Below, piece after piece: positions 1-64,000 of a stretch of DNA of 64,000 bases. Below the pieces are notes generated by a model. That model did not search any database and was not told the origin of the DNA. It saw only the letters and a list, made by a program, of their open reading frames with translations. The position numbers were made by a program, and so were the translations under genes. Source of the DNA: Nitrospira sp. (GTDB lineage: Bacteria > Nitrospirota > Nitrospiria > Nitrospirales > Nitrospiraceae); the NCBI GenBank assembly GCA_024760545.1, contig CP060501.1, positions 558,001 through 622,000 of the forward strand, read 5' to 3'. Position 1 is the stretch's first letter; every line of letters begins with the position of its first letter.

Positions 1-963
1 TGTCATTACTACATCCACGCAGTTGAAGCCGTGAATCCGAAGGCTGCGGTGCCGTGCGCCGAACGGCTCGCTCGGCTCATGCCGGGTGAAGGACACATGG
101 TCCACATGCCCGCGCATATTTATATCCGCGTCGGACGATGGAACGACGCCGTGCAGGCCAATCACCATGCCATCCACAGCGACGAGGTGTTCATCGACGG
201 ACAGCACCCGATGGGCGTCTATCCGCTCGCCTACTACCCGCATAACATCCACTTCCTCGCCTTCGCCTCCACGATGGCGGGACGAAGTGCGCAGGCGCTT
301 GAAGCGTCCAATACGCTCACTTCTAAAGTGAACCTCGACGCCGCGCGCCAGGTCGGGATGCTGCAAGAGATGCTGCCGTACCATGCGCTCACGCTCACGA
401 CGTTCGGAAGATGGGACGAAGTGCTAGCCGCGCCCCTTCCGCCCGAAGACATTCGCTTTTCGTATGCCATGGCCTCCTACGCCCGCGGCGTGGCGCACGC
501 CGCCAAAGGAGAGTGGCCCGAAGCGCAAGCCGCGCTCGACACGGTGACGGCGGCCGACGCCGCGACGGCCGAAGGAGCCGAAGGCAAGACCGCACTCTCG
601 ATTGCCGTGCATGCGCTGTCCGGCGAGATTGCAACCCGCCGCGGCGACCTCGACGCGGGTATCAACCACTTCCGTGAGGCAGCCAAGATCGAGGACGGAG
701 GACTGTACTTCGAGCCGCCCAAGTGGTACTACCCAATTCGGCACTCACTCGGCGTCGCGCTGATCAAGGGGGGCCAACATGCCGAGGCCGAAAAAGTGTA
801 TCGCGAGGACCTTCGCCGCTTCCCGGAAAACGGCTGGTCACTGTTCGGCCTCGCGCAGGCGCTCCGTGCGCAGGGGAAGGACACTGAAGCGGCCGCAGCG
901 GAAGCGCGCTATCGCCGGGCATGGCCGGACACAGACGTGACGCTGACGGCATCGAGGTTCTAG
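1..963 (+). CDS. tetratricopeptide-repeat protein, 5'-truncated by window edge
   Basis: The reading frame is open from the first base, so the N-terminus lies outside the window; the first in-frame ATG at 31-33 falls inside conserved sequence and is not the true start. The C-terminal ~320 residues are alanine-rich helical pairs typical of TPR repeats, for example the unit starting near nt 745 with the A-E-K-V-Y-R-E-D-L pattern and a following G-W-S-L-F-G-L-A-Q-A-L. The early segment resembles the TPR proteins with a conserved HYYIHAVEA stretch followed by an HMPAHIYIRVGRW motif. TPR arrays mediate protein-protein contacts; the specific partner is unknown. A strong terminator follows directly. 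No catalytic domain is visible in the part present. Confidence 0.85.
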   Translation, partial: CHYYIHAVEAVNPKAAVPCAERLARLMPGEGHMVHMPAHIYIRVGRWNDAVQANHHAIHSDEVFIDGQHPMGVYPLAYYPHNIHFLAFASTMAGRSAQALEASNTLTSKVNLDAARQVGMLQEMLPYHALTLTTFGRWDEVLAAPLPPEDIRFSYAMASYARGVAHAAKGEWPEAQAALDTVTAADAATAEGAEGKTALSIAVHALSGEIATRRGDLDAGINHFREAAKIEDGGLYFEPPKWYYPIRHSLGVALIKGGQHAEAEKVYREDLRRFPENGWSLFGLAQALRAQGKDTEAAAAEARYRRAWPDTDVTLTASRF

Positions 964-1031
964 CAGACTCCTCCTCACTTTTTGCTAGAATACGTTCTCT
1001 GGCCCGGTATCGAACGGACCAAAGGCGGGAG

Positions 1032-1068
1032 AAAAAAAGAGGACAGCTCAGCCTGTCCTCTTTTTTTT
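1032..1068 (+). terminator. Rho-independent terminator, probably bidirectional
   Basis: A perfect 9-bp stem (1038-1046 with 1053-1061, AGAGGACAG type) with a 6-nt loop is followed by a run of eight T and preceded by a run of seven A, so it can work on both strands. It ends the TPR gene transcript before the yggS gene. Confidence 0.9.
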
Positions 1069-1150
1069 CTGCTTAGTACAATGCTACATCCATGCGTACG
1101 CCACCGCGTCTTCTAGACGCCTTGGACTTTCAACACGTGAGGCTCTTACC

Positions 1151-1969
1151 ATGAACGTAGATCCTGCCGACTCCTCGACAACCTTACACGAACAGCACGG
1201 ACGCTGGCCGCGAGCCGAATCCGTGGAAGACTTCCGTCGCAACCTCGCGGCCGTCCATGCACGCATCGCAGCGGCATGCCAGCGGGCCGGGCGCGATCCT
1301 GCGAGTGTGCGTTTGCTGCCCGTGAGCAAGACCGTGGATGAGGAGCGCATTCGCATGTCCTATGCTGCGGGCTGCCGTTTTCTCGGCGAAAACAAGGTTC
1401 AAGAGGCGCATCGCAAATGGAACGCCATGACCGACCTCACTGACCTGCGCTGGTCGGTGATCGGTCATTTACAGACCAACAAGGCGAAGTTGGTGGCGCG
1501 TTTCGCGGCTGAATTTCAGGCACTCGACAGCCTACGGGTAGCCGAGGCACTAGAGCGGCGCTTGCAGGCCGAAGGCCGCGCACTGGACGTGTTCGTTCAG
1601 ATCAATACCTCAGGAGAATCCAGCAAATATGGCTTGCCCCCTGAGGAGGCGGCCGCCTTTCTGCAAGCTCTGCCGACCTTCTCGTCGTTGCGTGTTCGCG
1701 GTTTCATGACGCTGGCGCTGCTGTCCACCGATGCTGTGCGGGTACGCCGATGCTTCGTGCTGTTACGCGAGCTGCGCGACCAACTGCGGCAGACGGCGCC
1801 AGATGGGGTCTTGCTGGACGAGCTGTCGATGGGTATGTCCGGTGACTACGAGATCGCCATCGAGGAAGGCGCCACGATCGTGCGTGTGGGTCAGGCCATC
1901 TATGGCGCACGGTCTACGCCCGATACCTATTACTGGCCGGCGGCTGAAGATGAAGAACCGCGTTCATGA
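1151..1969 (+). CDS. yggS: YggS/PROSC-family PLP homeostasis protein
   Basis: A single-domain fold-type III pyridoxal-phosphate binding protein (272 aa) of the YggS/PLPBP family, which carries PLP and buffers vitamin B6 and amino-acid pools in the cytoplasm; members have no known catalytic reaction. The PLP-binding lysine is K60 in the LLPVSKT motif. Other family signatures are FLGENKVQEA, the WSVIGHLQTNKAK stretch, QINTSGESSKYGL, and the phosphate-binding C-terminal LSMGMSGDYEIAIEEGATIVRVG. The N-terminus is about 20 residues longer than usual, so the real start may lie downstream. It stands alone, without the usual proC or pilT neighbours. Confidence 0.93.
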   Translation: MNVDPADSSTTLHEQHGRWPRAESVEDFRRNLAAVHARIAAACQRAGRDPASVRLLPVSKTVDEERIRMSYAAGCRFLGENKVQEAHRKWNAMTDLTDLRWSVIGHLQTNKAKLVARFAAEFQALDSLRVAEALERRLQAEGRALDVFVQINTSGESSKYGLPPEEAAAFLQALPTFSSLRVRGFMTLALLSTDAVRVRRCFVLLRELRDQLRQTAPDGVLLDELSMGMSGDYEIAIEEGATIVRVGQAIYGARSTPDTYYWPAAEDEEPRS

Positions 1970-2063
1970 GTTTATTTGATATTACGTCTGTCACATGCCC
2001 ACTACCGGTCGATCCACCAAACATGGGGTCAACTGCCGGTACCAGGTAAAAGGAGCTGCAAAC

Positions 2064-2816
2064 ATGGCACCGATTTTCACAGGAAAAGTGGCGCTCGTGA
2101 CCGGCGGCAACAGTGGAATCGGTTTGGCCACCGCACTCGCGTTTGCGAATGCAGGCGCACGCGTCGTGATCACGGGACGCGATCAACTGAGCCTCGACCA
2201 AGCCGCGGCTCAGTTGGGGAAGCACGTCATCGCCGTGCGAAGCGATGCCGGGAGCGTCTCTGATGGAAACAAGCTTGCCGCATTACTCCAACAGCAGGAC
2301 GTGAAACTCGATGCCATCTTTCTCAATGCGGGCATCAGTAGATTTACTCCGATCGAAGCCGTTGAAGAACAGACGTGGGATATGACCTTCAACATCAACG
2401 TCAAAGGTCCCTATTTTCTGATCAAGTCCCTGCTTCCGATCTTGAACTCGGGTGCGGCGATCGTGCTGAACGGCTCGATCAACGCCCACATGGGGATGCC
2501 CAATACAACGGTATACGCCGCGAGCAAGGCGGCGCTGATCTCGTTGGCAAAGACACTGTCTGCTGAACTGTTGCACAGAGGCATTCGCGTCAACGTGGTC
2601 AGTCCTGGTCCTATCCGCACTCCGCTCTATGACCGCTTGGGACTCCCCGCGGGACAAGTCTCGGAAGTCGCCTCGCACATTCAAGCCCAGGTTCCGCTCA
2701 AGCGATTTGGGACGCCCGAGGAAATCGCGAACGCTGTCCTGTATCTCGCCGGTCCCGAATCCGCATTTGTCGTGGGCACCGAACTGGTGGTTGACGGGGG
2801 CATGAGCCAGCTCTGA
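2064..2816 (+). CDS. SDR-family NAD(P)-dependent oxidoreductase
   Basis: Classical short-chain dehydrogenase/reductase of 250 aa with an N-terminal Rossmann fold. The cofactor motif TGGNSGIG is at residues 13-20, NAG at 88-90, and the catalytic triad is S138, Y151, K155 in the YAASK context. The C-terminus ends in the typical VVDGGMS. I chose the ATG at 2064 because AAAGGAG lies 7-9 nt upstream; the longer frame from 1995 lacks such a site and adds 23 residues outside the family. Substrate is not predictable from sequence; the closest flavour is the glucose/3-oxoacyl reductase branch. The next gene starts 8 nt downstream and may be co-transcribed. Confidence 0.9.
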   Translation: MAPIFTGKVALVTGGNSGIGLATALAFANAGARVVITGRDQLSLDQAAAQLGKHVIAVRSDAGSVSDGNKLAALLQQQDVKLDAIFLNAGISRFTPIEAVEEQTWDMTFNINVKGPYFLIKSLLPILNSGAAIVLNGSINAHMGMPNTTVYAASKAALISLAKTLSAELLHRGIRVNVVSPGPIRTPLYDRLGLPAGQVSEVASHIQAQVPLKRFGTPEEIANAVLYLAGPESAFVVGTELVVDGGMSQL

Positions 2817-2824
2817 AAGACGAA

Positions 2825-4789
2825 ATGGACTTCATCGCCTACCACGACCGCAGCAGTTCGGACCACCAGGCTCAGTTCAACAGGCTGTTCCCTCAAGGCT
2901 ACCGGATAATTTCTTTGAGCGTGTACCAGCCGAACAACCCGCTGTATGCCGCAGTGTGGGTGCGGCGCAGCGGACCGGATTGGTCAGCCGTGCACGGGTT
3001 GGACGTGGCGCAGTACCAGACAGCCTTCAATAATGCCGCCGCGGCAGGATTCCATCCGATCATACTCAGCGTCGCGGGTTCCCGCAGCAATCCGATAGTG
3101 GCAGGCGTCTTTGAACAGCGCCCAGGAGGGACGCCGCTCACCCGTCTCGGCCTTGTGAGTGGAAACGCCACCGACCCCGGTACGATCCAGCATTGGGACA
3201 AGCAAGCCCACGACCAGGGTTGGATCATGGCCGGTGGAGCGATCTACGGCGATCCTGGCACACCCACATACGCGGGTATCTGGCCGGTGAACGGCGACCG
3301 TGTTCCCTGGAGTGCGGACGGTATCCTGGACGACCACGATGACTATCAGCAGCGCTTCGACGCGCAAATTAGCGGCAACGCCCGCCTCGCTTACGCGGCG
3401 GTGTCCGGCGACGAACACTATCTCTCGATCTACCGTAGCGACCAGATCGGGCCGTATCTAGCGAGGCACGGACTGACGAGCGCAGGCTACCAAACGGAGT
3501 TCAATCGACTCGTCCCCTTGGGCTACTATCCGATTAGCGTACAAGCCGGCGGCAGCGGCTCTGGGATACGATTCACCGTTATCTTCGCAAAGCAAGAAGC
3601 TCCGTTGCTGCGGCAATGGACGGTCACCGGCGTTGGGCAGTCATCGGCAGCCGCAGTCGACGACACCATGCGTGGGGTGTTACAAGCCGCTGGCGTACGT
3701 AACGCTTCATTGGCTGTGGTCGACAACACCCGTCTCGTCTTTGCACGGGGCTACACCTGGGCCGAACCCGGCTATCCGATAGCCTTGCCGACGACTCTGT
3801 TCCGCATCGCCAGTGTTTCGAAAACCTTCGCTGCAGTCGCCGCTCACCAGCTCATTGATCAAGGGCTCCTGCACTTACACGACACCGTGCAGGGCATCCT
3901 TGGCCTGACCACTCCGACGGGTTTGCCGCCCACCGACCCAAGCTTTGCCGCGATTACAGTGGAGGACCTTCTGTTTCATCGCAGTCGGCTCAACCCGGAT
4001 TTTTACTGGTCAGATACCGCAGTCGCTGCGGCGTTCGGCGTCTCCCTCCCGGTTACCGAAGCACAGCTCGCCTCCTTCAAATGCAGCGAGATGCTGCTGG
4101 CCACCGCTCCGCCCTATAACAACTGGGGCTATGCCTTACTCGGCATGGTGGTGGCGCGTGTGCGGGGCGTCGCTTCCTTCTTCGACGCAATTCGCAGCAG
4201 TATTCTCCAGCCCTTGCAAATGACACGCGTGCGTACCGCAACTTCGCTGGCCGGAGCTAACTTCGCCGACGAGGCTCGCTATCACCGCAGTGGCGAAACC
4301 GCGCTTACGCTGGCGGTGGGACGTAGCGTAATGACCGCCGACCAACCGCTGGTAGCCGATGTATACGGCAATCTACACCTCGAAAATGGCGCGAGCGGTG
4401 GCGGCCTGTCCTGCGCTGCCGTCGACCTGGCCCGTTTCGTGGCGGCATTCAATGTCAATCGTGCCAACCCGATGTTGCGCCGATCCGCGATCGTCGCCAT
4501 GCTCAATGCAGCGGCCCACTCGGGACTGCCGCGCGCAGGCAACGGGTTCGATGGCGTCGCAGTCACAGGCTCCAGTTTTCGCTGCGACAAAGGCGGTTAC
4601 ATCTGGACTTCGCAGAATGCCATCAGCTTCGACCTCGATGGCCTGGGCATCGTCGTCTGCTACAACGGCGTCAACGACGCGGCGTTATTCCAGACCGGAT
4701 GGCCCGCCATTCGCGCTGCGATCGAGGCCGTGCCTTGGTCAAGCCATGCGAACTACTTTCCTGATTTCGGGATGCCTGCATTCACTTAA
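2825..4789 (+). CDS. serine hydrolase (class C beta-lactamase fold) with N-terminal tandem repeats
   Basis: A 654-aa two-part protein. Residues 1-265 are about four copies of a ~55-residue unit with Y-Q-x-x-F-N and G-(Y/F)-x-P-I-x-(L/V)-S signatures, matching the bacterial tandem repeat domain seen in polyglycine-hydrolase-like proteins. Residues ~275-640 are a beta-lactamase/esterase family domain: the nucleophile motif is S330-V-S-K333 and the second motif Y431-N-N. A canonical KTG triad is not obvious. No signal peptide is seen at the chosen start, and no good Shine-Dalgarno precedes it, so an error at the N-terminus or coupling to the SDR gene 8 nt upstream is possible. The substrate (peptide, ester or beta-lactam) cannot be inferred. 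Confidence 0.85.
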   Translation: MDFIAYHDRSSSDHQAQFNRLFPQGYRIISLSVYQPNNPLYAAVWVRRSGPDWSAVHGLDVAQYQTAFNNAAAAGFHPIILSVAGSRSNPIVAGVFEQRPGGTPLTRLGLVSGNATDPGTIQHWDKQAHDQGWIMAGGAIYGDPGTPTYAGIWPVNGDRVPWSADGILDDHDDYQQRFDAQISGNARLAYAAVSGDEHYLSIYRSDQIGPYLARHGLTSAGYQTEFNRLVPLGYYPISVQAGGSGSGIRFTVIFAKQEAPLLRQWTVTGVGQSSAAAVDDTMRGVLQAAGVRNASLAVVDNTRLVFARGYTWAEPGYPIALPTTLFRIASVSKTFAAVAAHQLIDQGLLHLHDTVQGILGLTTPTGLPPTDPSFAAITVEDLLFHRSRLNPDFYWSDTAVAAAFGVSLPVTEAQLASFKCSEMLLATAPPYNNWGYALLGMVVARVRGVASFFDAIRSSILQPLQMTRVRTATSLAGANFADEARYHRSGETALTLAVGRSVMTADQPLVADVYGNLHLENGASGGGLSCAAVDLARFVAAFNVNRANPMLRRSAIVAMLNAAAHSGLPRAGNGFDGVAVTGSSFRCDKGGYIWTSQNAISFDLDGLGIVVCYNGVNDAALFQTGWPAIRAAIEAVPWSSHANYFPDFGMPAFT

Positions 4790-4830
4790 GGCCACTCGTG
4801 CCGCAAGGCTCCCCAGTCTCACATGACGTC

Positions 4831-4995
4831 TTAGTCTTCGTTGTCCTCGTCTTCCTCGTCGTTGTCCTCGTCACCGCCATCTTTTTGAATCTCGAAGATG
4901 GTGATGGTGTTACTGACCTCGTGCGAGACTACCAAGAGAGGCCTGTGGGTCGGGCTATCCTTTTTCTTGATGAAGATCATGCCTTCTGAATGGCT
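4831..4995 (-). pseudogene. 3' relic of a choice-of-anchor I / alkaline-phosphatase-like gene
   Basis: The minus-strand frame encodes EGMIFI, then RPLLVVSHEVSNTITIFEI, which resembles the very C-terminal beta-propeller segment of choice-of-anchor I domain proteins. It is followed by a run of acidic residues (GDEDNDEEDEDNED). Everything upstream in that frame is missing: about 70 nt further on lies the methyltransferase gene on the other strand. An open frame with ATG continues to 5064, but the extra residues do not look like the family. I read it as a deletion remnant rather than a functional 77-aa protein. Confidence 0.55.
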
Positions 4996-5062
4996 ATACC
5001 TCGGGCTTTTCAGTAGACTGATCTGCAATGGCTGACTGAGACCGATTATTTTCGGAGGTTTC

Positions 5063-5815
5063 ATGCCTTCATCCCATGTACAAAATTGGCATCCCGCTCA
5101 ATATGCCGCAAACGCCCGGTTTGTCTCGGATCTCGGCATGCCCGTGTTGGAGCTCCTGTCCTCGAAACCAGGGGAGCGAATCCTTGATCTCGGCTGCGGT
5201 GATGGTGTGCTGACCCGTAAGATCGTGGAGTCTGGGTGCGCGGTGGTCGGGATCGATGCAAGCCCGGATATGGTCGCTGCGGCCCGATTGCAAGGACTAG
5301 ATGCTCAGGTGATGGATGCGCACACGATGTCCTTCAGGAATGAATTTGACGCCGTGTTTTCAAACGCCGCACTACACTGGATCCAACAACCCGATCGGGT
5401 TATCGCCGGCGTCTGGGAGGCGCTCAAAGGCGGCGGTCGTTTTGTCGGTGAGTTCGGTGGATACGGCAACGTCAACGCCATTGTGAACGCACTCGAGTCT
5501 GCACTCCTTTCGCGAAACCTCGAGGCGATCAATCCTTGGTATTTCCCGCGCCCGGAAGAATACGGAGCACTGCTTACAGCGAAGGGTTTTGTCGTCACAA
5601 GCCTTGCCCTCATTCCACGCCCCACTCCCCTGCCCAATGGTATGCGCGCCTGGCTTGAGACATTTGCGCAGCCGTACGTGTCGGCATTGCCCATCGACCA
5701 AAGACCGGAGTTTATTTCCGAAGTCACTGACGCATTAGCGCCCATGCTCCGCGATGCCAACGGCGACTGGCATGCAGATTACGTTCGCTTACGGTTTTCC
5801 GCAATGAAACCATAA
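5063..5815 (+). CDS. class I SAM-dependent methyltransferase
   Basis: A 250-aa methyltransferase with the seven-strand Rossmann fold. SAM motif I is ILDLGCGDG at residues 40-48, the acidic residue ending strand 2 is in VVGIDAS, and ALHWIQQPDRVI plus the GGGRFVGEFGG strand match the trans-aconitate 2-methyltransferase-like branch (Methyltransf_11/25). The ATG is preceded by TCGGAGGTTTC, a good ribosome-binding site lying inside the upstream pseudogene remnant. The acceptor substrate is unknown. It is monocistronic or paired loosely with the VIT-family gene 35 nt downstream. Confidence 0.88.
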   Translation: MPSSHVQNWHPAQYAANARFVSDLGMPVLELLSSKPGERILDLGCGDGVLTRKIVESGCAVVGIDASPDMVAAARLQGLDAQVMDAHTMSFRNEFDAVFSNAALHWIQQPDRVIAGVWEALKGGGRFVGEFGGYGNVNAIVNALESALLSRNLEAINPWYFPRPEEYGALLTAKGFVVTSLALIPRPTPLPNGMRAWLETFAQPYVSALPIDQRPEFISEVTDALAPMLRDANGDWHADYVRLRFSAMKP

Positions 5816-5850
5816 CCTTGACCACACTCTGACTCGAGGATACTCCCCCT

Positions 5851-6567
5851 ATGTATTTGCGCCAAGAAACGGACGCGGTAAGACATCGCGAACCGCACAG
5901 GATTCATCGTGCCGGCTGGCTGCGCGCAGCGGTGCTTGGTGCGAATGACGGTATTGTGTCCACGGCCAGTCTCATATTGGGCGTGGCGGCGGCAGGCGCA
6001 AGTTCACAGAGCATTGTCGTTGCCGGTGTGGCCGGACTTGTAGCCGGCGCCATGTCCATGGCGGCCGGGGAGTATATTTCGGTCAGCTCGCAAGCTGACA
6101 CCGAACGGGCGGATCTGGATCGGGAACAGACGGAATTGGCCGCTGATCCCGAGCGAGAGCACGCGGAAATGACCGCTATGTATGTCGCGCGTGGAGTCGA
6201 TCACGGCCTCGCCTCTGCTGTCACGACCCAATTGATGACCCATGATGCACTGGGCGCGCATAGCCGTGAAGAGCTGGGTCTCACTGACACAGTGGCTGCT
6301 CGACCGGTTCAAGCCGCACTCGCGTCGGCCGGCACGTTTTCGGTTGGTGCACTCCTCCCGCTCCTGATTGTCGTGGCGGCGCCGAAATCGATGATTCTGT
6401 GGGCCGTGTCAGGCAGCTCACTCTTCTTTCTTGCATTACTCGGCTCGCTGGCCGCGCAGGCCGGTGGCGCGCCAATCATGAGAGGTGCCGCGCGAGTTAC
6501 TTTCTGGGGTGCCTTGGCCATGGCGGTCACGGCTGGCGTTGGAGCCTTGTTTGGAGCAGGGTTCTAA
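5851..6567 (+). CDS. VIT1/CCC1-family membrane transporter
   Basis: A 238-aa integral membrane protein of the VIT1/CCC1 family, which exports or sequesters Fe2+/Mn2+ in characterised members. Family signatures are LGANDGIVSTASLILGVAAAG in the first membrane segment and GLVAGAMSMAAGEYISVSSQ in the second. A charged helical cytoplasmic stretch follows (residues ~85-145, rich in E/D, the likely metal-binding domain), then three C-terminal membrane segments with G-rich turns. Length and topology are normal for the bacterial branch. GAGGA lies about 11 nt before the ATG. The direction of transport and the metal are inferred from the family only. Confidence 0.92.
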   Translation: MYLRQETDAVRHREPHRIHRAGWLRAAVLGANDGIVSTASLILGVAAAGASSQSIVVAGVAGLVAGAMSMAAGEYISVSSQADTERADLDREQTELAADPEREHAEMTAMYVARGVDHGLASAVTTQLMTHDALGAHSREELGLTDTVAARPVQAALASAGTFSVGALLPLLIVVAAPKSMILWAVSGSSLFFLALLGSLAAQAGGAPIMRGAARVTFWGALAMAVTAGVGALFGAGF

Positions 6568-6716
6568 GATGGAGCGGTCGAGATTTTGGCACAACAGACC
6601 GTCATGCCCATCGGCAAGCCGAGCGCGGCACCCTCATTAGATTCGTATCGACCTGCGGTTCAACGGTTCGCGTTGAGTCGTACGCCGACGCAACCTTCTC
6701 GGCAAACGGGGAACCC

Positions 6717-6902
6717 TCAATACAGTGGAGCTTGAGGGCCCCATCGCAATCCGGCGAGATCCGGGTCCTCACCCTCTTGGCCAGGCCGGTCGCGCTTATT
6801 GGCTTTGCGCAGCGCGCGGCGCTCTTCTTTTTCACGCTGCTTCTGAATGCGGGCTTTTTCACGGTCTCGTTTTGCGAGCGTAACTTTACCTGGTCCTCCG
6901 AT
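6717..6902 (-). CDS. small highly basic conserved-looking protein with apparent ATC start
   Basis: A 61-residue minus-strand frame starting GGPGKVTLAKRDREKAR, followed by QKQREKEERRALRKANK: a lysine/arginine/glutamate-rich coiled helix like the small GGPGKxTxAKREREK proteins I recall from many bacteria. It has no ATG, GTG or TTG. AAGGAGG lies 5 nt before an ATC codon (6902-6900), directly preceding the conserved Gly-Gly; a second ATC and a CTG lie upstream, and an in-frame TAG at 6920-6918 closes the frame. Either ATC is used as a non-canonical start or the ATG has mutated. It lies 42 nt downstream of another small gene, suggesting one transcript. Function unknown; the composition suggests nucleic-acid or ribosome binding. 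Confidence 0.6.
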   Translation of the reverse strand: MGGPGKVTLAKRDREKARIQKQREKEERRALRKANKRDRPGQEGEDPDLAGLRWGPQAPLY

Positions 6903-6944
6903 GATGCCCTCCTTCAGCTATGGCGTAGCTGCGCGCGAGTGATC

Positions 6945-7205
6945 CTATGTAAGGGCCTCGCCTTTTCGAGTTGATCCGGATACCTTGACAACTTTTTTAC
7001 GGGATGCGCCGTTCATATGAGAACGAGAGAGCGTATCGGGACTCAAACCGTGGCTTGACGCTGAGATAATCTGACGGCGAATGTCTTCTATCGAAGGTGC
7101 GGACGAGTTGCTCGCCGGATCTTGAAGTCCGAGCAGATCCCAGTGAACTCTTGTTCTACGAATGGCTCGTTTCCGTCTAGGTGAGGCTTTGGTCCCCCAG
7201 GACAT
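6945..7205 (-). CDS. hypothetical basic protein, 86 aa
   Basis: I do not recognise the family. The ORF has an excellent ribosome-binding site (AGAGGAG, 6 nt spacing) before ATG 7205. It encodes a lysine/arginine-rich protein without membrane segments; the N-terminal third reads RRKRAIRRTRVHWDLLGLQ and the C-terminal third is SRKKVVKVSGSTRKGE. It precedes the small basic 61-aa frame by 42 nt on the same strand, so the two may form an operon of nucleic-acid-binding or ribosome-associated small proteins. That role is inference from charge only. Confidence 0.5.
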   Translation of the reverse strand: MSWGTKASPRRKRAIRRTRVHWDLLGLQDPASNSSAPSIEDIRRQIISASSHGLSPDTLSRSHMNGASRKKVVKVSGSTRKGEALT

Positions 7206-7273
7206 ATCTGACTCCTCTCTGATTCCAAACGTCTCGATCGTAGGAAATGCGTGACCGGATTGTTTCGATCGCG

Positions 7274-7630
7274 TTACTCGCTGGGTAATACGGAACCCTT
7301 CTTGCCGATTCTTACAAACCGATCTTCCGCAAAGACCGACCGTAGCCGGTCGGTGACGGACCGACGATACAGTTCGGATTCGCGGCCGACCAGAATCAAA
7401 TTATCCTGATCGAGCAGAATATTGAGATGGTTCTCCGATACGAGCAACCGCGTGCTGTCACCCACATTCACGCGATACTGTGTCTTCCCGTCAGGGTTGC
7501 GCTCCGAATTGGACACGATCTCGGTCAGTCCGTCAATGATGCCTTCATAGGCTTCAGATCGATGACGTACTTTCGTGCCGTCCGGGATTCGGACCCAACG
7601 GTTCTCAGATGTAGATGGGTTCTGCTTCAT
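7274..7630 (-). CDS. hypothetical protein with small beta-barrel-like segment
   Basis: 118 aa from ATG 7630, chosen because GCAAGGAG lies about 11 nt upstream; the frame continues 32 codons further without such a site. Residues 12-70 alternate hydrophobic and polar positions (RIPDGTKVRHRSEAYEGIIDG, then TQYRVNVGD and TRLLVSENHL), suggesting an SH3-like or Tudor-like small barrel, a common RNA/DNA- or protein-binding scaffold. The C-terminus is helical and basic. No catalytic motif. I do not recognise the family name. Confidence 0.7.
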   Translation of the reverse strand: MKQNPSTSENRWVRIPDGTKVRHRSEAYEGIIDGLTEIVSNSERNPDGKTQYRVNVGDSTRLLVSENHLNILLDQDNLILVGRESELYRRSVTDRLRSVFAEDRFVRIGKKGSVLPSE

Positions 7631-7950
7631 CGCGGTTTTTCTCCTTGCCTCGAACACACACGACGCATCGGTCCGGGGCGTGATGGCTGACAAAAAAGGC
7701 CTTTGCCCGACGACCTTACTGCACACCGATCAATTCAATCGCGCAGGGACGGAACCAGGAGGGAAGAGCGCGAGGATTAAAATTCGTCTGTGATGATTGT
7801 ACCATACTCACGTGCACATTGTGAATGGTGGCAACTCCGACACGACGGGACTATGCTGCTCCATCCGGTATCGCACCAGCGCCCTCCCAATGTAGGATAC
7901 CGCGACGAGTCGTGACGAGATACAATCGGCGCCATCATGGGGAGATGATG
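7631..7950. other. divergent intergenic region
   Basis: 320 bp between the minus-strand hypothetical gene and the plus-strand PilZ gene. It must hold promoters for both directions. I see no convincing coding frame, RNA gene or strong hairpin; a 36-codon frame around 7682 has no ribosome-binding site. Confidence 0.4.
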
Positions 7951-8319
7951 ATGGCGCGCTTTTCTCACAAGAGAACCTACCAGCGGTATCCCTTCCATGC
8001 TCCACTGATGATCGGCGGAGAGTCGTTCGTCGAGGAGGGCACGCTCCGAAATCTTTCGATGCACGGGTGTGCGATGGAATGCGATCGGGAATTACCCATC
8101 GGCAGCAACGTCAGAGTGAGTCTGCTCTTACCCGATCAGACGTCCGCACTACCTATTGAACTGGGCCGGGTAACCTGGGTGCAGGGAAATGAATGCGGGA
8201 TTGAATTCGTGCAGCTGCCGCTCCAATCGCGTCAACGTCTCAATCGCACATTGCGTATCGCCCTCATGCAGTTCCTGAACGCTCGCAAGAATCGGGAATT
8301 AGAGACGTGCAGCGCTTAG
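7951..8319 (+). CDS. PilZ-domain protein (c-di-GMP receptor candidate)
   Basis: A 122-aa stand-alone PilZ domain. Both c-di-GMP binding signatures are present: the RxxxR motif (R8-T-Y-Q-R12) and N34-L-S-M-H-G39 (the (D/N)xSxxG motif). Stand-alone PilZ proteins bind c-di-GMP and relay it to a partner protein governing motility or exopolysaccharide. Three consecutive ATG codons at 7945, 7948 and 7951 are possible starts; GGGGAG ends at 7944, which fits the third best (6 nt). The partner is not encoded next door. Confidence 0.9.
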   Translation: MARFSHKRTYQRYPFHAPLMIGGESFVEEGTLRNLSMHGCAMECDRELPIGSNVRVSLLLPDQTSALPIELGRVTWVQGNECGIEFVQLPLQSRQRLNRTLRIALMQFLNARKNRELETCSA

Positions 8320-8366
8320 CGACGGCCGTGACCGATCTAAGTTGCGACTCGTCCTCCTTTACCCTC

Positions 8367-8687
8367 TCACTTCGTGCGGACCTTCACGATGACCGCGGCA
8401 ATTTCCTCCAACTTCACCGTGGCGTCGAAGAATTCCATCCCCGCCAGTTCCGTCAGTTGAACCGCGTGGGAGCCGACCTTCGCAACTTTACCGTCCAGGT
8501 CATGGCCTAATTCCAACTTGACCTTCACCCGCTTTCCGACCTGTTGCTCGAGCGCCGACTTGATGGCATCGGGGCTGCTCAAGTCCACGGTCGGTTCGTC
8601 CGCCGACACCATTGTCGGCATTCCGGCAAGCCAGAAACTAAAGATCAATGCCATGGCACAGACCACCATCGCCATCCATCGATTCAT
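8367..8687 (-). CDS. secreted small protein with beta-barrel-like mature part
   Basis: 106 aa from ATG 8687, preceded by AAGGAGG at good spacing; a longer frame from 8735 would disrupt the signal peptide. Residues 1-28 are a Sec signal peptide (MNRWMAMVV..., hydrophobic core, cleavage expected after VSA). The mature part has KRVKVKLELGHDLDGKVAKVG and VQLTELAGMEFFDATVKLEEIAAV, which alternates like an Sm-like/SH3-like barrel. Exported, probably periplasmic. No recognised family name. It lies convergent to the PilZ gene. Confidence 0.75.
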   Translation of the reverse strand: MNRWMAMVVCAMALIFSFWLAGMPTMVSADEPTVDLSSPDAIKSALEQQVGKRVKVKLELGHDLDGKVAKVGSHAVQLTELAGMEFFDATVKLEEIAAVIVKVRTK

Positions 8688-8738
8688 GAAGTCCTCCTTA
8701 GTAAGTGACAAGGGACGATAGAGTAACGGAAGCACCGA

Positions 8739-9104
8739 CTAAGCACTATCGCGATGAACCGTTCCCGGTGAAAACGCCGGAATACAAATGGCGAGATACT
8801 CGGCTCCGTCCGGACCGGGCGTGCTATACCGCACCCATTCTCCGCGCGCGGTCATCACGGCCTGTCCAGCCTGTACTTCCAGTACGTTCTGCTTCGTCTC
8901 CACCCGCAGCATCCCGCGCAAAACCACCGTGTATTCGTCGAACTCCGGCATTTGCCCAGGCTCCTGCCATCCCGTTGGACTCTGCATGCGGGCAATACTC
9001 ACCCCTGAAGTGCCGGAATTCACTCGGCCGATGAACTCGTCGATCAGCTTCGGTTTGTTCCCCGCCGCCGGCACTCGCGTTGGACGTTCGATTAAAATCG
9101 CCAT
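8739..9104 (-). CDS. cupin-domain protein
   Basis: A 121-aa single cupin barrel. The stretch GQMPEFDEYTVVLRGMLRVE is the first cupin motif (E and H positions partly replaced), and GQAVMTARGEWVRYSTPGPDGAEYLAICIPAF is the second. GCAAGGAG lies upstream of ATG 9104. The usual two-histidine metal motif is not intact, so it may bind a ligand rather than act as a metal enzyme. It is co-oriented with the pyrophosphatase gene 47 nt downstream on the same strand. Confidence 0.8.
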   Translation of the reverse strand: MAILIERPTRVPAAGNKPKLIDEFIGRVNSGTSGVSIARMQSPTGWQEPGQMPEFDEYTVVLRGMLRVETKQNVLEVQAGQAVMTARGEWVRYSTPGPDGAEYLAICIPAFSPGTVHRDSA

Positions 9105-9151
9105 CGGTTCTCCTTGCCGTCCGGTTGCTCAGAACTCCTCATCCGCGCAAG

Positions 9152-9883
9152 CTACAACTTTCTCGGCCACAAGGAACTCAGTTCAGGATACTTCGCTCGG
9201 TAATCGGCGTGGCTGGCACGGATGACCTTCAATGCTTCTTCCCGTCCGTACACGCTGGTGATTTCCACCTTGTGATGTGTCGTCCCGGGGGCGCTTTTAT
9301 ACGTCAGAAAATAATGCTGCAACCGATCCATGAGCGCCGCCGGACATTGTGAAATGTCCGTGAAGTTGCCGTACACGGCATCGTCCCGCATCACGGCGAT
9401 GATCTTGTCGTCTGCGTCACCGCCGTCGGCTAGGCTCAATCCGCCGATCGGGAGCGCAGTCAGCAGGATGTCGCTGTGCGGAATGCTCTTTTCCGACAAC
9501 ACGCAGATATCGAGCGGATCACCATCCCCCACCATGTCCTTGCGGCGCGCTCGCTTGCCGAAGATGGCGGCCACTTGTTCTCCGGAATAGGTCTGCGGAA
9601 TCAGTCCATAATAGACCGGGCAGAAGTTGGAAAACCGCTGCGGCCGGTCCACCTTGAGAAAACCGCTGCTCTTGTCCACTTCATATTTGACCGTGTCGGT
9701 CGGGACGATTTCGATGTAGGCGGTGACTACGTCCGGGGCTTCTTGCCCGATGGATACGCCGTGCCACGGATGCGCCTTGAACATCAGCCTGAGCAGGCGT
9801 TGGAAGGGATCGCTTCCTCCATATGCGTCAGCCATGTTGTCTGCGTCTTCGTCTCCCTTTCCCTTCCCTCTCTTCTCTCTCAT
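9152..9883 (-). CDS. ppa: family I inorganic pyrophosphatase
   Basis: Soluble Mg2+-dependent inorganic diphosphatase (243 aa), which hydrolyses PPi to two phosphates in the cytoplasm and pulls biosynthetic reactions forward. The metal-binding signature D-G-D-P-L-D is at residues 120-125, preceded by YGLIPQTY and followed by KIIAV and a YFLTYKSAPG motif typical of the longer, eukaryote-like branch. ATG 9883 is used because GGAGGAG sits immediately upstream; the frame could extend to 10039 but those residues are not family-like. The charged N-terminus (KRGKGKGDEDAD) is unusual. Confidence 0.92.
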   Translation of the reverse strand: MREKRGKGKGDEDADNMADAYGGSDPFQRLLRLMFKAHPWHGVSIGQEAPDVVTAYIEIVPTDTVKYEVDKSSGFLKVDRPQRFSNFCPVYYGLIPQTYSGEQVAAIFGKRARRKDMVGDGDPLDICVLSEKSIPHSDILLTALPIGGLSLADGGDADDKIIAVMRDDAVYGNFTDISQCPAALMDRLQHYFLTYKSAPGTTHHKVEITSVYGREEALKVIRASHADYRAKYPELSSLWPRKL

Positions 9884-10297
9884 AGCTCCTCCGCATTGCT
9901 GCCGACCATTCCTGAGATATCCGTCTCTCCTCGATTGGGCGCTAGTATCTCTCAGGAACTCGATCAGGGCAATGGTTTCCAACCTTCTTTTATGGTCTCT
10001 CCCAACGTCGGGATAGAAGCAGGTCGGACGCGTTTGCATACGAGGGATAATTGGCTCTGGAATATCTATGGATATCTTTGATACGGAAACCGGTGTCGGG
10101 CGACAACTCTCGGCGGATGCGCCGTCCGGCTAGGCAACTCTTTTCTTACGGGAGCACCTTTGAATGCGCAGGCATGGGACAGGCTTATCATCCAACTGAG
10201 AGGGAGTTCAGAGAGCGCATCTCGTTTTCAGGTTGCACGTTTCGCGAGATGCGCTCACGAGACATAGCAGAGGGACTCTACCTATTACAATACACGC
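9884..10297. other. intergenic stretch with a strong inverted repeat
   Basis: 414 bp upstream of the pyrophosphatase gene and downstream of a tiny membrane-protein gene. Apart from the 12-bp inverted repeat described separately I see no coding frame with a ribosome-binding site. It probably holds the pyrophosphatase promoter. Confidence 0.4.
10213..10256. repeat. 12-bp perfect inverted repeat (hairpin)
   Basis: GAGCGCATCTCG at 10213-10224 is the exact reverse complement of 10245-10256, with a 20-nt loop. It lies 42 nt beyond the stop of the tiny membrane-protein gene on the minus strand and has no T-run, so it may stabilise that transcript's 3' end rather than be a classical terminator. Confidence 0.6.
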
Positions 10298-10381
10298 TCA
10301 CGTTCCTTTCTTGTAGACCCATATGCCAACACCCACAAGTCCCAGCAACGCTGCTGCCAATGTTAAGAGATTCGCATCCAT
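10298..10381 (-). CDS. tiny single-pass membrane protein, 27 aa
   Basis: ATG 10381 preceded by AAAGAAAGGAG with 5-6 nt spacing. The peptide is MDANLLTLAAALLGLVGVGI followed by WVYKKGT: one transmembrane helix flanked by an acidic N-terminus and a lysine-rich C-terminus, the layout of bacterial small regulatory membrane peptides. It is too short for ordinary ORF calling. No coding neighbour on the same strand within about 60 nt, so probably monocistronic. Family and partner unknown. Confidence 0.6.
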   Translation of the reverse strand: MDANLLTLAAALLGLVGVGIWVYKKGT

Positions 10382-10439
10382 GGTGGCTCCTTTCTTTAGA
10401 TTTATTGCCTTACTTAGACCATAGGAGCTTCTCTGCAAC

Positions 10440-10676
10440 TTAGCGAGCTTTATAATGTGCCCCAACGCAGGGGCGCCTCGGTTCCATCTCCTTCTTCATG
10501 GCTTTCACCACTTGACCAGCCCCAATTCCGGACACGTATCGAGCCCTGGGCTGCACGGTTTCCTTCATTTGGCGAAACGCGAATTCATGAGCATGACGGC
10601 TTGACCACGTAACCTCTTGGCGCGTAGCATATATACAAGGCGTTTCTACTACGCCGTCTGGTTCATCTTCGCGCAT
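10440..10676 (-). CDS. hypothetical protein, possibly degenerate
   Basis: A 78-aa frame. The central and C-terminal residues (FAFRQMKETVQPRARYVSG, then AGQVVKAMKKEMEPR) look like real coding sequence with G/C-ending codons, while the first third does not. There is only a weak GAGGCAGAG before ATG 10676. It may be a small gene, or the 3' remnant of a longer one. No family recognised. Confidence 0.35.
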   Translation of the reverse strand: MREDEPDGVVETPCIYATRQEVTWSSRHAHEFAFRQMKETVQPRARYVSGIGAGQVVKAMKKEMEPRRPCVGAHYKAR

Positions 10677-10799
10677 CTCTGCCTCGTTTAGGCAAGCGAT
10701 CGTTCTCGTTCAGGCCCCGCTGCTTCAACGCTAGAATCGTCCTGCGCATCCTCGGCAAGATAGTCTCGGCTCGGTCAACTCGAACAGGAAGGAGTCGTG

Positions 10800-11009
10800 A
10801 TGGGAGAGCAGAAGCCTATTACCGGCCGGATCCTCGAATCGCTCCAAGGTTCTTCTGAATGCGAGTTCGAGACCTTGGTGACTCGCCTGCCGCAATTTAC
10901 CTGGAACGAACTGTTTTTCGAAATATCTCGCTTGAGTCGAATGGGTCAAATCACTATTACGAGAGGTGTGGGGACCTTCACCATCAGGCAGATTGCCGCA
11001 CTCAAATGA
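10800..11009 (+). CDS. small winged-helix-like hypothetical protein
   Basis: 69 aa from ATG 10800 (GTG 10797 is also possible), with AGGAAGGAG a few nt upstream. The pattern I-x-x-x-L-x-x-S-x-E-C-E-F-E-T-L-V-x-x-L-P, then W-x-E-L-F-F-E-I-S-R-L-S-R-M-G-Q-I-T-I-T-R, then T-F-T-I-R matches helix-turn-helix followed by a beta wing, as in small DNA-binding proteins. Likely a compact transcription factor or DNA-binding accessory, inferred from pattern only. No effector domain. Confidence 0.65.
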   Translation: MGEQKPITGRILESLQGSSECEFETLVTRLPQFTWNELFFEISRLSRMGQITITRGVGTFTIRQIAALK

Positions 11010-11160
11010 CCGAGCTTCTTCCCGGCCCATGATGAGCCTTGAACTTTGGATTGGGACGAGGAAACGGTATCAGGAATCGATTTTGCCGAGAGATGGTCAG
11101 GTTTCACCAACTTGGTGTACAATACCCCTGTGACGAGTCGCCAATCTCTGGGAGACTCTC

Positions 11161-11496
11161 ATGGCACGGAACCACCCGTCTCATCGCGAAGAGACGTATA
11201 GGGCTCGCGCGCTCAAACTCTTTCCATGGATTTGCGCGCACTGCGGACGAGAATTTGACGGCAAAAAGCTGAACCAGCTCACCGTCCATCACAAGGATCA
11301 CAATCACGACAACAATCCACTCGACGGCAGCAACTGGGAGTTGCTGTGTCTCTATTGTCATGACAATGAGCACCAGCGATATCTGGTAGCTGACACGCCT
11401 GGTGAGACCCCGCCGAGCCGGGAGCAGGAACGGCCTTCGACCTTCACACCCTTCGCCCATCTCGCGGGCTTGTTGAAGCGCAAGGACGTAGCCTGA
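11161..11496 (+). CDS. yajD: YajD-family HNH nuclease
   Basis: 111-aa HNH endonuclease of the YajD type. The zinc site is C25-A-H-C28 with C63-L-Y-C66, and the HNH core reads VHHKDHNHDNNP followed by the asparagine and H67-D-N-E-H71. The C-terminal 35 residues are proline-rich and variable. Members are stand-alone nucleases whose biological role is unclear. GGGAGACTCTC lies just upstream of ATG 11161. No restriction or phage genes are adjacent, so a mobile-element origin is not supported. Confidence 0.92.
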   Translation: MARNHPSHREETYRARALKLFPWICAHCGREFDGKKLNQLTVHHKDHNHDNNPLDGSNWELLCLYCHDNEHQRYLVADTPGETPPSREQERPSTFTPFAHLAGLLKRKDVA

Positions 11497-11841
11497 TAAC
11501 ACGTCGCTCGACCCAGGTACCGGCACCCCACAGACTGCAGAAATAGTAGTCGAAGTCGCGCTTCACCGCAAAGAACCTCACCTCCGAATCCTAACGAACG
11601 GGTGCTTTCTCTCGATCTATCGGTGTCCAAGGCATTGGCACTATGAGCGTTTTTCAGTCTGACCGCTTGAATCAATTGGACTTTCTTGCGTGAGGCCGGT
11701 CCATAAGTCCACGGCGGAACTACTGTTTTGTTGTGCAGGCCGCCCTCATGGCGCTCGGCCCTGCGACGGTCTCCTCGGTCGATTGCAGCCCGCTGTCGTC
11801 CTGTATTACGATGCCGGCGCACGCTATACCGAGAGGGCTCT
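11497..11841. other. intergenic stretch without a visible gene
   Basis: 345 bp between the HNH nuclease and the diiron/MBL-fold gene. Several short frames cross it, but none has a ribosome-binding site or protein-like composition. No clear hairpin. Confidence 0.4.
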
Positions 11842-12570
11842 ATGACGACGATTACCGAGGTGGCGCCGGACCTCTTCCGGATCACAACGTTCGTGAAACC
11901 ATTCGACATCCAATTCAGTCAGTTCCTCGTGCGCGATGAACAGCCTCTCTTGTTCCACACAGGACCGCGCGCGTTGTTCTCGGCGACAAAAGACGCCGTG
12001 ATGTCGCTGCTCGATGTTCGGACCTTACGATGGATCGGATTCAGCCATTTTGAAGCCGACGAGTCCGGCACTCTGCCTGAGTGGCAGACCCTCGCGCCAC
12101 AGTCTGACGCGGTATGCAGTGTGGTCGGAAAACTTGTGAGCGTCGATGATTGTCTCTCACTTCGGCCCGCCAAAGGCATGACCGATGGGGAGGTGTTGCA
12201 GACCGGACGGTATCGCTTTCAATTCCTCTCGACGCCGCATGTGCCGCACTGTTGGGAAGCGGGATTGTTGTTCGAGGAAACACAACGGACTCTCTTGTGC
12301 TCGGATCTCTTCCATCAAAACGGCGACGTGGAACCCATCACAGAATCGGATGTCATCGAGCGATGCAGGACCACCCTCGTTGAGTATCAAAAGGGTCCGC
12401 TGGCGAATTATGTGCCGTATTGCACGTTGACGGACACGACGCTGAAACGGTTGGCTGCGCTGCAGCCAAAGACACTGGCGACGATGCACGGTTCCGTGTA
12501 TGTCGGGAATGGGAGCCAAGCGCTGCTTGATCTTGCGGGGGTATGGCGAGAGGTATTGGGGCCACGGTAG
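11842..12570 (+). CDS. MBL-fold protein of the flavodiiron (ODP) type, one ligand altered
   Basis: A 242-aa metallo-beta-lactamase-fold protein resembling the oxygen-binding diiron domain of flavodiiron proteins but without a flavodoxin domain. The core motif reads H69-F-E71-A-D73-E74-S-G; the canonical form is HxExDHxG, so the second histidine is glutamate. Other expected ligands are present: H133/H136, D155 in LLCSDLFH and H216 in TMHGSVY. The ATG at 11842 follows a weak GAGAGGG. Related stand-alone ODP-like proteins may reduce O2 or NO or act as sensors; activity here is unproven given the changed ligand. Confidence 0.8.
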
Positions 12571-12584
12571 ACGCTACGGCACAG

Positions 12585-12610
12585 AACGGTACCATCTCAC
12601 CGTTTTGTTA
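12585..12610 (+). terminator. weak candidate terminator
   Basis: A 6-bp stem (AACGGT at 12585-12590 with ACCGTT at 12599-12604) followed by TTGTTA, 14 nt past the stop of the MBL-fold gene. Short stem and broken T-run, hence low confidence. Confidence 0.3.
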
Positions 12611-12648
12611 GTCACCTCGGCCACCTACGCACGGGAGATGCCGTCGTC

Positions 12649-13017
12649 ATGCGGATTGCCGAATTTGCCTTCATTGTCTATCCTGCCACAGACAAGGCAC
12701 GGTCCCGAGCGTTCTACGAGGGTGTGCTCGGACTCACCCCTGCCATGTCCCTCGACATCCCGGATGGTTTTTGGATCGAGTACGAGATCGGGCCCCATAC
12801 ACTCGCCGTTGGAAAGGAACCATTCCTCAAACCCTCAGGTGATGGTCCCCACCTCGCCATGGAAGTGGAAGACTTCGACCAGACGATCGAACATCTCCAA
12901 CATCACAATGTGCAGTTCGCCCATGAGCCGTTCGACTTGCCCGGCTGCAGGGCGGCGATCATCGTCGACCCCGACGGCAACAAGCTCGGCATCCACCAGC
13001 GAAAAGTGAAGGGCTGA
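12649..13017 (+). CDS. VOC-family (glyoxalase/bleomycin-resistance-like) protein
   Basis: 122 aa with two beta-alpha-beta-beta-beta modules of the vicinal oxygen chelate fold: FAFIVYPATDKARSRAFYEGVLGL in the first half, and PHLAMEVEDFDQTIEHL with IIVDPDGNKLGIHQ in the second. Metal ligand positions are partly preserved (H98-type and terminal acidic residues are uncertain). VOC proteins bind metals or small molecules; substrate unknown. ACGGGAG sits about 11 nt before the ATG. Convergent with the methyltransferase that follows. Confidence 0.85.
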   Translation: MRIAEFAFIVYPATDKARSRAFYEGVLGLTPAMSLDIPDGFWIEYEIGPHTLAVGKEPFLKPSGDGPHLAMEVEDFDQTIEHLQHHNVQFAHEPFDLPGCRAAIIVDPDGNKLGIHQRKVKG

Positions 13018-13057
13018 TGGACCGGGATGCTCTCGCTGAGAAGTTTCCTGTTTCCGT

Positions 13058-13879
13058 TCACGCTCGAATACCGATGACCTCAAGATATTCTCCATACACC
13101 ATGGTACAGTTCGGCCCGGATTGATTGTGCCGCGTCCACAAATCCTCCAATTCTTTCCGAAGGCGTCCCTGGCCGTCCTGGTCGAGCGAGGCGAACGCTC
13201 GATTGGTCGGCCCATAGTAGAGACGAAAGAATTCGACGACCTCAGACGGCGGAAATGGGTATTCGAAGCGATACTGTTGTCTGGTCAAGTTGAGTTCTGA
13301 GAGGCCGCGGCCCAGCCGCTCGCGGACGGTGGTCTCGTCACCCCACAGGACCGGCGCCGGCATTCCAGATGGCGCAATGAATCCCGACACGGTCTTGAAC
13401 ATTTGTCCGACAAAACCCTGTGGCGTCCAATTGGCCATGGCGATCGTACCGCCCGGCACACAGACACGGAGCAATTCGTGCGCAACACGATCAGGTCGAG
13501 GCGCGAACATGGCGCCGATGAGGCTTGTCACGACATCGAATCGGGCATTCGTAAAGGGCAGCGCTTGAGCATCTCCTTCCTCGAAGCGAGCGGACAGTCC
13601 TTCCGCCTCTGCCCGCGACCGGGCACGCTCCACCAGATTCCCTGCGATATCCACGCCGGTAACCTCTGCGCCATCACGCGCTGCAAGCAAAGCCAGTTGA
13701 CCTGAGCCACAGGCGACGTCCAGGAACTGACAATGAGGGGTCACGTTGAGTCGCTCGTAAAACTCGCGGGCCCCTCCTTCCATGTACCGGGAAAAGCGAT
13801 CGTAGTCCCCGGCCGTCCAGATTGCCTTGAGGCGTACCATGACATCCTCCCCTTCAAGCACCATTGCACGTGTCTCCAT
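13058..13879 (-). CDS. class I SAM-dependent methyltransferase
   Basis: 273 aa. SAM motif I is FLDVACGSGQLALLAA, the strand-2 acidic residue lies in VTGVDIA, and the post-motif DAQALPF and VTSLIGAMFAPRPDRVAHELLRV match the UbiE/Coq5-like Methyltransf_11 family. CAAGGAGG lies 7 nt before ATG 13879, a very strong ribosome-binding site. It is transcribed divergently from an AraC-type regulator, which suggests that the regulator controls it, a common arrangement for AraC-controlled enzymes. The substrate is unknown. Confidence 0.9.
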   Translation of the reverse strand: METRAMVLEGEDVMVRLKAIWTAGDYDRFSRYMEGGAREFYERLNVTPHCQFLDVACGSGQLALLAARDGAEVTGVDIAGNLVERARSRAEAEGLSARFEEGDAQALPFTNARFDVVTSLIGAMFAPRPDRVAHELLRVCVPGGTIAMANWTPQGFVGQMFKTVSGFIAPSGMPAPVLWGDETTVRERLGRGLSELNLTRQQYRFEYPFPPSEVVEFFRLYYGPTNRAFASLDQDGQGRLRKELEDLWTRHNQSGPNCTMVYGEYLEVIGIRA

Positions 13880-14079
13880 TGCGCACCTCCTTGTATCTAT
13901 GGTTTACCGTTCATCCTGATGGGCTGCTGTGTGTCGATGGGGCCACTATAGAAGAACCAAACGTGGGCGTCTTAGCCTGGCGTCTGGCTCTCTTAGCAGC
14001 AGAATGATAAGCTACCAGCCCGATTAGCTGGGCGTCCGAAATCGTTTGCTGACTGTCTACCTGCAGAAGGAATCCTTGC
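13880..14079. promoter_or_regulatory. divergent promoter region with repeated GGCGTC boxes
   Basis: 200 bp between the methyltransferase and the AraC-type regulator. TGGGCGTC occurs at 13964-13971 and 14029-14036, and TGGCGTC at 13978-13984; two are spaced 14 nt, a typical helical spacing for AraC operators. On the minus strand TATAGT (complement of 13946-13951 region) is a possible -10 for the methyltransferase. The operator role is inference. Confidence 0.4.
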
Positions 14080-15084
14080 ATGGACGTGCTCTCTGAAGTG
14101 CTGAAAGCCGTGAAGCTCGACGGCGCTGTGTTCTTTAACGGCGAATTCTCTGCACCCTGGTGCGCGCTTGAGCCGGACTCGTGCACCATGGCCGGGTACC
14201 TGTCCGCCCATTCCGCGCATGTGATCATTTTTCACCTGGTGACCGAGGGACGGTGCTATGCGCGCGTGGAGGATGATGGCACGCCGCTGCCTCTGGAGGC
14301 CGGCGACATTGTCATCTTTCCCCATGGTCACGCACACCGGATGGGAAACGGCCTCGCCGTGGCGCCAATGAATAGTGCACAGACTCTACGTCGCGTACTC
14401 GCGGAAGGCCTCAAACTTTCTCAATTCGGCGGGGGCGGAGAACTCACAAAACTCATCTGTGGCTATATGACCTGCGATCTTCAGCTCAGTCGCATGTTGC
14501 TGGCCGGTCTCCCGCCGATCGTGAAGATCAATATCCGGGATAATGCGGCCGGGCGTTGGCTGGAAGACACACTCCGCTATTCAGTGGACCATGCCGAAGC
14601 CTCTGGTCCCGGCGGGGCGGCCGTAGTGGCAAAACTGTCCGAAGCGCTCTTCGTGGAAACGTTGCGGCGGTACATTGCGGGGCTGCCCCCGACGCAGATA
14701 GGCTGGCTCGCCGGTGTCCGAGATCAGGAGGTCGGGAAAACATTGGCCCTGTTGCATCGAGAGCCGGCTCGACCCTGGACAATCGCCACATTGGCGAACG
14801 AAGTCGGTATCTCTCGCTCCGTGCTCGCCCAGCGGTTCCGCAATTATCTCTCAGACACCCCGATCGGGTATCTGACACGCTGGAGAATGCACCTCGCCGC
14901 ACAACTGTTACAATCGACATCGAAGAGTGTGGCCGAGGTAGCCGGGGATGTGGGATACGAGTCCGAACCCTCCTTCAACCGGGCCTTCAAGCGAGAATTC
15001 AAACTTCCGCCGGCGCGGTTTCGCGCCGATACACGATCCCGCGTTCGAAGCACGGCTCCATCGCCGGTTTTGGTTGAATCCTAG
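14080..15084 (+). CDS. AraC-family transcriptional regulator with N-terminal cupin
   Basis: 334 aa. The N-terminal ~190 residues are a cupin-type ligand-binding domain (Cupin_6 class: LEAGDIVIFPHGHAHRM and GGGGELTKLICGYM are its signatures). Residues ~230-320 carry the double helix-turn-helix: WTIATLANEVGISRSVLAQRF, then the second helix set with VAEVAGDVGYESEPSFNRAFKR and the terminal PPARFR. It is divergent from the methyltransferase gene 200 bp away. It likely activates that gene or itself in response to a small ligand. AGAAGGAATCC precedes the ATG. A single operon member. Confidence 0.93.
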   Translation: MDVLSEVLKAVKLDGAVFFNGEFSAPWCALEPDSCTMAGYLSAHSAHVIIFHLVTEGRCYARVEDDGTPLPLEAGDIVIFPHGHAHRMGNGLAVAPMNSAQTLRRVLAEGLKLSQFGGGGELTKLICGYMTCDLQLSRMLLAGLPPIVKINIRDNAAGRWLEDTLRYSVDHAEASGPGGAAVVAKLSEALFVETLRRYIAGLPPTQIGWLAGVRDQEVGKTLALLHREPARPWTIATLANEVGISRSVLAQRFRNYLSDTPIGYLTRWRMHLAAQLLQSTSKSVAEVAGDVGYESEPSFNRAFKREFKLPPARFRADTRSRVRSTAPSPVLVES

Positions 15085-15467
15085 ACGCTCATTCATTGAA
15101 ACGCTGTTTGCCGCTGCACTAACCAAGACCCAACTACTCACCGTACAGTCTCACTCGTTGTCTAGTTATTTATGACACTTCCTTCCAGCCTGCAAAAACC
15201 CACCGGTTCGTTTCTCCCTTCGATCTTGTATTGACCGTCAACAAGACGACGGAGTCCGCGCCGCTACTGACCACGGTTATTTTCTCCAGCAGTCATACCT
15301 CTCGTCCCCAACCTTCCCCACTTGCCGATTCTTCTCGGCCGTCGCTTTGTACCTGAGAATGGATGTGTCTGTGATTTTCGGCTAGACTGATTTATCGGAG
15401 GTGGCGACGGCTCTCCTAGGCATGAGACGCCGCGCCCTCCGACTAAGGTGATGCGACGACAAGTCCC
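15085..15467. other. intergenic stretch without a visible gene
   Basis: 383 bp between the AraC gene and a small membrane-protein gene. It is C/T-rich on the plus strand and contains no frame with a ribosome-binding site; a regulatory leader for the next gene is possible (CGGAGGTGG near 15399 does not match a start). Confidence 0.35.
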
Positions 15468-15917
15468 GTGACTTCCTTGCCCGACACGACGCACGACGGT
15501 AAGAGGCCGCATGGTCTCGTACAGGTCGTGAAGGCCGGCGTTATCTATTTTCTCGTCGCGATTGGAACGGGATTAGTTCTTGAGGTGATTCGAATGCAAG
15601 TGGTTGCGCTGCATGTCAGCGAACGGCTGGCCGAGATAATGGAGATTCCGAACGTTCTGCTGGCCACGATCGTCGGAGCGCGCTGGGTCATCGACCGATT
15701 TGCGTTGCCTCCCCTGCCAGGCATCCGACTTGGCGTGGGTCTCGTGGCCCTCTGCCTGATGCTTCTGCTGGAATGGACAGTCATGCTCCCCATCCACGGC
15801 CTCTCATTCAGGGAGTACGTCGATGGCCAACAGACCGTCGTAGGAATAGTTCCCCTCGGAGCGCTCAGCGTGTTGACGGTCATGCCCTTTCTCGTCGGGT
15901 ACCGATGGGAGCGCTGA
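15468..15917 (+). CDS. four-helix integral membrane protein, unknown function
   Basis: 149 aa from a GTG. Four hydrophobic helices: around residues 20-45 (VVKAGVIYFLVAIGTGLVL), 55-80, 87-105 (LGVGLVALCLMLLLEWTVML) and 120-145. No charged catalytic motif in the membrane. The GTG start has no clear Shine-Dalgarno, so the N-terminus is tentative. I do not recognise the family. Confidence 0.6.
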   Translation: MTSLPDTTHDGKRPHGLVQVVKAGVIYFLVAIGTGLVLEVIRMQVVALHVSERLAEIMEIPNVLLATIVGARWVIDRFALPPLPGIRLGVGLVALCLMLLLEWTVMLPIHGLSFREYVDGQQTVVGIVPLGALSVLTVMPFLVGYRWER

Positions 15918-15964
15918 GAGGGTCTCAATTCATATGATGAATGTGGGATACCAATCTAATCCCG

Positions 15965-16324
15965 CTACGTCTCCATCATCTCCAGCCTAGTATCGAACTC
16001 ATGCCCGCAGGCCGTGCAGCGGATACAATCGGATTCCACCACGAATTCGTCGGTTCGGACCCCCATCCCGCCGCAATCCGGACACCTGGCCAGATGGACC
16101 CGTTCGTCGTTCACCGTTTCGTACTGAGTCCCACGAAGACAATACACCGGCTTTCCATCGAGCAACCACGGCTGCCCTCGCTTATCGACGACCGGCAACA
16201 CGAGATAATGATGGTTCACATAGGTTTCAATGTCCTGCCGGCTCGCGAAACCGTCTTTGATCAACTTCCCTCCCAATGCCTCGTAGAGGGCATACTCTTT
16301 CACGATCGCCTTCGTCGGACCCAT
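15965..16324 (-). CDS. hypothetical protein with C-terminal zinc ribbon
   Basis: 119 aa. Cysteines C81-P-D-C84 and C103-T-A-C106 (with C100 three residues before) form a rubredoxin-like zinc ribbon at the C-terminus; the N-terminal 75 residues are helical and then beta (VNHHYLVLPVVDKRGQPWLLDG). ATAGGAGGGA lies 3-5 nt before ATG 16324. No family name recognised; zinc ribbons of this type mediate nucleic-acid or protein binding. Confidence 0.75.
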   Translation of the reverse strand: MGPTKAIVKEYALYEALGGKLIKDGFASRQDIETYVNHHYLVLPVVDKRGQPWLLDGKPVYCLRGTQYETVNDERVHLARCPDCGGMGVRTDEFVVESDCIRCTACGHEFDTRLEMMET

Positions 16325-16456
16325 ATCTCCCTCCTATCTCTAAGGTTTAGGCCAACCCCTTCGATTGGTGCTGAGATTCCACTCATGAATCCTGTCATTT
16401 CAACCGTACAGCACCTCACGCTGGTGCGTGTCTAAAGATCAAGCAACATCCCGCTA

Positions 16457-16636
16457 CTATGCTGCCCTCCTGCTGGTAACCGACGGTGGTATAGGAACGT
16501 CAACTGATCTACCGGTACTTTGCTTCGTTCCCTTCTGATCTCTACCTCCTTTTGGGTTGAGCATGGTCATACACGCAAGCAGCATCACGACCAAGGTTGC
16601 GAGGCCGATCACGATTCCCCAGTATTCCAATGACAT
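16457..16636 (-). CDS. small single-pass membrane protein, 59 aa
   Basis: ATG 16636 follows the stop of the upstream 72-aa frame by 3 nt (TGA-CCT-ATG), with GAGGG as a close ribosome-binding site, suggesting translational coupling. Residues 1-27 hold one transmembrane helix (MSLEYWGIVIGLATLVVMLL then ACMTML), followed by a positively charged tail (KGGRDQKGTKQSTGR). The layout is that of a small membrane-anchored peptide with a cytoplasmic tail. Function unknown. Confidence 0.5.
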   Translation of the reverse strand: MSLEYWGIVIGLATLVVMLLACMTMLNPKGGRDQKGTKQSTGRSVDVPIPPSVTSRRAA

Positions 16637-16639
16637 AGG

Positions 16640-16858
16640 TCACGCCCTCGCGTCCCCCCACGCGAGTCCTTCTGTGAGTTCCCACAGCTCATCTCCGCCT
16701 TCGAATGCCATCAGTCTCTCGTACATGCAATCTGGTACCCTGTATAAGGCATAGCGCACCAGGGACACGATGCATTGATTTCGCAGTGTCAGAAGATAGG
16801 ACTCGTCTAATGAGGAACACACACCCAGCAAGTCCGAACCGTTGGAAACATGCTCCAC
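16640..16858 (-). CDS. hypothetical protein, 72 aa
   Basis: An amphipathic helical protein (residues 20-60 contain LTLRNQCIVSLVRYALYRV, then CMYERLMAFEGGDELWELTEG). Composition is protein-like and the frame abuts the next small gene (3 nt), but the only upstream site is a GGAG one nt from ATG 16858, so the start is uncertain. No family recognised; possibly forms a two-gene unit with the small membrane protein downstream. Confidence 0.4.
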   Translation of the reverse strand: MEHVSNGSDLLGVCSSLDESYLLTLRNQCIVSLVRYALYRVPDCMYERLMAFEGGDELWELTEGLAWGDARA

Positions 16859-17109
16859 GGAGGACCATCGTCACCACCTTCAGAGTGAGGCGGCTGTGAA
16901 AGGACATTCTCAGCCTACGCCTCGAACGATGGACAGGTCAAGGGGGAGAGTATCGAGACGAGATCATCCCTACCGTAATTTCTATGTTCCGGAGTGTGTC
17001 GCTCATCAGGTTCGTCTATCCATTTGTGCAATACTCCGTCCACTCGCCATAGACCAGTCGAAATAGAACAAGTACAATGCCTCGCTGCAGTCCATCAGAA
17101 GGGGGGCAT

Positions 17110-17673
17110 ATGTTCAAGACGATCGTGGCGCTCAGAACCCTTGGAGTTGTCGTAGCAGTGGGACTTGTTTTTGATTTCGTCATTCCCGGTGTGATGCCGG
17201 ATGCACAAGCGGAGTCCTTGAATGTCAAACCCGGCGCGTGGGAGATGACGGTTACGACGGTTGCGTCGGGGATGAAACTCTCGCCAGAGATGTCGGCTAG
17301 GATGACGCCACCACAACGCACCCAAATGGAGCAGATGATGAAAGCCCGCGAGGGCAAGCCACACACAACAACCGCGCAGTCATGTATTACGAAAGCGGAT
17401 GTGGCTCACGATCGCATTATCAAAGAGATGGAAGAGGAAGAAGATGATGAGGTGCCATGCAAGATCAAAGTGATCTCGAAATCCTCCTCAAAGCTGGCAC
17501 TTGATCAGATTTGTCCAGGCCCTCCACCCTCAACGACCCATTTCACGATCGAGGCCAAGACGACGGAAAGCCTTGTAGCAATCGGTGACAGAGAACAATC
17601 GGGATCAGGTAAGGTACATATGGACATCAAAGGGAGGTGGCTGGGCGCCGACTGTACCGGAATCGACGATTAG
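17110..17673 (+). CDS. DUF3617-family exported protein
   Basis: 187 aa from ATG 17110, chosen because AGAAGGGGGG lies 4-6 nt upstream. Signal peptide residues 1-34 (hydrophobic VVVAVGLVFDFVIPGV, cleavage after AQA). The mature protein begins with the DUF3617 signature KPGAWEMTVTT, followed by a methionine-rich stretch and conserved C-x-I positions (SCITKADV, PCKIKVI, LDQICPG, ADCTGID at the end). DUF3617 proteins are periplasmic and of unknown role. An internal run EMEEEEDDEVP is unusually acidic. The ABM gene starts 35 nt downstream. Confidence 0.82.
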   Translation: MFKTIVALRTLGVVVAVGLVFDFVIPGVMPDAQAESLNVKPGAWEMTVTTVASGMKLSPEMSARMTPPQRTQMEQMMKAREGKPHTTTAQSCITKADVAHDRIIKEMEEEEDDEVPCKIKVISKSSSKLALDQICPGPPPSTTHFTIEAKTTESLVAIGDREQSGSGKVHMDIKGRWLGADCTGIDD

Positions 17674-17708
17674 ATCAGGAGCTGGCCTTCAGCGACCATC
17701 TTGAAGCC

Positions 17709-18011
17709 ATGATGCCGGACACTTCTCTTCGAGTCATTGCGCGCGTCAAAGCCAAGGAGGACCAGATCGCTCAGGTTCGAGAGATCCTCTCGGCAGTCGT
17801 CGAGCCAACTCGCCGAGAGGCAGGATGTCTGAGTTATCAGCTTGTGGAGAATACCTCTAGCCCCGCTGAATTCGTATTTATCGAAGAATGGGCAAGTCCT
17901 GCAGCAGAACAGGCACATTTTTCGACTCCACACATTTTAGGCGCATTGCATCAGTTGTCGGGACTTCTGATGACGGAGCCGGAGATTTGCCGGTATGTCA
18001 TTGTGAAATAA
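17709..18011 (+). CDS. antibiotic-biosynthesis-monooxygenase (ABM) family protein
   Basis: 100 aa, one ferredoxin-like ABM domain: the first strand LRVIARVKAK, helix QVREILSAVV, strand SYQLVEN, then FVFIEEWASPAAEQAHFSTPHI and the C-terminal strand EICRYVIV. Small dimeric proteins of this family include quinol monooxygenases and heme-degrading enzymes; the specific branch is not clear. The ATG at 17709 (or 17712) has only a weak ribosome-binding site and may be translationally linked to the DUF3617 gene ending 35 nt before. Confidence 0.8.
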   Translation: MMPDTSLRVIARVKAKEDQIAQVREILSAVVEPTRREAGCLSYQLVENTSSPAEFVFIEEWASPAAEQAHFSTPHILGALHQLSGLLMTEPEICRYVIVK

Positions 18012-18100
18012 GTCACCGGACATGACTTGTAACACCACCGCAGAATCTACAATCGTCATATAGGCACAGCAGCAGTACTTGAAATGATGGGCAGCTTACT

Positions 18101-18128
18101 TTGCCATCAGTTGTTGCAATGGTATATT
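18101..18128 (+). promoter_or_regulatory. sigma70-like promoter, likely giving a leaderless transcript
   Basis: TTGCCA (18101-18106), 16-nt spacer, TATATT (18123-18128). The expected transcription start (about 7 nt further on) falls at or next to the GTG codon at 18137, and no Shine-Dalgarno precedes it, so the mRNA may be leaderless. Predicted from matches to the consensus only. Confidence 0.45.
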
Positions 18129-18136
18129 GACTGACT

Positions 18137-19087
18137 GTGAAGCTTGTGACCGCGGATACTGAACTCTCCTTGTCGTTTCAGCAGCAGCGCGCTGTTGTAT
18201 CTCCGTGGGGCGGGGCATTGCGACGGTATTGGTTGCTCGACGATAGCGGACAGGAAACCGACATCGTGTGGGGCTATTCAGGCGGAAACCACAAGCGAGG
18301 TGGACAGGGTGATGTGCTCATTCCATTTCCCGGGCGAATCGGCCATGGGCGTTACACGTTCGACGGGGAACAGTTCCAGCTGGAATGCAACGACAAAGAA
18401 GGCCCCAATGCCATTCACGGATTCGTGCGAAATTTGCCGTGGCATGTGCGTGAAGCTCAGGCGAACAGGGCGACGTTTGACGTCCGTCTTGACGCCGATG
18501 CGTATGCCGGTCGAGGCTATCCCTTTTCACTTGAGGTGCGGGTGACGTATGAACTCGACGCGCAAGGGCTATCATGCTCGTTTACGGTAAACAACGTAGG
18601 GCCACGTGCAGCCCCCGTTGGAGTCGGGTTTCATCCCTACTTCACGGTCGGGACGTCATTAATCGATGAAGCGGAGGTAGAGATCCCAGGTGCTGGCTGT
18701 TTGGAATTCAACGAGCGACTCGTCCCTACGGGGGCCATTCTAAATGCGGCCGGCACGCCATGGGACTCTCGCCGCTATCGTGAGATCGGGCGGCAACATT
18801 TCAATCATTGCTATGTGCAACTCGAGCGCGATGCGAAGGGAATGGCCACGGCATCTCTGCGCCATACCGCAAGCGGCCGCGCGATCGACGTTGTGATGGA
18901 TTCCGCCTTTTCCGCAGTAGTCGTCTACACCGGAGATGCGATTGCAGACGCACCACGAGCTGCGCTCGCCATCGAGCCGATGACCTGCGCAAGTGATGCC
19001 TTCAATCACCCGGATTGGGGACTGAAGCGGCTCGCTTCCCGTGAGACATTCTCAGGACGCTATTGGGTGAGGCATCGCCGGATATAG
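18137..19087 (+). CDS. aldose 1-epimerase family protein
   Basis: A 316-aa beta-sandwich sugar mutarotase of the galM-like family. Sugar-binding and catalytic positions appear: R67 in FPGRIG, H94 in NAIHGFVR, H166 in GVGFHPYF, and a C-terminal acid in AIEPMTC. Members interconvert alpha and beta anomers of hexoses in the cytoplasm. Length is normal for the family. Start is a GTG with no Shine-Dalgarno but with a consensus -10 just upstream. No other sugar-pathway gene is adjacent. Confidence 0.88.
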   Translation: MKLVTADTELSLSFQQQRAVVSPWGGALRRYWLLDDSGQETDIVWGYSGGNHKRGGQGDVLIPFPGRIGHGRYTFDGEQFQLECNDKEGPNAIHGFVRNLPWHVREAQANRATFDVRLDADAYAGRGYPFSLEVRVTYELDAQGLSCSFTVNNVGPRAAPVGVGFHPYFTVGTSLIDEAEVEIPGAGCLEFNERLVPTGAILNAAGTPWDSRRYREIGRQHFNHCYVQLERDAKGMATASLRHTASGRAIDVVMDSAFSAVVVYTGDAIADAPRAALAIEPMTCASDAFNHPDWGLKRLASRETFSGRYWVRHRRI

Positions 19088-19178
19088 TCGAATGCTTTGG
19101 AACTAGTGGTACCGAAAGATTCCGATTACATGCGAAGAGAAGGTGTGCAGAGATGATAACTCTTGAATGGATTGGATC

Positions 19179-19562
19179 TCAGGCGACTTTCCGTAGATGA
19201 GTAGGTTTGCCGGCGGTCAAGTCGCGGCAGAGCTGGCGAAGTTTGAACTGCACCTCATCAAAGGACTCCCCTTGAGCCGAATGGTCGGGGTAGCCCTGCA
19301 GATAGCCACGCCACTTGCCCTGCTCCTGCGTGAGCACATACCGTGGCGCTTCTACGTGGCCAGACCCTGCCTTGGGTGGTTCAATGCGGGGGATCTCTCG
19401 GGAGCTTTTGGCAATATCGCGGCTCAGCTGTTGGACCTTGAACTGCAGCTCGTCGAATGACGCCGCTTGTATTTCGCGATCAGGACAGCCCTCAGGATGC
19501 GCACGCCACCTGCCCTGCTCCGGCCAATATACCCAATTTGGTCGTTCCATTCTGGCGATCAT
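19179..19562 (-). CDS. tandem HicB-like domain protein (orphan)
   Basis: 127 aa with two homologous copies of a HicB-type segment: residues ~10-50 (YWPEQGRWRAHPEGCPDRE, SFDELQFKVQQLSRDI) and ~75-115 (LTQEQGKWRGYLQGYPDHS, SFDEVQFKLRQLCRDL). The G-Y-L-x-G-Y-P-D...E-S-(F/L)-(D/E)-E-(L/V) pattern and the LTAGK...LRKVA tail are those of HicB antitoxins of HicA/HicB systems. No HicA toxin gene is nearby and no DNA-binding tail follows. The start is uncertain: ATG 19562 or 19550, both with poor Shine-Dalgarno sequence. It overlaps no other gene; function unknown. Confidence 0.7.
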   Translation of the reverse strand: MIARMERPNWVYWPEQGRWRAHPEGCPDREIQAASFDELQFKVQQLSRDIAKSSREIPRIEPPKAGSGHVEAPRYVLTQEQGKWRGYLQGYPDHSAQGESFDEVQFKLRQLCRDLTAGKPTHLRKVA

Positions 19563-19615
19563 AGCGAGACGTTGAAGATCTGACCAGCAATTTCGAAATT
19601 TTTGCACGTACGCAT

Positions 19616-20518
19616 ATGGATCCGAACTTCTCCGGCACACCGGCCCTATCGTTTCGCCATATCTCAGCGAATCAGCTATCGTTTCACGTCGCTATGGCAG
19701 GAACCGGGAATCGATTGGTGCTCTGCCTGCATGGATTTCCTGAATCCGCCGTCTCGTGGCGGCACCAGATCCCTTCACTGGCCCAAGCCGGGTATCGGGT
19801 CTGGGCTCCCGATCTCCGGGGATACGGCGGCACGACACGACCGACCGGCGTCGAGGCCTATCGAATTGAGCCCTTGATGGAAGATGTGACTGCGTTGCTT
19901 GAGGCTGCCCAAGTTCAGCGCGTCATTCTCGTTGGACACGACTGGGGTGGCATCATCGCTTGGTACTATGCGATGCGGCACAGCGATCGTGTAGAAGCCC
20001 TTGTGATTGTGAACGCTCCCCATCCCGCCTGCTTTGAGCGAGAAGTACGGCACTGGCGGCAATTGCGCCGCTCCTGGTACATGGGCTTCTTTCAAATTCC
20101 TTGGCTCCCTGAAGCCGCCATGTCCGCCGGCCATGGTTATGTCATCGGCGCAATTTTCAGACATATGGCGATTGATCGCCAATGCATGCCTGACGACCTT
20201 GTGCGGAAATACCAACAACAGGCATGCGAACCCGGAGCCCTCACCGCCATGGTAAATTATTATCGAGCAGCCTTACGCGGCGGCGCGTTTCGCCAGCGGC
20301 AACTGGGATATCCAGCCGTCGCGATTCCTACGCTGGTGATTTGGGGGCTTCAGGATCATGCGCTGGCCGCTGAGAATCTGGAAGGTTTGAGCAATTGTGC
20401 GACTGACTTGACGGTGGTGAAGATCGCCGACGCTGGGCATTTCGTCCATGAGGACAAGCCGGAACAAGTGACGCGTGAGATGCTGACTTGGTTACGCAAT
20501 AGATTACCGCACGACTGA
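19616..20518 (+). CDS. alpha/beta-hydrolase, epoxide-hydrolase/dehalogenase-like
   Basis: 300 aa. The oxyanion-hole motif HGFPE is at residues 39-43, and the nucleophile elbow is GHD109WGG with aspartate as nucleophile, the hallmark of soluble epoxide hydrolases and haloalkane dehalogenases (rather than serine esterases). A cap domain (residues ~135-215) and the C-terminal GHFVHED histidine complete the triad. Substrate unknown. No good Shine-Dalgarno precedes the ATG, and it starts 54 nt from the divergent HicB-like gene. Confidence 0.88.
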   Translation: MDPNFSGTPALSFRHISANQLSFHVAMAGTGNRLVLCLHGFPESAVSWRHQIPSLAQAGYRVWAPDLRGYGGTTRPTGVEAYRIEPLMEDVTALLEAAQVQRVILVGHDWGGIIAWYYAMRHSDRVEALVIVNAPHPACFEREVRHWRQLRRSWYMGFFQIPWLPEAAMSAGHGYVIGAIFRHMAIDRQCMPDDLVRKYQQQACEPGALTAMVNYYRAALRGGAFRQRQLGYPAVAIPTLVIWGLQDHALAAENLEGLSNCATDLTVVKIADAGHFVHEDKPEQVTREMLTWLRNRLPHD

Positions 20519-20521
20519 TGG

Positions 20522-21730
20522 TCATCCGGGTGTCGCGATTGCAGAAGGTGTCGTCCCCGCTGGGAAGGGATTTCCAAACAAAGGGCTTAACGGTGCAAGT
20601 CCCCCAGTTCCTTGCGCGATGGCATAAGCCGACACACGACCTCCACGATTCACCACATAAAGAAATTGGCCATCCGACGAGAAGGTCATTGCCACAGGCG
20701 TGGTGCCCGCAGGTGCGGGGTTCAGGCTACCCGCTGAGCTCGGCACGAGCGTCAACAGTCCGCCGCTTCCAATAGTAAATGCCGTCACCGTACCTCCGCC
20801 ATTGGCCGTGTAAACAAATTGGCCATCCTGGGAGATGACAATGGCATTAGGAGTCGTGCTCCCGACCGGGATGGGGTTCGCGCTGGACCCCGCCGGCGGC
20901 ACCAAGCTTAGGAGGCCGTTTGCCGCGATCTGAAATACCGTGACATCATTGGAGCCACTGTTCGCGACGTAGAGAAACGATCCATTCGGCGAGATAGCGA
21001 TTCCCTTCGAAGCCGTCCCACCGGTCGAGATGGGATTCCTGCTCGTCCCGGACGGGGGTATGAGCGTTAAGAGCCCTGTTCCTCCGATTGAGAATGCCGA
21101 GACATCGTTGGATCCACTATTGGCCACAAAGAGGAATTTTCCAATTGGGGAAATCACTACGGATGCAGGATCCGATCCGCCAACCGAAACGGGGTTCGAG
21201 TTGCCGGCCGCCGGCGGTATAGGAGTCAAGACCCCAGCGGCCCCTATATTGAACGTGGTTACGTTATCAGAGCCACCATTGACCACATACAGATACTTTG
21301 TGTCAGAGGAGATGGCCATTGCTCCTGGGGTTGTGCCGACTGCAGCCGGGTTGGGATTGAGCCCAGTCGATGGCACCAAGATGAGGCCACCGTCCGTTGA
21401 CACTCTGAACGCCGTCACATTATTCGCTCGACTGCTGGCCACAAACGTGAAAAATCCATCGGACGATATCGCAATCGCTGACGGACCTGAGAGGTTCGCA
21501 AACGGAGAGCCGGCAATCGGCACCAACGCACCAGTCGCCGCATTGATGCTGTATCCGGATACATTATTGGAGCCGCTATTGGTGACATACATGATCGATG
21601 TCGTTCCAACACCACCTCCTATGGTTCCTAAACCTCCAAACGCGCCCCCTTCCCCGCCTCCATCGCCACAGCCGGATAGAAGCCACGCGAATGTGAAGAG
21701 CCATACCATTAGCCATTTTGTCATGCTCAT
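20522..21730 (-). CDS. beta-propeller (lactonase-like) lipoprotein
   Basis: 402 aa from ATG 21730 with a lipoprotein signal (lipobox LLSGC, then a glycine-rich linker). The rest is a repeating ~45-50 residue unit: (A/V)-I-S-x-D-G-x-F-x-(Y/F)-V-(A/V)-N-x-G-S-x-(N/D)-V-(T/S)-x-F-x-I, as in 6-phosphogluconolactonase-like seven-blade propellers (YVTN repeats). Cys lipidation puts it in the periplasm or at the outer membrane. Paralogous to the next gene (21996-23081). Actual lactonase activity is not evident; a surface or adhesive scaffold is as likely. Confidence 0.85.
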   Translation of the reverse strand: MSMTKWLMVWLFTFAWLLSGCGDGGGEGGAFGGLGTIGGGVGTTSIMYVTNSGSNNVSGYSINAATGALVPIAGSPFANLSGPSAIAISSDGFFTFVASSRANNVTAFRVSTDGGLILVPSTGLNPNPAAVGTTPGAMAISSDTKYLYVVNGGSDNVTTFNIGAAGVLTPIPPAAGNSNPVSVGGSDPASVVISPIGKFLFVANSGSNDVSAFSIGGTGLLTLIPPSGTSRNPISTGGTASKGIAISPNGSFLYVANSGSNDVTVFQIAANGLLSLVPPAGSSANPIPVGSTTPNAIVISQDGQFVYTANGGGTVTAFTIGSGGLLTLVPSSAGSLNPAPAGTTPVAMTFSSDGQFLYVVNRGGRVSAYAIAQGTGGLAPLSPLFGNPFPAGTTPSAIATPG

Positions 21731-21995
21731 AGCCTTGTGAATCGTGTGGATAATCACATCTCGGGTTATACCACTCCCACATAGTCAAGACAACGAAGCA
21801 GCTGTGGACGGGGCAGTGTTATACAGAAGGAATGTGCTAGGGTCTGCACCGGCCAAATCGGTGGCGAGTGGCTTGTCGTGGTTCTTTTACGTTGGCTGCC
21901 GTGACTTTATACATTTTCAAGCGAAGCGTCACCGCGATGAATGCTGCCCGCGGCACGGTGGCTGACCCGCGGGCTATCAAAGTCCCGGAGAAGGC

Positions 21996-23081
21996 TTATG
22001 GTCGGCCTGGTGTGGCAATGCCAACGGGGGTCGCTCCAGCCGGAAACGCCGCACCTAAAGAAACCAACTCACCGGTGCCTGCTGTAATTCGATAGCCGGA
22101 TACATTGCCACCTCCGCCACTGTTTGAGGCATACAAGAATTGCCCATCCGGTTCTATGGTAATACCGCTTGGAGCTATTCCGGCAGGCTCCGTTTCCACG
22201 TTGTTCAAATCACCAGTTGTCCCGTTAACACTGAACACCGATACATTGTTCGATCCTTGATTGCTTACATACAGAAACGCTCCATTGGGTGACACGGCCA
22301 CGCCGCTTGGCGCCGTTCCCGCTCCAAATGGAGAGTTGATGACCTGGGTCAAGGCGCCGGTGGTTCCGTTGATACTGAACACCGACACATTGTTGGAGCC
22401 CTGGTTACTCACGTAGAGAAGTGCGCTGTTCGGTGATACGGCCACGCCGCGCGGCGAGGTCCCCGCATTTTCGTTTTCTTCGAACGTCAAGGCGCCGGTG
22501 GTTCCGTTGATTCTGAATGCCGACACATTGTTGGAGCCCTGGTTACTCACATAGAGGAAGGATCCATTCGGCGATACCGCGACCGCGCTCGGTGTTGTTC
22601 CTGCAGCAATCGGAGCGCCGACTACGCTCAATGCCCCGGTTGTTCCACCAATACTGTAAACAGATACGGTACCGTTATTGTTCGCAGCGTAGAGAAACCG
22701 ATCGTTCGGTGAAACCGTCACTGCGTTAAAACCGCTTCCGGAAACGAATGGCGATCCTGTCACCGATGTGAGACCCCCCGTCGTAGCACTGATGGCGAAT
22801 GCATAGATGCCATCGTTGGTTGCGACAAAGGCGAAGGATCCATTCGAAGACACTGCAATGGATGATGGAACGTCGGTTGTGAGTGAAATGATACCTGCAT
22901 CCACAAGGCTCCCTCCCCCACTGATCGTGTAAGCCGACACTTCGTTGGGTCCACTGCTCACGACATACGCGACTGGTACTGCCCCCCCTTCAAACCCACC
23001 TTCTCCGCCTCCTCCACTTGGACAGCCGGTCACCAGCGCCAGCACCGGTAACATGAGCCATGACAAGAATCGCGTGTTCAT
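21996..23081 (-). CDS. beta-propeller lipoprotein with near-identical blades
   Basis: 361 aa; lipobox LVTGC after a hydrophobic leader, then a G-rich linker. The propeller blades in residues ~176-315 carry three nearly identical copies of LYVSNQGSNNVS(A/V)F(R/S)(I/V)NGTTG. AAAAGGACACG precedes ATG 23081. It lies 265 bp upstream of the paralogue ending at 21730 in the same direction, so the two arose by gene duplication. Likely exported to the outer membrane. The YVTN-type repeats are shared with lactonase-like and surface-layer proteins. Confidence 0.85.
   Translation of the reverse strand: MNTRFLSWLMLPVLALVTGCPSGGGGEGGFEGGAVPVAYVVSSGPNEVSAYTISGGGSLVDAGIISLTTDVPSSIAVSSNGSFAFVATNDGIYAFAISATTGGLTSVTGSPFVSGSGFNAVTVSPNDRFLYAANNNGTVSVYSIGGTTGALSVVGAPIAAGTTPSAVAVSPNGSFLYVSNQGSNNVSAFRINGTTGALTFEENENAGTSPRGVAVSPNSALLYVSNQGSNNVSVFSINGTTGALTQVINSPFGAGTAPSGVAVSPNGAFLYVSNQGSNNVSVFSVNGTTGDLNNVETEPAGIAPSGITIEPDGQFLYASNSGGGGNVSGYRITAGTGELVSLGAAFPAGATPVGIATPGRP
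22140..22586 (-). repeat. tandem blade-coding repeats within the lipoprotein gene
   Basis: Three consecutive units encoding 46-48 residues each, with near-identical DNA in the acattgttggagccctgg-type segment. The high nucleotide identity indicates recent expansion or gene conversion rather than old divergence. Confidence 0.75.
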
Positions 23082-23232
23082 ATCGTGTCCTTTTGCTGAT
23101 GTCCTTAATCAGATGCCTGTTTCCCGTATAGCACGGGTGAATACGTACACCAAATGAAATGACTTTTTTCGTTGGACTCCGATCGATTCCCGCTGGCACA
23201 CTGCACCTCTTAGCACGGAGCACGATCGGGCC

Positions 23233-24057
23233 TTGCATCAATCACTGACCATTCTCGGATCCGGCTACACCGCCAAGTTCCTCTTGCCGCTCGCCGAGCA
23301 ACGCTATACCCGAGTCTTTGCCACCAGTCGGAACCCCGAGCGGCACCTCAGTCATCTACGACCTGACCGACGGGTACGATTCGATCTGGCACAACCTGAT
23401 ACATGGCCGTCGATTCCAATGGCGACCGACATTCTGTGGTGCTTTCCTGCAGTGCCGATTGAATTGGTCCGGCAATTCGCTGAAACGGCATCTCTGCAGA
23501 CCCGTCGCCTCGTGGTGCTGGGGAGCACCTCCGCATACACCGATGGCATCTCTACCGGATATCCTCCATCCTGGGTGGATGAGACAGCACCCATCGATCT
23601 AACAAAAGAACGTGTACAGGGAGAAGAACTATTGCGGACGACTTATGGCGCCATCGTGCTGCGGGTCGCAGGGATCTATGGGCCGGGTCGCAATCCCATC
23701 GATTGGATCAGAACAGGCCGCGTGAACCGCTCACGCAAATATGTCAACCTCATTCATGTCGAGGATTTGGCTGCGACCTGCCTTGCGGCCCTGACCCATG
23801 CCGAACCAAGCGGAATCTACAATGTGAGTGATGGCAATCCCATGACCTGGAACGATATTTGTGAGACGGTCGCGCAGCGGTGGGACATTCGCTCCTCCAC
23901 CTCTCGGGAACCGGGGCCAACCGGCAAGCGGGTATTGAACAAGCGAATGAGTGAGTTACTGAAACTGGATCGTGTCGGTTTGCGCTACAGTAATCTATTC
24001 GAAGCGCTTGAGCTGATGCAGCGGAGTTCGCTCAACGAAGCAAGGCCATCACCGTAA
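23233..24057 (+). CDS. NAD-dependent epimerase/dehydratase family protein
   Basis: 274 aa from TTG 23233. The Rossmann fold opens with LTILGSGYTAKFLLPLA (G-x-G-x-x-A variant of the GxxGxxG motif), with ATSRN as the strand-2 end, LGSTSAYTD and the later LRVAGIYGPGRNPIDW typical of the extended SDR/YeeZ-like branch. The classical YxxxK is not clear, so catalysis is uncertain. Downstream is a convergent CPBP gene with a 26-bp overlap of the 3' ends. A weak CGGAG precedes the TTG. Confidence 0.8.
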   Translation: MHQSLTILGSGYTAKFLLPLAEQRYTRVFATSRNPERHLSHLRPDRRVRFDLAQPDTWPSIPMATDILWCFPAVPIELVRQFAETASLQTRRLVVLGSTSAYTDGISTGYPPSWVDETAPIDLTKERVQGEELLRTTYGAIVLRVAGIYGPGRNPIDWIRTGRVNRSRKYVNLIHVEDLAATCLAALTHAEPSGIYNVSDGNPMTWNDICETVAQRWDIRSSTSREPGPTGKRVLNKRMSELLKLDRVGLRYSNLFEALELMQRSSLNEARPSP

Positions 24058-25528
24058 GGCACACCAGCAAGTTATTCATCGCATGGGCGGCCATGCTGGG
24101 AACCAGACTCCCTGTCCGCTCGTAGATCCAAGCCCAGAGGAACCCGCTCCACAAGACACTGATGAAGCCGATCAGGCTATAGCCGTGGGCCAACGCAAAG
24201 ATGCCGGCACTGATGAGTGCGGCGGGAAAGAATGAAAACCGGCGACGAAGCATCGCATAGAGCAGACCGCGAAATACAAGCTCCTCGAAGATCGGCGCGA
24301 GGATCACATACTGGAGCAGGCTACTCGCCAACACAGAGGGTGACGCCCAGACGAGATCCTCATCAAACCATTCCGTCCAATGGTTATTCAGATTCAGGAA
24401 CTCGGCGGTCCGCCCCATCATCCATTCGCCCCAGATCCCCGCAGCGACAACGGCAAGAATGATGCAGGTCAGGCGTCCGAAGTCGGCTCGTTTAACATGG
24501 AGGCCGAACCCGTTCAAGAACGTCAGGCCGGAGGGCTTGAGCAGCTGAACATACGCAATCGCAAGCAGGGGAAGGTTGGCCAAAGGGATGGCCAATGCCG
24601 ACACCGACGCATGCTCGATGGATGGAGCGAATAGCAAGACCGACGTTGCAATCACTCCTAAGGCACCACCACGGAGAATAACCGCAGCAGCATTTCCTCC
24701 GGACCAAGGAGGAGGAACGCCTGGTGAGTGCAGGCGCAAGATGTCCACCCGCTGACCCTTGAGCCTGACAATACCCAACAGCATGACTGACCCGATCACC
24801 AGACAGATCAATTCGAACAACAGCAATGGGCGAATCCTTTGCTGAACCTGATCCTCCTTGAGCACACTCTGGTTTTTGACCGTCACAAGAAGTTCCTGAT
24901 TATCAGCTCGTTGCGCGAGCCTGGCGGCAAGATGATCGTAGAACCATCCGGTCGGCAGCGTTTCCGCCAGCAGAGCTTGTAATTCGACTTCATGTTCCCT
25001 ATTGAGGGGTTGCGCACCATACGCAGCTTCGATCAGTTGTCCAAAGAGCACTGCAGACGTCCCACGATCTTGCCATCCCTTGGCTTCGACTAGTGCCGCC
25101 GCTTCACGCCCGGATTCTCCAAGTAGGATCGCCAGCCGAAGCTTGGACAGTGGGTCATCAGTCGTCTCAACCAGCTCGCGATACCATTGGATGGCTTGCG
25201 CAGGAGTCTCGTCCTCGCTCCCCATCGTCCATTCCGCAAGCCATTGCTGCCATACCGGGGCTCGTCGAAGAGCGTCTTGTGCTTCCATCATACGGCCGAC
25301 CATCAGATCGAGCGCACGGTCTGGTTCCTCGAATCGCTGAAGTTTTGGAAAGGTCATCGACACCCACAGAATGTCCCCGAGCGCCGCAATCAGGATGGCT
25401 GCGCAGACGACATTCACAAACAGTGACCATCGAGAGCTGTAGGGTTGAAGTGGTGACTGTGAGGCCATAGGGGTTTCGGCATCTGGAAGACCCTGCAGTT
25501 GTCCGATCGAACAGGTCTGGTCGCTCAT
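24032..25528 (-). CDS. CPBP-family intramembrane metalloprotease
   Basis: 498 aa. Membrane segments near residues 35-60 and in the C-terminal half (seven or so helices from ~215 on). The CAAX-protease/bacteriocin-processing (CPBP/Abi) signature is FEELVFRGLLY, with the later histidine in FALAHGYS and HAMNN, the usual EExxxR, H and HxxxN ligands. A soluble helical insertion (residues ~60-210, TPR-like) sits between the first helix and the catalytic core, an unusual extra domain. Substrate unknown. It overlaps the 3' end of the epimerase-like gene. Confidence 0.88.
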   Translation of the reverse strand: MSDQTCSIGQLQGLPDAETPMASQSPLQPYSSRWSLFVNVVCAAILIAALGDILWVSMTFPKLQRFEEPDRALDLMVGRMMEAQDALRRAPVWQQWLAEWTMGSEDETPAQAIQWYRELVETTDDPLSKLRLAILLGESGREAAALVEAKGWQDRGTSAVLFGQLIEAAYGAQPLNREHEVELQALLAETLPTGWFYDHLAARLAQRADNQELLVTVKNQSVLKEDQVQQRIRPLLLFELICLVIGSVMLLGIVRLKGQRVDILRLHSPGVPPPWSGGNAAAVILRGGALGVIATSVLLFAPSIEHASVSALAIPLANLPLLAIAYVQLLKPSGLTFLNGFGLHVKRADFGRLTCIILAVVAAGIWGEWMMGRTAEFLNLNNHWTEWFDEDLVWASPSVLASSLLQYVILAPIFEELVFRGLLYAMLRRRFSFFPAALISAGIFALAHGYSLIGFISVLWSGFLWAWIYERTGSLVPSMAAHAMNNLLVCLTVMALLR

Positions 25529-25673
25529 GGGTGCCTGACTATAACACGTGCCTCCGGCGCTCCAAATCCCCTCAAAGTAGCTACTGAGTAGGACGGCGTG
25601 GAATTTTCCGCATGGCCTTGCCTTCTGAAGTTGGCTATACTAACCCCGCGACATTCAAAGGGCCTTTTTTGTG

Positions 25674-26852
25674 ATGGACGAATTTACTGCACCGCGCAGA
25701 TTGCTCTTAGGCCCCGGTCCGAGCATGGTTCATCCCCGGGTGCTGCGTGCCATGGCGACTCCGATCGTGGGACATTTGGACCCGACTTTCCTGCGAGTGA
25801 TGAATGACATCCAGTCCCTCTTGCGCCATGTCTTTGCGACCACCAATCGTTTTTCGATTGCGGTCTCTGGTACCGGGTCAGCTGGTATGGAGGCAGCGGT
25901 CGTCAACGTGGTGGAGCCGGGTGATGCCGTGATCGTAGGCATCAACGGGGTGTTCGGCACTCGGCTCGCAACGATCGTTGAACGTTGCGGAGGCAAGGCT
26001 ATTCGTGTGGAGGTTCCTTGGGGCCAGATCATCGAACCGGACGCAATTTCGTCGATTCTCCAACGGTCGGGGCCGGTGAAGGCGGTTGCACTCGTCCACG
26101 CTGAAACCTCCACGGGTGCGTGGCAACCCATCGAACCGATCAGCGCGATCTGTCGCACATACGACGTCCTGCTCATAGTCGATGCGGTCACGTCGCTTGG
26201 CGGGGTCCCCGTAGAGGTCGATCAATGGGGCATCGATGTGTGTTACGGCGCCACGCAAAAGTGTCTCAGCTGCCCACCTGGCTTGGCGCCCTTGACCTTA
26301 AGCGAGCGCGCACTTTCTGTAATCAAGAATCGGCGTGCTCCCTGTCAAAGCTGGTATTTTGACCTAGCCCTGATCGCGGATTACTGGGCAGAGCATAGTC
26401 GGACCTATCATCACACCGCACCGATTTCTATGCTGTATGCCCTGCGGGAGGCCTTGCGTCTGATCAAAGAAGAAGGACTTCCTGCCAGGTTCGCCCGGCA
26501 TGAATTGAACAGTCGCGCGCTGATGGCGGGACTGATCGCGCTCGGGTTGGAGCCGTTGCCTCCTCCTGATCACCGACTTCCGACGCTGATCTGTGTCACG
26601 GTTCCCACACCTATCAATGAAGCGAGCGTCCGATCTCAATTGCTCGAAACATCGGGCATAGAAATCGGCGGAGGCCTCGGGCATCTTAAGGGGAAAGTCT
26701 GGCGAATCGGATTGATGGGAGAATCGTCTACCGAAGCCAACGTGCTGACTTTCCTGAATGCATTGGAAGAGATCGGCATTCGAAACAAGTGGATTTCGAC
26801 CCCAGGCATTGCACTGCAGGCGGCAGCGCATACCTATAGTGTAGGACGCTAG
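25674..26852 (+). CDS. class V aminotransferase (alanine/serine-glyoxylate type)
   Basis: 392 aa, fold-type I PLP enzyme. The N-terminal LLLGPGPSMVHPRVLRAM, the SGTGSAGMEAAVVNVVEPGD segment, DAVTSLGGVPVEVDQW and the PLP-binding lysine in GATQKCLSCPPGLAP (the Schiff-base lysine) identify the alanine/serine-glyoxylate aminotransferase branch (AGXT/PucG-like). The C-terminal domain ends in a variable tail. Start GTG 25671 or ATG 25674; no Shine-Dalgarno, but a TATACT -10-like box lies near 25636. It lies 3 nt before the amidohydrolase gene, so the pair likely forms an operon. Confidence 0.9.
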   Translation: MDEFTAPRRLLLGPGPSMVHPRVLRAMATPIVGHLDPTFLRVMNDIQSLLRHVFATTNRFSIAVSGTGSAGMEAAVVNVVEPGDAVIVGINGVFGTRLATIVERCGGKAIRVEVPWGQIIEPDAISSILQRSGPVKAVALVHAETSTGAWQPIEPISAICRTYDVLLIVDAVTSLGGVPVEVDQWGIDVCYGATQKCLSCPPGLAPLTLSERALSVIKNRRAPCQSWYFDLALIADYWAEHSRTYHHTAPISMLYALREALRLIKEEGLPARFARHELNSRALMAGLIALGLEPLPPPDHRLPTLICVTVPTPINEASVRSQLLETSGIEIGGGLGHLKGKVWRIGLMGESSTEANVLTFLNALEEIGIRNKWISTPGIALQAAAHTYSVGR

Positions 26853-26855
26853 GTT

Positions 26856-28061
26856 GTGACGATTGCCATTCATCACGCTCGCCTCATCGATGGGACGGGA
26901 GCCGTTCACGACAGCACGACGCTGCTCGTGCGAGATACCAGAATCACGGCGGTCGGCCCAAGCAACGCTGTCACGATCCCGAAGGGGGCTATCCGTATCG
27001 ACGGCCGCGGCCTCACGATTCTTCCGGGACTCATCGACTGCCATGTCCACCTCTGTTTGGGAGGCGAAGCAGATGTGGTCGCCACGCTGGAATCAGAACA
27101 TCCGTCGTATACGTTGCTGAAATCGGCCAAGCATGCGAAAGCGACGATCGACGCAGGATTCACCACGGTGCGCGACGTAGGATCTCGGGATCATTCGATT
27201 TTTACCCTGAAACAGGCGATCGATTCTAGCCTTCTCCCTGGGCCGCGAATCGTTGGTGCAGGTCTTGCCATCTGCATGATCGGTGGTCATGCGCGGTTCA
27301 TTGGACAAGAAGTCGAAGGAACCGAGCAAGTCAGGCAAGCTGTCGCTAACCAAGTTGCCGCCGGGGCGGGGGTCATCAAAATCATCGCTTCGGGAGGAGT
27401 GCTGACACCCGGCACCTCGCCGGATGAGGCGCAAATGACCACGCAGGAACTTGCGGCCGCAGTCGATGCCGCACGCCAAGCGGGAAAAAAAGTGGCGGCC
27501 CATGCCCACGGAGCCTCCGGGATGAAGAACGCGATTCACGCAGGTGTGCATTCGATCGAACATGCAACGTTGTTGGATGATGAATCTGGCGCACTCATGA
27601 AGCGGTATGGGGTCTACATGGTTCCTACCCTTTCAGCCCTGGCGACCACGGCAGCCTGCCGACCGAGTTGCGGCATTCCCGAGAGTGCGTTAGACAAAGC
27701 CAAGGCCATGACCAAGCGCCATCGGGCCAGTTTCAAACATGCGCACCAAAGCGGCATCTCCATCGCCATGGGGACCGATGCCGGAACACCGTTCAACTAC
27801 CATGGAGACAATGCGCAGGAACTCGAGCGTATGGTGGCCTTCGGCATGACACCGATGGAAGCCATCGTCGCCTCGACTTCGACGGCGGCTCAATTGATCG
27901 GGATCCAGGACTCAGTCGGAACACTGACCAAGGGAATGGAGGCTGATCTTGTCATCCTGAAGGGAAATCCCCTTCGACGGATCGAGATGCTGCGAGACCG
28001 TGACAAGATTATGGGGGTGATGAAGGCCGGAAAATTCGTGTCAGGTCTGCTCGCCAAGTAA
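26856..28061 (+). CDS. amidohydrolase-family metal-dependent hydrolase
   Basis: 401 aa, TIM-barrel amidohydrolase with all metal ligands: H63/H65 (CHVHL), the carbamylated-lysine candidate K175 in VIKIIASGG, H216/H218 (AHAHG), H236 (SIEHAT) and D308 (GTDAG). Closest to the imidazolonepropionase/prolidase-like set annotated as Xaa-Pro dipeptidase-like. GTG start 3 nt after the aminotransferase stop, so translational coupling is likely. Together the pair may degrade an N-acyl or cyclic amino compound to a 2-oxo acid; that pathway is inference. Confidence 0.9.
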   Translation: MTIAIHHARLIDGTGAVHDSTTLLVRDTRITAVGPSNAVTIPKGAIRIDGRGLTILPGLIDCHVHLCLGGEADVVATLESEHPSYTLLKSAKHAKATIDAGFTTVRDVGSRDHSIFTLKQAIDSSLLPGPRIVGAGLAICMIGGHARFIGQEVEGTEQVRQAVANQVAAGAGVIKIIASGGVLTPGTSPDEAQMTTQELAAAVDAARQAGKKVAAHAHGASGMKNAIHAGVHSIEHATLLDDESGALMKRYGVYMVPTLSALATTAACRPSCGIPESALDKAKAMTKRHRASFKHAHQSGISIAMGTDAGTPFNYHGDNAQELERMVAFGMTPMEAIVASTSTAAQLIGIQDSVGTLTKGMEADLVILKGNPLRRIEMLRDRDKIMGVMKAGKFVSGLLAK

Positions 28062-28189
28062 CGCCATCACTCGATCGACATTTGTCACTGTGATGAATCG
28101 TCCGGTTTGGCGACTTGACGAAAGACTAAACAGTTCTAGCTGTCTCCCCCCTACACCTCCCCCTTGGAACGGAGTCGATCAGCGAATCT

Positions 28190-28768
28190 TCAATACTGCT
28201 CCGAATTCACGCCTCCACGCACGCACCAGGCGGGGAACGTGTAAGACGCATTGCCGCTGATCGAAAACTTCGATGGTGTTGATGTCGACCAATAGATGGT
28301 CGACTGGTGGCCAGAAAAGGCACTCGCTGAGACAGACGGCGACGCCATCGACTGATCCTGCACACTCTTGAGCTCCACCATCGAAGGCAACCGCCACCCA
28401 ATTGTGCCCCCCGCCGTCTTGCTCGCACAGTAGCGAGTCGCATCGGTCCAGGTCCTGAGAGTGGCATCGGGCGTCTCTTCCCATACCAATCCTGTCTGCT
28501 TATCCAGAACCGCACCAGGGAAGGCTGCGACAAAGCGCGTGGCAGACGAGTTGGTGATACCCTTCGCAGGGTGAGATCGCTTGATTGATGACTCCCCGAC
28601 GGGCGCTGTGATCTGACTCAGCCTGTCGATCATCACAGTCAGTTGATTGGCCAACGAAGTCTGAGTATTCGCCGAAGGGACCTCGGTCCCATAATTCATC
28701 AAGAGTCCACTGCCAGCGAGGACGACGCTTACGACCGCACCCGGCCATGTGTATCGCATGGTATTCAT
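28190..28768 (-). CDS. DUF1566 (Lcl-domain) exported protein
   Basis: 192 aa from ATG 28768, chosen for AGAGGAGGGGAG just upstream; the frame extends further but without a good start. A hydrophobic N-terminus (AVVSVVLAGSGLLMNYG) suggests export or anchoring. The C-terminal half carries the DUF1566/Lcl signature: TGLVWEETPDATLRTWTDA, then GWRLPSMVELKSV, then a terminal WCVRGG. These C-type-lectin-like modules occur in surface and fibril proteins. Partner unknown; it sits beside a long non-coding hairpin-rich stretch. Confidence 0.8.
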   Translation of the reverse strand: MNTMRYTWPGAVVSVVLAGSGLLMNYGTEVPSANTQTSLANQLTVMIDRLSQITAPVGESSIKRSHPAKGITNSSATRFVAAFPGAVLDKQTGLVWEETPDATLRTWTDATRYCASKTAGGTIGWRLPSMVELKSVQDQSMASPSVSASAFSGHQSTIYWSTSTPSKFSISGNASYTFPAWCVRGGVNSEQY

Positions 28769-28964
28769 ATAGCTCCCCTCCTCTGTTGAGGGTGGATCAC
28801 CTCTGTTCTCGCGTACGTGATACCGAAATACTACCGGCTTGACGCTTGCTACGTAGAAATAGCAAATCCTGTGCTTTTCCCCCGCAACACGCTTCAAATT
28901 CTCTGACTGGCACAAGCATTGTGGAAAATCAGGTGGTTTCGCGCGTGCTCGCGGGACCAGAGCT

Positions 28965-29012
28965 GGCTGTTTTCAACCGACTGTATCGAATCGGTTGAAT
29001 GGGAACCGATCC
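28965..29012 (+). repeat. short direct repeat, copy 1 (copy 2 near 29480-29530)
   Basis: Both copies contain ACCGACTGTATCGAA followed by a TC(A/G)GNTGAATG-like segment and share about 80 percent of bases. Read in the same frame both encode a FxRLYR-like peptide, so they may be remnants of a duplicated coding segment rather than a functional element. Confidence 0.35.
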
Positions 29013-29105
29013 AGTGAATCTGATCTGATCCGATCCGATCCATACGGCATCCTCAGTATTCGAATCACGAATGGAGCAGGTGATTCACCGGCCTATGCAA
29101 AAAGT

Positions 29106-29390
29106 CACGGCTGTTAGGCCGTGGAGGAATAGGCGACAGCCGAGTCATGGGATGGGTGACGGTGAGGTACTGATGAGGAAATACTGAGTTGTGAGTCCTG
29201 CGGTTGAATCCTAAGGACTGAGCGCCAAGTCAAGTTGGAATGGCGAGATGGCGACGATACCCGGCGGTAATGATTGTTGCTCAGCGCCGGACTCGCCGAC
29301 CCTGGCCGTGTCTCACAAGGGGATGGGTTGCTGGGAGAGGCTACCCAGCCTCTCCCAGCCTGGGACTTGCTCTATGTGCGCAGCAAGTCC
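29106..29390. repeat. cluster of four perfect or near-perfect inverted repeats
   Basis: CACGGC/GCCGTG at 29106-29111 with 29118-29123; AGTCCT/AGGACT at 29194-29199 with 29214-29219; CTGGGAGAGGCT/AGCCTCTCCCAG, a 12-bp perfect stem, at 29331-29342 with 29347-29358 (4-nt loop); GGACTTGCT/AGCAAGTCC, 9 bp, at 29363-29371 with 29382-29390. Consecutive hairpins of this density suggest a structured transcript. Confidence 0.6.
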
Positions 29391-29644
29391 TGTGCTGTCG
29401 TCGGCGCACACACTGAAATCCGATGAACAGCCTAATCACCGTGGAAATCATGCCGCTTCGCACGAACTCGCGCAGTCAGGTCTAGCCGACTTTGACCGAC
29501 TGTATCGAAATCAGCTGAATGAAAACCTATGCTGGTACATCGGGATTGATTCATCTGAATGTGCGCACATCGCTAGAACGTTAAAAATGTACCGGCCTCA
29601 TTCTCCGCACTAGGCAGCTCTACTTCATCCGGCATCGAACGAGA

Positions 29645-30283
29645 CTATCGCCGTTCGTAGAACAGCTCCAGCGCCGACGCCACGCCTTGGACACGGCCTT
29701 TGCAGAAACCTTCATCCAGGCGAGCGCGGAGTGACCGGATTGCTCGTTCATCCCCCCGCTTGACTATCCCCTGAGAGACCATCATCTCCATGGCTACCTC
29801 GACGAGGCGTCGCTTCCGCTTATTCATGTCCTCCGTGACGAGGTCTTCCATGATTTCGGACGCCCGGGTCGTGACTATCGGCTCCAGGAATGAATCATAG
29901 CCCTGTGCTTGGATTGTCCGTTCTCGAATCACCTTCAATTCCTCGCGCACCCGTGCGACATTCGGTATCAAGATCGCGAACACTTCCTTCCGGCCTTCAT
30001 CGAACAACTTCTGCTCGATTTCATCGAGAATGAGGCCGGGATCAGCCGCCGCTGAGCGCGGCTCATCTCCCCAACTTAACCGATCGTAGCTCTTGCGCTT
30101 TTCTGGGTCACCGACGATCTCATAGGCGACGTTGATCTCGCGGATCCGTTCTTCGGCATCCGTCTTGTGAGGATTGCGGTCGGGATGGTGCTCAAATACC
30201 AGTTTGCGATAGGCCTTCTTGATCTCGTCGTCGGACGCCTCCCGTGAAACGCCCAGCACCTGATAGTAGTTCGATCGCGCCAT
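29645..30283 (-). CDS. J-domain (DnaJ) protein with helical C-terminus
   Basis: 212 aa from ATG 30283. Residues 1-70 are a J domain, with Y-Y-Q-V-L-G-V near residue 6 and the HPD motif at 33-35 (HHPDRNP). There is no glycine/phenylalanine region and no zinc-finger CxxCxGxG repeats; the C-terminal ~140 residues are helical and charged ([28 protein letters not shown]). Type III J proteins stimulate DnaK for a specific client; the client is unknown. The frame extends to 30415 without a good start. It is divergent from the MFS gene. Confidence 0.8.
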
Positions 30284-30413
30284 GCGACGAACTATAGCAT
30301 GGGGTCTCATCAGCTTCACCTTGACAGTAGCAGAGATCCTCCTTAGCCTTGCGCGCACTGTAGCGCCGACCACTGCGCTGACTGAAGAAATCTCGCAGAC
30401 ATAGATCGACAGC

Positions 30414-31682
30414 ATGACTACTCTCTCTTGGCGATCCGGGGTGACCAGCTATCAGTGGTTGGTCTTATTCGTCGCCTGGTTGGGATGGGTCTTTGATGCG
30501 ATGGACGCGACAATTTACGCGATTGTCCTCCATCCGGCCCTCCACGATCTGTTGCATTCCGCAAGCGGTGGTCCTCCGACGACAGAGCAAATCGGATGGT
30601 ACGGCGGGATCATCTTTTCCATCTTTCTCATCGGTTGGGCGATCGGCGGCATCACGTTCGGCGTGCTCGCCGATCGATTCGGACGCACGAAAGTCCTGAT
30701 CGTTACAATCCTTATTTACGCCGTGTTCACCGGGGCCGCTGCATTGGCTGAGACCTGGTGGCATCTTGCACTATCCCGCTTTCTCACAGCACTCGGCATC
30801 GGCGGTGAATGGGCGGCAGGTGCCGCGATTGTGGCTGAGACGTGGCCGGAAGATAAGCGCGCCAAAGCGGCGGGTGTTCTCCAGTCAGCGTGGGCGGTGG
30901 GATTTTTTCTGGCTGCGACGATGAATCTCACATTGAAGGAAACCTATGGATGGCGCGGCTTGTTTGTGATCGGTATCGCTCCTGCGTTCGTTGCCCTCTT
31001 CGTCCGGTGGTGGGTCAAGGAACCGGAACGCTGGACCCATGCACATGAGGAGCACGCTATCCCATTGACGGCCATCTTTCATGGTGATTTACGGCGATCA
31101 ACGTTGGTGGGAACCGCGCTTGCCTTTGTCGCGGTATTCGGTCTCTGGGGTTCCACAAATTGGGCGCCGACCCTTATTCGTGAGTTGCCGGACCTCAAGG
31201 GAGAGGATCCGGCGACGCTCACCAAATACGTCAGCTACGCCATAATGGCGTTGAACGCCGGGGCGATCTTTGGCTACCTGGGCTTCGGCCCACTTGCTGA
31301 TCGCTTCGGGCGTCGACCGGTGTTCGCTCTGATGTGTTTGGGGAGTTTCATCATGTTACCGGTCACTTACCTGATACCATCGAGTTATAGCGGGATCTTG
31401 ATGCTCCTACCGATCTTAGGATTCTTTAACAACGGGATTTTCAGCGGGTTTCCGATTTATCTCCCGGAATTGTATCCGACGAAGTTACGGGCAACCGGGG
31501 CCGGATTTTGCTTTAATGCAGGTCGCGTGCTGGCCTCGGCCTCGCCATTTCTCACGGGATGGCTGGTCACGACGCTCGGCTCCTTCAGCCGGGCGGCCAG
31601 CACCATCGCCCTTATCTATTTGATTGGACTGGTAGTTTTGCTCTTTGCCCAGGAAACCAAAGGTCGTCGTCTGCCCGACTAG
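30414..31682 (+). CDS. MFS transporter, sugar/acid-porter type
   Basis: 422 aa with 12 hydrophobic helices. The signature [14 protein letters not shown] between helices 2 and 3 and the second copy [15 protein letters not shown] between 8 and 9, together with [30 protein letters not shown] (helix 4-5 loop), point to the AAHS/sugar-porter branch. Substrate could be an organic acid, an aromatic acid or a sugar. A large hydrophilic loop splits the halves as usual. Start overlaps the 5' region of the divergent J-protein gene; the ATG has a weak upstream AGCATG site. Confidence 0.9.
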
Positions 31683-31733
31683 AGTCTTTCCACCCTTGAC
31701 TTTAGATTTTTCGAGTTTATTCTGAAACTTACG

Positions 31734-32423
31734 ATGAACACACCCAATCAAACCCCAAGAGTCTTGACCCATGACGAGCGAAAAGCTGCAGAAGCGGCGT
31801 TTTCAGGTCGTCCATTCAATCCTGGTTGGTCGGAATCTGCGAGGAGAATCTATGACGGGCTGATCCAAGCGCTTCCGATTCTGCCAGATGATTCGACCTT
31901 GGCGCCTAGCGAAGCGATTCGAGAAGAGAAGGAAACGGTTCAAGCAGATCCCTCGCTGCCGACAGCGGAAGAACCAAAGCTCGAAAGTCCCGCAAGCTTA
32001 GGAAAAGCACCCGAGGTCAAGGCAGAAGGACCGGTGAATCAGTTGATCACGAATCGGCAAGAAGCTATTCAGTCTGGTTTCCTGATTGATGTGACAACGG
32101 ATGCCCAAAAGCTGGGTATCAGTTTCCCGATTACCGTTACGAAGCCTCTGTGGGAAATGGGCATCGCCCCTTCTCAGGCGCTATCGGAGGAAGCCAAGTC
32201 CGGACGCCTGCGTGACGTATTGATGGCCTTCCGTATCCGTCTCGCCAGTCAAACCACACTCTCGCCGCTGATCGATTTTCCGGCGATGTTAGCGTTGCCG
32301 CCTGAAGGCGTGCCGCAGCCTGTGCCGCTTTTCGCATTCATTCAAGCGGACGAACAGAACCGACCGATGGCCACCCTGCTGCTGCCCAATGAGGTCTCAG
32401 CCTCGATCATTCCGACGAACTAG
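31734..32423 (+). CDS. DUF6573-family protein with N-terminal extension
   Basis: 229 aa. The C-terminal ~125 residues (SGFLIDVTTDAQKLGISFP, LWEMGIAPSQ, RLRDVLMAFRIRLASQTTL, ATLLLPNEVS) match the DUF6573 domain often found near mobile or conjugative regions. The N-terminal half is low in structure: ERKAAEAAFSGRPFNPGWSE, then acidic/Pro-rich linker (ALPILPDDS, PSLPTAEEPKLESP). Its 3' end overlaps the relic described at 32407-32760 on the other strand. Function unknown. Confidence 0.7.
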   Translation: MNTPNQTPRVLTHDERKAAEAAFSGRPFNPGWSESARRIYDGLIQALPILPDDSTLAPSEAIREEKETVQADPSLPTAEEPKLESPASLGKAPEVKAEGPVNQLITNRQEAIQSGFLIDVTTDAQKLGISFPITVTKPLWEMGIAPSQALSEEAKSGRLRDVLMAFRIRLASQTTLSPLIDFPAMLALPPEGVPQPVPLFAFIQADEQNRPMATLLLPNEVSASIIPTN

Positions 32424-32760
32424 CGAGTCTTCCTAGGCCGGCGAGTTTAGTCGCCAAGTTCCTCTCTTCCGATTCCGTTTTGATCTCCCTGTTCAGGCCT
32501 GCATCGAGCAACCGGTCGAGGATCTTCCTAAATTGCGGGCCTGGTTTTAATCCCATTGCCTTCAGATCGGTACCCGTCAGAATCGGCTTCACATGCTAAA
32601 ACGTGGTGAAGAAGGCCGACACCTGCCGCTTGATCGTTTCTCCTTTGCTCTTGGCCATGAGGGGCAACAGCGTTTCATCGGATAGTCCAGACAAGAGGTG
32701 GTACACTTCTGCCGGTTTGTGTGGTCGTTTCGATGCAAACCGACAAACCACGTTGGTAGA
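32407..32760 (-). pseudogene. 3' relic of the tRNA nucleotidyltransferase gene (second copy)
   Basis: The minus strand reads, with the intact gene at 48221-50848 as reference, ...RFASKRPHKPAEVYHLLSG (intact: RLGRKPPPKPADVYHLLSG), ...LLPLMAKSKGETIKRQVSAF, then FTTF-stop-HVKP (intact: LTTYQHVKP; CAA became TAG), then ILTGTDLKAMGLKPGPQF and so on to the end. The relic is about 350 nt, carries an in-frame stop and lacks the first 90 percent of the gene. It sits 38 nt past the nuoN stop codon and is in the same orientation as the intact gene, 15 kb away beyond nuoA. Confidence 0.9.
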
Positions 32761-32798
32761 GCGCGGCTACTGGTATGGAGTACACGGCTCGAACTGAT

Positions 32799-34286
32799 TC
32801 ATGGTCTCTGCACGGCCACCATGAGCAGGTTACTGACAGAATCTCGGATCACTTCCATCAGTGGTCCTGGATAGAGTCCTAACATGAGAATGATCGAGGC
32901 AACGAATCCCAGAGAGAAAGCAGCCGTCCAGCCTGCCGTCTGGAGAGATTGGATAGGCAGTCCTTGAAGAGCGGTTGCCTGTGCCGGCTCTTCGTCGAAC
33001 AACGTCACGATCAGTCGCAGATAGTAGTACAGGCTGACGACGCTGTTCCCGATCAGCGCCAGTACCAGCCACCACAGACCGGCGTCGACGCCAGCCGCAA
33101 TTGCATAAAACTTCCCAATGAACCCCGCTGTCACCGGGATACCGGCCAAGGACAACAGGCTCAGCGCCAGCATGGCGGCGAGCCAGGGCCGCGTCCAAAA
33201 CAACCCTTGATAGTCCTCGAAACGATTCTTGTCCCCTCCCTCGCTCGAATACACCGTCACCACGCCAAAGGCACCCAACGACATGGCACAGTATACGATG
33301 ACATAAAAGGTGACTGCTTCGGCAGCGGGAGGACCACCAGCCAGCAGCGCGACCAGCACATAGCCAAAGTGGGCGATTGAGGAATAGGCCAGGAGCCGTT
33401 TCACATTCTGTTGTAAGAGCGCAAGGACATTCCCCGTGACCATTGACACAACCGCCAGGAGGCTGAACAGATGGACAACCGGAGGCAGTTCCAACACCCC
33501 AACCTCGGTGGCGAATCGGAGTAGCAATGCCACCACTGCTGCCTTGGAGACGGTTGCGATATAGGTCGTGATGGGAGTAGGCGCTCCCTGGTATACATCG
33601 GGAATCCACATATGAAACGGTGCGAGCCCGAGCTTCAAGGCGATCCCAATGAGAACCAGGATTAATCCTCCTAACCACAGTGCAGGAACGGACTGCGCCT
33701 GTTTCATGATTGCTCCCACACCGTGAAAGGTCATGGCACCGCTTTCGAAATACAGAAGCGCTAGACCGAACAGAAGGAGCGCGGACGCGGTGATGGACAA
33801 CAGCAGGTATTTCACCGCGGCTTCGAGCGGATGGCGTCTCGTGCGTAAGTACCCGATCAGACTACAGAGGGACAGACCGAGGAGTTCGAACCCAAGAAAA
33901 AACGACACGAAATGCGCAGCCGTGGTTAGGACCAATCCCCCGAAGGTGGCCAGCAGGAGAAGCAAATAATATTCCTCCACACCTTCCTTCTCACGAAACT
34001 GGAAATTCAAGTATCGGTAAGATAATGCGATGATGACCATCGTGGCAGTCAGGACGAGTCCCATGTACAACAAGGCATGTCCATCCACGACCAGCAAGGT
34101 CGTCACGGCTCGTGGGGCCACCGTGGCCGCCCAGGGTAATGTTGCCAGCGTGAGGAGGCATGACACAAACGCGAAGATGGCGATGCGTGCATGGTGTCGC
34201 CGACAGGCAATCGCGAGCATGGTCACAAGGGAGAAGGCCCCAAGATCTAGGAGTGGTGAAAGGGCAATGAAGTCTTGGAGTGTCAT
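32799..34286 (-). CDS. nuoN: NADH-quinone oxidoreductase subunit N
   Basis: 495 aa, antiporter-like Mrp subunit of the complex I membrane arm with about 14 hydrophobic helices. Family signature GLAPFHMWIPDVYQGAPTPITTY (helix 7-8 region, with the conserved K/H proton-channel residues) and ENVKRLLAYSSIAHFGY-type NVKRLLAYSSIAHFG. Start codon overlaps the nuoM stop by 4 nt (ATGA). It is the last gene of the operon; the nucleotidyltransferase relic follows. Confidence 0.97.
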   Translation of the reverse strand: MTLQDFIALSPLLDLGAFSLVTMLAIACRRHHARIAIFAFVSCLLTLATLPWAATVAPRAVTTLLVVDGHALLYMGLVLTATMVIIALSYRYLNFQFREKEGVEEYYLLLLLATFGGLVLTTAAHFVSFFLGFELLGLSLCSLIGYLRTRRHPLEAAVKYLLLSITASALLLFGLALLYFESGAMTFHGVGAIMKQAQSVPALWLGGLILVLIGIALKLGLAPFHMWIPDVYQGAPTPITTYIATVSKAAVVALLLRFATEVGVLELPPVVHLFSLLAVVSMVTGNVLALLQQNVKRLLAYSSIAHFGYVLVALLAGGPPAAEAVTFYVIVYCAMSLGAFGVVTVYSSEGGDKNRFEDYQGLFWTRPWLAAMLALSLLSLAGIPVTAGFIGKFYAIAAGVDAGLWWLVLALIGNSVVSLYYYLRLIVTLFDEEPAQATALQGLPIQSLQTAGWTAAFSLGFVASIILMLGLYPGPLMEVIRDSVSNLLMVAVQRP

Positions 34287-35836
34287 GGGGCACTCCCTTG
34301 CGAGGTCCCAATGTGGGACGACAGCAGAGATCCTGATGGCGAGTGAGTCGGATTGGGTGACGCCACTACCGACTGTACAAGCTGTTCCATGACCGGCCTC
34401 GCGGTGGTCAATACTATCTTCGGGTAGAGACCAAGCCAGATCTGCAGGACTGCCATGAAGAGTAATGTCCCAAACGCGACATTCGACAGGTCCGGAGCCA
34501 TACGGGCATCTCGTTGCTGGCCAAAGAATGTACGCTGCATCATGCCTAAAGAATAAATGGCTGCCATAACCATGCCGATGGATGCCAGAATGATCATGAA
34601 CGGTTGAGCCGCATAGGATCCGAACAGGATGAGAAATTCACCGATGAAATTGGCCATGCCAGGCAACCCCAGTGATGCGCAGGCAAAGAAGAGCGCCATC
34701 GCGGCAAGGCGTGGCGTCACACTCCACAGTCCTCCCATCTGCCCCATCTCCCTCGTCTGGTAACGCTCCTGAAGCGCGCCAGCCAACAGGAAGAGGCCGC
34801 CGGTGCTCAACCCATGCGCCACCATCTGCATCACCGTTCCGTGCAGCGCCAACTCCGTCCCAGCAAAGGCACCGAGCAGGATGAATCCCATGTGGCTAAT
34901 GCTGCTGTAGGCCACCAGTCGCTTGATATCCGTTTGTGCACAGGCCAACACCGCTCCATAGAGAATACTAAGCGCCCCAAGTCCCATGACTAAGGGAGCA
35001 ACATCACTGATCACTTCCGGAAACATCGGGACCGTGAACCGCAGCAACCCATAGGCGCCGGTTTTAGCCAAGATCCCGGCGAGGATGATCGTTGCTCCGG
35101 TGGGCGCCTCTGTGTAGCTATCCGGCAGCCACGTATGGAAGGGAAGCGCCGGCAGCTTTACAAGAAACCCAATGAGAAATGCCAGCATCAACCACCTGGC
35201 CATCTCGCTGGATAGGGTCAGTCCCATCAGATCGGCATAGTCGAAACTCGGTCGTCCTGTCGCCTGTTGATGCAGGAGTGCGAGGGCCACAATCGCAACA
35301 AGCAGCACCAAGCTGCCTGCCTGCGTAAACAAGAAGAACTTGAATGAAGCGTGCCGGCGCTGTGCATGGCCCCAGATGATGATCAGGAGATACATGGGAA
35401 CGAGCATGAGCTCCCAAAAGAAGAAAAACAGAAACAGATCGATAGCGAGAAACACCCCGATGACCCCACCAAGGGCCAGCAGGACGTTACAATGAAACAA
35501 TCCGACCCGGTTCTGGATTTCTGTCCAGGAGGCAATGATGGCAACGACCCCAACGAAGGTCGTCAACAGAATGAGGATCACACTCAGCCCATCGAGGCCA
35601 AGATGCAGGCTGATGCCCCAGCGGGGAATCCAACTGACGTGACTTTCTACAAGCCATGCCCCATGGCCTGACGCCTGAAGCGAGAGACCTTGGCTCCCAA
35701 AGAAGGACGCCAGCAGAAAATCAACGGACATGGCACTGAGTGCGATCCAACGAGGAGCATGGCGCGACCACTGCTGCCCCATCCAGGCGAGGGGCGCCGC
35801 GAGAATTGGAATGAGTATGAGCAGCCAGAGGACCAT
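34283..35836 (-). CDS. nuoM: NADH-quinone oxidoreductase subunit M
   Basis: 517 aa from ATG 35836. Antiporter-like proton-channel subunit; signatures LPALPFHTWLPDSYTEAPTGA (broken helix 7 region) and DIKRLVAYSSISHMGFILLG. The frame extends to 35968, but those residues belong to nuoL read in another frame; the chosen ATG is 5 nt past the nuoL stop. A single nuoM is present here, whereas some relatives encode two. Confidence 0.96.
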   Translation of the reverse strand: MVLWLLILIPILAAPLAWMGQQWSRHAPRWIALSAMSVDFLLASFFGSQGLSLQASGHGAWLVESHVSWIPRWGISLHLGLDGLSVILILLTTFVGVVAIIASWTEIQNRVGLFHCNVLLALGGVIGVFLAIDLFLFFFFWELMLVPMYLLIIIWGHAQRRHASFKFFLFTQAGSLVLLVAIVALALLHQQATGRPSFDYADLMGLTLSSEMARWLMLAFLIGFLVKLPALPFHTWLPDSYTEAPTGATIILAGILAKTGAYGLLRFTVPMFPEVISDVAPLVMGLGALSILYGAVLACAQTDIKRLVAYSSISHMGFILLGAFAGTELALHGTVMQMVAHGLSTGGLFLLAGALQERYQTREMGQMGGLWSVTPRLAAMALFFACASLGLPGMANFIGEFLILFGSYAAQPFMIILASIGMVMAAIYSLGMMQRTFFGQQRDARMAPDLSNVAFGTLLFMAVLQIWLGLYPKIVLTTARPVMEQLVQSVVASPNPTHSPSGSLLSSHIGTSQGSAP

Positions 35837-35841
35837 CGCAT

Positions 35842-37731
35842 TCACATTGCAAAGAGACCGATTAACATCAGTGTCCCAACGGCAATGGTGGCGGCATACC
35901 ACCGGACATGCCCCGTCTGAGTGTGACTCATCCAGCCATGACAGGATGCAGCGCCAACGGCCAGCCACTCATACCCGCGATCGAGAATATCACCTGGATG
36001 TCTGGTCAAGGAGCACCATGGTCGCACAAACATGCGATCATACAGTCGATCGAACCCCCACCCTCCTTGCAGTAAGGTCACCGAAGGCCGATCCTTGGAT
36101 TGATCTGACCATCGCGCAGTAAAGAGGGCGCCAGGCAGGAACAGAAGAGCGGCCAACCCAATCCCAAGCAGTGCCGCGACTGTGACGGCAATCTGTTCAC
36201 GAGCTTCATTTGATTCATCCATTCCAGGAAGCAGCTCCATTGCTGGAAGCGCTTGCGACAAGTAGTCACTGAACAGGGTCACATTTCCAAGCGTGTGAGG
36301 CATCTCGAGAAAACCAACGGTGAGCGCAAGGAAGGCCAGTACCACCAGAGGTACACGCATGGCCAAACCTGGTTCGCCGGTCGGCTGCGTGCGGACCTCA
36401 CCAAAAAACACTCGAAAGATCAGCCGGAAGCTGTAGAGGCCAGTCAGCAGCGCCCCGAATAAGGCACCAAACCAGATCCACCGATGGCTTAAGGGTGAGG
36501 ACCAGGCAGACCACAAGATCCAGTCTTTGCTGTAAAACCCTGACGTAATGAGAGGAACGCCTGACATAGCCGCGGCCCCGATCAAGAATGTCCAAAAGGT
36601 CCAGGGCAGATGCCGCCGAAGTCCGCCCATCCGGAAAATGTCTTGTTCATGATGAAGGCTGTGGATGACTGATCCAGCTGCAAGGAAGAGCAAGGCTTTG
36701 AAGCACGAATGGGTCAGAAAATGAAAGAGCGCGGCTGACCAGGCGCCGACACCGAGCGCCAGAAACATATAGCCGATCTGGCTCATCGTCGAATACGCGA
36801 GCACCCGCTTGATGTCGTGTTGAACCAGCGCGCTCGTCGCAGCAAGCAGCAACGTGGCCAGGCCAAGCACCGCGATGATCTCTTGCACCAACGGGGCAAG
36901 CGTAAACAGATGATACATGCGGGCAATGAGGTAGACCCCTGCCGTCACCATCGTGGCCGCATGAATCAGCGCGCTCACCGGCGTGGGGCCGGCCATTGCG
37001 TCCGGCAACCACACTTGGAGCGGCAATTGCGCCGACTTCCCGACCGCCCCGATCAAGAAGAGCACCGCCACGATCATGGCAAGGTTTGACCCAACCGGCC
37101 ACGCCTCTGTCGCAAGGCTCTGGACCTGTTGGATCGACAAGGTTTTGAATTGCGTGAAGAGGATAAATAGCCCGATGGCAAACGCAGTGTCTCCGATGCG
37201 AGTGACGATAAAGGCCTTCTGCGCGGCAGTGCCGTATTCTGGTTCGCGATACCAAAACCCGATCAAGAGGTAGCTGCAGAGTCCCACCCCTTCCCAGCCC
37301 AGATAGAGCAGAAGGAGATTGTCCGCCAGCACCAGCGTCAGCATGGCGGCCACGAACAGATTCATATAGGCAAAAAATCTGGCGTATCCCTCATCGTCTG
37401 CCATGTACTCGGCGGAGTACAGATGGATCAAAAAGCCGATGCCGGTGATCACCGCCACCATCAAGAGTGACAGCGCATCCAGGTACCAGGAAATGCCGAC
37501 CGTCATCCCGGACGTATCGATCCAATTCCACAACGTTTGATGGTAAGACTCACGACCGGGAAAGATCGGGAGAAAATCCGCGGCGACAAGCGCAGTGGCC
37601 ACGGCTGCTGCCCCCACTGAACCACAACCGACCCACGCAACCTGGTGCCGGGACAAACGCCCTCCGCACAGCGCCAACACCAGAAAACCGGCGAGCGGAA
37701 GCACTGGAATCAGCCAAATCAAGTTGATCAT
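35842..37731 (-). CDS. nuoL: NADH-quinone oxidoreductase subunit L
   Basis: 629 aa, the largest antiporter-like subunit, with about 16 helices and the long lateral helix near the C-terminus. Signatures EGVGLCSYLLIGFW and WLPDAMAGPTPVSALIHAATMVTAGVYLIAR and HDIKRVLAYSTMSQIGYM are complete. It is preceded by a 139-bp gap containing an inverted repeat, then nuoK. Confidence 0.97.
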   Translation of the reverse strand: MINLIWLIPVLPLAGFLVLALCGGRLSRHQVAWVGCGSVGAAAVATALVAADFLPIFPGRESYHQTLWNWIDTSGMTVGISWYLDALSLLMVAVITGIGFLIHLYSAEYMADDEGYARFFAYMNLFVAAMLTLVLADNLLLLYLGWEGVGLCSYLLIGFWYREPEYGTAAQKAFIVTRIGDTAFAIGLFILFTQFKTLSIQQVQSLATEAWPVGSNLAMIVAVLFLIGAVGKSAQLPLQVWLPDAMAGPTPVSALIHAATMVTAGVYLIARMYHLFTLAPLVQEIIAVLGLATLLLAATSALVQHDIKRVLAYSTMSQIGYMFLALGVGAWSAALFHFLTHSCFKALLFLAAGSVIHSLHHEQDIFRMGGLRRHLPWTFWTFLIGAAAMSGVPLITSGFYSKDWILWSAWSSPLSHRWIWFGALFGALLTGLYSFRLIFRVFFGEVRTQPTGEPGLAMRVPLVVLAFLALTVGFLEMPHTLGNVTLFSDYLSQALPAMELLPGMDESNEAREQIAVTVAALLGIGLAALLFLPGALFTARWSDQSKDRPSVTLLQGGWGFDRLYDRMFVRPWCSLTRHPGDILDRGYEWLAVGAASCHGWMSHTQTGHVRWYAATIAVGTLMLIGLFAM

Positions 37732-37781
37732 CTCGTCTCTCGTCGTACGTGAATCCCGCTAGAACACGTTTCGTGCCTCGA

Positions 37782-37840
37782 GTTTCCTGTTTCGAGACGG
37801 ATAAAGCACACCATGAGACCAGAAACTCGAAACCAGAAAC
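37782..37840. repeat. intercistronic inverted repeat between nuoK and nuoL
   Basis: GTTTCCTGTTTCGAG (37782-37796) pairs with CTCGAAACCAGAAAC (37826-37840), two mismatches in 15. In a single transcript it can fold into a hairpin between nuoK and nuoL. Confidence 0.6.
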
Positions 37841-37870
37841 CCTTTGTCCTTCGATCGATCGTTCACATGC

Positions 37871-38170
37871 TCACCCTCTCATCTCGCAGAATGCATCGGC
37901 GTCCAATGTTCGAAACCGATGTGACAGCTGCAGCACGATCCCCAGTGCCACAGAGACCTCAGCCGCCGCCAGGGTGAGGATGAACAGGAACATGATCTCG
38001 CCATCGACTTGTCCCCAACGGGCTCCCCCGGCAATGAACGCGAGAGCGGCGGCGTTCAACATGATTTCGAGCGACAGGAGCATGTACAGGATGTTCCGAC
38101 GACTCAATAAACCGATCAATCCAAGACCGAACAGCATGATGGCCAACACGAGTGCAGGCGTGCTCAACAT
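37871..38170 (-). CDS. nuoK: NADH-quinone oxidoreductase subunit K
   Basis: 99 aa, three hydrophobic helices ([60 protein letters not shown]) with conserved glutamates in helices 2 and 3 that are part of the proton path. ATG 38170 overlaps the nuoJ stop by 1 nt (TGATG). The longer frame from 38398 reads through nuoJ in another frame and is not real. Confidence 0.96.
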
Positions 38171-38667
38171 CAACGAGATTCCTTTGGTATACGACGCCCC
38201 AAGTGATAGGCGCCGATCAGCCCAGGCAGCAACAACATGGAAGCCAATTCCACCCCAATAATATAGGGTCCATAGAGGGCGATAGAGATACCTTTCTGTC
38301 TCGTTTCCGTGGCAACAATCGCGGTATGGTCCCCAGCCGCAATGAGGTATCCCACTTCCCCCAGGAGGATCAGAGCCAGGATACTGGGTCCCACCCATGC
38401 GCCGGGCGTGAGCCAGGTCCGTTCCTGTTCAACCGCGAGCGGCCCCAACAGCATCACGACAAAAATGAAGAGCACCATGATGGCACCGCCGTAAATGATG
38501 ATTTCGAGCGCCGCGGCAAACTGCGCGCCGAGCAAATAGAAAATCAGTGCCAACGCGATCAGCGCCACGACCAGGTAGAGGAGCGCGTGGACCGCATGCA
38601 CATGCGTGATGACGCGCACCGTCGCAAGTAGAGTTACGGCGGCGGCGATGTAGAAAAGAATTTCCAT
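38170..38667 (-). CDS. nuoJ: NADH-quinone oxidoreductase subunit J
   Basis: 165 aa from ATG 38667; five hydrophobic helices. Family motif [24 protein letters not shown] in helix 3, the pi-bulge helix. An alternative ATG at 38691 adds MLSTHSCT, which is not family-like and overlaps the intercistronic hairpin. The ribosome-binding site is poor for both. Confidence 0.95.
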
Positions 38668-38679
38668 AGTACAAGAGTG

Positions 38680-38714
38680 AGTGCTGAGCAAAACGAGGCT
38701 TCGTGCTCAGCACT
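38680..38714. repeat. intercistronic hairpin between nuoI and nuoJ
   Basis: AGTGCTGAGCA (38680-38690) and TGCTCAGCACT (38704-38714): an 11-bp perfect stem with a 13-nt loop. It shares its arm sequence with the nuoE/nuoCD intercistronic repeat. Confidence 0.75.
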
Positions 38715-38717
38715 TCT

Positions 38718-39260
38718 TCAGGGCATCAAACTTCTTACATCCACCGGTGGAAGCTCGTGTTCACCTTGCCCCTTGTCTTTGTCGCGTGTCTTCACGCCGG
38801 CCACTCGATAAAAGTTATAGTCGGGATACTTGCCGGTCCCGCTGATGAGGAGGTCTTCCTTCTCGTAGATCAGGTTCCGCCGTGCATATTCACTCTGTTC
38901 GAAATCCGGGATAAGTTGGATCGCATTGGTCGGACAGGCTTCCTCGCACATGCCACAATAGATGCACCGCGAAAAGTTGATCCGGAAGAAAGCAGGATAG
39001 CGACGTTCTTGAGCTTCTGGATTGTCCGCGGCCTGAAGCGCAATACAATCGACAGGACATGCCGCAGAGCAGAGGTAGCAGGCGACACAGCGCTCTTCTC
39101 CGTCTGGATCTCTGGTGAGGACGATCCGCCCCCGCCAGCGTGGGGGCAAATAGGGTCGCTCTTCTGGATACTGAACGGTGACCGGCTGCGTAAAGGTCCG
39201 TTTAAAGACGATCCATAACCCCACGACCAGATTACGGGCATATATCCATGTGCTCTTCAT
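38718..39260 (-). CDS. nuoI: NADH-quinone oxidoreductase subunit I
   Basis: 180 aa, 2[4Fe-4S] ferredoxin-type subunit of the peripheral arm. The two CxxCxxCxxxCP motifs are C58/C61/C64/C68 and C99/C102/C105/C109. The C-terminus extends about 30 residues past the usual end ([13 protein letters not shown]..). Starts 78 nt downstream of nuoH. Confidence 0.97.
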
Positions 39261-39338
39261 ACGTACGGCAGCTCTACAAGTTCGATTTCTCTTCGCCCCA
39301 GACCCGATCCATCATGACTGCGGCATGGTGAGTTCCTG

Positions 39339-40295
39339 TTATCCGGCTCTCCACAACACCACTCCTCCGGTCACCAAGAGATTGATCAACGCGAGCGGCA
39401 TCACAACCTTCCAGCCGAATGTCAGTAGCTGATCAAAGCGGAATCGTGGCCAGGTTGCCCGAATGAGGATGATCAGGACGATGAAGCCGGACATTTTCAA
39501 GGCAAACCACACCACCGGCGGCAACCAGGGTCCGTGCCAACCGCCAAAGAAGAGGATCACGGTCATGGCCGAGAGGAGAATGACACTGAGGTATTCGCCG
39601 ACAAAAAACATCCCGAATTTCATCCCGCTGTACTCCGAGTGGTAGCCGGCGACCAGCTCGGCTTCAGCCTCGGGCATATCGAACGGGGTGCGATGCGCTT
39701 CAGCCAATCCCGCCATAAAGAACCCGAGAAACCCGAGAAATTGAGGAATCACGAACCATTGATGCCGTTGTGCGTCGACAATGTCACTCAGGTTGAATGA
39801 TCCAGCCAAGAGCACCGCGCCCATCAGCGACAACCCCATGAAAACTTCGTAGCTCAATAACTGCGCGATCGCCCGAAGACTGCCGAGAAACGCGAATTTG
39901 TTGTTGGAGGCCCAGCCTCCAATAATGACACTGTAGGCGGCGAGGCTCGACATGGCCAGAAAGAACATGACGCCCATATTGAGATCGGCGACGACAAAGC
40001 GGGGAGCAATCGGCACTACGGCAAACGACATGAGTGCGGTGATCACCACGATGGCCGGCGTGATCACGAAGACCGCCTTATCGGCGAAAGGCGGAACCCA
40101 GTCTTCTTTCGTGAAGATCTTGATCATATCCGCCAGGGATTGCAGGCACCCGCCTGGCCCCAGACGGTTCGGGCCGTATCGTTCTTGCCAGACCCCTAGC
40201 AGTCGACGTTCGACCCAGATCAACATCCCAGCCAAGGTCAATCCACCACCAAGCATGACGGCGATGGTGAGCGCGGTGTGGCTCCAATCGATCAT
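39339..40295 (-). CDS. nuoH: NADH-quinone oxidoreductase subunit H
   Basis: 318 aa, the heel subunit forming part of the quinone chamber, with eight hydrophobic helices. Signatures WVERRLLGVWQERYGPNRLG and FDMPEAEAELVAGYHSEYSGM with the quinone-chamber glutamates. Overlaps the nuoG stop by 4 nt. Confidence 0.97.
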   Translation of the reverse strand: MIDWSHTALTIAVMLGGGLTLAGMLIWVERRLLGVWQERYGPNRLGPGGCLQSLADMIKIFTKEDWVPPFADKAVFVITPAIVVITALMSFAVVPIAPRFVVADLNMGVMFFLAMSSLAAYSVIIGGWASNNKFAFLGSLRAIAQLLSYEVFMGLSLMGAVLLAGSFNLSDIVDAQRHQWFVIPQFLGFLGFFMAGLAEAHRTPFDMPEAEAELVAGYHSEYSGMKFGMFFVGEYLSVILLSAMTVILFFGGWHGPWLPPVVWFALKMSGFIVLIILIRATWPRFRFDQLLTFGWKVVMPLALINLLVTGGVVLWRAG

Positions 40296-43051
40296 GCCAC
40301 CCTCCGCCTTTGGTCGGTCTGGATCGCCTCAAACAGATCGACCTGAGTCGGCACGCTTACGCTGGGCATCTCAGACCCACTGAAGAGGCCTGCCGTACCC
40401 ACCGGGGTAGAAGGATCGAGGCGCACAGCAAGCCGGTATGACGTCCCCTGCACCACCAGATCGATCGTACTCTGCTCCTCCAGGCTCAGCCGCCCTCCAT
40501 CTGATGGATGCAAGGACAGGAACGGGTGGGACATCCGTTCGACGATCGCCGGAGAGCGATTACTGAGTTCGTCGCTCCCAAACACGGCGAACCGTGGAAG
40601 GAGCAACCATTGACGGGAGGCCGGCTGAAACGCACGTGGAATGGCAGTAAACCAACTGGGTGCCTTCGTCACGACTGGCTCAAGGAGCCGAACCCCCGGC
40701 ATTTCCTCACGCAACGGTCCGCCGACTTCATCCTGATAGGTATTCACGGCCTGGATAGAATTCCAGCCGGGAGCCCAGAATTGGGAAATCAGCGGTGAGG
40801 GAAGCGGTCCTCTGTACCCCTCCATCGTAAATCCGAGCGGTGAATCTGGGTCGACAGGGGGGGACGGTTCGTGGATGGTCAGATGAGAGATCAGGGAGGT
40901 GCGCCCGCTACATCGCTCAGACTGCCTGGGAACTTTTTGACCCACCAGACGAAAACTTGCAGGGGGTGCGACCTCTCCGATTCGTTCCAGCTCAGGGGCA
41001 GCCGCCGCCGTTGCGGAAACCGCATCGTCGAGGTTGCGCCAGGTCGCTACTCCGGATCCGGTACCAGTCTCCTGTGAGGTTGCACGAGCAAGGTCGCTCA
41101 GCCACCGCCAACTCTCTTTGACATCATCGTCCGGGACAAACACCTGGTAGAACCGCTGGGCTCGCCCTTCTTGATTCACAAGGGTTCCGTCGGATTCCGG
41201 GCCTGTAGCGGCCGGAAGCAGCACGTCGGCTCGCGCCGTTGTGCGATGCTCAAGGGAATCGATCACAATGACTGTTTGGGCGGTATCCAAGAAGGCGTCG
41301 ATCTTCACCTGCTCCGCGCGTCGATACAGGTCATTCTCCAGCACAATCACGGTATCGGCCTTTCCCTGACTGATCGTGTCGAACGCGTCATTCAGGCTTC
41401 TGCCACCGAGCAATGCGAGACCCGCACTATTACACTCCGGAAGAACGAAACTGAGCCGAGGCTGTTTTCCTTGTTGGTGCAAGGCCCAAGCAACATTGGC
41501 CGCCGCTTCTATCGTCGCCTGAGAGCCGCTTCCCGTACCGGTAATGATCAGCGGACGTTGGGCATGAGTGAGCGCCTCGGCAATGCGCTGAGCGAGGTTG
41601 CGGACGTCGTCGGTGAGATCCGAAACGATCGGCGCATCGGGTCCGATTTTTTCAGCCACCGCGAACCCCAGTCGTGCGACGTCCTCTGGCGCGGCGAAAT
41701 AGCTGTCTGTTGCGTGCTCATGCAACCAAGTCCGCCGATGCCCGGCCATGAAGAGAGGTCCTCGTCGATTCTGCACCGCATTGCGCACTGCGGCCTCATC
41801 CCATCGGGGAATCTTCAACTCGTCGACCCGTTCCATTGGCTGTTGTCGGACTGATTGCAGAAGGGCCAGCGCTAATCGAGGCGCATTATTCAAGAGATCT
41901 TCGCCCAGGACGAAGACGGCGTCTGATTGTTCTGCATCGTGAATGGACGCGGAAGGCACCGGTCCGGTCCGAAGAATGGAGAGAATGCCGGACAGAAGCC
42001 GGTGTTCCTGTTCGTCAACGCCAAGAAAAAACTGTTGTGGTCCGACCAATGAGCGGAGCGCCGCATTTGCCTCGATTGAGGCACGGGGCGAACCAATGCC
42101 GACGATCCCACGGGCACGCTGTAAACGCTCTCCAATAATGTCGAGAACCTGAGACACTCCCTCCGGCTGCGCCGGCTTGGCCCGATCGAGTGCCGGCCGC
42201 ATGAGGGCTCGCTTGATCCGCTTGTCGCTATTGACATACTCATATCCAAACCGCCCGCGATCGCACAAAAAGTACCCATTCACCTGGCTGTTAAACCGAT
42301 TGGTGATCCGACGCAGCAGGCCAGATCGCTCGCCAGCGGTCGTATTGCAGCCAAGGCTGCAGTGTGGACAAATCGATTGGGCTGATTGCAAATCCCACTT
42401 CCGCGCATAGTGATGGAAGAAGGTTTTGTCGGTGAAGACTCCGGTTGGACAAACCTCCACAAGATTACCGCTGAATTCATTCTCTAAGGTGCCATCCTGT
42501 TCCCGACCAAAGTAGAGGGCGTCATGCGCCCCGAATACATTGAGATCTCGTCCACCGGCATAGTCTCGGTAATATCGTACGCAGCGGAAGCATTGGATAC
42601 ACCGATTCATTTCATGGCGAATGAATGGGCCGAGGGCCTGATTGCGATGTGTCCGTTTTGGGAAGCTGTACCGACGGTAGACATGTCCGGTCATGACCGT
42701 CATATCTTGCAAATGACACTCCCCTCCTTCGTCACACACAGGACAATCGTGCGGGTGATTGACCATCAGCCACTCTATGACCGACGCACGAAAGGCTTTG
42801 GCCTCTGGATCATCAATTGAGATGCGAGTGCCATTGGCTGCTGGCGTCATGCAAGACATCACCAGCCGACCAGACTGATCACGATCGTCTTTGAACTGTT
42901 TGACCGCGCACTGGCGGCACGCTCCAACTGACCCCATCGCCGGATGCCAGCAGAAATAGGGCACGTTCAGCCCATGCCCGAGGCATGCGGCGAGCACATT
43001 CTGCCGCTCATCGACCGTATACGACTTGTTATCGACGATAATGGTAGCCAT
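40292..43051 (-). CDS. nuoG: NADH-quinone oxidoreductase subunit G, with N7 ligands
   Basis: 919 aa, multi-FeS subunit of the peripheral arm. Ligands visible: [2Fe-2S] N1b C34/C45/C48/C67; [4Fe-4S] H101/C103/C106/C112; C151/C154/C157/C201; and the additional set C228/C231/C235/C263 (CPHCSLGC..FLC), the N7-type cluster found in a minority of bacterial NuoG. The rest is the molybdopterin-oxidoreductase-like domain. The gap to nuoF is 4 nt. Confidence 0.97.
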   Translation of the reverse strand: MATIIVDNKSYTVDERQNVLAACLGHGLNVPYFCWHPAMGSVGACRQCAVKQFKDDRDQSGRLVMSCMTPAANGTRISIDDPEAKAFRASVIEWLMVNHPHDCPVCDEGGECHLQDMTVMTGHVYRRYSFPKRTHRNQALGPFIRHEMNRCIQCFRCVRYYRDYAGGRDLNVFGAHDALYFGREQDGTLENEFSGNLVEVCPTGVFTDKTFFHHYARKWDLQSAQSICPHCSLGCNTTAGERSGLLRRITNRFNSQVNGYFLCDRGRFGYEYVNSDKRIKRALMRPALDRAKPAQPEGVSQVLDIIGERLQRARGIVGIGSPRASIEANAALRSLVGPQQFFLGVDEQEHRLLSGILSILRTGPVPSASIHDAEQSDAVFVLGEDLLNNAPRLALALLQSVRQQPMERVDELKIPRWDEAAVRNAVQNRRGPLFMAGHRRTWLHEHATDSYFAAPEDVARLGFAVAEKIGPDAPIVSDLTDDVRNLAQRIAEALTHAQRPLIITGTGSGSQATIEAAANVAWALHQQGKQPRLSFVLPECNSAGLALLGGRSLNDAFDTISQGKADTVIVLENDLYRRAEQVKIDAFLDTAQTVIVIDSLEHRTTARADVLLPAATGPESDGTLVNQEGRAQRFYQVFVPDDDVKESWRWLSDLARATSQETGTGSGVATWRNLDDAVSATAAAAPELERIGEVAPPASFRLVGQKVPRQSERCSGRTSLISHLTIHEPSPPVDPDSPLGFTMEGYRGPLPSPLISQFWAPGWNSIQAVNTYQDEVGGPLREEMPGVRLLEPVVTKAPSWFTAIPRAFQPASRQWLLLPRFAVFGSDELSNRSPAIVERMSHPFLSLHPSDGGRLSLEEQSTIDLVVQGTSYRLAVRLDPSTPVGTAGLFSGSEMPSVSVPTQVDLFEAIQTDQRRRVA

Positions 43052-43055
43052 ACAA

Positions 43056-44366
43056 TTAAACTAAGACCCTCAATTGCGCTGGCTTGTTACTCCAGGGGCA
43101 TCGCCCTAAGCTGATGTGCTGTTCAAAGTCGTCGCGAAAGTATTTCAAAGCCGATTGCAGGGGGGCTATCGCACCAGGTGCGAGACCGCAGAATGTATGA
43201 CCGGGAGCAAGCCACTTCGTATGCATGTCTAGGAGTGCCAGATCGTCGTTCGTCGCGCGCCCTACCTCGAACGACTGGAGGAGTCGAGCGACCCACGGCA
43301 ACCCTTCCCGACAAGGCGTACACCAGCCACAGGACTCACGGGCAAAGAACTTCTCTAGATTCAGCACAAACCCAACCGGACAGGTGTGGTCATCCAGTAC
43401 GATCATGGTAGCAGTGCCAAGACGACCGACCTCAGGCGGGATCGACGAAAAATCCAACGGGAGATCGACGTGCTCCTCGGTCATGAACGAAGTGGATATG
43501 CCGCCTGGCAATAGGCCCCGAAAGTGAACACCATCGGCCATTCCCCCGGCATATCGTTCCAGAACTTCACGCGCTGTGGTGCCGAGTGGCAATTCCCACG
43601 ATCCAGGATTGGTGACGCGCCCACTGATGCCATAGATCTTCGTGCCACCGTCCTGAGTACGACTCAAGCTGTGATACCAAGCGGAGCCGTGATTCACGAT
43701 ATGCGGGAGGTTGTAGAGGGTCTCGACGTTCTGCACGATGGTCGGTTTCCCCCATAAGCCGACCGTTTGTGGAAAGGGAGGTTTTGCGCGGGGAACGGCT
43801 CGCTTCCCTTCCAGCGCATTGATCAGCGCGGTTTCTTCTCCACAGATATACCGGCCGGCGCTGGAATGGAGATGGAGGTCAAAACGAAACCCCGTCCCAG
43901 GGAGGGGCTTGCCAAGATACCCTGCCGCATAGGCTTCCGCAATCGCTTGGGTCAGACGCTGGGCAGATAGATGATATTCCCCGCGCAAGAAAATGTAGCC
44001 GATCTCCGCGTCGATGGCATAGCCAGCGAGGATCATCCCTTCGATCAGGCCATGAGGGTCCCCCTCCATCAGCACACGATCCTTAAATGTGCCCGGTTCC
44101 ATTTCATCACCATTGGCCACGATATACTTTGGTTTCGGCGCATCGGGGCCCATCGGGACAAAGCTCCACTTTGTGCCGGTGAGAAACCCGCCACCGCCCC
44201 TGCCGCGCAATCCCGCTTCGGTCACCAGTCGCTGCAGGTCCTTGGGCGCCAGCCCGGTAGCGAGCCGTTGAACGCAGCGATATCCACCATCCTTCACGTA
44301 TTCGTGTAGCGACCGCGTGGTGCCATCCGCATGAATGCGTTGAGTGAGTGGTCGTTCCATCTTCAC
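43056..44366 (-). CDS. nuoF: NADH-quinone oxidoreductase subunit F
   Basis: 436 aa, NADH- and FMN-binding subunit. FMN motif LRGRGGGGFLTGTKWSF (residues ~50-70), NADH-binding ANGDEMEPGTFKDR, and FeS ligands in ESCGWCTPCREG with the later C of HTFCGL. The standard NADH module is thus present, so electron donor is NADH rather than ferredoxin. Confidence 0.97.
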   Translation of the reverse strand: MKMERPLTQRIHADGTTRSLHEYVKDGGYRCVQRLATGLAPKDLQRLVTEAGLRGRGGGGFLTGTKWSFVPMGPDAPKPKYIVANGDEMEPGTFKDRVLMEGDPHGLIEGMILAGYAIDAEIGYIFLRGEYHLSAQRLTQAIAEAYAAGYLGKPLPGTGFRFDLHLHSSAGRYICGEETALINALEGKRAVPRAKPPFPQTVGLWGKPTIVQNVETLYNLPHIVNHGSAWYHSLSRTQDGGTKIYGISGRVTNPGSWELPLGTTAREVLERYAGGMADGVHFRGLLPGGISTSFMTEEHVDLPLDFSSIPPEVGRLGTATMIVLDDHTCPVGFVLNLEKFFARESCGWCTPCREGLPWVARLLQSFEVGRATNDDLALLDMHTKWLAPGHTFCGLAPGAIAPLQSALKYFRDDFEQHISLGRCPWSNKPAQLRVLV

Positions 44367-44375
44367 AATACTAGA

Positions 44376-44418
44376 TTGAGGTTAAGACCAAGACTTTAGC
44401 GAACTCCCTAAACCTCAA
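44376..44418. repeat. intercistronic inverted repeat between nuoE and nuoF
   Basis: TTGAGGTT (44376-44383) pairs with AACCTCAA (44411-44418), an 8-bp perfect stem in the 76-bp gap between nuoE and nuoF. Confidence 0.5.
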
Positions 44419-44442
44419 CTGTAAACTCAGCCTTTGCCTGTC

Positions 44443-44907
44443 TTATTTGTATTTCTCCACGATCTGTCCGATCTTTTCGGGGGTCACGTCGCCATACACA
44501 TCCTGATCGATCATCAGAGCCGGTGCCCGTTCACACTGTCCTAAACACGCGATGGGCAAAACGGTCAGACGCCCGTCTGGCGATGTCTGTCCCAGATCCA
44601 CTTCATAGAGTGTTTTGATCTGCTCCTGCACTTGCTCGCAACCCTTGATCCAACAACTAATGCTGTCGCATACGAAGGCCACATGCCGACCGACGGGTTT
44701 CCGAAACACGAGGTTGTAGAATGTCGCGATGCTATCCAGATCCTCAGCCGTGATCTCGAGAAATTGCGCAATCTCGAGAAGCGTGTCATCCGAGATCCAG
44801 CCGCGCCGTCGCTGGATGGTCAGCAGGGCATCGATGGCAGCTCCCCGTTTATCAGGGTAATGCGTGACAGCGTCTTCAAGTTCTCGTCGTTCAGCGTCTG
44901 ACAGCAT
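44443..44907 (-). CDS. nuoE: NADH-quinone oxidoreductase subunit E
   Basis: 154 aa, thioredoxin-like [2Fe-2S] subunit of the NADH module. Ligands C80/C85 and C121/C125 (CDSISC and CLGQC). Spaced 74-76 nt from both neighbours. Confidence 0.96.
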   Translation of the reverse strand: MLSDAERRELEDAVTHYPDKRGAAIDALLTIQRRRGWISDDTLLEIAQFLEITAEDLDSIATFYNLVFRKPVGRHVAFVCDSISCWIKGCEQVQEQIKTLYEVDLGQTSPDGRLTVLPIACLGQCERAPALMIDQDVYGDVTPEKIGQIVEKYK

Positions 44908-44922
44908 ATGGCTGAATCCTGC

Positions 44923-44975
44923 GTGCTGAGTTATGAGGTTTGGCGCCCGTCGGCTTCATGCTCAGCACTCAGCAC
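44923..44975. repeat. intercistronic inverted repeat between nuoCD and nuoE
   Basis: GTGCTGAG (44923-44930) pairs with CTCAGCAC at 44961-44968, and a second CTCAGCAC overlaps at 44968-44975. The arm sequence matches the nuoI/nuoJ hairpin. Confidence 0.65.
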
Positions 44976-44981
44976 TGTGCT

Positions 44982-46784
44982 TCAGCGATCCACATCGGAT
45001 AACACATAGTCCACGCTTCCAAGGACGGCCAAGAGATCTGATAACAATTCTCCACGCGCCATCAGTGGCACCATCTGAATGTGGGCGAACGAGGGGGTGC
45101 GAATTCTCGTCCTGTACGAGAGCTGCGACCCATCACTCGTCAAGTAATAACTGGTCTGGCCTTTTGACGATTCTGTGGGAACTTCTGCTTCACCGGGGGG
45201 AAGCACCGGCCCCCAACTCACCCCGACAAAATGATGGATCAGCGTTTCGATGTCCCGCATTGTGTGTGTCTTCAACGGTGGCGTCGCAAGTGGATCGAGT
45301 GATGTATAGGCACCGGACGGCATGGCGTTGAGACACTGACGAACGATCGCCAGCGACTGGCGCAACTCCAAGACATGCACCACTGCTCGGTCGTAACAAT
45401 CACCATTTGAAGCGGTTGGAACTTCAAAGTCGAACTGGTCATAGCCGGAGTACGGGCGGGCTTTGCGCAAATCCCACGGCAAGCCGCAGGCTCGCAACAT
45501 GGGGCCGGTGGCACCCCACGCGATGGCGTCATCGAGGGACACGGCGCCGATCCCGACGGTCCGTTGCTTGAGAATCGGATTGTCCATCACGAGGCGCTCA
45601 TAGTCATCGAGCCGGCTTGGAAACCACTCGACGAACTGTTTGACCAGTGTGTCCCATCCGATGGGAAGATCCCGTGCTACCCCACCGATCCGGAGCCAAT
45701 TCGGATGCATACGGCCACCACAAATGGCTTCGGCGATCGCAAGGATTCGCTCTCGATCGTTGAACATGTAAAAGACCGGTGACAAGGCGCCAATGTCCGC
45801 CGCAAAGGTCCCATACCAGACGAGATGACTGGCGATTCGATAGAGTTCGGACATCATGACTCGGATGACTTGCGCCCGTGGTGGCACGGTGACACCCGCC
45901 AATCGTTCGACCGAGAGACAATATGGCATTTCGTTCAGCACACCCTGGAGGTAGTCCACACGGTCGGTGTAGGGGATGAAGGAATGCCAGGTTTGCCGTT
46001 CAGCGATCTTTTCCTGGGAACGATGGTGAAAACCGATATCCGGGACGATATTGATGATTTCCTCACCCGCGAGTTGCGCCACGAGTCGGAGCACGCCGTG
46101 CGTGCCGGTATGTGCCGGGCCGAGGTTGATGAACATATAGTCGAAGTCGGAGTCGTGATCGTGATGGGTTCTGGCTAACCCCCAGTCCTCGGGCTTGAAT
46201 TGCAACGCCTCCTGGGTCATGACCAGCTTGTCCGGCGGCAGTTGGAACTGCCCGATTTCCGTCGCACGCGAGGGATGATCCTTGCGAAGTGGATACCCTT
46301 CCCACCACGAAGGCATGAGGAGGCGGCGCAGAAATGGGTGTCCGTCGAAACGTATCCCAAACATGTCGAAGATTTCTCGTTCATACCAATCGGCGTTTGG
46401 CCACAGATCTCTGCTCGACGGCAGAGAGAGCGGCTCACCATCGAGCGCCACCTTGATGCGAAGTGATTGGTTCCGATCAAAGGAAAAGAGGTGGTAGAAC
46501 ACGGTAAAAGTTCCGATTGGCAATCCATCATAATGGCGGCGGAGCCGTTCGTCTGTCGCACTCAGGTCGAACAGCATGGGAAACGGACGAGGGAGTTCAG
46601 TCTTGACATAGCGGAGAACTTCACGAAGCCGGTGTTTCTCGACCCAGATCGTCGGTATCTCATCCTTGGTGGCTTGCACGGCAGTCAGATATCCTTCCGA
46701 ACCGAAGTGCGTCATGAGCTCCGCAACCAGTCCAGTTTGTTCACCGATCGTGGTGTCTCGTAGGGCCGAGGATCGTGGAGTCAT
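44982..46784 (-). CDS. nuoCD: NADH-quinone oxidoreductase fused subunits C/D
   Basis: 600 aa. Residues ~1-190 are NuoC (FHLFSFDRN-type [25 protein letters not shown]); residues ~210-600 are NuoD with [39 protein letters not shown] and [11 protein letters not shown]. The fusion occurs in Enterobacteria and several other phyla. Overlaps nuoB by 4 nt. Confidence 0.97.
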
Positions 46785-47488
46785 GACTTGCCTTTCGAAC
46801 GGCCGTCCGGCTGCCCTGCAAAGTGAGGGGAGAGGAGATCGGTCCGAGGGAGCACATCGATACCCGGATATTCACGCTGACTCATCCGCTCGGCCCGTTT
46901 TGCGTCCCGCATCGAGGGCACAATGGGTCTCTGAACTTCCTGTGGACCAAAGTGCCAGCTCAAGGGTCGGCGCTCTGATCCCACCATGTTCTGGAGGAGC
47001 AGCAGACATTCCATAAAAGCATGTGGCGGCGGCGGACATCCCGGCATATACACGTCCACAGGAATGAATTTATCGACGCCTTGCACGACAGAATAGGCGT
47101 CAAACATGCCTCCGGAGTTCGAGCAGGACCCCATCGAAATCACCCAACGCGGCTCCAGCATCTGTTCATAGAGCTGCTTGATGACGGGAGCTACCTTCAT
47201 AAACACCGTGCCCGACACGACCAGCACATCGGCCTGCCGCGGTGAACCGCGTACGACTTCTGCGCCAAACCGAGACACGTCGTAGACACTGGTCAAACTC
47301 GTCGCCATCTCGACGAAACAGCACGACAAACCGAAGTTCAACGGCCAGAGTGAATTCTTCCGTCCCCAGGCCAGAAGATCCTGAAGCTTTGCAAAGAGGA
47401 CCGAGTCACCAACGACAGCGGTCAACGAGCCATCGCCGCCATCGGTAATCCGCACACCCTCCAGTCGTCCGTTACGCCACTCGGTCAT
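46781..47488 (-). CDS. nuoB: NADH-quinone oxidoreductase subunit B
   Basis: From ATG 47488 (235 aa); an ATG at 47509 would add seven residues. [4Fe-4S] N2 ligands, numbered from 47509: C63/C64 (LSCCFVEM), C129 (GSCSNSGG), C158 (YMPGCPPP). A C-terminal extension of about 50 residues ([18 protein letters not shown]...) is longer than usual. Confidence 0.96.
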
Positions 47489-47936
47489 CGTAGAACTCCG
47501 TTGACTCATTCATGCGTGGCGGCTGCTCATGACGAACCCGCGGACGTTGAGACTGTGCATACCAGTCGAGCGCTCCGGTGAGCCACAAATAGGCAAGGGA
47601 TGCCAAAAGAATGCTGACGAAGATCGTCACTTCAATAAAGCCAAGCCAACCGGTCTCCGGTACCGCGACGGCCCAGGCATAGAGGTACGCCGCCTCCACA
47701 TCGAAAATGACGAAGAACATGGCGATCAAATAATATTGCACCGGTGGACGGACTTGAGCGTTGCCAGTCGGCCGAATCCCACATTCATAGGGGATGTCCG
47801 TTGCGCTGTCGGAGCGGCGCTCAGTCTTTTTCCAGTGGCGCTCGCCAAGCAAGGGCGGGAGTCCCAGCATGACGGCGATCACCAGGCCGACACATATCCC
47901 GTAGACACAAATTTGCCAAATAGCGTCATCGACCAT
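47472..47936 (-). CDS. nuoA: NADH-quinone oxidoreductase subunit A
   Basis: 154 aa, three hydrophobic helices, family signature [35 protein letters not shown]. First gene of the operon, so the promoter must lie in the 284 bp up to the nucleotidyltransferase stop; I find no convincing -35/-10 pair there. The 3' end overlaps nuoB by 17-38 nt depending on the nuoB start. Confidence 0.96.
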
Positions 47937-48220
47937 GGCAACAGTTAATGATGTAATTATGTTAACTATAGTCTTCCTAACTTGTGGATATCATGTTGAG
48001 TTCGGTTTGGCTCCCAAAAATGAAAATTCGGCAATCGTTGACGGGAACACTACTGCGAACAGTGGGGAGAGAATTAGTGGAGAGACTATTCCTGCGGGTA
48101 CTCTTCGGTTCTAGGTGCGTAGGCTCGCAGGCTGTTGAGCAAGTTCTCCTGCGTGCACCATTCCATACTTCGCATGCTTGATCCGATTTTTCCGATACTT
48201 CAAACAGTTCGCTTTTGGTC

Positions 48221-50848
48221 TCAACCTACCTGTTGAACCAGCTGTCGTTCCTCTGCCTCTGTCTTCACCTCCCCGTTCAGACGCGCGTCAAGCAACCGGT
48301 CGAGAATCTTCTTGAACTGCGGACCCGGCTTAAGTCCCATGGCCTTCAACTCAGTACCGGTCAGCACCGGCTTCACGTGTTGATAGGTGGTGAGGAACGC
48401 TGACACCTGCCGCTTGACCGTTTCTCCTTTGCTCTTGGCCATGAGGCTCAAGAGCGTTTCATCACACAGTCCTGACAGAAGATGATAGACGTCCGCCGGC
48501 TTTGGCGGCGGTTTTCTTCCAAGCCGGCGAAGTACCGCATGGCTACCCATCCGGGATGTCTTGAGGCACCTGGCTTCCAATTCGGAAAATGGGAAACGCT
48601 TGAGAGTCTCCAGAACGGGGCGTTCCGGCAAGACTTCCAGTAGCGCCATGAAATACACCAACCACACGTCCATCTTTCGATCGAGAAACAGCAGCCGATA
48701 CCAATCAACCGCCTGATCTACGGCATCGAGCAGCGACTCCAAGCGGCTGGACCACACTAACTTAGGATGGATGAACTTGAGCAAGTCGAGATCGGCCAGT
48801 CGCTTCAGAGCCTGTTTTGGTTCACGCTCTCCTAACAGCAATTTCAGTTCTTCCAGCAGACGGTGACCAGATAATCGTTGAAACAGATTCATCTTGACGG
48901 CGCCGGCGATCAACGCCGCGGTATCCTTGCCTAAATGAAATCCGAACCGGGATTCAAATCGCACAGCCCGAAACACTCGGGTCGGATCTTCGACAAAACT
49001 CAGCCCGTGCAAGACTCGGATGACCTTGTCATTCAGATCTCGTTGACCCCCGTAGAAATCCAAGACATCGCCAAAACCTTTTGCGTTCAAGCGGATGGCC
49101 AACGCATTCATGGTGAAATCCCGGCGGTACAGATCTTTCTTGATTGAACTTTGTTCAACCGTCGGCAAGGCGGTGGGATACTCATAATATTCTGTTCTGG
49201 CGGTTGCCAGATCGAGCTTGAATTCATCCGGCAGGAGAAGGATCGCCGTACCGAATCGCTCATGCACCTTCACACGGGCGTGCATCATTTCACCGAGTTT
49301 TCTGGCAAATGAGATTCCATCCCCCTCCACGACGAGATCCAGATCGAGGTTCTCGATCCCCAGCAACAGATCTCTGACGCAGCCGCCGACGACGTACAGC
49401 GGCACATTGCAACGATCAGCGAGGCGCCCTGCTTCTTTGAGAAGCGCTACCACGTGCTTCGGCATGCGGTTCTGAAGCAATCCCGTCACGTTACGATGGG
49501 CTCTTCCGGTGAGATGCTCTGATGGATTAGGCAGAGCCTGCCTACCGGCAAGCTTGAGAACATCCTCGTGCATCACTCTCAGCAAGTCCGTCCTGGTAAT
49601 GACCCCCACGATCTTCGTCCCTGCTAGAACAGGGACGAACCGCTGATTCCGTTCGATCATGGCAACTTCAACGTCATGAAACGGCGTGTCTGGCTCTGCC
49701 GTATAGGCATCAGTCTGCATGATGTCCTGAACAGGTGCTTTTCCGAGCCGGTGAAACTCGGCTTTTTGAATCAACTCACGGCTCACTATTCCTATGAAGT
49801 GATCATTCTCATCGAGAACCGGGAAGACATTGATTCCATATTTCGTCATCCGCTGCCCGGCGGCTGCAATCGTCGTTCTCATTCCAATGCATTTCACCGG
49901 CGTCGTCATCACGTCGCGCGCCAACAGCGTAGGCCGATAGCGAGTCGTCAACAATTCGACAAGACGTTCTTTGACTTCTGAGAGCGGTCGTCCTTTGACT
50001 GTCGCGGCGGCTGCGACGGCATGGCCGCCGCCCCCAAATTCCCGGGCGATCCATCCCACGTCGATTTCTGGACGGCGGCTTCGTCCGATCACCTGCACCC
50101 GGTCTTCCATCATCACGGCGACAATGACAGCATCGACGCCCTGCATTTCGGCAAGCAGGTGTACGACTCCGGCCGCTTCACCCCGGCGGCGATCGATGGC
50201 GCTCGTCGCGATCAGGACTTTTCGCCCCTCGAGGTAATGGACGTCGCTGTGTTCCAACAAATCGTTCATGAGTGCGACGGTATCGGGATCCAAAGGACGG
50301 CGAAGGGTGTCCAGCACGACGTTTAAGTCTGCGCCCATTTCAAGCAGGAACGCCCCGGCTTCAAGATCTCGGGGAGTCGTGGAGCCAAAGCCAAACGAGC
50401 CAGTTTCTTCGTAGAGACCCAGTGCTATCACGGTCGCTTCAAATGGTGACACCGCGACGCGGCGCTGACGTAACTGCTCAACCAGTAACGTCGTCGTGGC
50501 ACCGACCGGTTGGACGACGGACAAAAGAGAGCGGCCGTTACATATAGATTGGTCTTCAACATGATGATCGAACACCACCACCTCTACCGATGGATTATCA
50601 ATGCAAGATTTCAGCACACCGATTCGATCAGGATCCTGAGTGTCGACCAATATGAGTCTGGAAATCTGAGAGAAGTCGATCGATTGCAGTTTACTGAGTC
50701 CTAGGTCGTGAGCGGCGAGAAACGTGCGAACCGCCTCCTGGGCTCCGGCCGGCAATATCAGCTTGGCGTCCGGAAAGAGTTTGCGGGCGGCAACCATGGA
50801 GGCCAGGCCGTCAAAATCCGCATTGCTGTGCGTGGCGATCACATCCAT
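48221..50848 (-). CDS. DHH phosphoesterase-CBS-CBS-tRNA nucleotidyltransferase fusion
   Basis: 875 aa. Residues 1-310: DHH/DHHA1 phosphoesterase (D-H-H at 94-96, GGGGHAVAAAA for DHHA1). Residues ~315-430: two CBS domains (MTTPVKCIGMRTTIAAAGQ; MQTDAYTAEPDTPFHDVEV). Residues ~485-875: class II polynucleotide adenylyl/CCA transferase (YVVGGCVRDLLLGIENLDLD with the DxD pair) plus the RNA-binding tail. This fusion is the A-adding type enzyme seen in deep-branching bacteria; it repairs or completes tRNA 3' CCA ends. A 3' relic of it lies at 32407-32760. Confidence 0.93.
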   Translation of the reverse strand: MDVIATHSNADFDGLASMVAARKLFPDAKLILPAGAQEAVRTFLAAHDLGLSKLQSIDFSQISRLILVDTQDPDRIGVLKSCIDNPSVEVVVFDHHVEDQSICNGRSLLSVVQPVGATTTLLVEQLRQRRVAVSPFEATVIALGLYEETGSFGFGSTTPRDLEAGAFLLEMGADLNVVLDTLRRPLDPDTVALMNDLLEHSDVHYLEGRKVLIATSAIDRRRGEAAGVVHLLAEMQGVDAVIVAVMMEDRVQVIGRSRRPEIDVGWIAREFGGGGHAVAAAATVKGRPLSEVKERLVELLTTRYRPTLLARDVMTTPVKCIGMRTTIAAAGQRMTKYGINVFPVLDENDHFIGIVSRELIQKAEFHRLGKAPVQDIMQTDAYTAEPDTPFHDVEVAMIERNQRFVPVLAGTKIVGVITRTDLLRVMHEDVLKLAGRQALPNPSEHLTGRAHRNVTGLLQNRMPKHVVALLKEAGRLADRCNVPLYVVGGCVRDLLLGIENLDLDLVVEGDGISFARKLGEMMHARVKVHERFGTAILLLPDEFKLDLATARTEYYEYPTALPTVEQSSIKKDLYRRDFTMNALAIRLNAKGFGDVLDFYGGQRDLNDKVIRVLHGLSFVEDPTRVFRAVRFESRFGFHLGKDTAALIAGAVKMNLFQRLSGHRLLEELKLLLGEREPKQALKRLADLDLLKFIHPKLVWSSRLESLLDAVDQAVDWYRLLFLDRKMDVWLVYFMALLEVLPERPVLETLKRFPFSELEARCLKTSRMGSHAVLRRLGRKPPPKPADVYHLLSGLCDETLLSLMAKSKGETVKRQVSAFLTTYQHVKPVLTGTELKAMGLKPGPQFKKILDRLLDARLNGEVKTEAEERQLVQQVG

Positions 50849-51132
50849 GTCGGCATTCTAGCAGGGTCTTTCTCTACACGAAATGCCGCGTTGAATCATG
50901 GCTGGAAGGAGAGAAGACAGAGAAGCACCGTGGCGCCCCACGCTAGCCGCTGCTCAGATCTGCACAGCGACATGCCGTTTTTTTTCCACCTCAGAGAGAC
51001 CATCCGCTGCTTCATCCGGGAGGATTCGTAAGCCACGGAACTACCCGGTCTTTTTGTGCGCATGACGTCCGGCACATGCTTTGCTCCATAAAGCCCTCCA
51101 GTCCGAATGATTCTTTATACTGGAGGCGCCCA

Positions 51133-51510
51133 ATGACAGAACATCGTAGGAGTACCATGATGGTCATCTTGGGAGGGCTGGCCGCTATTGCATTGGTCAC
51201 ACCATCTCCCTCCACAGCGAGTTCAAAGAATGAGAAGAAATCCCCTCCTCATTCCGTCTCCTCGGCAGCAGAAACCTCTGTGTCTTCCGGCGCAAGCCAT
51301 TCGGACCTCAGGCCAGGTCCGGCATGGAAAACAATTGGAGGCACTGTTAAAAATATTGCCGGGGACGTCTATACAGTCGAGGACTATGAGGGGAACCGGG
51401 TTCAGCTCTATGTGAGCCATGAAACCAAGCAATTGCGAGGTCACAAGAAAGTTGGTGATCCGGTTCGCGCCGAAATCACCCAGAGCGGATTCGCTAACTC
51501 CATTCAATGA
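51133..51510 (+). CDS. exported small protein with OB-like C-terminus
   Basis: 125 aa from ATG 51133 with GGAGGCG upstream. A hydrophobic helix at residues 8-25 (MMVILGGLAAIALVTPSP) suggests a signal peptide; then a Ser/Pro-rich linker. The C-terminal ~60 residues GGTVKNIAGDVYTVEDYEG, VQLYVSHETKQ, VRAEIT resemble the OB-fold of DUF5666-like or BOF proteins. Function unknown; a hairpin terminator follows. Confidence 0.65.
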   Translation: MTEHRRSTMMVILGGLAAIALVTPSPSTASSKNEKKSPPHSVSSAAETSVSSGASHSDLRPGPAWKTIGGTVKNIAGDVYTVEDYEGNRVQLYVSHETKQLRGHKKVGDPVRAEITQSGFANSIQ

Positions 51511-51540
51511 TCACCATCAGCACCCCTTAGATTACCCTAG

Positions 51541-51575
51541 AGGGTCGGTTTGAGCTGGAAACTCAGGCCGACCCT
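51541..51575 (+). terminator. hairpin terminator candidate
   Basis: AGGGTCGG (51541-51548) with CCGACCCT (51568-51575), an 8-bp stem with an inner short stem, 30 nt past the small protein's stop. The T-run is only TTTA, so possibly a pause or processing site. Confidence 0.5.
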
Positions 51576-51680
51576 TTATGCCGTTCGCTCTCGAGCCATC
51601 ACCAGTCTCAACGCCGATGGATCAGAAAGGAGTTGTCAGACCTGCGTCAATTCCCGTAGTCTGCCTCTCAGGAGGCCACC

Positions 51681-52325
51681 ATGGATGAACCGAGCAGGCT
51701 AACGAAGACCAAAGAGCAATGGGCCAGGGCTCGGCGAGGCGGAGAAGAACGTGAAGTGTTCTATGAAGGAGACGACCGTCTCCCCCCCGGCCAACACCTC
51801 GTCGAGAACTTCCCCGTGTTGGATCTTGGGTTCAAGCCCGAGATCCTGTTGAATGAATGGAAGCTCAGCATTGGTGGATTTGTCACCACACCTGTCACAT
51901 GGACATGGGAGCAATTTTCGGCCCAGCCTCCATTCAACGACCGATCGGACTTTCACTGTGTCACGTCATGGAGCCGGTACGACAACGATTGGGAAGGGGT
52001 CAGTTTCAAACACCTCATATCTGTCGTGAAACCGTTGTCGCTGGCGCGGTTTGTTCTCTTCAGGTCATACGACGACTACACGACGAATTTACCGCTCGAT
52101 GTCTGTGACGACGCCGATGTGCTGTTGGCCCACAGCTGGAACGGAAAACCTCTCTCTCGAGACCATGGCGGGCCCGTACGTGTGATCGTCCCAAAACGCT
52201 ATGCCTGGAAGGGAGCGAAGTGGGTGAAGGAGATTACGTTTTCAGATCGGGATGAAAAGGGGTTTTGGGAAGTGCGTGGGTATTCCAACACCGCATTGCC
52301 GTGGCAAAACGATCGCTATGGGTAG
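51681..52325 (+). CDS. molybdopterin-dependent oxidoreductase, sulfite-oxidase (SUOX/YedY) fold
   Basis: 214 aa, one Oxidored_molyb domain. Residues ~60-100 carry LSIGGFVTTPVTWTW and the Moco-ligating cysteine C93 in DFHCVTSWSRYDNDWEGV; later VLLAHSWNGKPLSRDHGGPVRVIVPKRYAWKGAKWVKEI. Typical members oxidise sulfite or reduce methionine sulfoxides. There is no Tat or Sec signal, so it is probably cytoplasmic. A hypothetical electron partner is not adjacent. CAGGAGG upstream of the ATG. Confidence 0.9.
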   Translation: MDEPSRLTKTKEQWARARRGGEEREVFYEGDDRLPPGQHLVENFPVLDLGFKPEILLNEWKLSIGGFVTTPVTWTWEQFSAQPPFNDRSDFHCVTSWSRYDNDWEGVSFKHLISVVKPLSLARFVLFRSYDDYTTNLPLDVCDDADVLLAHSWNGKPLSRDHGGPVRVIVPKRYAWKGAKWVKEITFSDRDEKGFWEVRGYSNTALPWQNDRYG

Positions 52326-52328
52326 CGA

Positions 52329-52664
52329 TCATCTCTTGATCCAGCCGCCCGGTCCTTCAACAAAGTTTCCCGGTCTGGTGTTCTGTATGGCTTTCTCTCC
52401 TGCCAGCGATTCAACTGATTGGACGTTGGTCCGGTTTCGTTTTGCGATATCCTCATAGGCCCGCCGACGTTTCTGATTCACGTCCTCAAGCAACGCCCGG
52501 GCTTCCGCATCGGGAGGGATGACCGCCCCCAAGTAACCGTTGGCCTTCTCCCCCACCAAACCTTTCATTTTGGCTTCCTCCAAGGATAGCGCCAAGACAG
52601 AGGATTCAGCCATGAACCAGGTAGCCAACGCACATAACACCAGAACCAGCCGACGTCTGAACAT
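52329..52664 (-). CDS. ydbL: YdbL-family (DUF1318) protein
   Basis: 111 aa from ATG 52664; an upstream GTG at 52676 is less likely. Sec signal peptide (residues 1-26). The mature part matches DUF1318: LEEAKMKGLVGEKANGYLG, then DVNQKRRRAYEDIAKRN and VESLAGEKAIQ. In Enterobacteria YdbL is encoded with YnbE and YdbH; the same three genes appear here in the order ydbH-ynbE-ydbL. The role in the partner complex is known only for Enterobacteria. Confidence 0.88.
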   Translation of the reverse strand: MFRRRLVLVLCALATWFMAESSVLALSLEEAKMKGLVGEKANGYLGAVIPPDAEARALLEDVNQKRRRAYEDIAKRNRTNVQSVESLAGEKAIQNTRPGNFVEGPGGWIKR

Positions 52665-52678
52665 CTGTTCCCCCACAG

Positions 52679-52909
52679 CTAAAATAGTCCGCTCTCATTC
52701 GACAAGACCTGATCCAATTCTTTGTCGACTTTCACACGGATCTCATGATCAATTTTCACGTTGAGATTGATCGTAATCGGCTTCTCCGGCGCCGTCACTT
52801 CGACCCGTGGGGTACAGGCGCCCATCATGACCAGCAGAGTCCCCCACGTCACGAGCACACCGCTTATCCGTACAACCTCACTCAGCATGGTCAGCCTCAT
52901 GATGTTCAT
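52679..52909 (-). CDS. ynbE: YnbE-like outer-membrane lipoprotein
   Basis: 76 aa. Signal with lipobox MMGAC, then a short beta-rich mature part (CTPRVEVTAPEKPITINLNVKIDHEIRVKV). YnbE in E. coli is an outer-membrane lipoprotein that partners with YdbH. It overlaps ydbH by 4 nt and is 14 nt from the ydbL ATG, so the three are a single operon. Confidence 0.88.
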   Translation of the reverse strand: MNIMRLTMLSEVVRISGVLVTWGTLLVMMGACTPRVEVTAPEKPITINLNVKIDHEIRVKVDKELDQVLSNESGLF

Positions 52910-55698
52910 AATCGTTTGTATTTCTTCTCGATTGTGCCTTGAATATCTTCCACCAAACGAAGGCTTTTCAAGAGCGTGGGAATATGTTCTTGCACGGTCA
53001 GGTTGAAGTGAATCGGCGGTGTCGTCTTCAGATCCGGATTTCTGCCTTCCAACCGTGCGATCAGATCCAACATTCCGTTCTCACCGTATTTCATCCCCAC
53101 GCGCAACACGCTGTAATGAAAGTTATTGAGGGCATGGGCTACCAGCCGGAGTTGGCTGTCGGACTCTGGAAGCACCCTCGATGACTCCGGTGGTGACACA
53201 TATTTTATGACCCCACCGGGAGGTTGTGCCTCGACCACTCCGTCCTTCATGATGACCCCGCCACCGGAGGTGATCGTCACAGGAAGTGTCCCGTTCAACG
53301 TTCCCGTTCCGTGGAGCCCTTTTTGCTGCTCCACACTGAGAATTTTCGCCAGATCGAGATTCCGTAGAGAAAAGGTCGTCCCAAAGGGAGGTCGGGCCAC
53401 GTTTCCCACCGGTCCCAGACTTGCGACAGTGCCTCCGAAGACCTCGCACTGAAAGTCATTCACGTCAACGACCGGCCGCTCTTCCGCCAACTTCCATCTC
53501 ATCTGGAACGAGGCTGCGAGGTTGGTGACTTCAACCCCGCTCTGTATCGAAGTCACGAAAATGGGAGCCGGCTGGGTCGTGGCAACCGACTCCAGTCCCG
53601 GCGCGCGCAATTCCATCGCGGTGCTAAAGCCCTTTACAATATGATCATAATAGAAGCCTGACAGCTTTTCGGCCACAACCTTCGTCGTCGCCGACGTTAA
53701 TTTCATGCCATTGATCGGGTCGCCGAAGCCGCCGGACCAGGCCGCATCGAAGCGAACGGTAAAGGTCCCATCTATGAGATCGATCGAGGGAGGCAGGCCC
53801 ATCATGATCCTGCTGAGTCGCCGCTCGGCCCCATTGAACGTCAGAGGACCGATGGCGCCATGCAGAAGCCCTTGAGCCGCCTGCAACGGTTGCTCGATTC
53901 TGGCTGTCATGAGCCCTTCTTGCACGGGAGTATTGACCCGAAGGTCGGCTTTGATGCCGGTCTGACCAGCCGTAAAACTGACGACCCAATCACTCGTGGA
54001 GGGGCCCCAAGAACCTGAATCCGGACTCACTCCATTCACCGACAATGTCCCATGGGTGCTCCAAGCAGTTCCTGCGGTCTCGAGTTCCTGAACTCTCAGA
54101 AGGCCTTGTGCGACATGAGCGTTCCAGCCGCCTATTCTCATTGTCGGGGCCCGCACCGTTGCGATCATGGGTCCCCCATTGCAACGAATCGCTGTCAGAT
54201 CGCATTCCACTGTCAGCGGCTCCGATAGATGCAATGTCAGGGTGGAAATATGCGTCGTGCCGCGTCCGATCTGTTTGGCCGTCACCGAGGATGTCGGCGA
54301 CAGAACTCCCTGCACATGTGTCCGGGCCAGTTTCACCGTCCCTCGGACTCCTCCCATCGCTTCTTTGGCCGAAAGGAACTCGGTGACTGCTTTCGGGAGG
54401 CTACCCTCCAAATCGTAGGCCCCCTCGGCCAACACCAGCTCATTTCCGAGACCTTCGGCGCGGGTCGTTTCAAACTGCGCCACAAGCGGCCCAGGTGTCC
54501 GCCCGTAGGTCACATGTAATGGTCCTTGCGCCACCATGCGTACAGGCGCTTCCGTCCAATATAAGGTCCCCTGTACGGGTTTCCTATTTTCGATCCGCAC
54601 CGGCTGATCACCGCTGGGGAGAATTAATCGAACCACTTCTGGAATGATACGAGGTTGAGTGTTAATTGTGGCCGTGAGCAGAACACCGGGGCTCAATGCC
54701 CACTCGACCTGTTTCGCATTACCTCCGAACGTCCCCTCATAGGCCACGGCGATGTCCTTTGCCACGCCCTTCAAGGCCGGCAAGGTGGCATTCACTCTCA
54801 TATTGCCGTCCAAATGCGTGTGCTCGTCCTCCCACAAAGAACTCAACGTCGCTTCGGCCGCCGCGTTTCCGGCCCAATCTATCGCCACATGTCCCGTGAC
54901 CTTCTCCAATTCCGGACCAATGGGAACAAGAAGCGCGATAAAGGGAGCCAGTTCTTGCACATTAATCTGGAGATTCCCATTGACTTGAATCTGCGAGCCG
55001 TTTGGATGCGCCTGGGACTGCCATGACACAATGGGTGCCGCTTGAGGCCGTTGGGATGCCAAGGTTGCCGACCAAGTACTTGCGGAATTCCCGACCACGG
55101 CGAGGCCATAGGAGGCCGTATCGCGTCCCCGGAACGACAAGTGACCTCCCAACTCTCCGCCTCGATAGGTGAGACTCCCTTCTATCGTCACCTTGCGGAG
55201 CGGTCCTGTCGCCTGTTCACGAAAAATGGTGAGATGATCGAGTTGCAACTCATCGAACGGAAGAATCGGCAGGCTCCGCAAGAGATCGCCCGCGGTCAAC
55301 AAGCTCCACGGTGATTCTTCGTCATCGACACGATCGGCGGCCCTGCTGTCCGTCTGAGTTGGACCTGTCGACGGAACGTTCAGCACATGGACGGCGGCGT
55401 CTCGAAGCACAATATGATTCACACGGCCTTGGAGCAACTGAGTCAGATCATACTGGATCTCCGCATCCGTCAGGGAGACCATCAATCGTTCTTCACCCAA
55501 ATCCTGTTGAAACGAAATGACCGGGATGCGCATCCGGTCCCAGCCCGGATAACCGAGTTGAAGGATGACGTTGCTGTATCCATGCTGGCGAAGGCCTCGC
55601 GTCAGTAGATAGGATACACTCAGCGGCAGCAGTAAATAGCTGCTAAAGAGCGCCACCAGCCCGAGAAGCACAGCCATTTGGTACCGTTGAGTCAGCAT
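52906..55698 (-). CDS. ydbH: YdbH-family (AsmA-like) protein
   Basis: 930 aa with an N-terminal transmembrane helix (VLLGLVALFSSYLLLPLSVSYLL) and a long beta-rich periplasmic body with repeated strand-forming segments. The C-terminal end carries the conserved DUF3971/YdbH segment FSLRNLDLAKILSVEQQKGLHGTG, then VIMKDGVVEAQPPGGVIKY. AsmA-like members (YhdP, TamB, YdbH) bridge the inner and outer membranes for phospholipid transport. The downstream ynbE and ydbL genes are coupled. Confidence 0.9.
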   Translation of the reverse strand: MLTQRYQMAVLLGLVALFSSYLLLPLSVSYLLTRGLRQHGYSNVILQLGYPGWDRMRIPVISFQQDLGEERLMVSLTDAEIQYDLTQLLQGRVNHIVLRDAAVHVLNVPSTGPTQTDSRAADRVDDEESPWSLLTAGDLLRSLPILPFDELQLDHLTIFREQATGPLRKVTIEGSLTYRGGELGGHLSFRGRDTASYGLAVVGNSASTWSATLASQRPQAAPIVSWQSQAHPNGSQIQVNGNLQINVQELAPFIALLVPIGPELEKVTGHVAIDWAGNAAAEATLSSLWEDEHTHLDGNMRVNATLPALKGVAKDIAVAYEGTFGGNAKQVEWALSPGVLLTATINTQPRIIPEVVRLILPSGDQPVRIENRKPVQGTLYWTEAPVRMVAQGPLHVTYGRTPGPLVAQFETTRAEGLGNELVLAEGAYDLEGSLPKAVTEFLSAKEAMGGVRGTVKLARTHVQGVLSPTSSVTAKQIGRGTTHISTLTLHLSEPLTVECDLTAIRCNGGPMIATVRAPTMRIGGWNAHVAQGLLRVQELETAGTAWSTHGTLSVNGVSPDSGSWGPSTSDWVVSFTAGQTGIKADLRVNTPVQEGLMTARIEQPLQAAQGLLHGAIGPLTFNGAERRLSRIMMGLPPSIDLIDGTFTVRFDAAWSGGFGDPINGMKLTSATTKVVAEKLSGFYYDHIVKGFSTAMELRAPGLESVATTQPAPIFVTSIQSGVEVTNLAASFQMRWKLAEERPVVDVNDFQCEVFGGTVASLGPVGNVARPPFGTTFSLRNLDLAKILSVEQQKGLHGTGTLNGTLPVTITSGGGVIMKDGVVEAQPPGGVIKYVSPPESSRVLPESDSQLRLVAHALNNFHYSVLRVGMKYGENGMLDLIARLEGRNPDLKTTPPIHFNLTVQEHIPTLLKSLRLVEDIQGTIEKKYKRL

Positions 55699-55946
55699 GT
55701 TTTTCCTGACCCTGGTTCGAGAATGCGATGCTGGTTCTCAAACAAACTCTCAAGCTCTGTCAAGATGTCCGAACGGCTCTGCACAGGACTTAGTCCGATA
55801 GTCCCGCTCGCGTCGTGCTGGTGTCCGGACCATTTCGTCGCCATTTTAAGCCAGTCCGCCGTCTGTTAGCACAATTGAGAGCCCATCTCCACATGCTTGC
55901 TGCTATCACGACGGAAAGAACATTAGCCGATCAGCTCCGAGCGTAA

Positions 55947-55978
55947 AACAAACGACCCCGAGCTAGGTAAGGTTTGTT
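55947..55978 (-). terminator. candidate terminator behind the prepilin gene
   Basis: AACAAAC/GTTTGTT (7-bp stem, 55947-55953 with 55972-55978) with GTTTTA as T-run on the minus strand, 17 nt past the prepilin stop. Confidence 0.35.
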
Positions 55979-55994
55979 CATAAGTTCGGAAGGA

Positions 55995-56567
55995 TTACTT
56001 GAAGCAGAAGTTCATATCGAGCAACCCATCTGCCGCGACGGTAGCCTCGCCCCCTTGTCTGCAATTGGCTTTTGCTGAGTTACTTCCTGCCCCAGCACCC
56101 GCCCCGCCCGTCCCCTGATCTGCAGAAAGGGCCCCGCCGGACTCAGTTGCGCCTCCACTTGGTCCAGCTAGCTTCACCGGATCGGTCCTCTGCAGAAAGG
56201 TCCCATCCTTGCTATGCGTCAAGACCAAGGCCGGCTGTGTCTTTTCTCCGGAAAGGGAGATCGCGCTTGCTTGGAATGATGCCCCTCCCTTCTCTAGGCG
56301 AACCGTCACCTTGTAGTACCTGAGAGTCGAGCTCAACGAAAACCCGATCGCATTGAGATCACCCGAATACGTTCCATGGTTGGCGTAGTAGAGCGTTTCA
56401 AGACGGTCGATTTCTGCCAGCGCCACCTCGGCTTCCACGGATCGCGCTTTCTCCACAAAATGTCTATGCGAAATCATGGCCAATGCGGCAAGAATGCTGA
56501 GGATGGCTAAGACCATCATCACTTCAATCAACGTGAAACCAGTGTCTTCCCTGATTCGCTGAATCAT
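55995..56567 (-). CDS. type IV prepilin / type II pseudopilin
   Basis: 190 aa. Prepilin leader MIQRIREDTG|FTLIEVMMVLAILSILAALA: cleavage after G10, F11 as first mature residue, E15 as the conserved +5 glutamate. The globular part ends with cysteine pair C167 and C188. It overlaps the upstream HAMP gene by 4 nt (ATGA). A lone pilin gene with no pil or gsp genes nearby, so machinery must be elsewhere. Gly/Ala-rich low-complexity linker (GTGGAGAGAGSNSAK) before the last strand is odd. Confidence 0.92.
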   Translation of the reverse strand: MIQRIREDTGFTLIEVMMVLAILSILAALAMISHRHFVEKARSVEAEVALAEIDRLETLYYANHGTYSGDLNAIGFSLSSTLRYYKVTVRLEKGGASFQASAISLSGEKTQPALVLTHSKDGTFLQRTDPVKLAGPSGGATESGGALSADQGTGGAGAGAGSNSAKANCRQGGEATVAADGLLDMNFCFK

Positions 56568-57193
56568 CGGGGTTTCGTGCGTAACTCGCGACGCGATCCG
56601 AAGTCGAATCGCTGTACGGTTGCAGCAATGTCCTCGATGGCATGACGCGCCTCTTCAACATCCGACGATCCGGTCTGTTCGATTTTCAGCAATGCCGCTC
56701 GCAGCGTGTGCGCCTGGTGCTGAATATGGGCAAAGGACTGCTCAATATTTTCCAAGGCCTGATTGGCGGTCGCAGCCAGTCCATCCAATCGGTCACTCGA
56801 GCGAAACTGCATTCTCCAACGAAGATTTCCCTTTGCCCATTGCTGAATGCTTTCGTCGAGCCGATAGAGCGGGCCTGCAACCCGCCGTGTCACCACGAGA
56901 CTGAAAATGACCGAACCAAAGAACAACACGGGAACGGCAACCCAGACCGTCTTGCTCAGCATCAGCATTTCTTCCGCGGCGACTTGGCGTTCTTCTATCG
57001 AATCGCTGGTATACAGCGCCACCATGGGTTTGATATGGGCGCCGTAGAAAGCCATCGTGAAGAACAGTGCCGAGTAGAGGAACAACAACAGTCCGATCCA
57101 AGCGACATAACCCTTTTGAATTCGATGGACAAAAAACCCATCTCGACGGTCGACAGTGGGGGAAGCAGGTTTTGCGGCGGTGGCTGTCTTCAT
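56564..57193 (-). CDS. membrane protein with HAMP domain, no output domain
   Basis: 209 aa from ATG 57193 with GGGAGGAAAG upstream. Two transmembrane helices (residues ~32-55 and ~85-108) flank a short periplasmic loop, followed by a HAMP linker (VTRRVAGPLYRLDESIQQWAKGNL) and a coiled helix to the end. No histidine kinase, cyclase or methyl-accepting part follows. It overlaps the prepilin gene by 4 nt and so is probably co-translated and functionally linked to pilus assembly or regulation; this is inference. Confidence 0.8.
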   Translation of the reverse strand: MKTATAAKPASPTVDRRDGFFVHRIQKGYVAWIGLLLFLYSALFFTMAFYGAHIKPMVALYTSDSIEERQVAAEEMLMLSKTVWVAVPVLFFGSVIFSLVVTRRVAGPLYRLDESIQQWAKGNLRWRMQFRSSDRLDGLAATANQALENIEQSFAHIQHQAHTLRAALLKIEQTGSSDVEEARHAIEDIAATVQRFDFGSRRELRTKPR

Positions 57194-57305
57194 CTTTCCT
57201 CCCGTTTGTCCCTGGCATGACAACCGGCAATATCTCTGCGATTCAAGGTACCATTGAGTGTGTCACTGACCAAGGAAATGGAGGCTTTTGTGAGGGAGGA
57301 GAATG

Positions 57306-57533
57306 CTATGGCAGGGCTTGTTCGGAATCTCGGGGGGTCTCAGCCGTCGGTTCCTCACATTTCTTGCAGTTCAGGATAGAGCCTAGATGGTGGGTGCGCC
57401 CGGCCAGGGTCAGGACCCAAGGGCGATCGATAAACGGAGGTTGATGCCGTACGTGCTGCCCATGACCACATGCCAGATCAGCCACCCAGTCGCCATATTC
57501 ATCCTGGTGATATCCGATGATCGGCTGTTGCAT
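57306..57533 (-). CDS. DUF3565-family protein
   Basis: 75 aa, matching DUF3565: IIGYHQDEYGDWVADLACGHGQHVRHQPPF, then RPWV and the C-terminal CKKC pair. Cys/His residues (C22, H24, H27, C56, C59) are plausible zinc ligands. Small proteins of this family are often induced by stress; function unknown. Nearly the whole gene is conserved domain. Confidence 0.88.
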   Translation of the reverse strand: MQQPIIGYHQDEYGDWVADLACGHGQHVRHQPPFIDRPWVLTLAGRTHHLGSILNCKKCEEPTAETPRDSEQALP

Positions 57534-57578
57534 TTCACAGCACTTCCGTCATTGCATTTCTTTCGGCTTGCGCCAAGG

Positions 57579-58034
57579 TTAGCGCTTCTCAAACGGCAGT
57601 TCACGTCGATGAGCAGCAGAAAAATACTTCCAGTGCTTTTGCTCATCTTGATCGAAGCTTCCGACGAATATCACATGTCCGTCAAGGTGGCGAAACTCTG
57701 AGAGGGTTGTTCGGCAATTCTTGGAATCGATGACACGCGCATCGAACTGCCCCACCACATACACCATGCCTTTTGCCGCCTGATAGATGTTCCGGCGCCC
57801 TGCATACCCTGTATCAGGAAACAACTCAGTTGAGGACGAACAGCCTCCCATCCCCTTGATATTCATGGTGAGATTGAATCGCTGAAGGAATGGATCCGTT
57901 GCCATTCTGACGATCGTCAGTTGAAGTCCCGCCGAAGCTATTTCAACCGAAGCCGGCTCGGGGATATTGCTATTGCACCCTACACAGAGCAGTATCGCAC
58001 TTCCAAGGATGGTCAACCATACTGGCTCGTTCAC
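57579..58034 (-). CDS. lipoprotein, unknown function
   Basis: 151 aa with lipobox LLCVGC (residues ~15-20), mature N-terminus SNIPEPASVEI, then a beta-rich body with C-rich turn GGCSSS and FVGSFDQDE. Overlaps the GlcG-like gene by 4 nt. No family recognised. Confidence 0.7.
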   Translation of the reverse strand: MNEPVWLTILGSAILLCVGCNSNIPEPASVEIASAGLQLTIVRMATDPFLQRFNLTMNIKGMGGCSSSTELFPDTGYAGRRNIYQAAKGMVYVVGQFDARVIDSKNCRTTLSEFRHLDGHVIFVGSFDQDEQKHWKYFSAAHRRELPFEKR

Positions 58035-58576
58035 TTGGCTGTAGGAACCTTAGGGGCTGCACCGATCGCGTCAAGGCCCTCCTGGGCGCAGGCATCATCC
58101 AGATGGGCGCCTGGCGCTCCACCGACACCAATTCCCCCAACCACGTCTCCGCCGATTTCGATGGGAAGTCCTCCACCCAGAATCAGAATCTCACCGTTCA
58201 TGTCACGAAGCGCTTGCAAGGTGGGAACTTTCGCGATGAGATCGGCCAACTCACTTGTCGGGCGTCGCACACTCGTTGCCGTATACGCCTTCTTTCGGCT
58301 GCTATCGACGGTATGCGGTCCGGCACCATCGGCACGCCCCATCGCACGAAGGACGCCGGCACGATCAACGACAGAAACGCTGACTCGATACCCATCTTTC
58401 TTGCAAGCTTCCAATGCAGCTTGAACCGCTTTGTTGGCTGACCCAAACTGCAACACGGATTCTTTCTGCAACTCGTCGGCAGTAGCCAAGGAAGGCGCGA
58501 ACAAGCTTCCTAGTGACACCATGGCGATGACGGAGACGACCAACCGATTCTTTTGTTTTGGCATCGACAGCTGCAT
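58031..58576 (-). CDS. GlcG/HbpS-family exported protein
   Basis: 181 aa from ATG 58576 (ATG 58579 also possible), with ATAGGAGG upstream. Sec signal peptide (NRLVVSVIAMVSLGSLFAPSLATA). The mature part matches GlcG/HbpS heme-binding-like family: VSVVDRAGVLRAMGRADGAG, then GGGLPIEIGGDVVGGIGVGGAPG. Members bind heme or degrade glycolate-related compounds; role not clear here. It overlaps the lipoprotein gene by 4 nt and so is co-transcribed with it. Confidence 0.9.
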   Translation of the reverse strand: MQLSMPKQKNRLVVSVIAMVSLGSLFAPSLATADELQKESVLQFGSANKAVQAALEACKKDGYRVSVSVVDRAGVLRAMGRADGAGPHTVDSSRKKAYTATSVRRPTSELADLIAKVPTLQALRDMNGEILILGGGLPIEIGGDVVGGIGVGGAPGAHLDDACAQEGLDAIGAAPKVPTAK

Positions 58577-58669
58577 CATTGGTCCTCCTATCCCACCTGC
58601 TCAGCGTACGGATGCGTGTGGGGCGCTGTCAAGAGATCGGCCGGCGTCAGTGGGATGGAGTACTTTTCG

Positions 58670-60739
58670 CTACCGAGTGATCGTACTTTTTCGTCGCGTT
58701 GGACGAACCCGTTCGGCGGTGATCGCTGTTCCAAGGTCCTCGACCATCGCACGTAGCGGCTCCGCGATCGACCAAGCTTGCGCCGGACATCCGCGTGGCC
58801 GATGGGGAGGATCTCCGTCAAAAACCTCAGAAACATGTCCCACGCAAACCTCTCGTAAATGAGCCGCCAGACCTTCGAGCGACAATCGGGCCTGGCTTCT
58901 TGCTTTGATACCCGTACCGAATGCTTTCACCCATGCCGTCACAAAGGGCCCGAGTAGGTAGGGCCACACTGTTCCCTGGTGGTACGCACTATCGCGTTCC
59001 GAAACTCCACCTTCAAGCCGCCCGCGATAGCGGCTATCCGTCGGCGAGAGCGTTCTCAGCCCCACGGGAGTGTGGAGATGGTCTTTGACGATGTGAAGAA
59101 TTTGTCTGGCTTGGTCCTTTGTCAGAAGATCATCGCACAGAGAGATCGCATAAATCTGATTGGGGCGTATCGACCCATCATTACCCGCGGGACCATCGAT
59201 CGTATCGTACAAATAGTTTCCGTCCTCGTACCAGAATCTCGTTCGGAACGCCTCGACCGCTCGTGCCCGATCCGTCCGACAACCCATGGCATAGTCCGGC
59301 TCTCCAAATTGGGCGGCAAGACGTGCGCCGATGTCCAACGCCCTGATCCACAACGCCTGAATTTCGACCGGTTTTCCATGCCGCGGCGTGACCACCCGAT
59401 CGCCGATTTTCGCGTCCATCCACGTGAGTTGGATACCCGCGGTTCCGCCGCTGATGAGCCCGTCTCTGTCCATATGGATGTTATACCGCGTGCCGCGACG
59501 ATACCCATTGAGAATCTGTTTGATCGCCGGCCAAGCGATCGATCGGACATGCGGCGTATCCTGACTGTAGGCGAGATACCGATCGACGGCGTACACGAAC
59601 CAGAGCGATGCATCGATCGTGTTGTACTCGGGCTCTTCTTCATTGTCAGGAAATCGATTGGGAACCATCCCTTCCGATATATGAGGAGAAAACGATTCGA
59701 TAATCTGCCAAGCAATTTCATGCCGTCCTGTGACCAGGCACAGCCCCGGAAGGGAAATGAACGTATCTCGTCCCCAATCCGTGAACCAAGGATACCCTGC
59801 GATCACGGTCTGCTTATCGCCTCGCACAGACACAAACGCTTCCGCTGCGCGCTGAAACGCCACAGCCAGCGGGTCAGCTTCCGGCATGGCCTTTCGTAAC
59901 CGCGCACGACGAGCGCGCTCACGGCGAGTGAGGACGGCGATGTCGAACTCGCCGATGTCTTCGCTGCTGAACGTCAGTGTGTGTTCCTTTCCCGGTTGCA
60001 ATTCGAATAGAAACTCTCCTGGTGACCACCAATCCTCCTCGCAATCAAGCCCTCGCTCCCGTTCCACCGGAAACTCCAGGCGACGGTACCAATCGGGGAC
60101 ATGTCGATAGGCACCTGAATGGACCGCTTGTATGCCCGGCAAGTCACGGTAAGGCCGCCAGTACACCTGTCCTTCCTCGAGTTTGGCTTCTATCGAAAGC
60201 GTTCCATTCTCGCGATGCAGTCCATGATAGTCACGGCCCGTCAACATGGGCCGGACGCGAAGAATCCCGCCGGCCTTTGTTGCGTCTGCCAACTTCCATC
60301 GCACGATGACAAGGTCGTGTCCCCGAAGGCACAAGATCTCGCGTTGAATCTTTTTGCCATGATACACAAAGGTCCATGTCGGCCAGGGCGTCGATGTGAA
60401 TGAGGTGCAGTGGACATATCCCTGAGGATGGACTGCGCCTGGGTAGAGATTAGTCGATAGAGAAAACTCTTCGCCGTCGATGTGAACCCATTCCTCGACA
60501 TGATTGACCAGCACATACCGATCACTGGGCGGTTTTCGCGCGGTCAACAAGAGCGCATGGTAGCGGCGTGTATTGGCTCCGGCGACGGTCCCTGAAGCGA
60601 ACCCGCCACGACCGTTCGTCTCCAGCCATTCAAGGCTGAGTGCATGATCGAGACTTTGGCACTCTTCTTTGCGGATCACTATGGTCCGTATCTCGTCATC
60701 CGCGACATTAGCTTCATGAACGACGTGTGACGGTTTCAT
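58670..60739 (-). CDS. amylo-alpha-1,6-glucosidase (GDE/GH133-like)
   Basis: 689 aa. N-terminal glycogen-debranching N-type region: [27 protein letters not shown]-terminal (alpha/alpha)6 barrel: [20 protein letters not shown] with the catalytic [46 protein letters not shown]. Hydrolyses alpha-1,6 branches of glycogen-like glucans. ATG overlaps the upstream gene's stop by 4 nt (ATGA), so both are translated together. Start at 60739 has GGGGA close by; an in-frame ATG at 60781 is another option. Confidence 0.9.
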
Positions 60740-63417
60740 TCCCCTGATTGTTGAATCAACTTTGCAACAAGTCCCGTCCATCCGGTCTGATGGCTGGCGC
60801 CGATACCGGCCCCGTTGTCGCCATGGAAGAACTCGTAAAAAAGGATCGCGTCTCGCCAGTAGGGATCCTCCTGAAACTTCTTGGTGCCTCCGAACACAGG
60901 ACGCCGGCCGGTTTTGTCTCGAAGAAAGATATGCGTGAGTCGGCGCGAAAGTTCTGCGGCGACCTCATTCAGGGAAACCGATCGACCGGATCGTGTCGGA
61001 TATTCGACTTTGTACTCATCACCGAGAAAATAGTGGAATTTCTGGAGCGACTCGATCAACAGGTAGTTGACCGGGAACCAGATAGGTCCCCGCCAATTCG
61101 AATTGCCTCCGAAGAGCCCGGTGCTCGATTCGGCAGGCTCATAGTCCACTCGATAGTCTCTGCCCATGATAGAAAGCACATAGGGATGATCCTTGTGGTA
61201 GCGAGAGAGCGCGCGAATGCCATAGGGCGAGAGAAATTCTTCTTCATCGAGCATGTACCGTAGGACCGACTTCAGCCGCACGGGATTGACGAGGGACAAA
61301 AACCTCCGGACTTCTCCATCCCGTGAGTGGGTCTCGACATGGGCGCTGAAATCCGGACGGTTTTCGATAAACCACTGCATGCGGTGCTTAAACCGAGGGA
61401 GCCTGTCGATCAACTCAGAGTCGAGCGTTTCCACGGCGAAGAGCGGGATCAGCCCGACGAGCGAGCGGACCTTGAGCGGAAGGGTTTGTCCGTCCGGCAG
61501 ATGCAACACGTCGTAAAAAAATCCGTCTTCTCTGTTCCAGAGCTCGATTTTTTCACCGCCGATGTTGTTCATGGCCCTGCAGATGTACACGAAATGCTCG
61601 AAGAACTTGCTTGCGACATCTTCGTACGCCCGATCATCACGCGCCAGCTCCAGTGCAATCGAAAGCATGTTCAAGCAATACATCCCCATCCAGCTGGTGG
61701 CATCCGACTGTTCGATATGCCCGTCGGTCGGCAGCGGAGCGCTGCGATCGAACACACCGATATTGTCCAGGCCCAAAAACCCGCCTTGAAAGATGTTTTT
61801 TCCATCGGCATCTTTTCGATTGACCCACCACGTAAAATTCAAAAGCAGCTTATGGAACACGCGTTCGAGAAAAACGCGATCACCGGCTCCTCTCCTCTTT
61901 TTTTCGATCTTGTAGACACGCCAGGCAGCCCAGGCATGGACCGGAGGGTTGACGTCTCCGAACGCCCATTCGTACGCCGGAATCTGCCCGTTTGGATGCA
62001 TGTACCATTCCCTCAACATGAGGATGAGCTGTTCCTTGGCAAAGGTCGAATCGACAAGGGCCAATGGAATACAATGAAATGCCAAGTCCCAAGCGGCATA
62101 CCACGGATACTCCCACTTGTCCGGCATCGAGATCACGTCGGCGTTGTAGAGATGTGTCCAGTCGGCATTCCTTCCCCGGAGTCGCTCGTGAGGAGGATCC
62201 GGCATTCCTGGATCGCCGACAAGCCAACGCTTCAGGTCATAGTGGTAGAACTGTTTGCTCCACAATAATCCGGCAAATGCCTGTCGCTGCACCCGTCTCG
62301 CATCCTCCGACAGATCAGGCGGGGCCAGTTCGTCATAGAACTCGTCGGCCTCCTGAATCCGCTTCTTAAAGAGGCCGTCACACTTCGTCACGTCGAAGCC
62401 GTTTGCGTCCATTTCATTGGTCAAACGCAGGCGAACAATATCCGTGGCACCGGGAGACAGAGTGAACGTATAGTGAGCGGCAGCTTTTGAGCCCACCTTC
62501 TCGGGACTCACGGCATCCTTCTGGCCCTCTATCACATAATCGTGAAAACTGTCCTTGACATATTGAGCACCCTCCTGATCGCCGTACAATCGCCGGGTAT
62601 TCGTTTCATTCTCAGTAAACAGCAACGTCGGTTGCCTTTCGCACCAAAGGCGACGCCGGCCGTAATACTCGTGATCCAGTTCGATCACGCTCATCTCGTT
62701 CACCGCTTTCCCTTCACGTAACCTCGGTCGGCGCGCATCCAGTCCCCACGACCAGGTATTCCGAAACCAGAGAGTGGGCAACAGCGTCACCCCTGCCTGA
62801 TCTGGCCCGCGATTGGTGATGTGAATACGAACATAGAGATCTTCTGCGGTCGCCTTTGCATACTCCACGACGACATCGAAATAACGATTCTCGTCAAAGA
62901 TTCCTGTGTCGACGAGCTCATATTCGAGGGCCTCACGTGGGCGACTGCGATTCTCCTCGACTAGTTTTGCATATGGAAACTCAGACTGTTGATACTTATA
63001 CAAATACTTCATGTATGAATGTGTAGGTGTTGAATCTAAATAGAAATAGTACTCTTTTGAATCTTCGCCATGATTTCCCTCATTGCCCGTCAAACCGAAT
63101 ATCCGTTCCTTCAGAATCGGATCGCGCCCATTCCAGAGAGCGATGGCGAAGCAGATGTATTGATGACGATCAGAAATACCGGCAAGGCCGTCTTCGTTCC
63201 AGCGATAGGCGCGCGAGCGAGCGTGATCATGCGGAAAGGCTTCCCAGGCTGTTCCGTGAGGACTATAGTCTTCACGCACCGTTCCCCACGCGCGCTCACT
63301 CAGATAGGGTCCCCACCTCTTCCAATGCCGTTTGCGGGCCGCATCTTCGTCGAGCCGTTTCCGCTCAGCGCCTTGAGGAAGTTGAGATTGAGAAGAAGGC
63401 CGGCTGACTGGTCTCAC
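60736..63417 (-). CDS. MGH1/GH63-like glucosidase
   Basis: 893 aa. Belongs to the glycoside hydrolase 63 / MGH1-like (mannosylglycerate hydrolase-like) clan of (alpha/alpha)6-barrel glucosidases: [12 protein letters not shown] at the N-terminus, [37 protein letters not shown], the mid-sequence [15 protein letters not shown]-type [59 protein letters not shown]. Probably acts on a glucan or compatible-solute glucoside; paired with the debranching-type enzyme, the two may degrade stored glucan. Substrate assignment is inference. Confidence 0.85.
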
Positions 63418-63682
63418 AAGATCTGACTCCGCACGAGCAAATTAAGTATTCGATGGGAGTACGATGCACCCACCGCGGACGGGAATCAAGCCGGTCCTCA
63501 ATTGGTATATGGGTCTCGGCTTGTCTTCCTCTTCGGTCTGTTGAAGCTTTCACTGAACAATACTACGGCCGTGAGCCGAACAAAAGTCAGTGCTGTACAA
63601 AGAGGATGAGTTTGGAGAGAAAACCAACTATCGTTATCGGATTGTCAAGGGAGAAACCGGTAGGCGTTGAGTAGATCGAACT

Positions 63683-63868
63683 TTAACTCCAGACCACTCG
63701 CTCTTGATTCAGCAGATACTCAATTACTTCGATGCTATTCCGCATTTGGATCTGAGCCTGCTCAGACATGGGGAGCACTGCGCCGACGAGCTTGCCGGAC
63801 TCCATCTCTGACAATGAGGGAATGCCCTCACCGGACAACTTTTCAAGCTCACTACGGAAACTCGCCAA
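63683..63868 (-). CDS. small hypothetical protein with TTG start
   Basis: 61 aa starting at TTG 63868 with AGGAGG 6 nt upstream, the better start than the upstream ATG at 63976 whose leader looks non-coding. Composition is soluble and helical (SFRSELEKLSGEGIPSLSE, QIQMRNSIEVIEYLLNQE). No family recognised; no coding neighbour on the same strand before the window end. Confidence 0.6.
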   Translation of the reverse strand: MASFRSELEKLSGEGIPSLSEMESGKLVGAVLPMSEQAQIQMRNSIEVIEYLLNQERVVWS

Positions 63869-64000
63869 GGGAAACCTCCTGCTGAATCCTTCTCGGCATC
63901 CGGATGTCGTTACTTGAGAGGATAAACCGGAAGGACAGGTGCCAGTGAGTAAGCATACCATACGCATTCTCCACAATGGAGCCTTCTCTATCTTATTGTT

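Follow-up and report, generated by a model that had tools for sequence, protein, structure and literature searches.

A small gene of Nitrospira with a conserved ATC start was identified in the window, that is, in the whole 64,000-nucleotide stretch of Nitrospira sp. DNA that was analysed. The frame, its ATC codon and its Shine-Dalgarno sequence are conserved, it is paired with a small gene directly upstream, and infC of the same genome also begins with ATC. We conclude, with a probability of roughly 0.8, that this is a real gene (referred to below as the AUC gene) whose translation would be initiated at AUC by the normal initiator tRNA, and that AUC has been selected as an IF3-dependent brake.

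The reading frame and its start codon

The original prediction, made from the letters alone, had described a conserved-looking small basic protein, encoded by a frame that is closed upstream by TAG, lacks ATG, GTG and TTG starts, and carries AAGGAGG 5 nt before an ATC. All of these start features were seen again, on the minus strand (Table 1), and the description of the protein was correct. The frame begins with ATC GGA GGA CCA GGT AAA and ends with CTG TAT TGA. The TAG is separated from the start ATC by the codons CTG AAG GAG GGC ATC, and no ATG, GTG or TTG usable as a start was present near the N-terminal end. The frame is absent from the listing of ORFs with common start codons; in the stop-to-stop listing it appears as 6717-6917. 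Plus-strand ORFs over the same bases were rejected as mechanical ORFs only.

Table 1. Coordinates of the AUC gene, its start signals and its neighbours in the window.
Feature	Position	Strand	Remarks
AUC-start gene	6717..6902	minus	61 codons + TGA; small basic protein IGGPGKVTLAKRDREKARIQKQREKEERRALRKANKRDRPGQEGEDPDLAGLRWGPQAPLY; expected first residue fMet
ATC start codon	6900..6902	minus	second of two neighbouring ATC codons; invariant in 93 non-redundant ATC-type homologues; same column ATG in other lineages
Shine-Dalgarno AAGGAGG	6908..6914	minus	5 nt spacing to ATC
In-frame TAG	6918..6920	minus	closes the AUC-gene frame upstream
Upstream partner gene	6945..7205	minus	86 aa, basic, ATG start; MSWGTKASPRRKR... 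(MSWGTK...); ends 42 nt before the AUC gene
Second upstream gene	7274..7726	minus	RWVRIPDGTKV... family; exact start uncertain; no Pfam match
VIT1-family (PF01988) putative iron/manganese transporter	5851-6567	plus	convergent with the AUC gene

The second of the two ATC codons can be identified as the start, because relatives replace the first by ACC, GCC, CCC, TTT, CGT or other codons but keep the second, and because relatives with an ATG carry it at the second position. Among the 116 homologues with an ATC start, the preceding codon was ATC in 46 and ACC in 41, the others having GCC, CCC, CTT, TTT, CGT and further codons.

Conservation of the ATC start and of the Shine-Dalgarno sequence

Homologues were found in 50 of the 59 nearest genomes, in 34 of 35 genomes of the genus Nitrospira (the window's own included), and in 129 of 395 genomes sampled from the phylum. 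The window's genome itself contains three copies of the family, and the protein of Nitrospira sp. BO4 is 100% identical to the product of the AUC gene. No plasmid homologues were found.

The start column was placed in all fetched homologues by a profile HMM, giving 152 distinct sequences. It was occupied by ATC in 116 of them, ATG in 21, ATA in 3 (all of family f4), GTG in 3 and ATT in 1. The other 8 come from a diverged subfamily of paralogues, which carries an ATG of its own a few codons downstream. Judged from these alignments, the ATC start is kept across the genus Nitrospira and neighbouring families. Since the arrangement of Shine-Dalgarno sequence and ATC recurs in 116 distinct homologues, chance can be excluded. 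On a weakly resolved tree of 148 proteins and 61 columns, the non-AUG state required 6 changes, compared with a mean of 29.5 after shuffling.

In codons 2-20 of the 93 non-redundant ATC-type sequences, mismatch rates were 0.22, 0.17 and 0.51 at the first, second and third codon positions, and this excess at the third position indicates that the frame is translated. The isoleucine codons in the long ORFs of the window are ATC in 367 cases (61%), ATT in 182 (30%) and ATA in 50 (8%), so that codon bias alone does not explain the invariance of the start ATC, with the reservation that the sequences are related.

The members of the diverged paralogue subfamily (MSHTT..KKRHREQ...; L054, L055, L059, L226-L230) have an ordinary ATG start, and the subfamily occurs in several of the genomes that hold ATC-type copies. 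They may represent an unbraked version of the protein.

The end of GGAGG lies exactly 5 nt upstream of the start in 108 of the 116 ATC homologues. In the 93 non-redundant sequences, conservation is lacking in the leader until a block sets in abruptly with AAGGAGG, and no conserved leader element besides the Shine-Dalgarno sequence was found in this set; control by leader RNA structure was discarded on the same ground. Of the 120 non-AUG members, 113 carry GGAGG, versus 16 of the 32 members with a canonical start (Fisher p 4e-8, uncorrected for kinship). Seven non-AUG members, that of N. moscoviensis included, lack it. A near-perfect Shine-Dalgarno sequence accompanies the weak start codon, as reported for S. 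aureus cvfC1, ccpN and infC.

The start of infC and a possible dependence on IF3

Comparison with infC, already suggested in the original prediction, turned out to be apt, and stronger than stated. The E. coli infC gene starts with AUU. In the window's genome, infC (loci L060/L264, contig C1, about 1926700) has no canonical start at the N-terminus either, and reads AAGAGGTGGCCT ATC GTC CCC AAA (one base before: AAAGAGGTGGCCT). A survey of 60 infC loci, with starts read by eye from a codon print-out, gave ATC in families f1, f2, f4, f5, f9 and f13, ATT in one locus (L254), and ATG in family f3. Annotation limited to ATG, GTG and TTG would misplace the infC start throughout these Nitrospirota, f3 excepted. 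In Streptomyces, the infC start is likewise ATC, and IF3 is known to repress start codons other than ATG, GTG and TTG, including the GTC start of sigR (PMC5472188).

In family f3, a single lineage, an infC with ATG coincides with an AUC-gene homologue with ATG, a correlation that is suggestive of IF3 control. It is no proof of such control, because it involves one lineage and the converse fails: an infC with ATC occurs together with an ATG or GTG homologue in several lineages (G213, G192, G118, G255, G318, G330; families f5, f9, f13). The two starts are therefore not strictly coupled.

We infer the following course of events in the cell. The AUC gene and its AUG-start partner would lie on the same transcript. 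AUC would pair at just two positions with the CAU anticodon of the initiator tRNA, while the strong Shine-Dalgarno sequence would keep the 30S subunit positioned on the start. If IF3 discards most of the initiation complexes held there, output should be low and, as for infC, set by the ratio of active IF3 to 30S subunits, rising when IF3 is scarce relative to these. The first residue of the product would be fMet, not Ile. The retention of AUC across a large group of species, as in infC, suggests that the amount of protein is held low by start-codon proofreading.

AUC might also be a true start that is kept merely for low, constant expression, the IF3 level being no physiological input and nothing being sensed. 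We consider this possible, if distinctly less probable than an IF3-dependent brake. It would fit the lineages that manage without a brake on the homologue while their infC stays ATC, the leader in which nothing except the Shine-Dalgarno sequence is conserved, and the AUU start of S. aureus cvfC1, which shows no dependence on the medium (PMC13009471). It accounts less well for the joint appearance of ATG in both genes of family f3, and for the use of the identical codon, ATC, in infC and the AUC gene of most genomes.

ATC starts elsewhere in the genome

In the window's genome, 49 sites of the form AAGGAGG-N4-6-ATC were found and all were inspected. Most lie within genes, immediately precede an ATG, or open short frames. 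The 49 include two copies of the AUC-gene family, both of them conserved and lacking a canonical start; the third copy is preceded by GAGGAGG and hence falls outside the list. Besides the two family members, 3 of the 49 sites head frames of at least 40 codons without a canonical start, one of which (C2:10891) has a relative in another genome (G007) that lacks this start. No further conserved gene with an ATC start was found among the 49 sites, two short start-less frames being left out of account.

These counts bear on the idea that Nitrospira generally tolerates ATC starts and that the codon has no special meaning in the AUC gene. An infC that also starts with ATC would agree with it, but a mere three start-less frames of that length beyond the family itself, and an ATG start in the gene right upstream, make it very unlikely. 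Expression by read-in from an upstream frame, by frameshifting, or from a leaderless or internal start, with the Shine-Dalgarno sequence and ATC being incidental, is likewise very unlikely. It would fit those relatives whose frame extends far upstream without a stop and contains canonical codons in that part. In the window and several relatives (L001, L015, L020, L021, L034), however, the ATC is preceded by a stop at a distance of 4-5 codons, conservation starts exactly at the Shine-Dalgarno sequence, and the partner gene mostly ends 30-75 nt upstream. Of the two options left by the original prediction, non-canonical initiation is strongly supported by the conserved ATC and the strong Shine-Dalgarno sequence at fixed spacing, whereas the other, a recent start-codon mutation, is refuted, as is a pseudogene or a base-call error in the window's genome, since ATG occupies the start column only in a few lineages and one paralogue and is absent from most relatives, while the identical ATC recurs in more than 100 distinct homologues from many assemblies, with an intact frame and a constrained protein.

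An odd initiator tRNA was considered as the cause of the ATC start and rejected. A tRNA scan of the genome, in which 150 of 172 candidates were scored, yielded 45 matches, among them three tRNA-Met with CAU anticodon; the genes covered by the scan did not include tRNA-Ile(GAU). The sole initiator-type tRNA seen among the scored candidates (L288) has a CAU anticodon and, by eye, C1:A72 ends.

In the Shine-Dalgarno-ATC frame at C2:10891 (locus L366, G000:C2:10700-11700), the N-terminal DNA CCCCGCCGTTCAGGGCGGGGAGGATGTCA resembles, by eye, the right end of an IS200/IS605 element attached to a gene that few relatives conserve.

Relation to known non-canonical starts

infC resembles the AUC gene in its conserved non-canonical start, its strong Shine-Dalgarno context in these genomes, and the use of ATC in the same genome. 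It differs in that it encodes the regulator itself, whereas the AUC gene encodes an unrelated small basic protein. Streptomyces sigR is another conserved non-canonical start outside infC; its codon is GTC, its product is a sigma factor, and its control by IF3 is experimental, in contrast to the inferred control of the AUC gene. Similar in start anatomy, homology not being claimed, are S. aureus cvfC1 (AUU, 61 aa) and ccpN (AUA), a small protein and a regulator with conserved AUN starts and extended Shine-Dalgarno sequences that make up for the weak codon; they belong to a different phylum and their starts were mapped experimentally. In S. aureus, a weak start codon is paired with a near-perfect Shine-Dalgarno sequence in cvfC1, ccpN and infC, and AUU and AUA starts with an extended Shine-Dalgarno sequence give about 10% of the AUG output (PMC13009471). 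In Listeria monocytogenes, an ATC start of rnhC is reported as fixed across the species, and infC (ATT) is in the same short list (PMC13068326); rnhC shares the fixed ATC with the AUC gene, but is an enzyme gene of a Firmicute. By analogy with infC, sigR, cvfC1, ccpN and rnhC, the mechanism would be of a known kind, operating here on a protein family without a match in the libraries searched.

Apart from infC, conserved non-AUG starts are rare, and the cases found come from a few model organisms. A literature search for AUC as an initiation codon or for ATC starts in Nitrospira returned nothing relevant. The AUC gene adds a clear natural case, with more than 100 sequences, three copies in one genome, and relatives with ATG as built-in controls. 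The true start is out of reach for gene prediction that accepts ATG, GTG and TTG only, so that a conserved gene of these nitrifying bacteria is likely to be missing or misannotated. IF3 activity may also serve as a regulatory input in these ecologically important bacteria.

The protein and its genomic neighbourhood

Searches of the protein and its family profile against Pfam, NCBIfam and PDB sequences gave nothing above curated cut-offs, and the product could not be assigned to known families, ribosomal proteins and hibernation factors included. The AlphaFold2 model (mean pLDDT 75.8, pTM 0.41) shows a single helix spanning residues 9-35, with an extended tail. The predicted helix is 27 residues long and rich in Lys and Arg; the tail is conserved and acidic-aromatic. 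In an alignment of 20 sequences, K6, T8, K11, R12, R14, E15, K25, R32, D46, L49, G55, P56 and P59 are invariant. A single basic helix with a conserved tail would fit small RNA- or ribosome-binding proteins.

The partner gene, for which no Pfam match was found, is directly upstream on the same strand in 75 of 80 named loci, with an ATG start wherever this was read and mostly 30-75 nt from the AUC gene. The family of the second upstream gene is present in 55 of the 80, not always on the strand of the AUC gene. An RRM-domain protein and a DEAD-box helicase, the latter usually convergent, are near the AUC gene in many loci. By association, this neighbourhood points to RNA metabolism or translation. 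Taken with the composition and the predicted helix, it makes an association of this small protein with RNA or the ribosome probable.

A further-reaching model combines two proposals: that AUC marks a small IF3-controlled regulon in Nitrospirota, made up of infC and up to three family copies per genome, and that the protein acts on the 30S subunit or on initiation, closing a feedback circuit between IF3, the ribosome and the protein. We regard the two together as doubtful.

In locus L339, the third family copy of the window's genome immediately precedes an ORF of 571 aa (3919-5631), which by eye resembles a TIR-domain protein.
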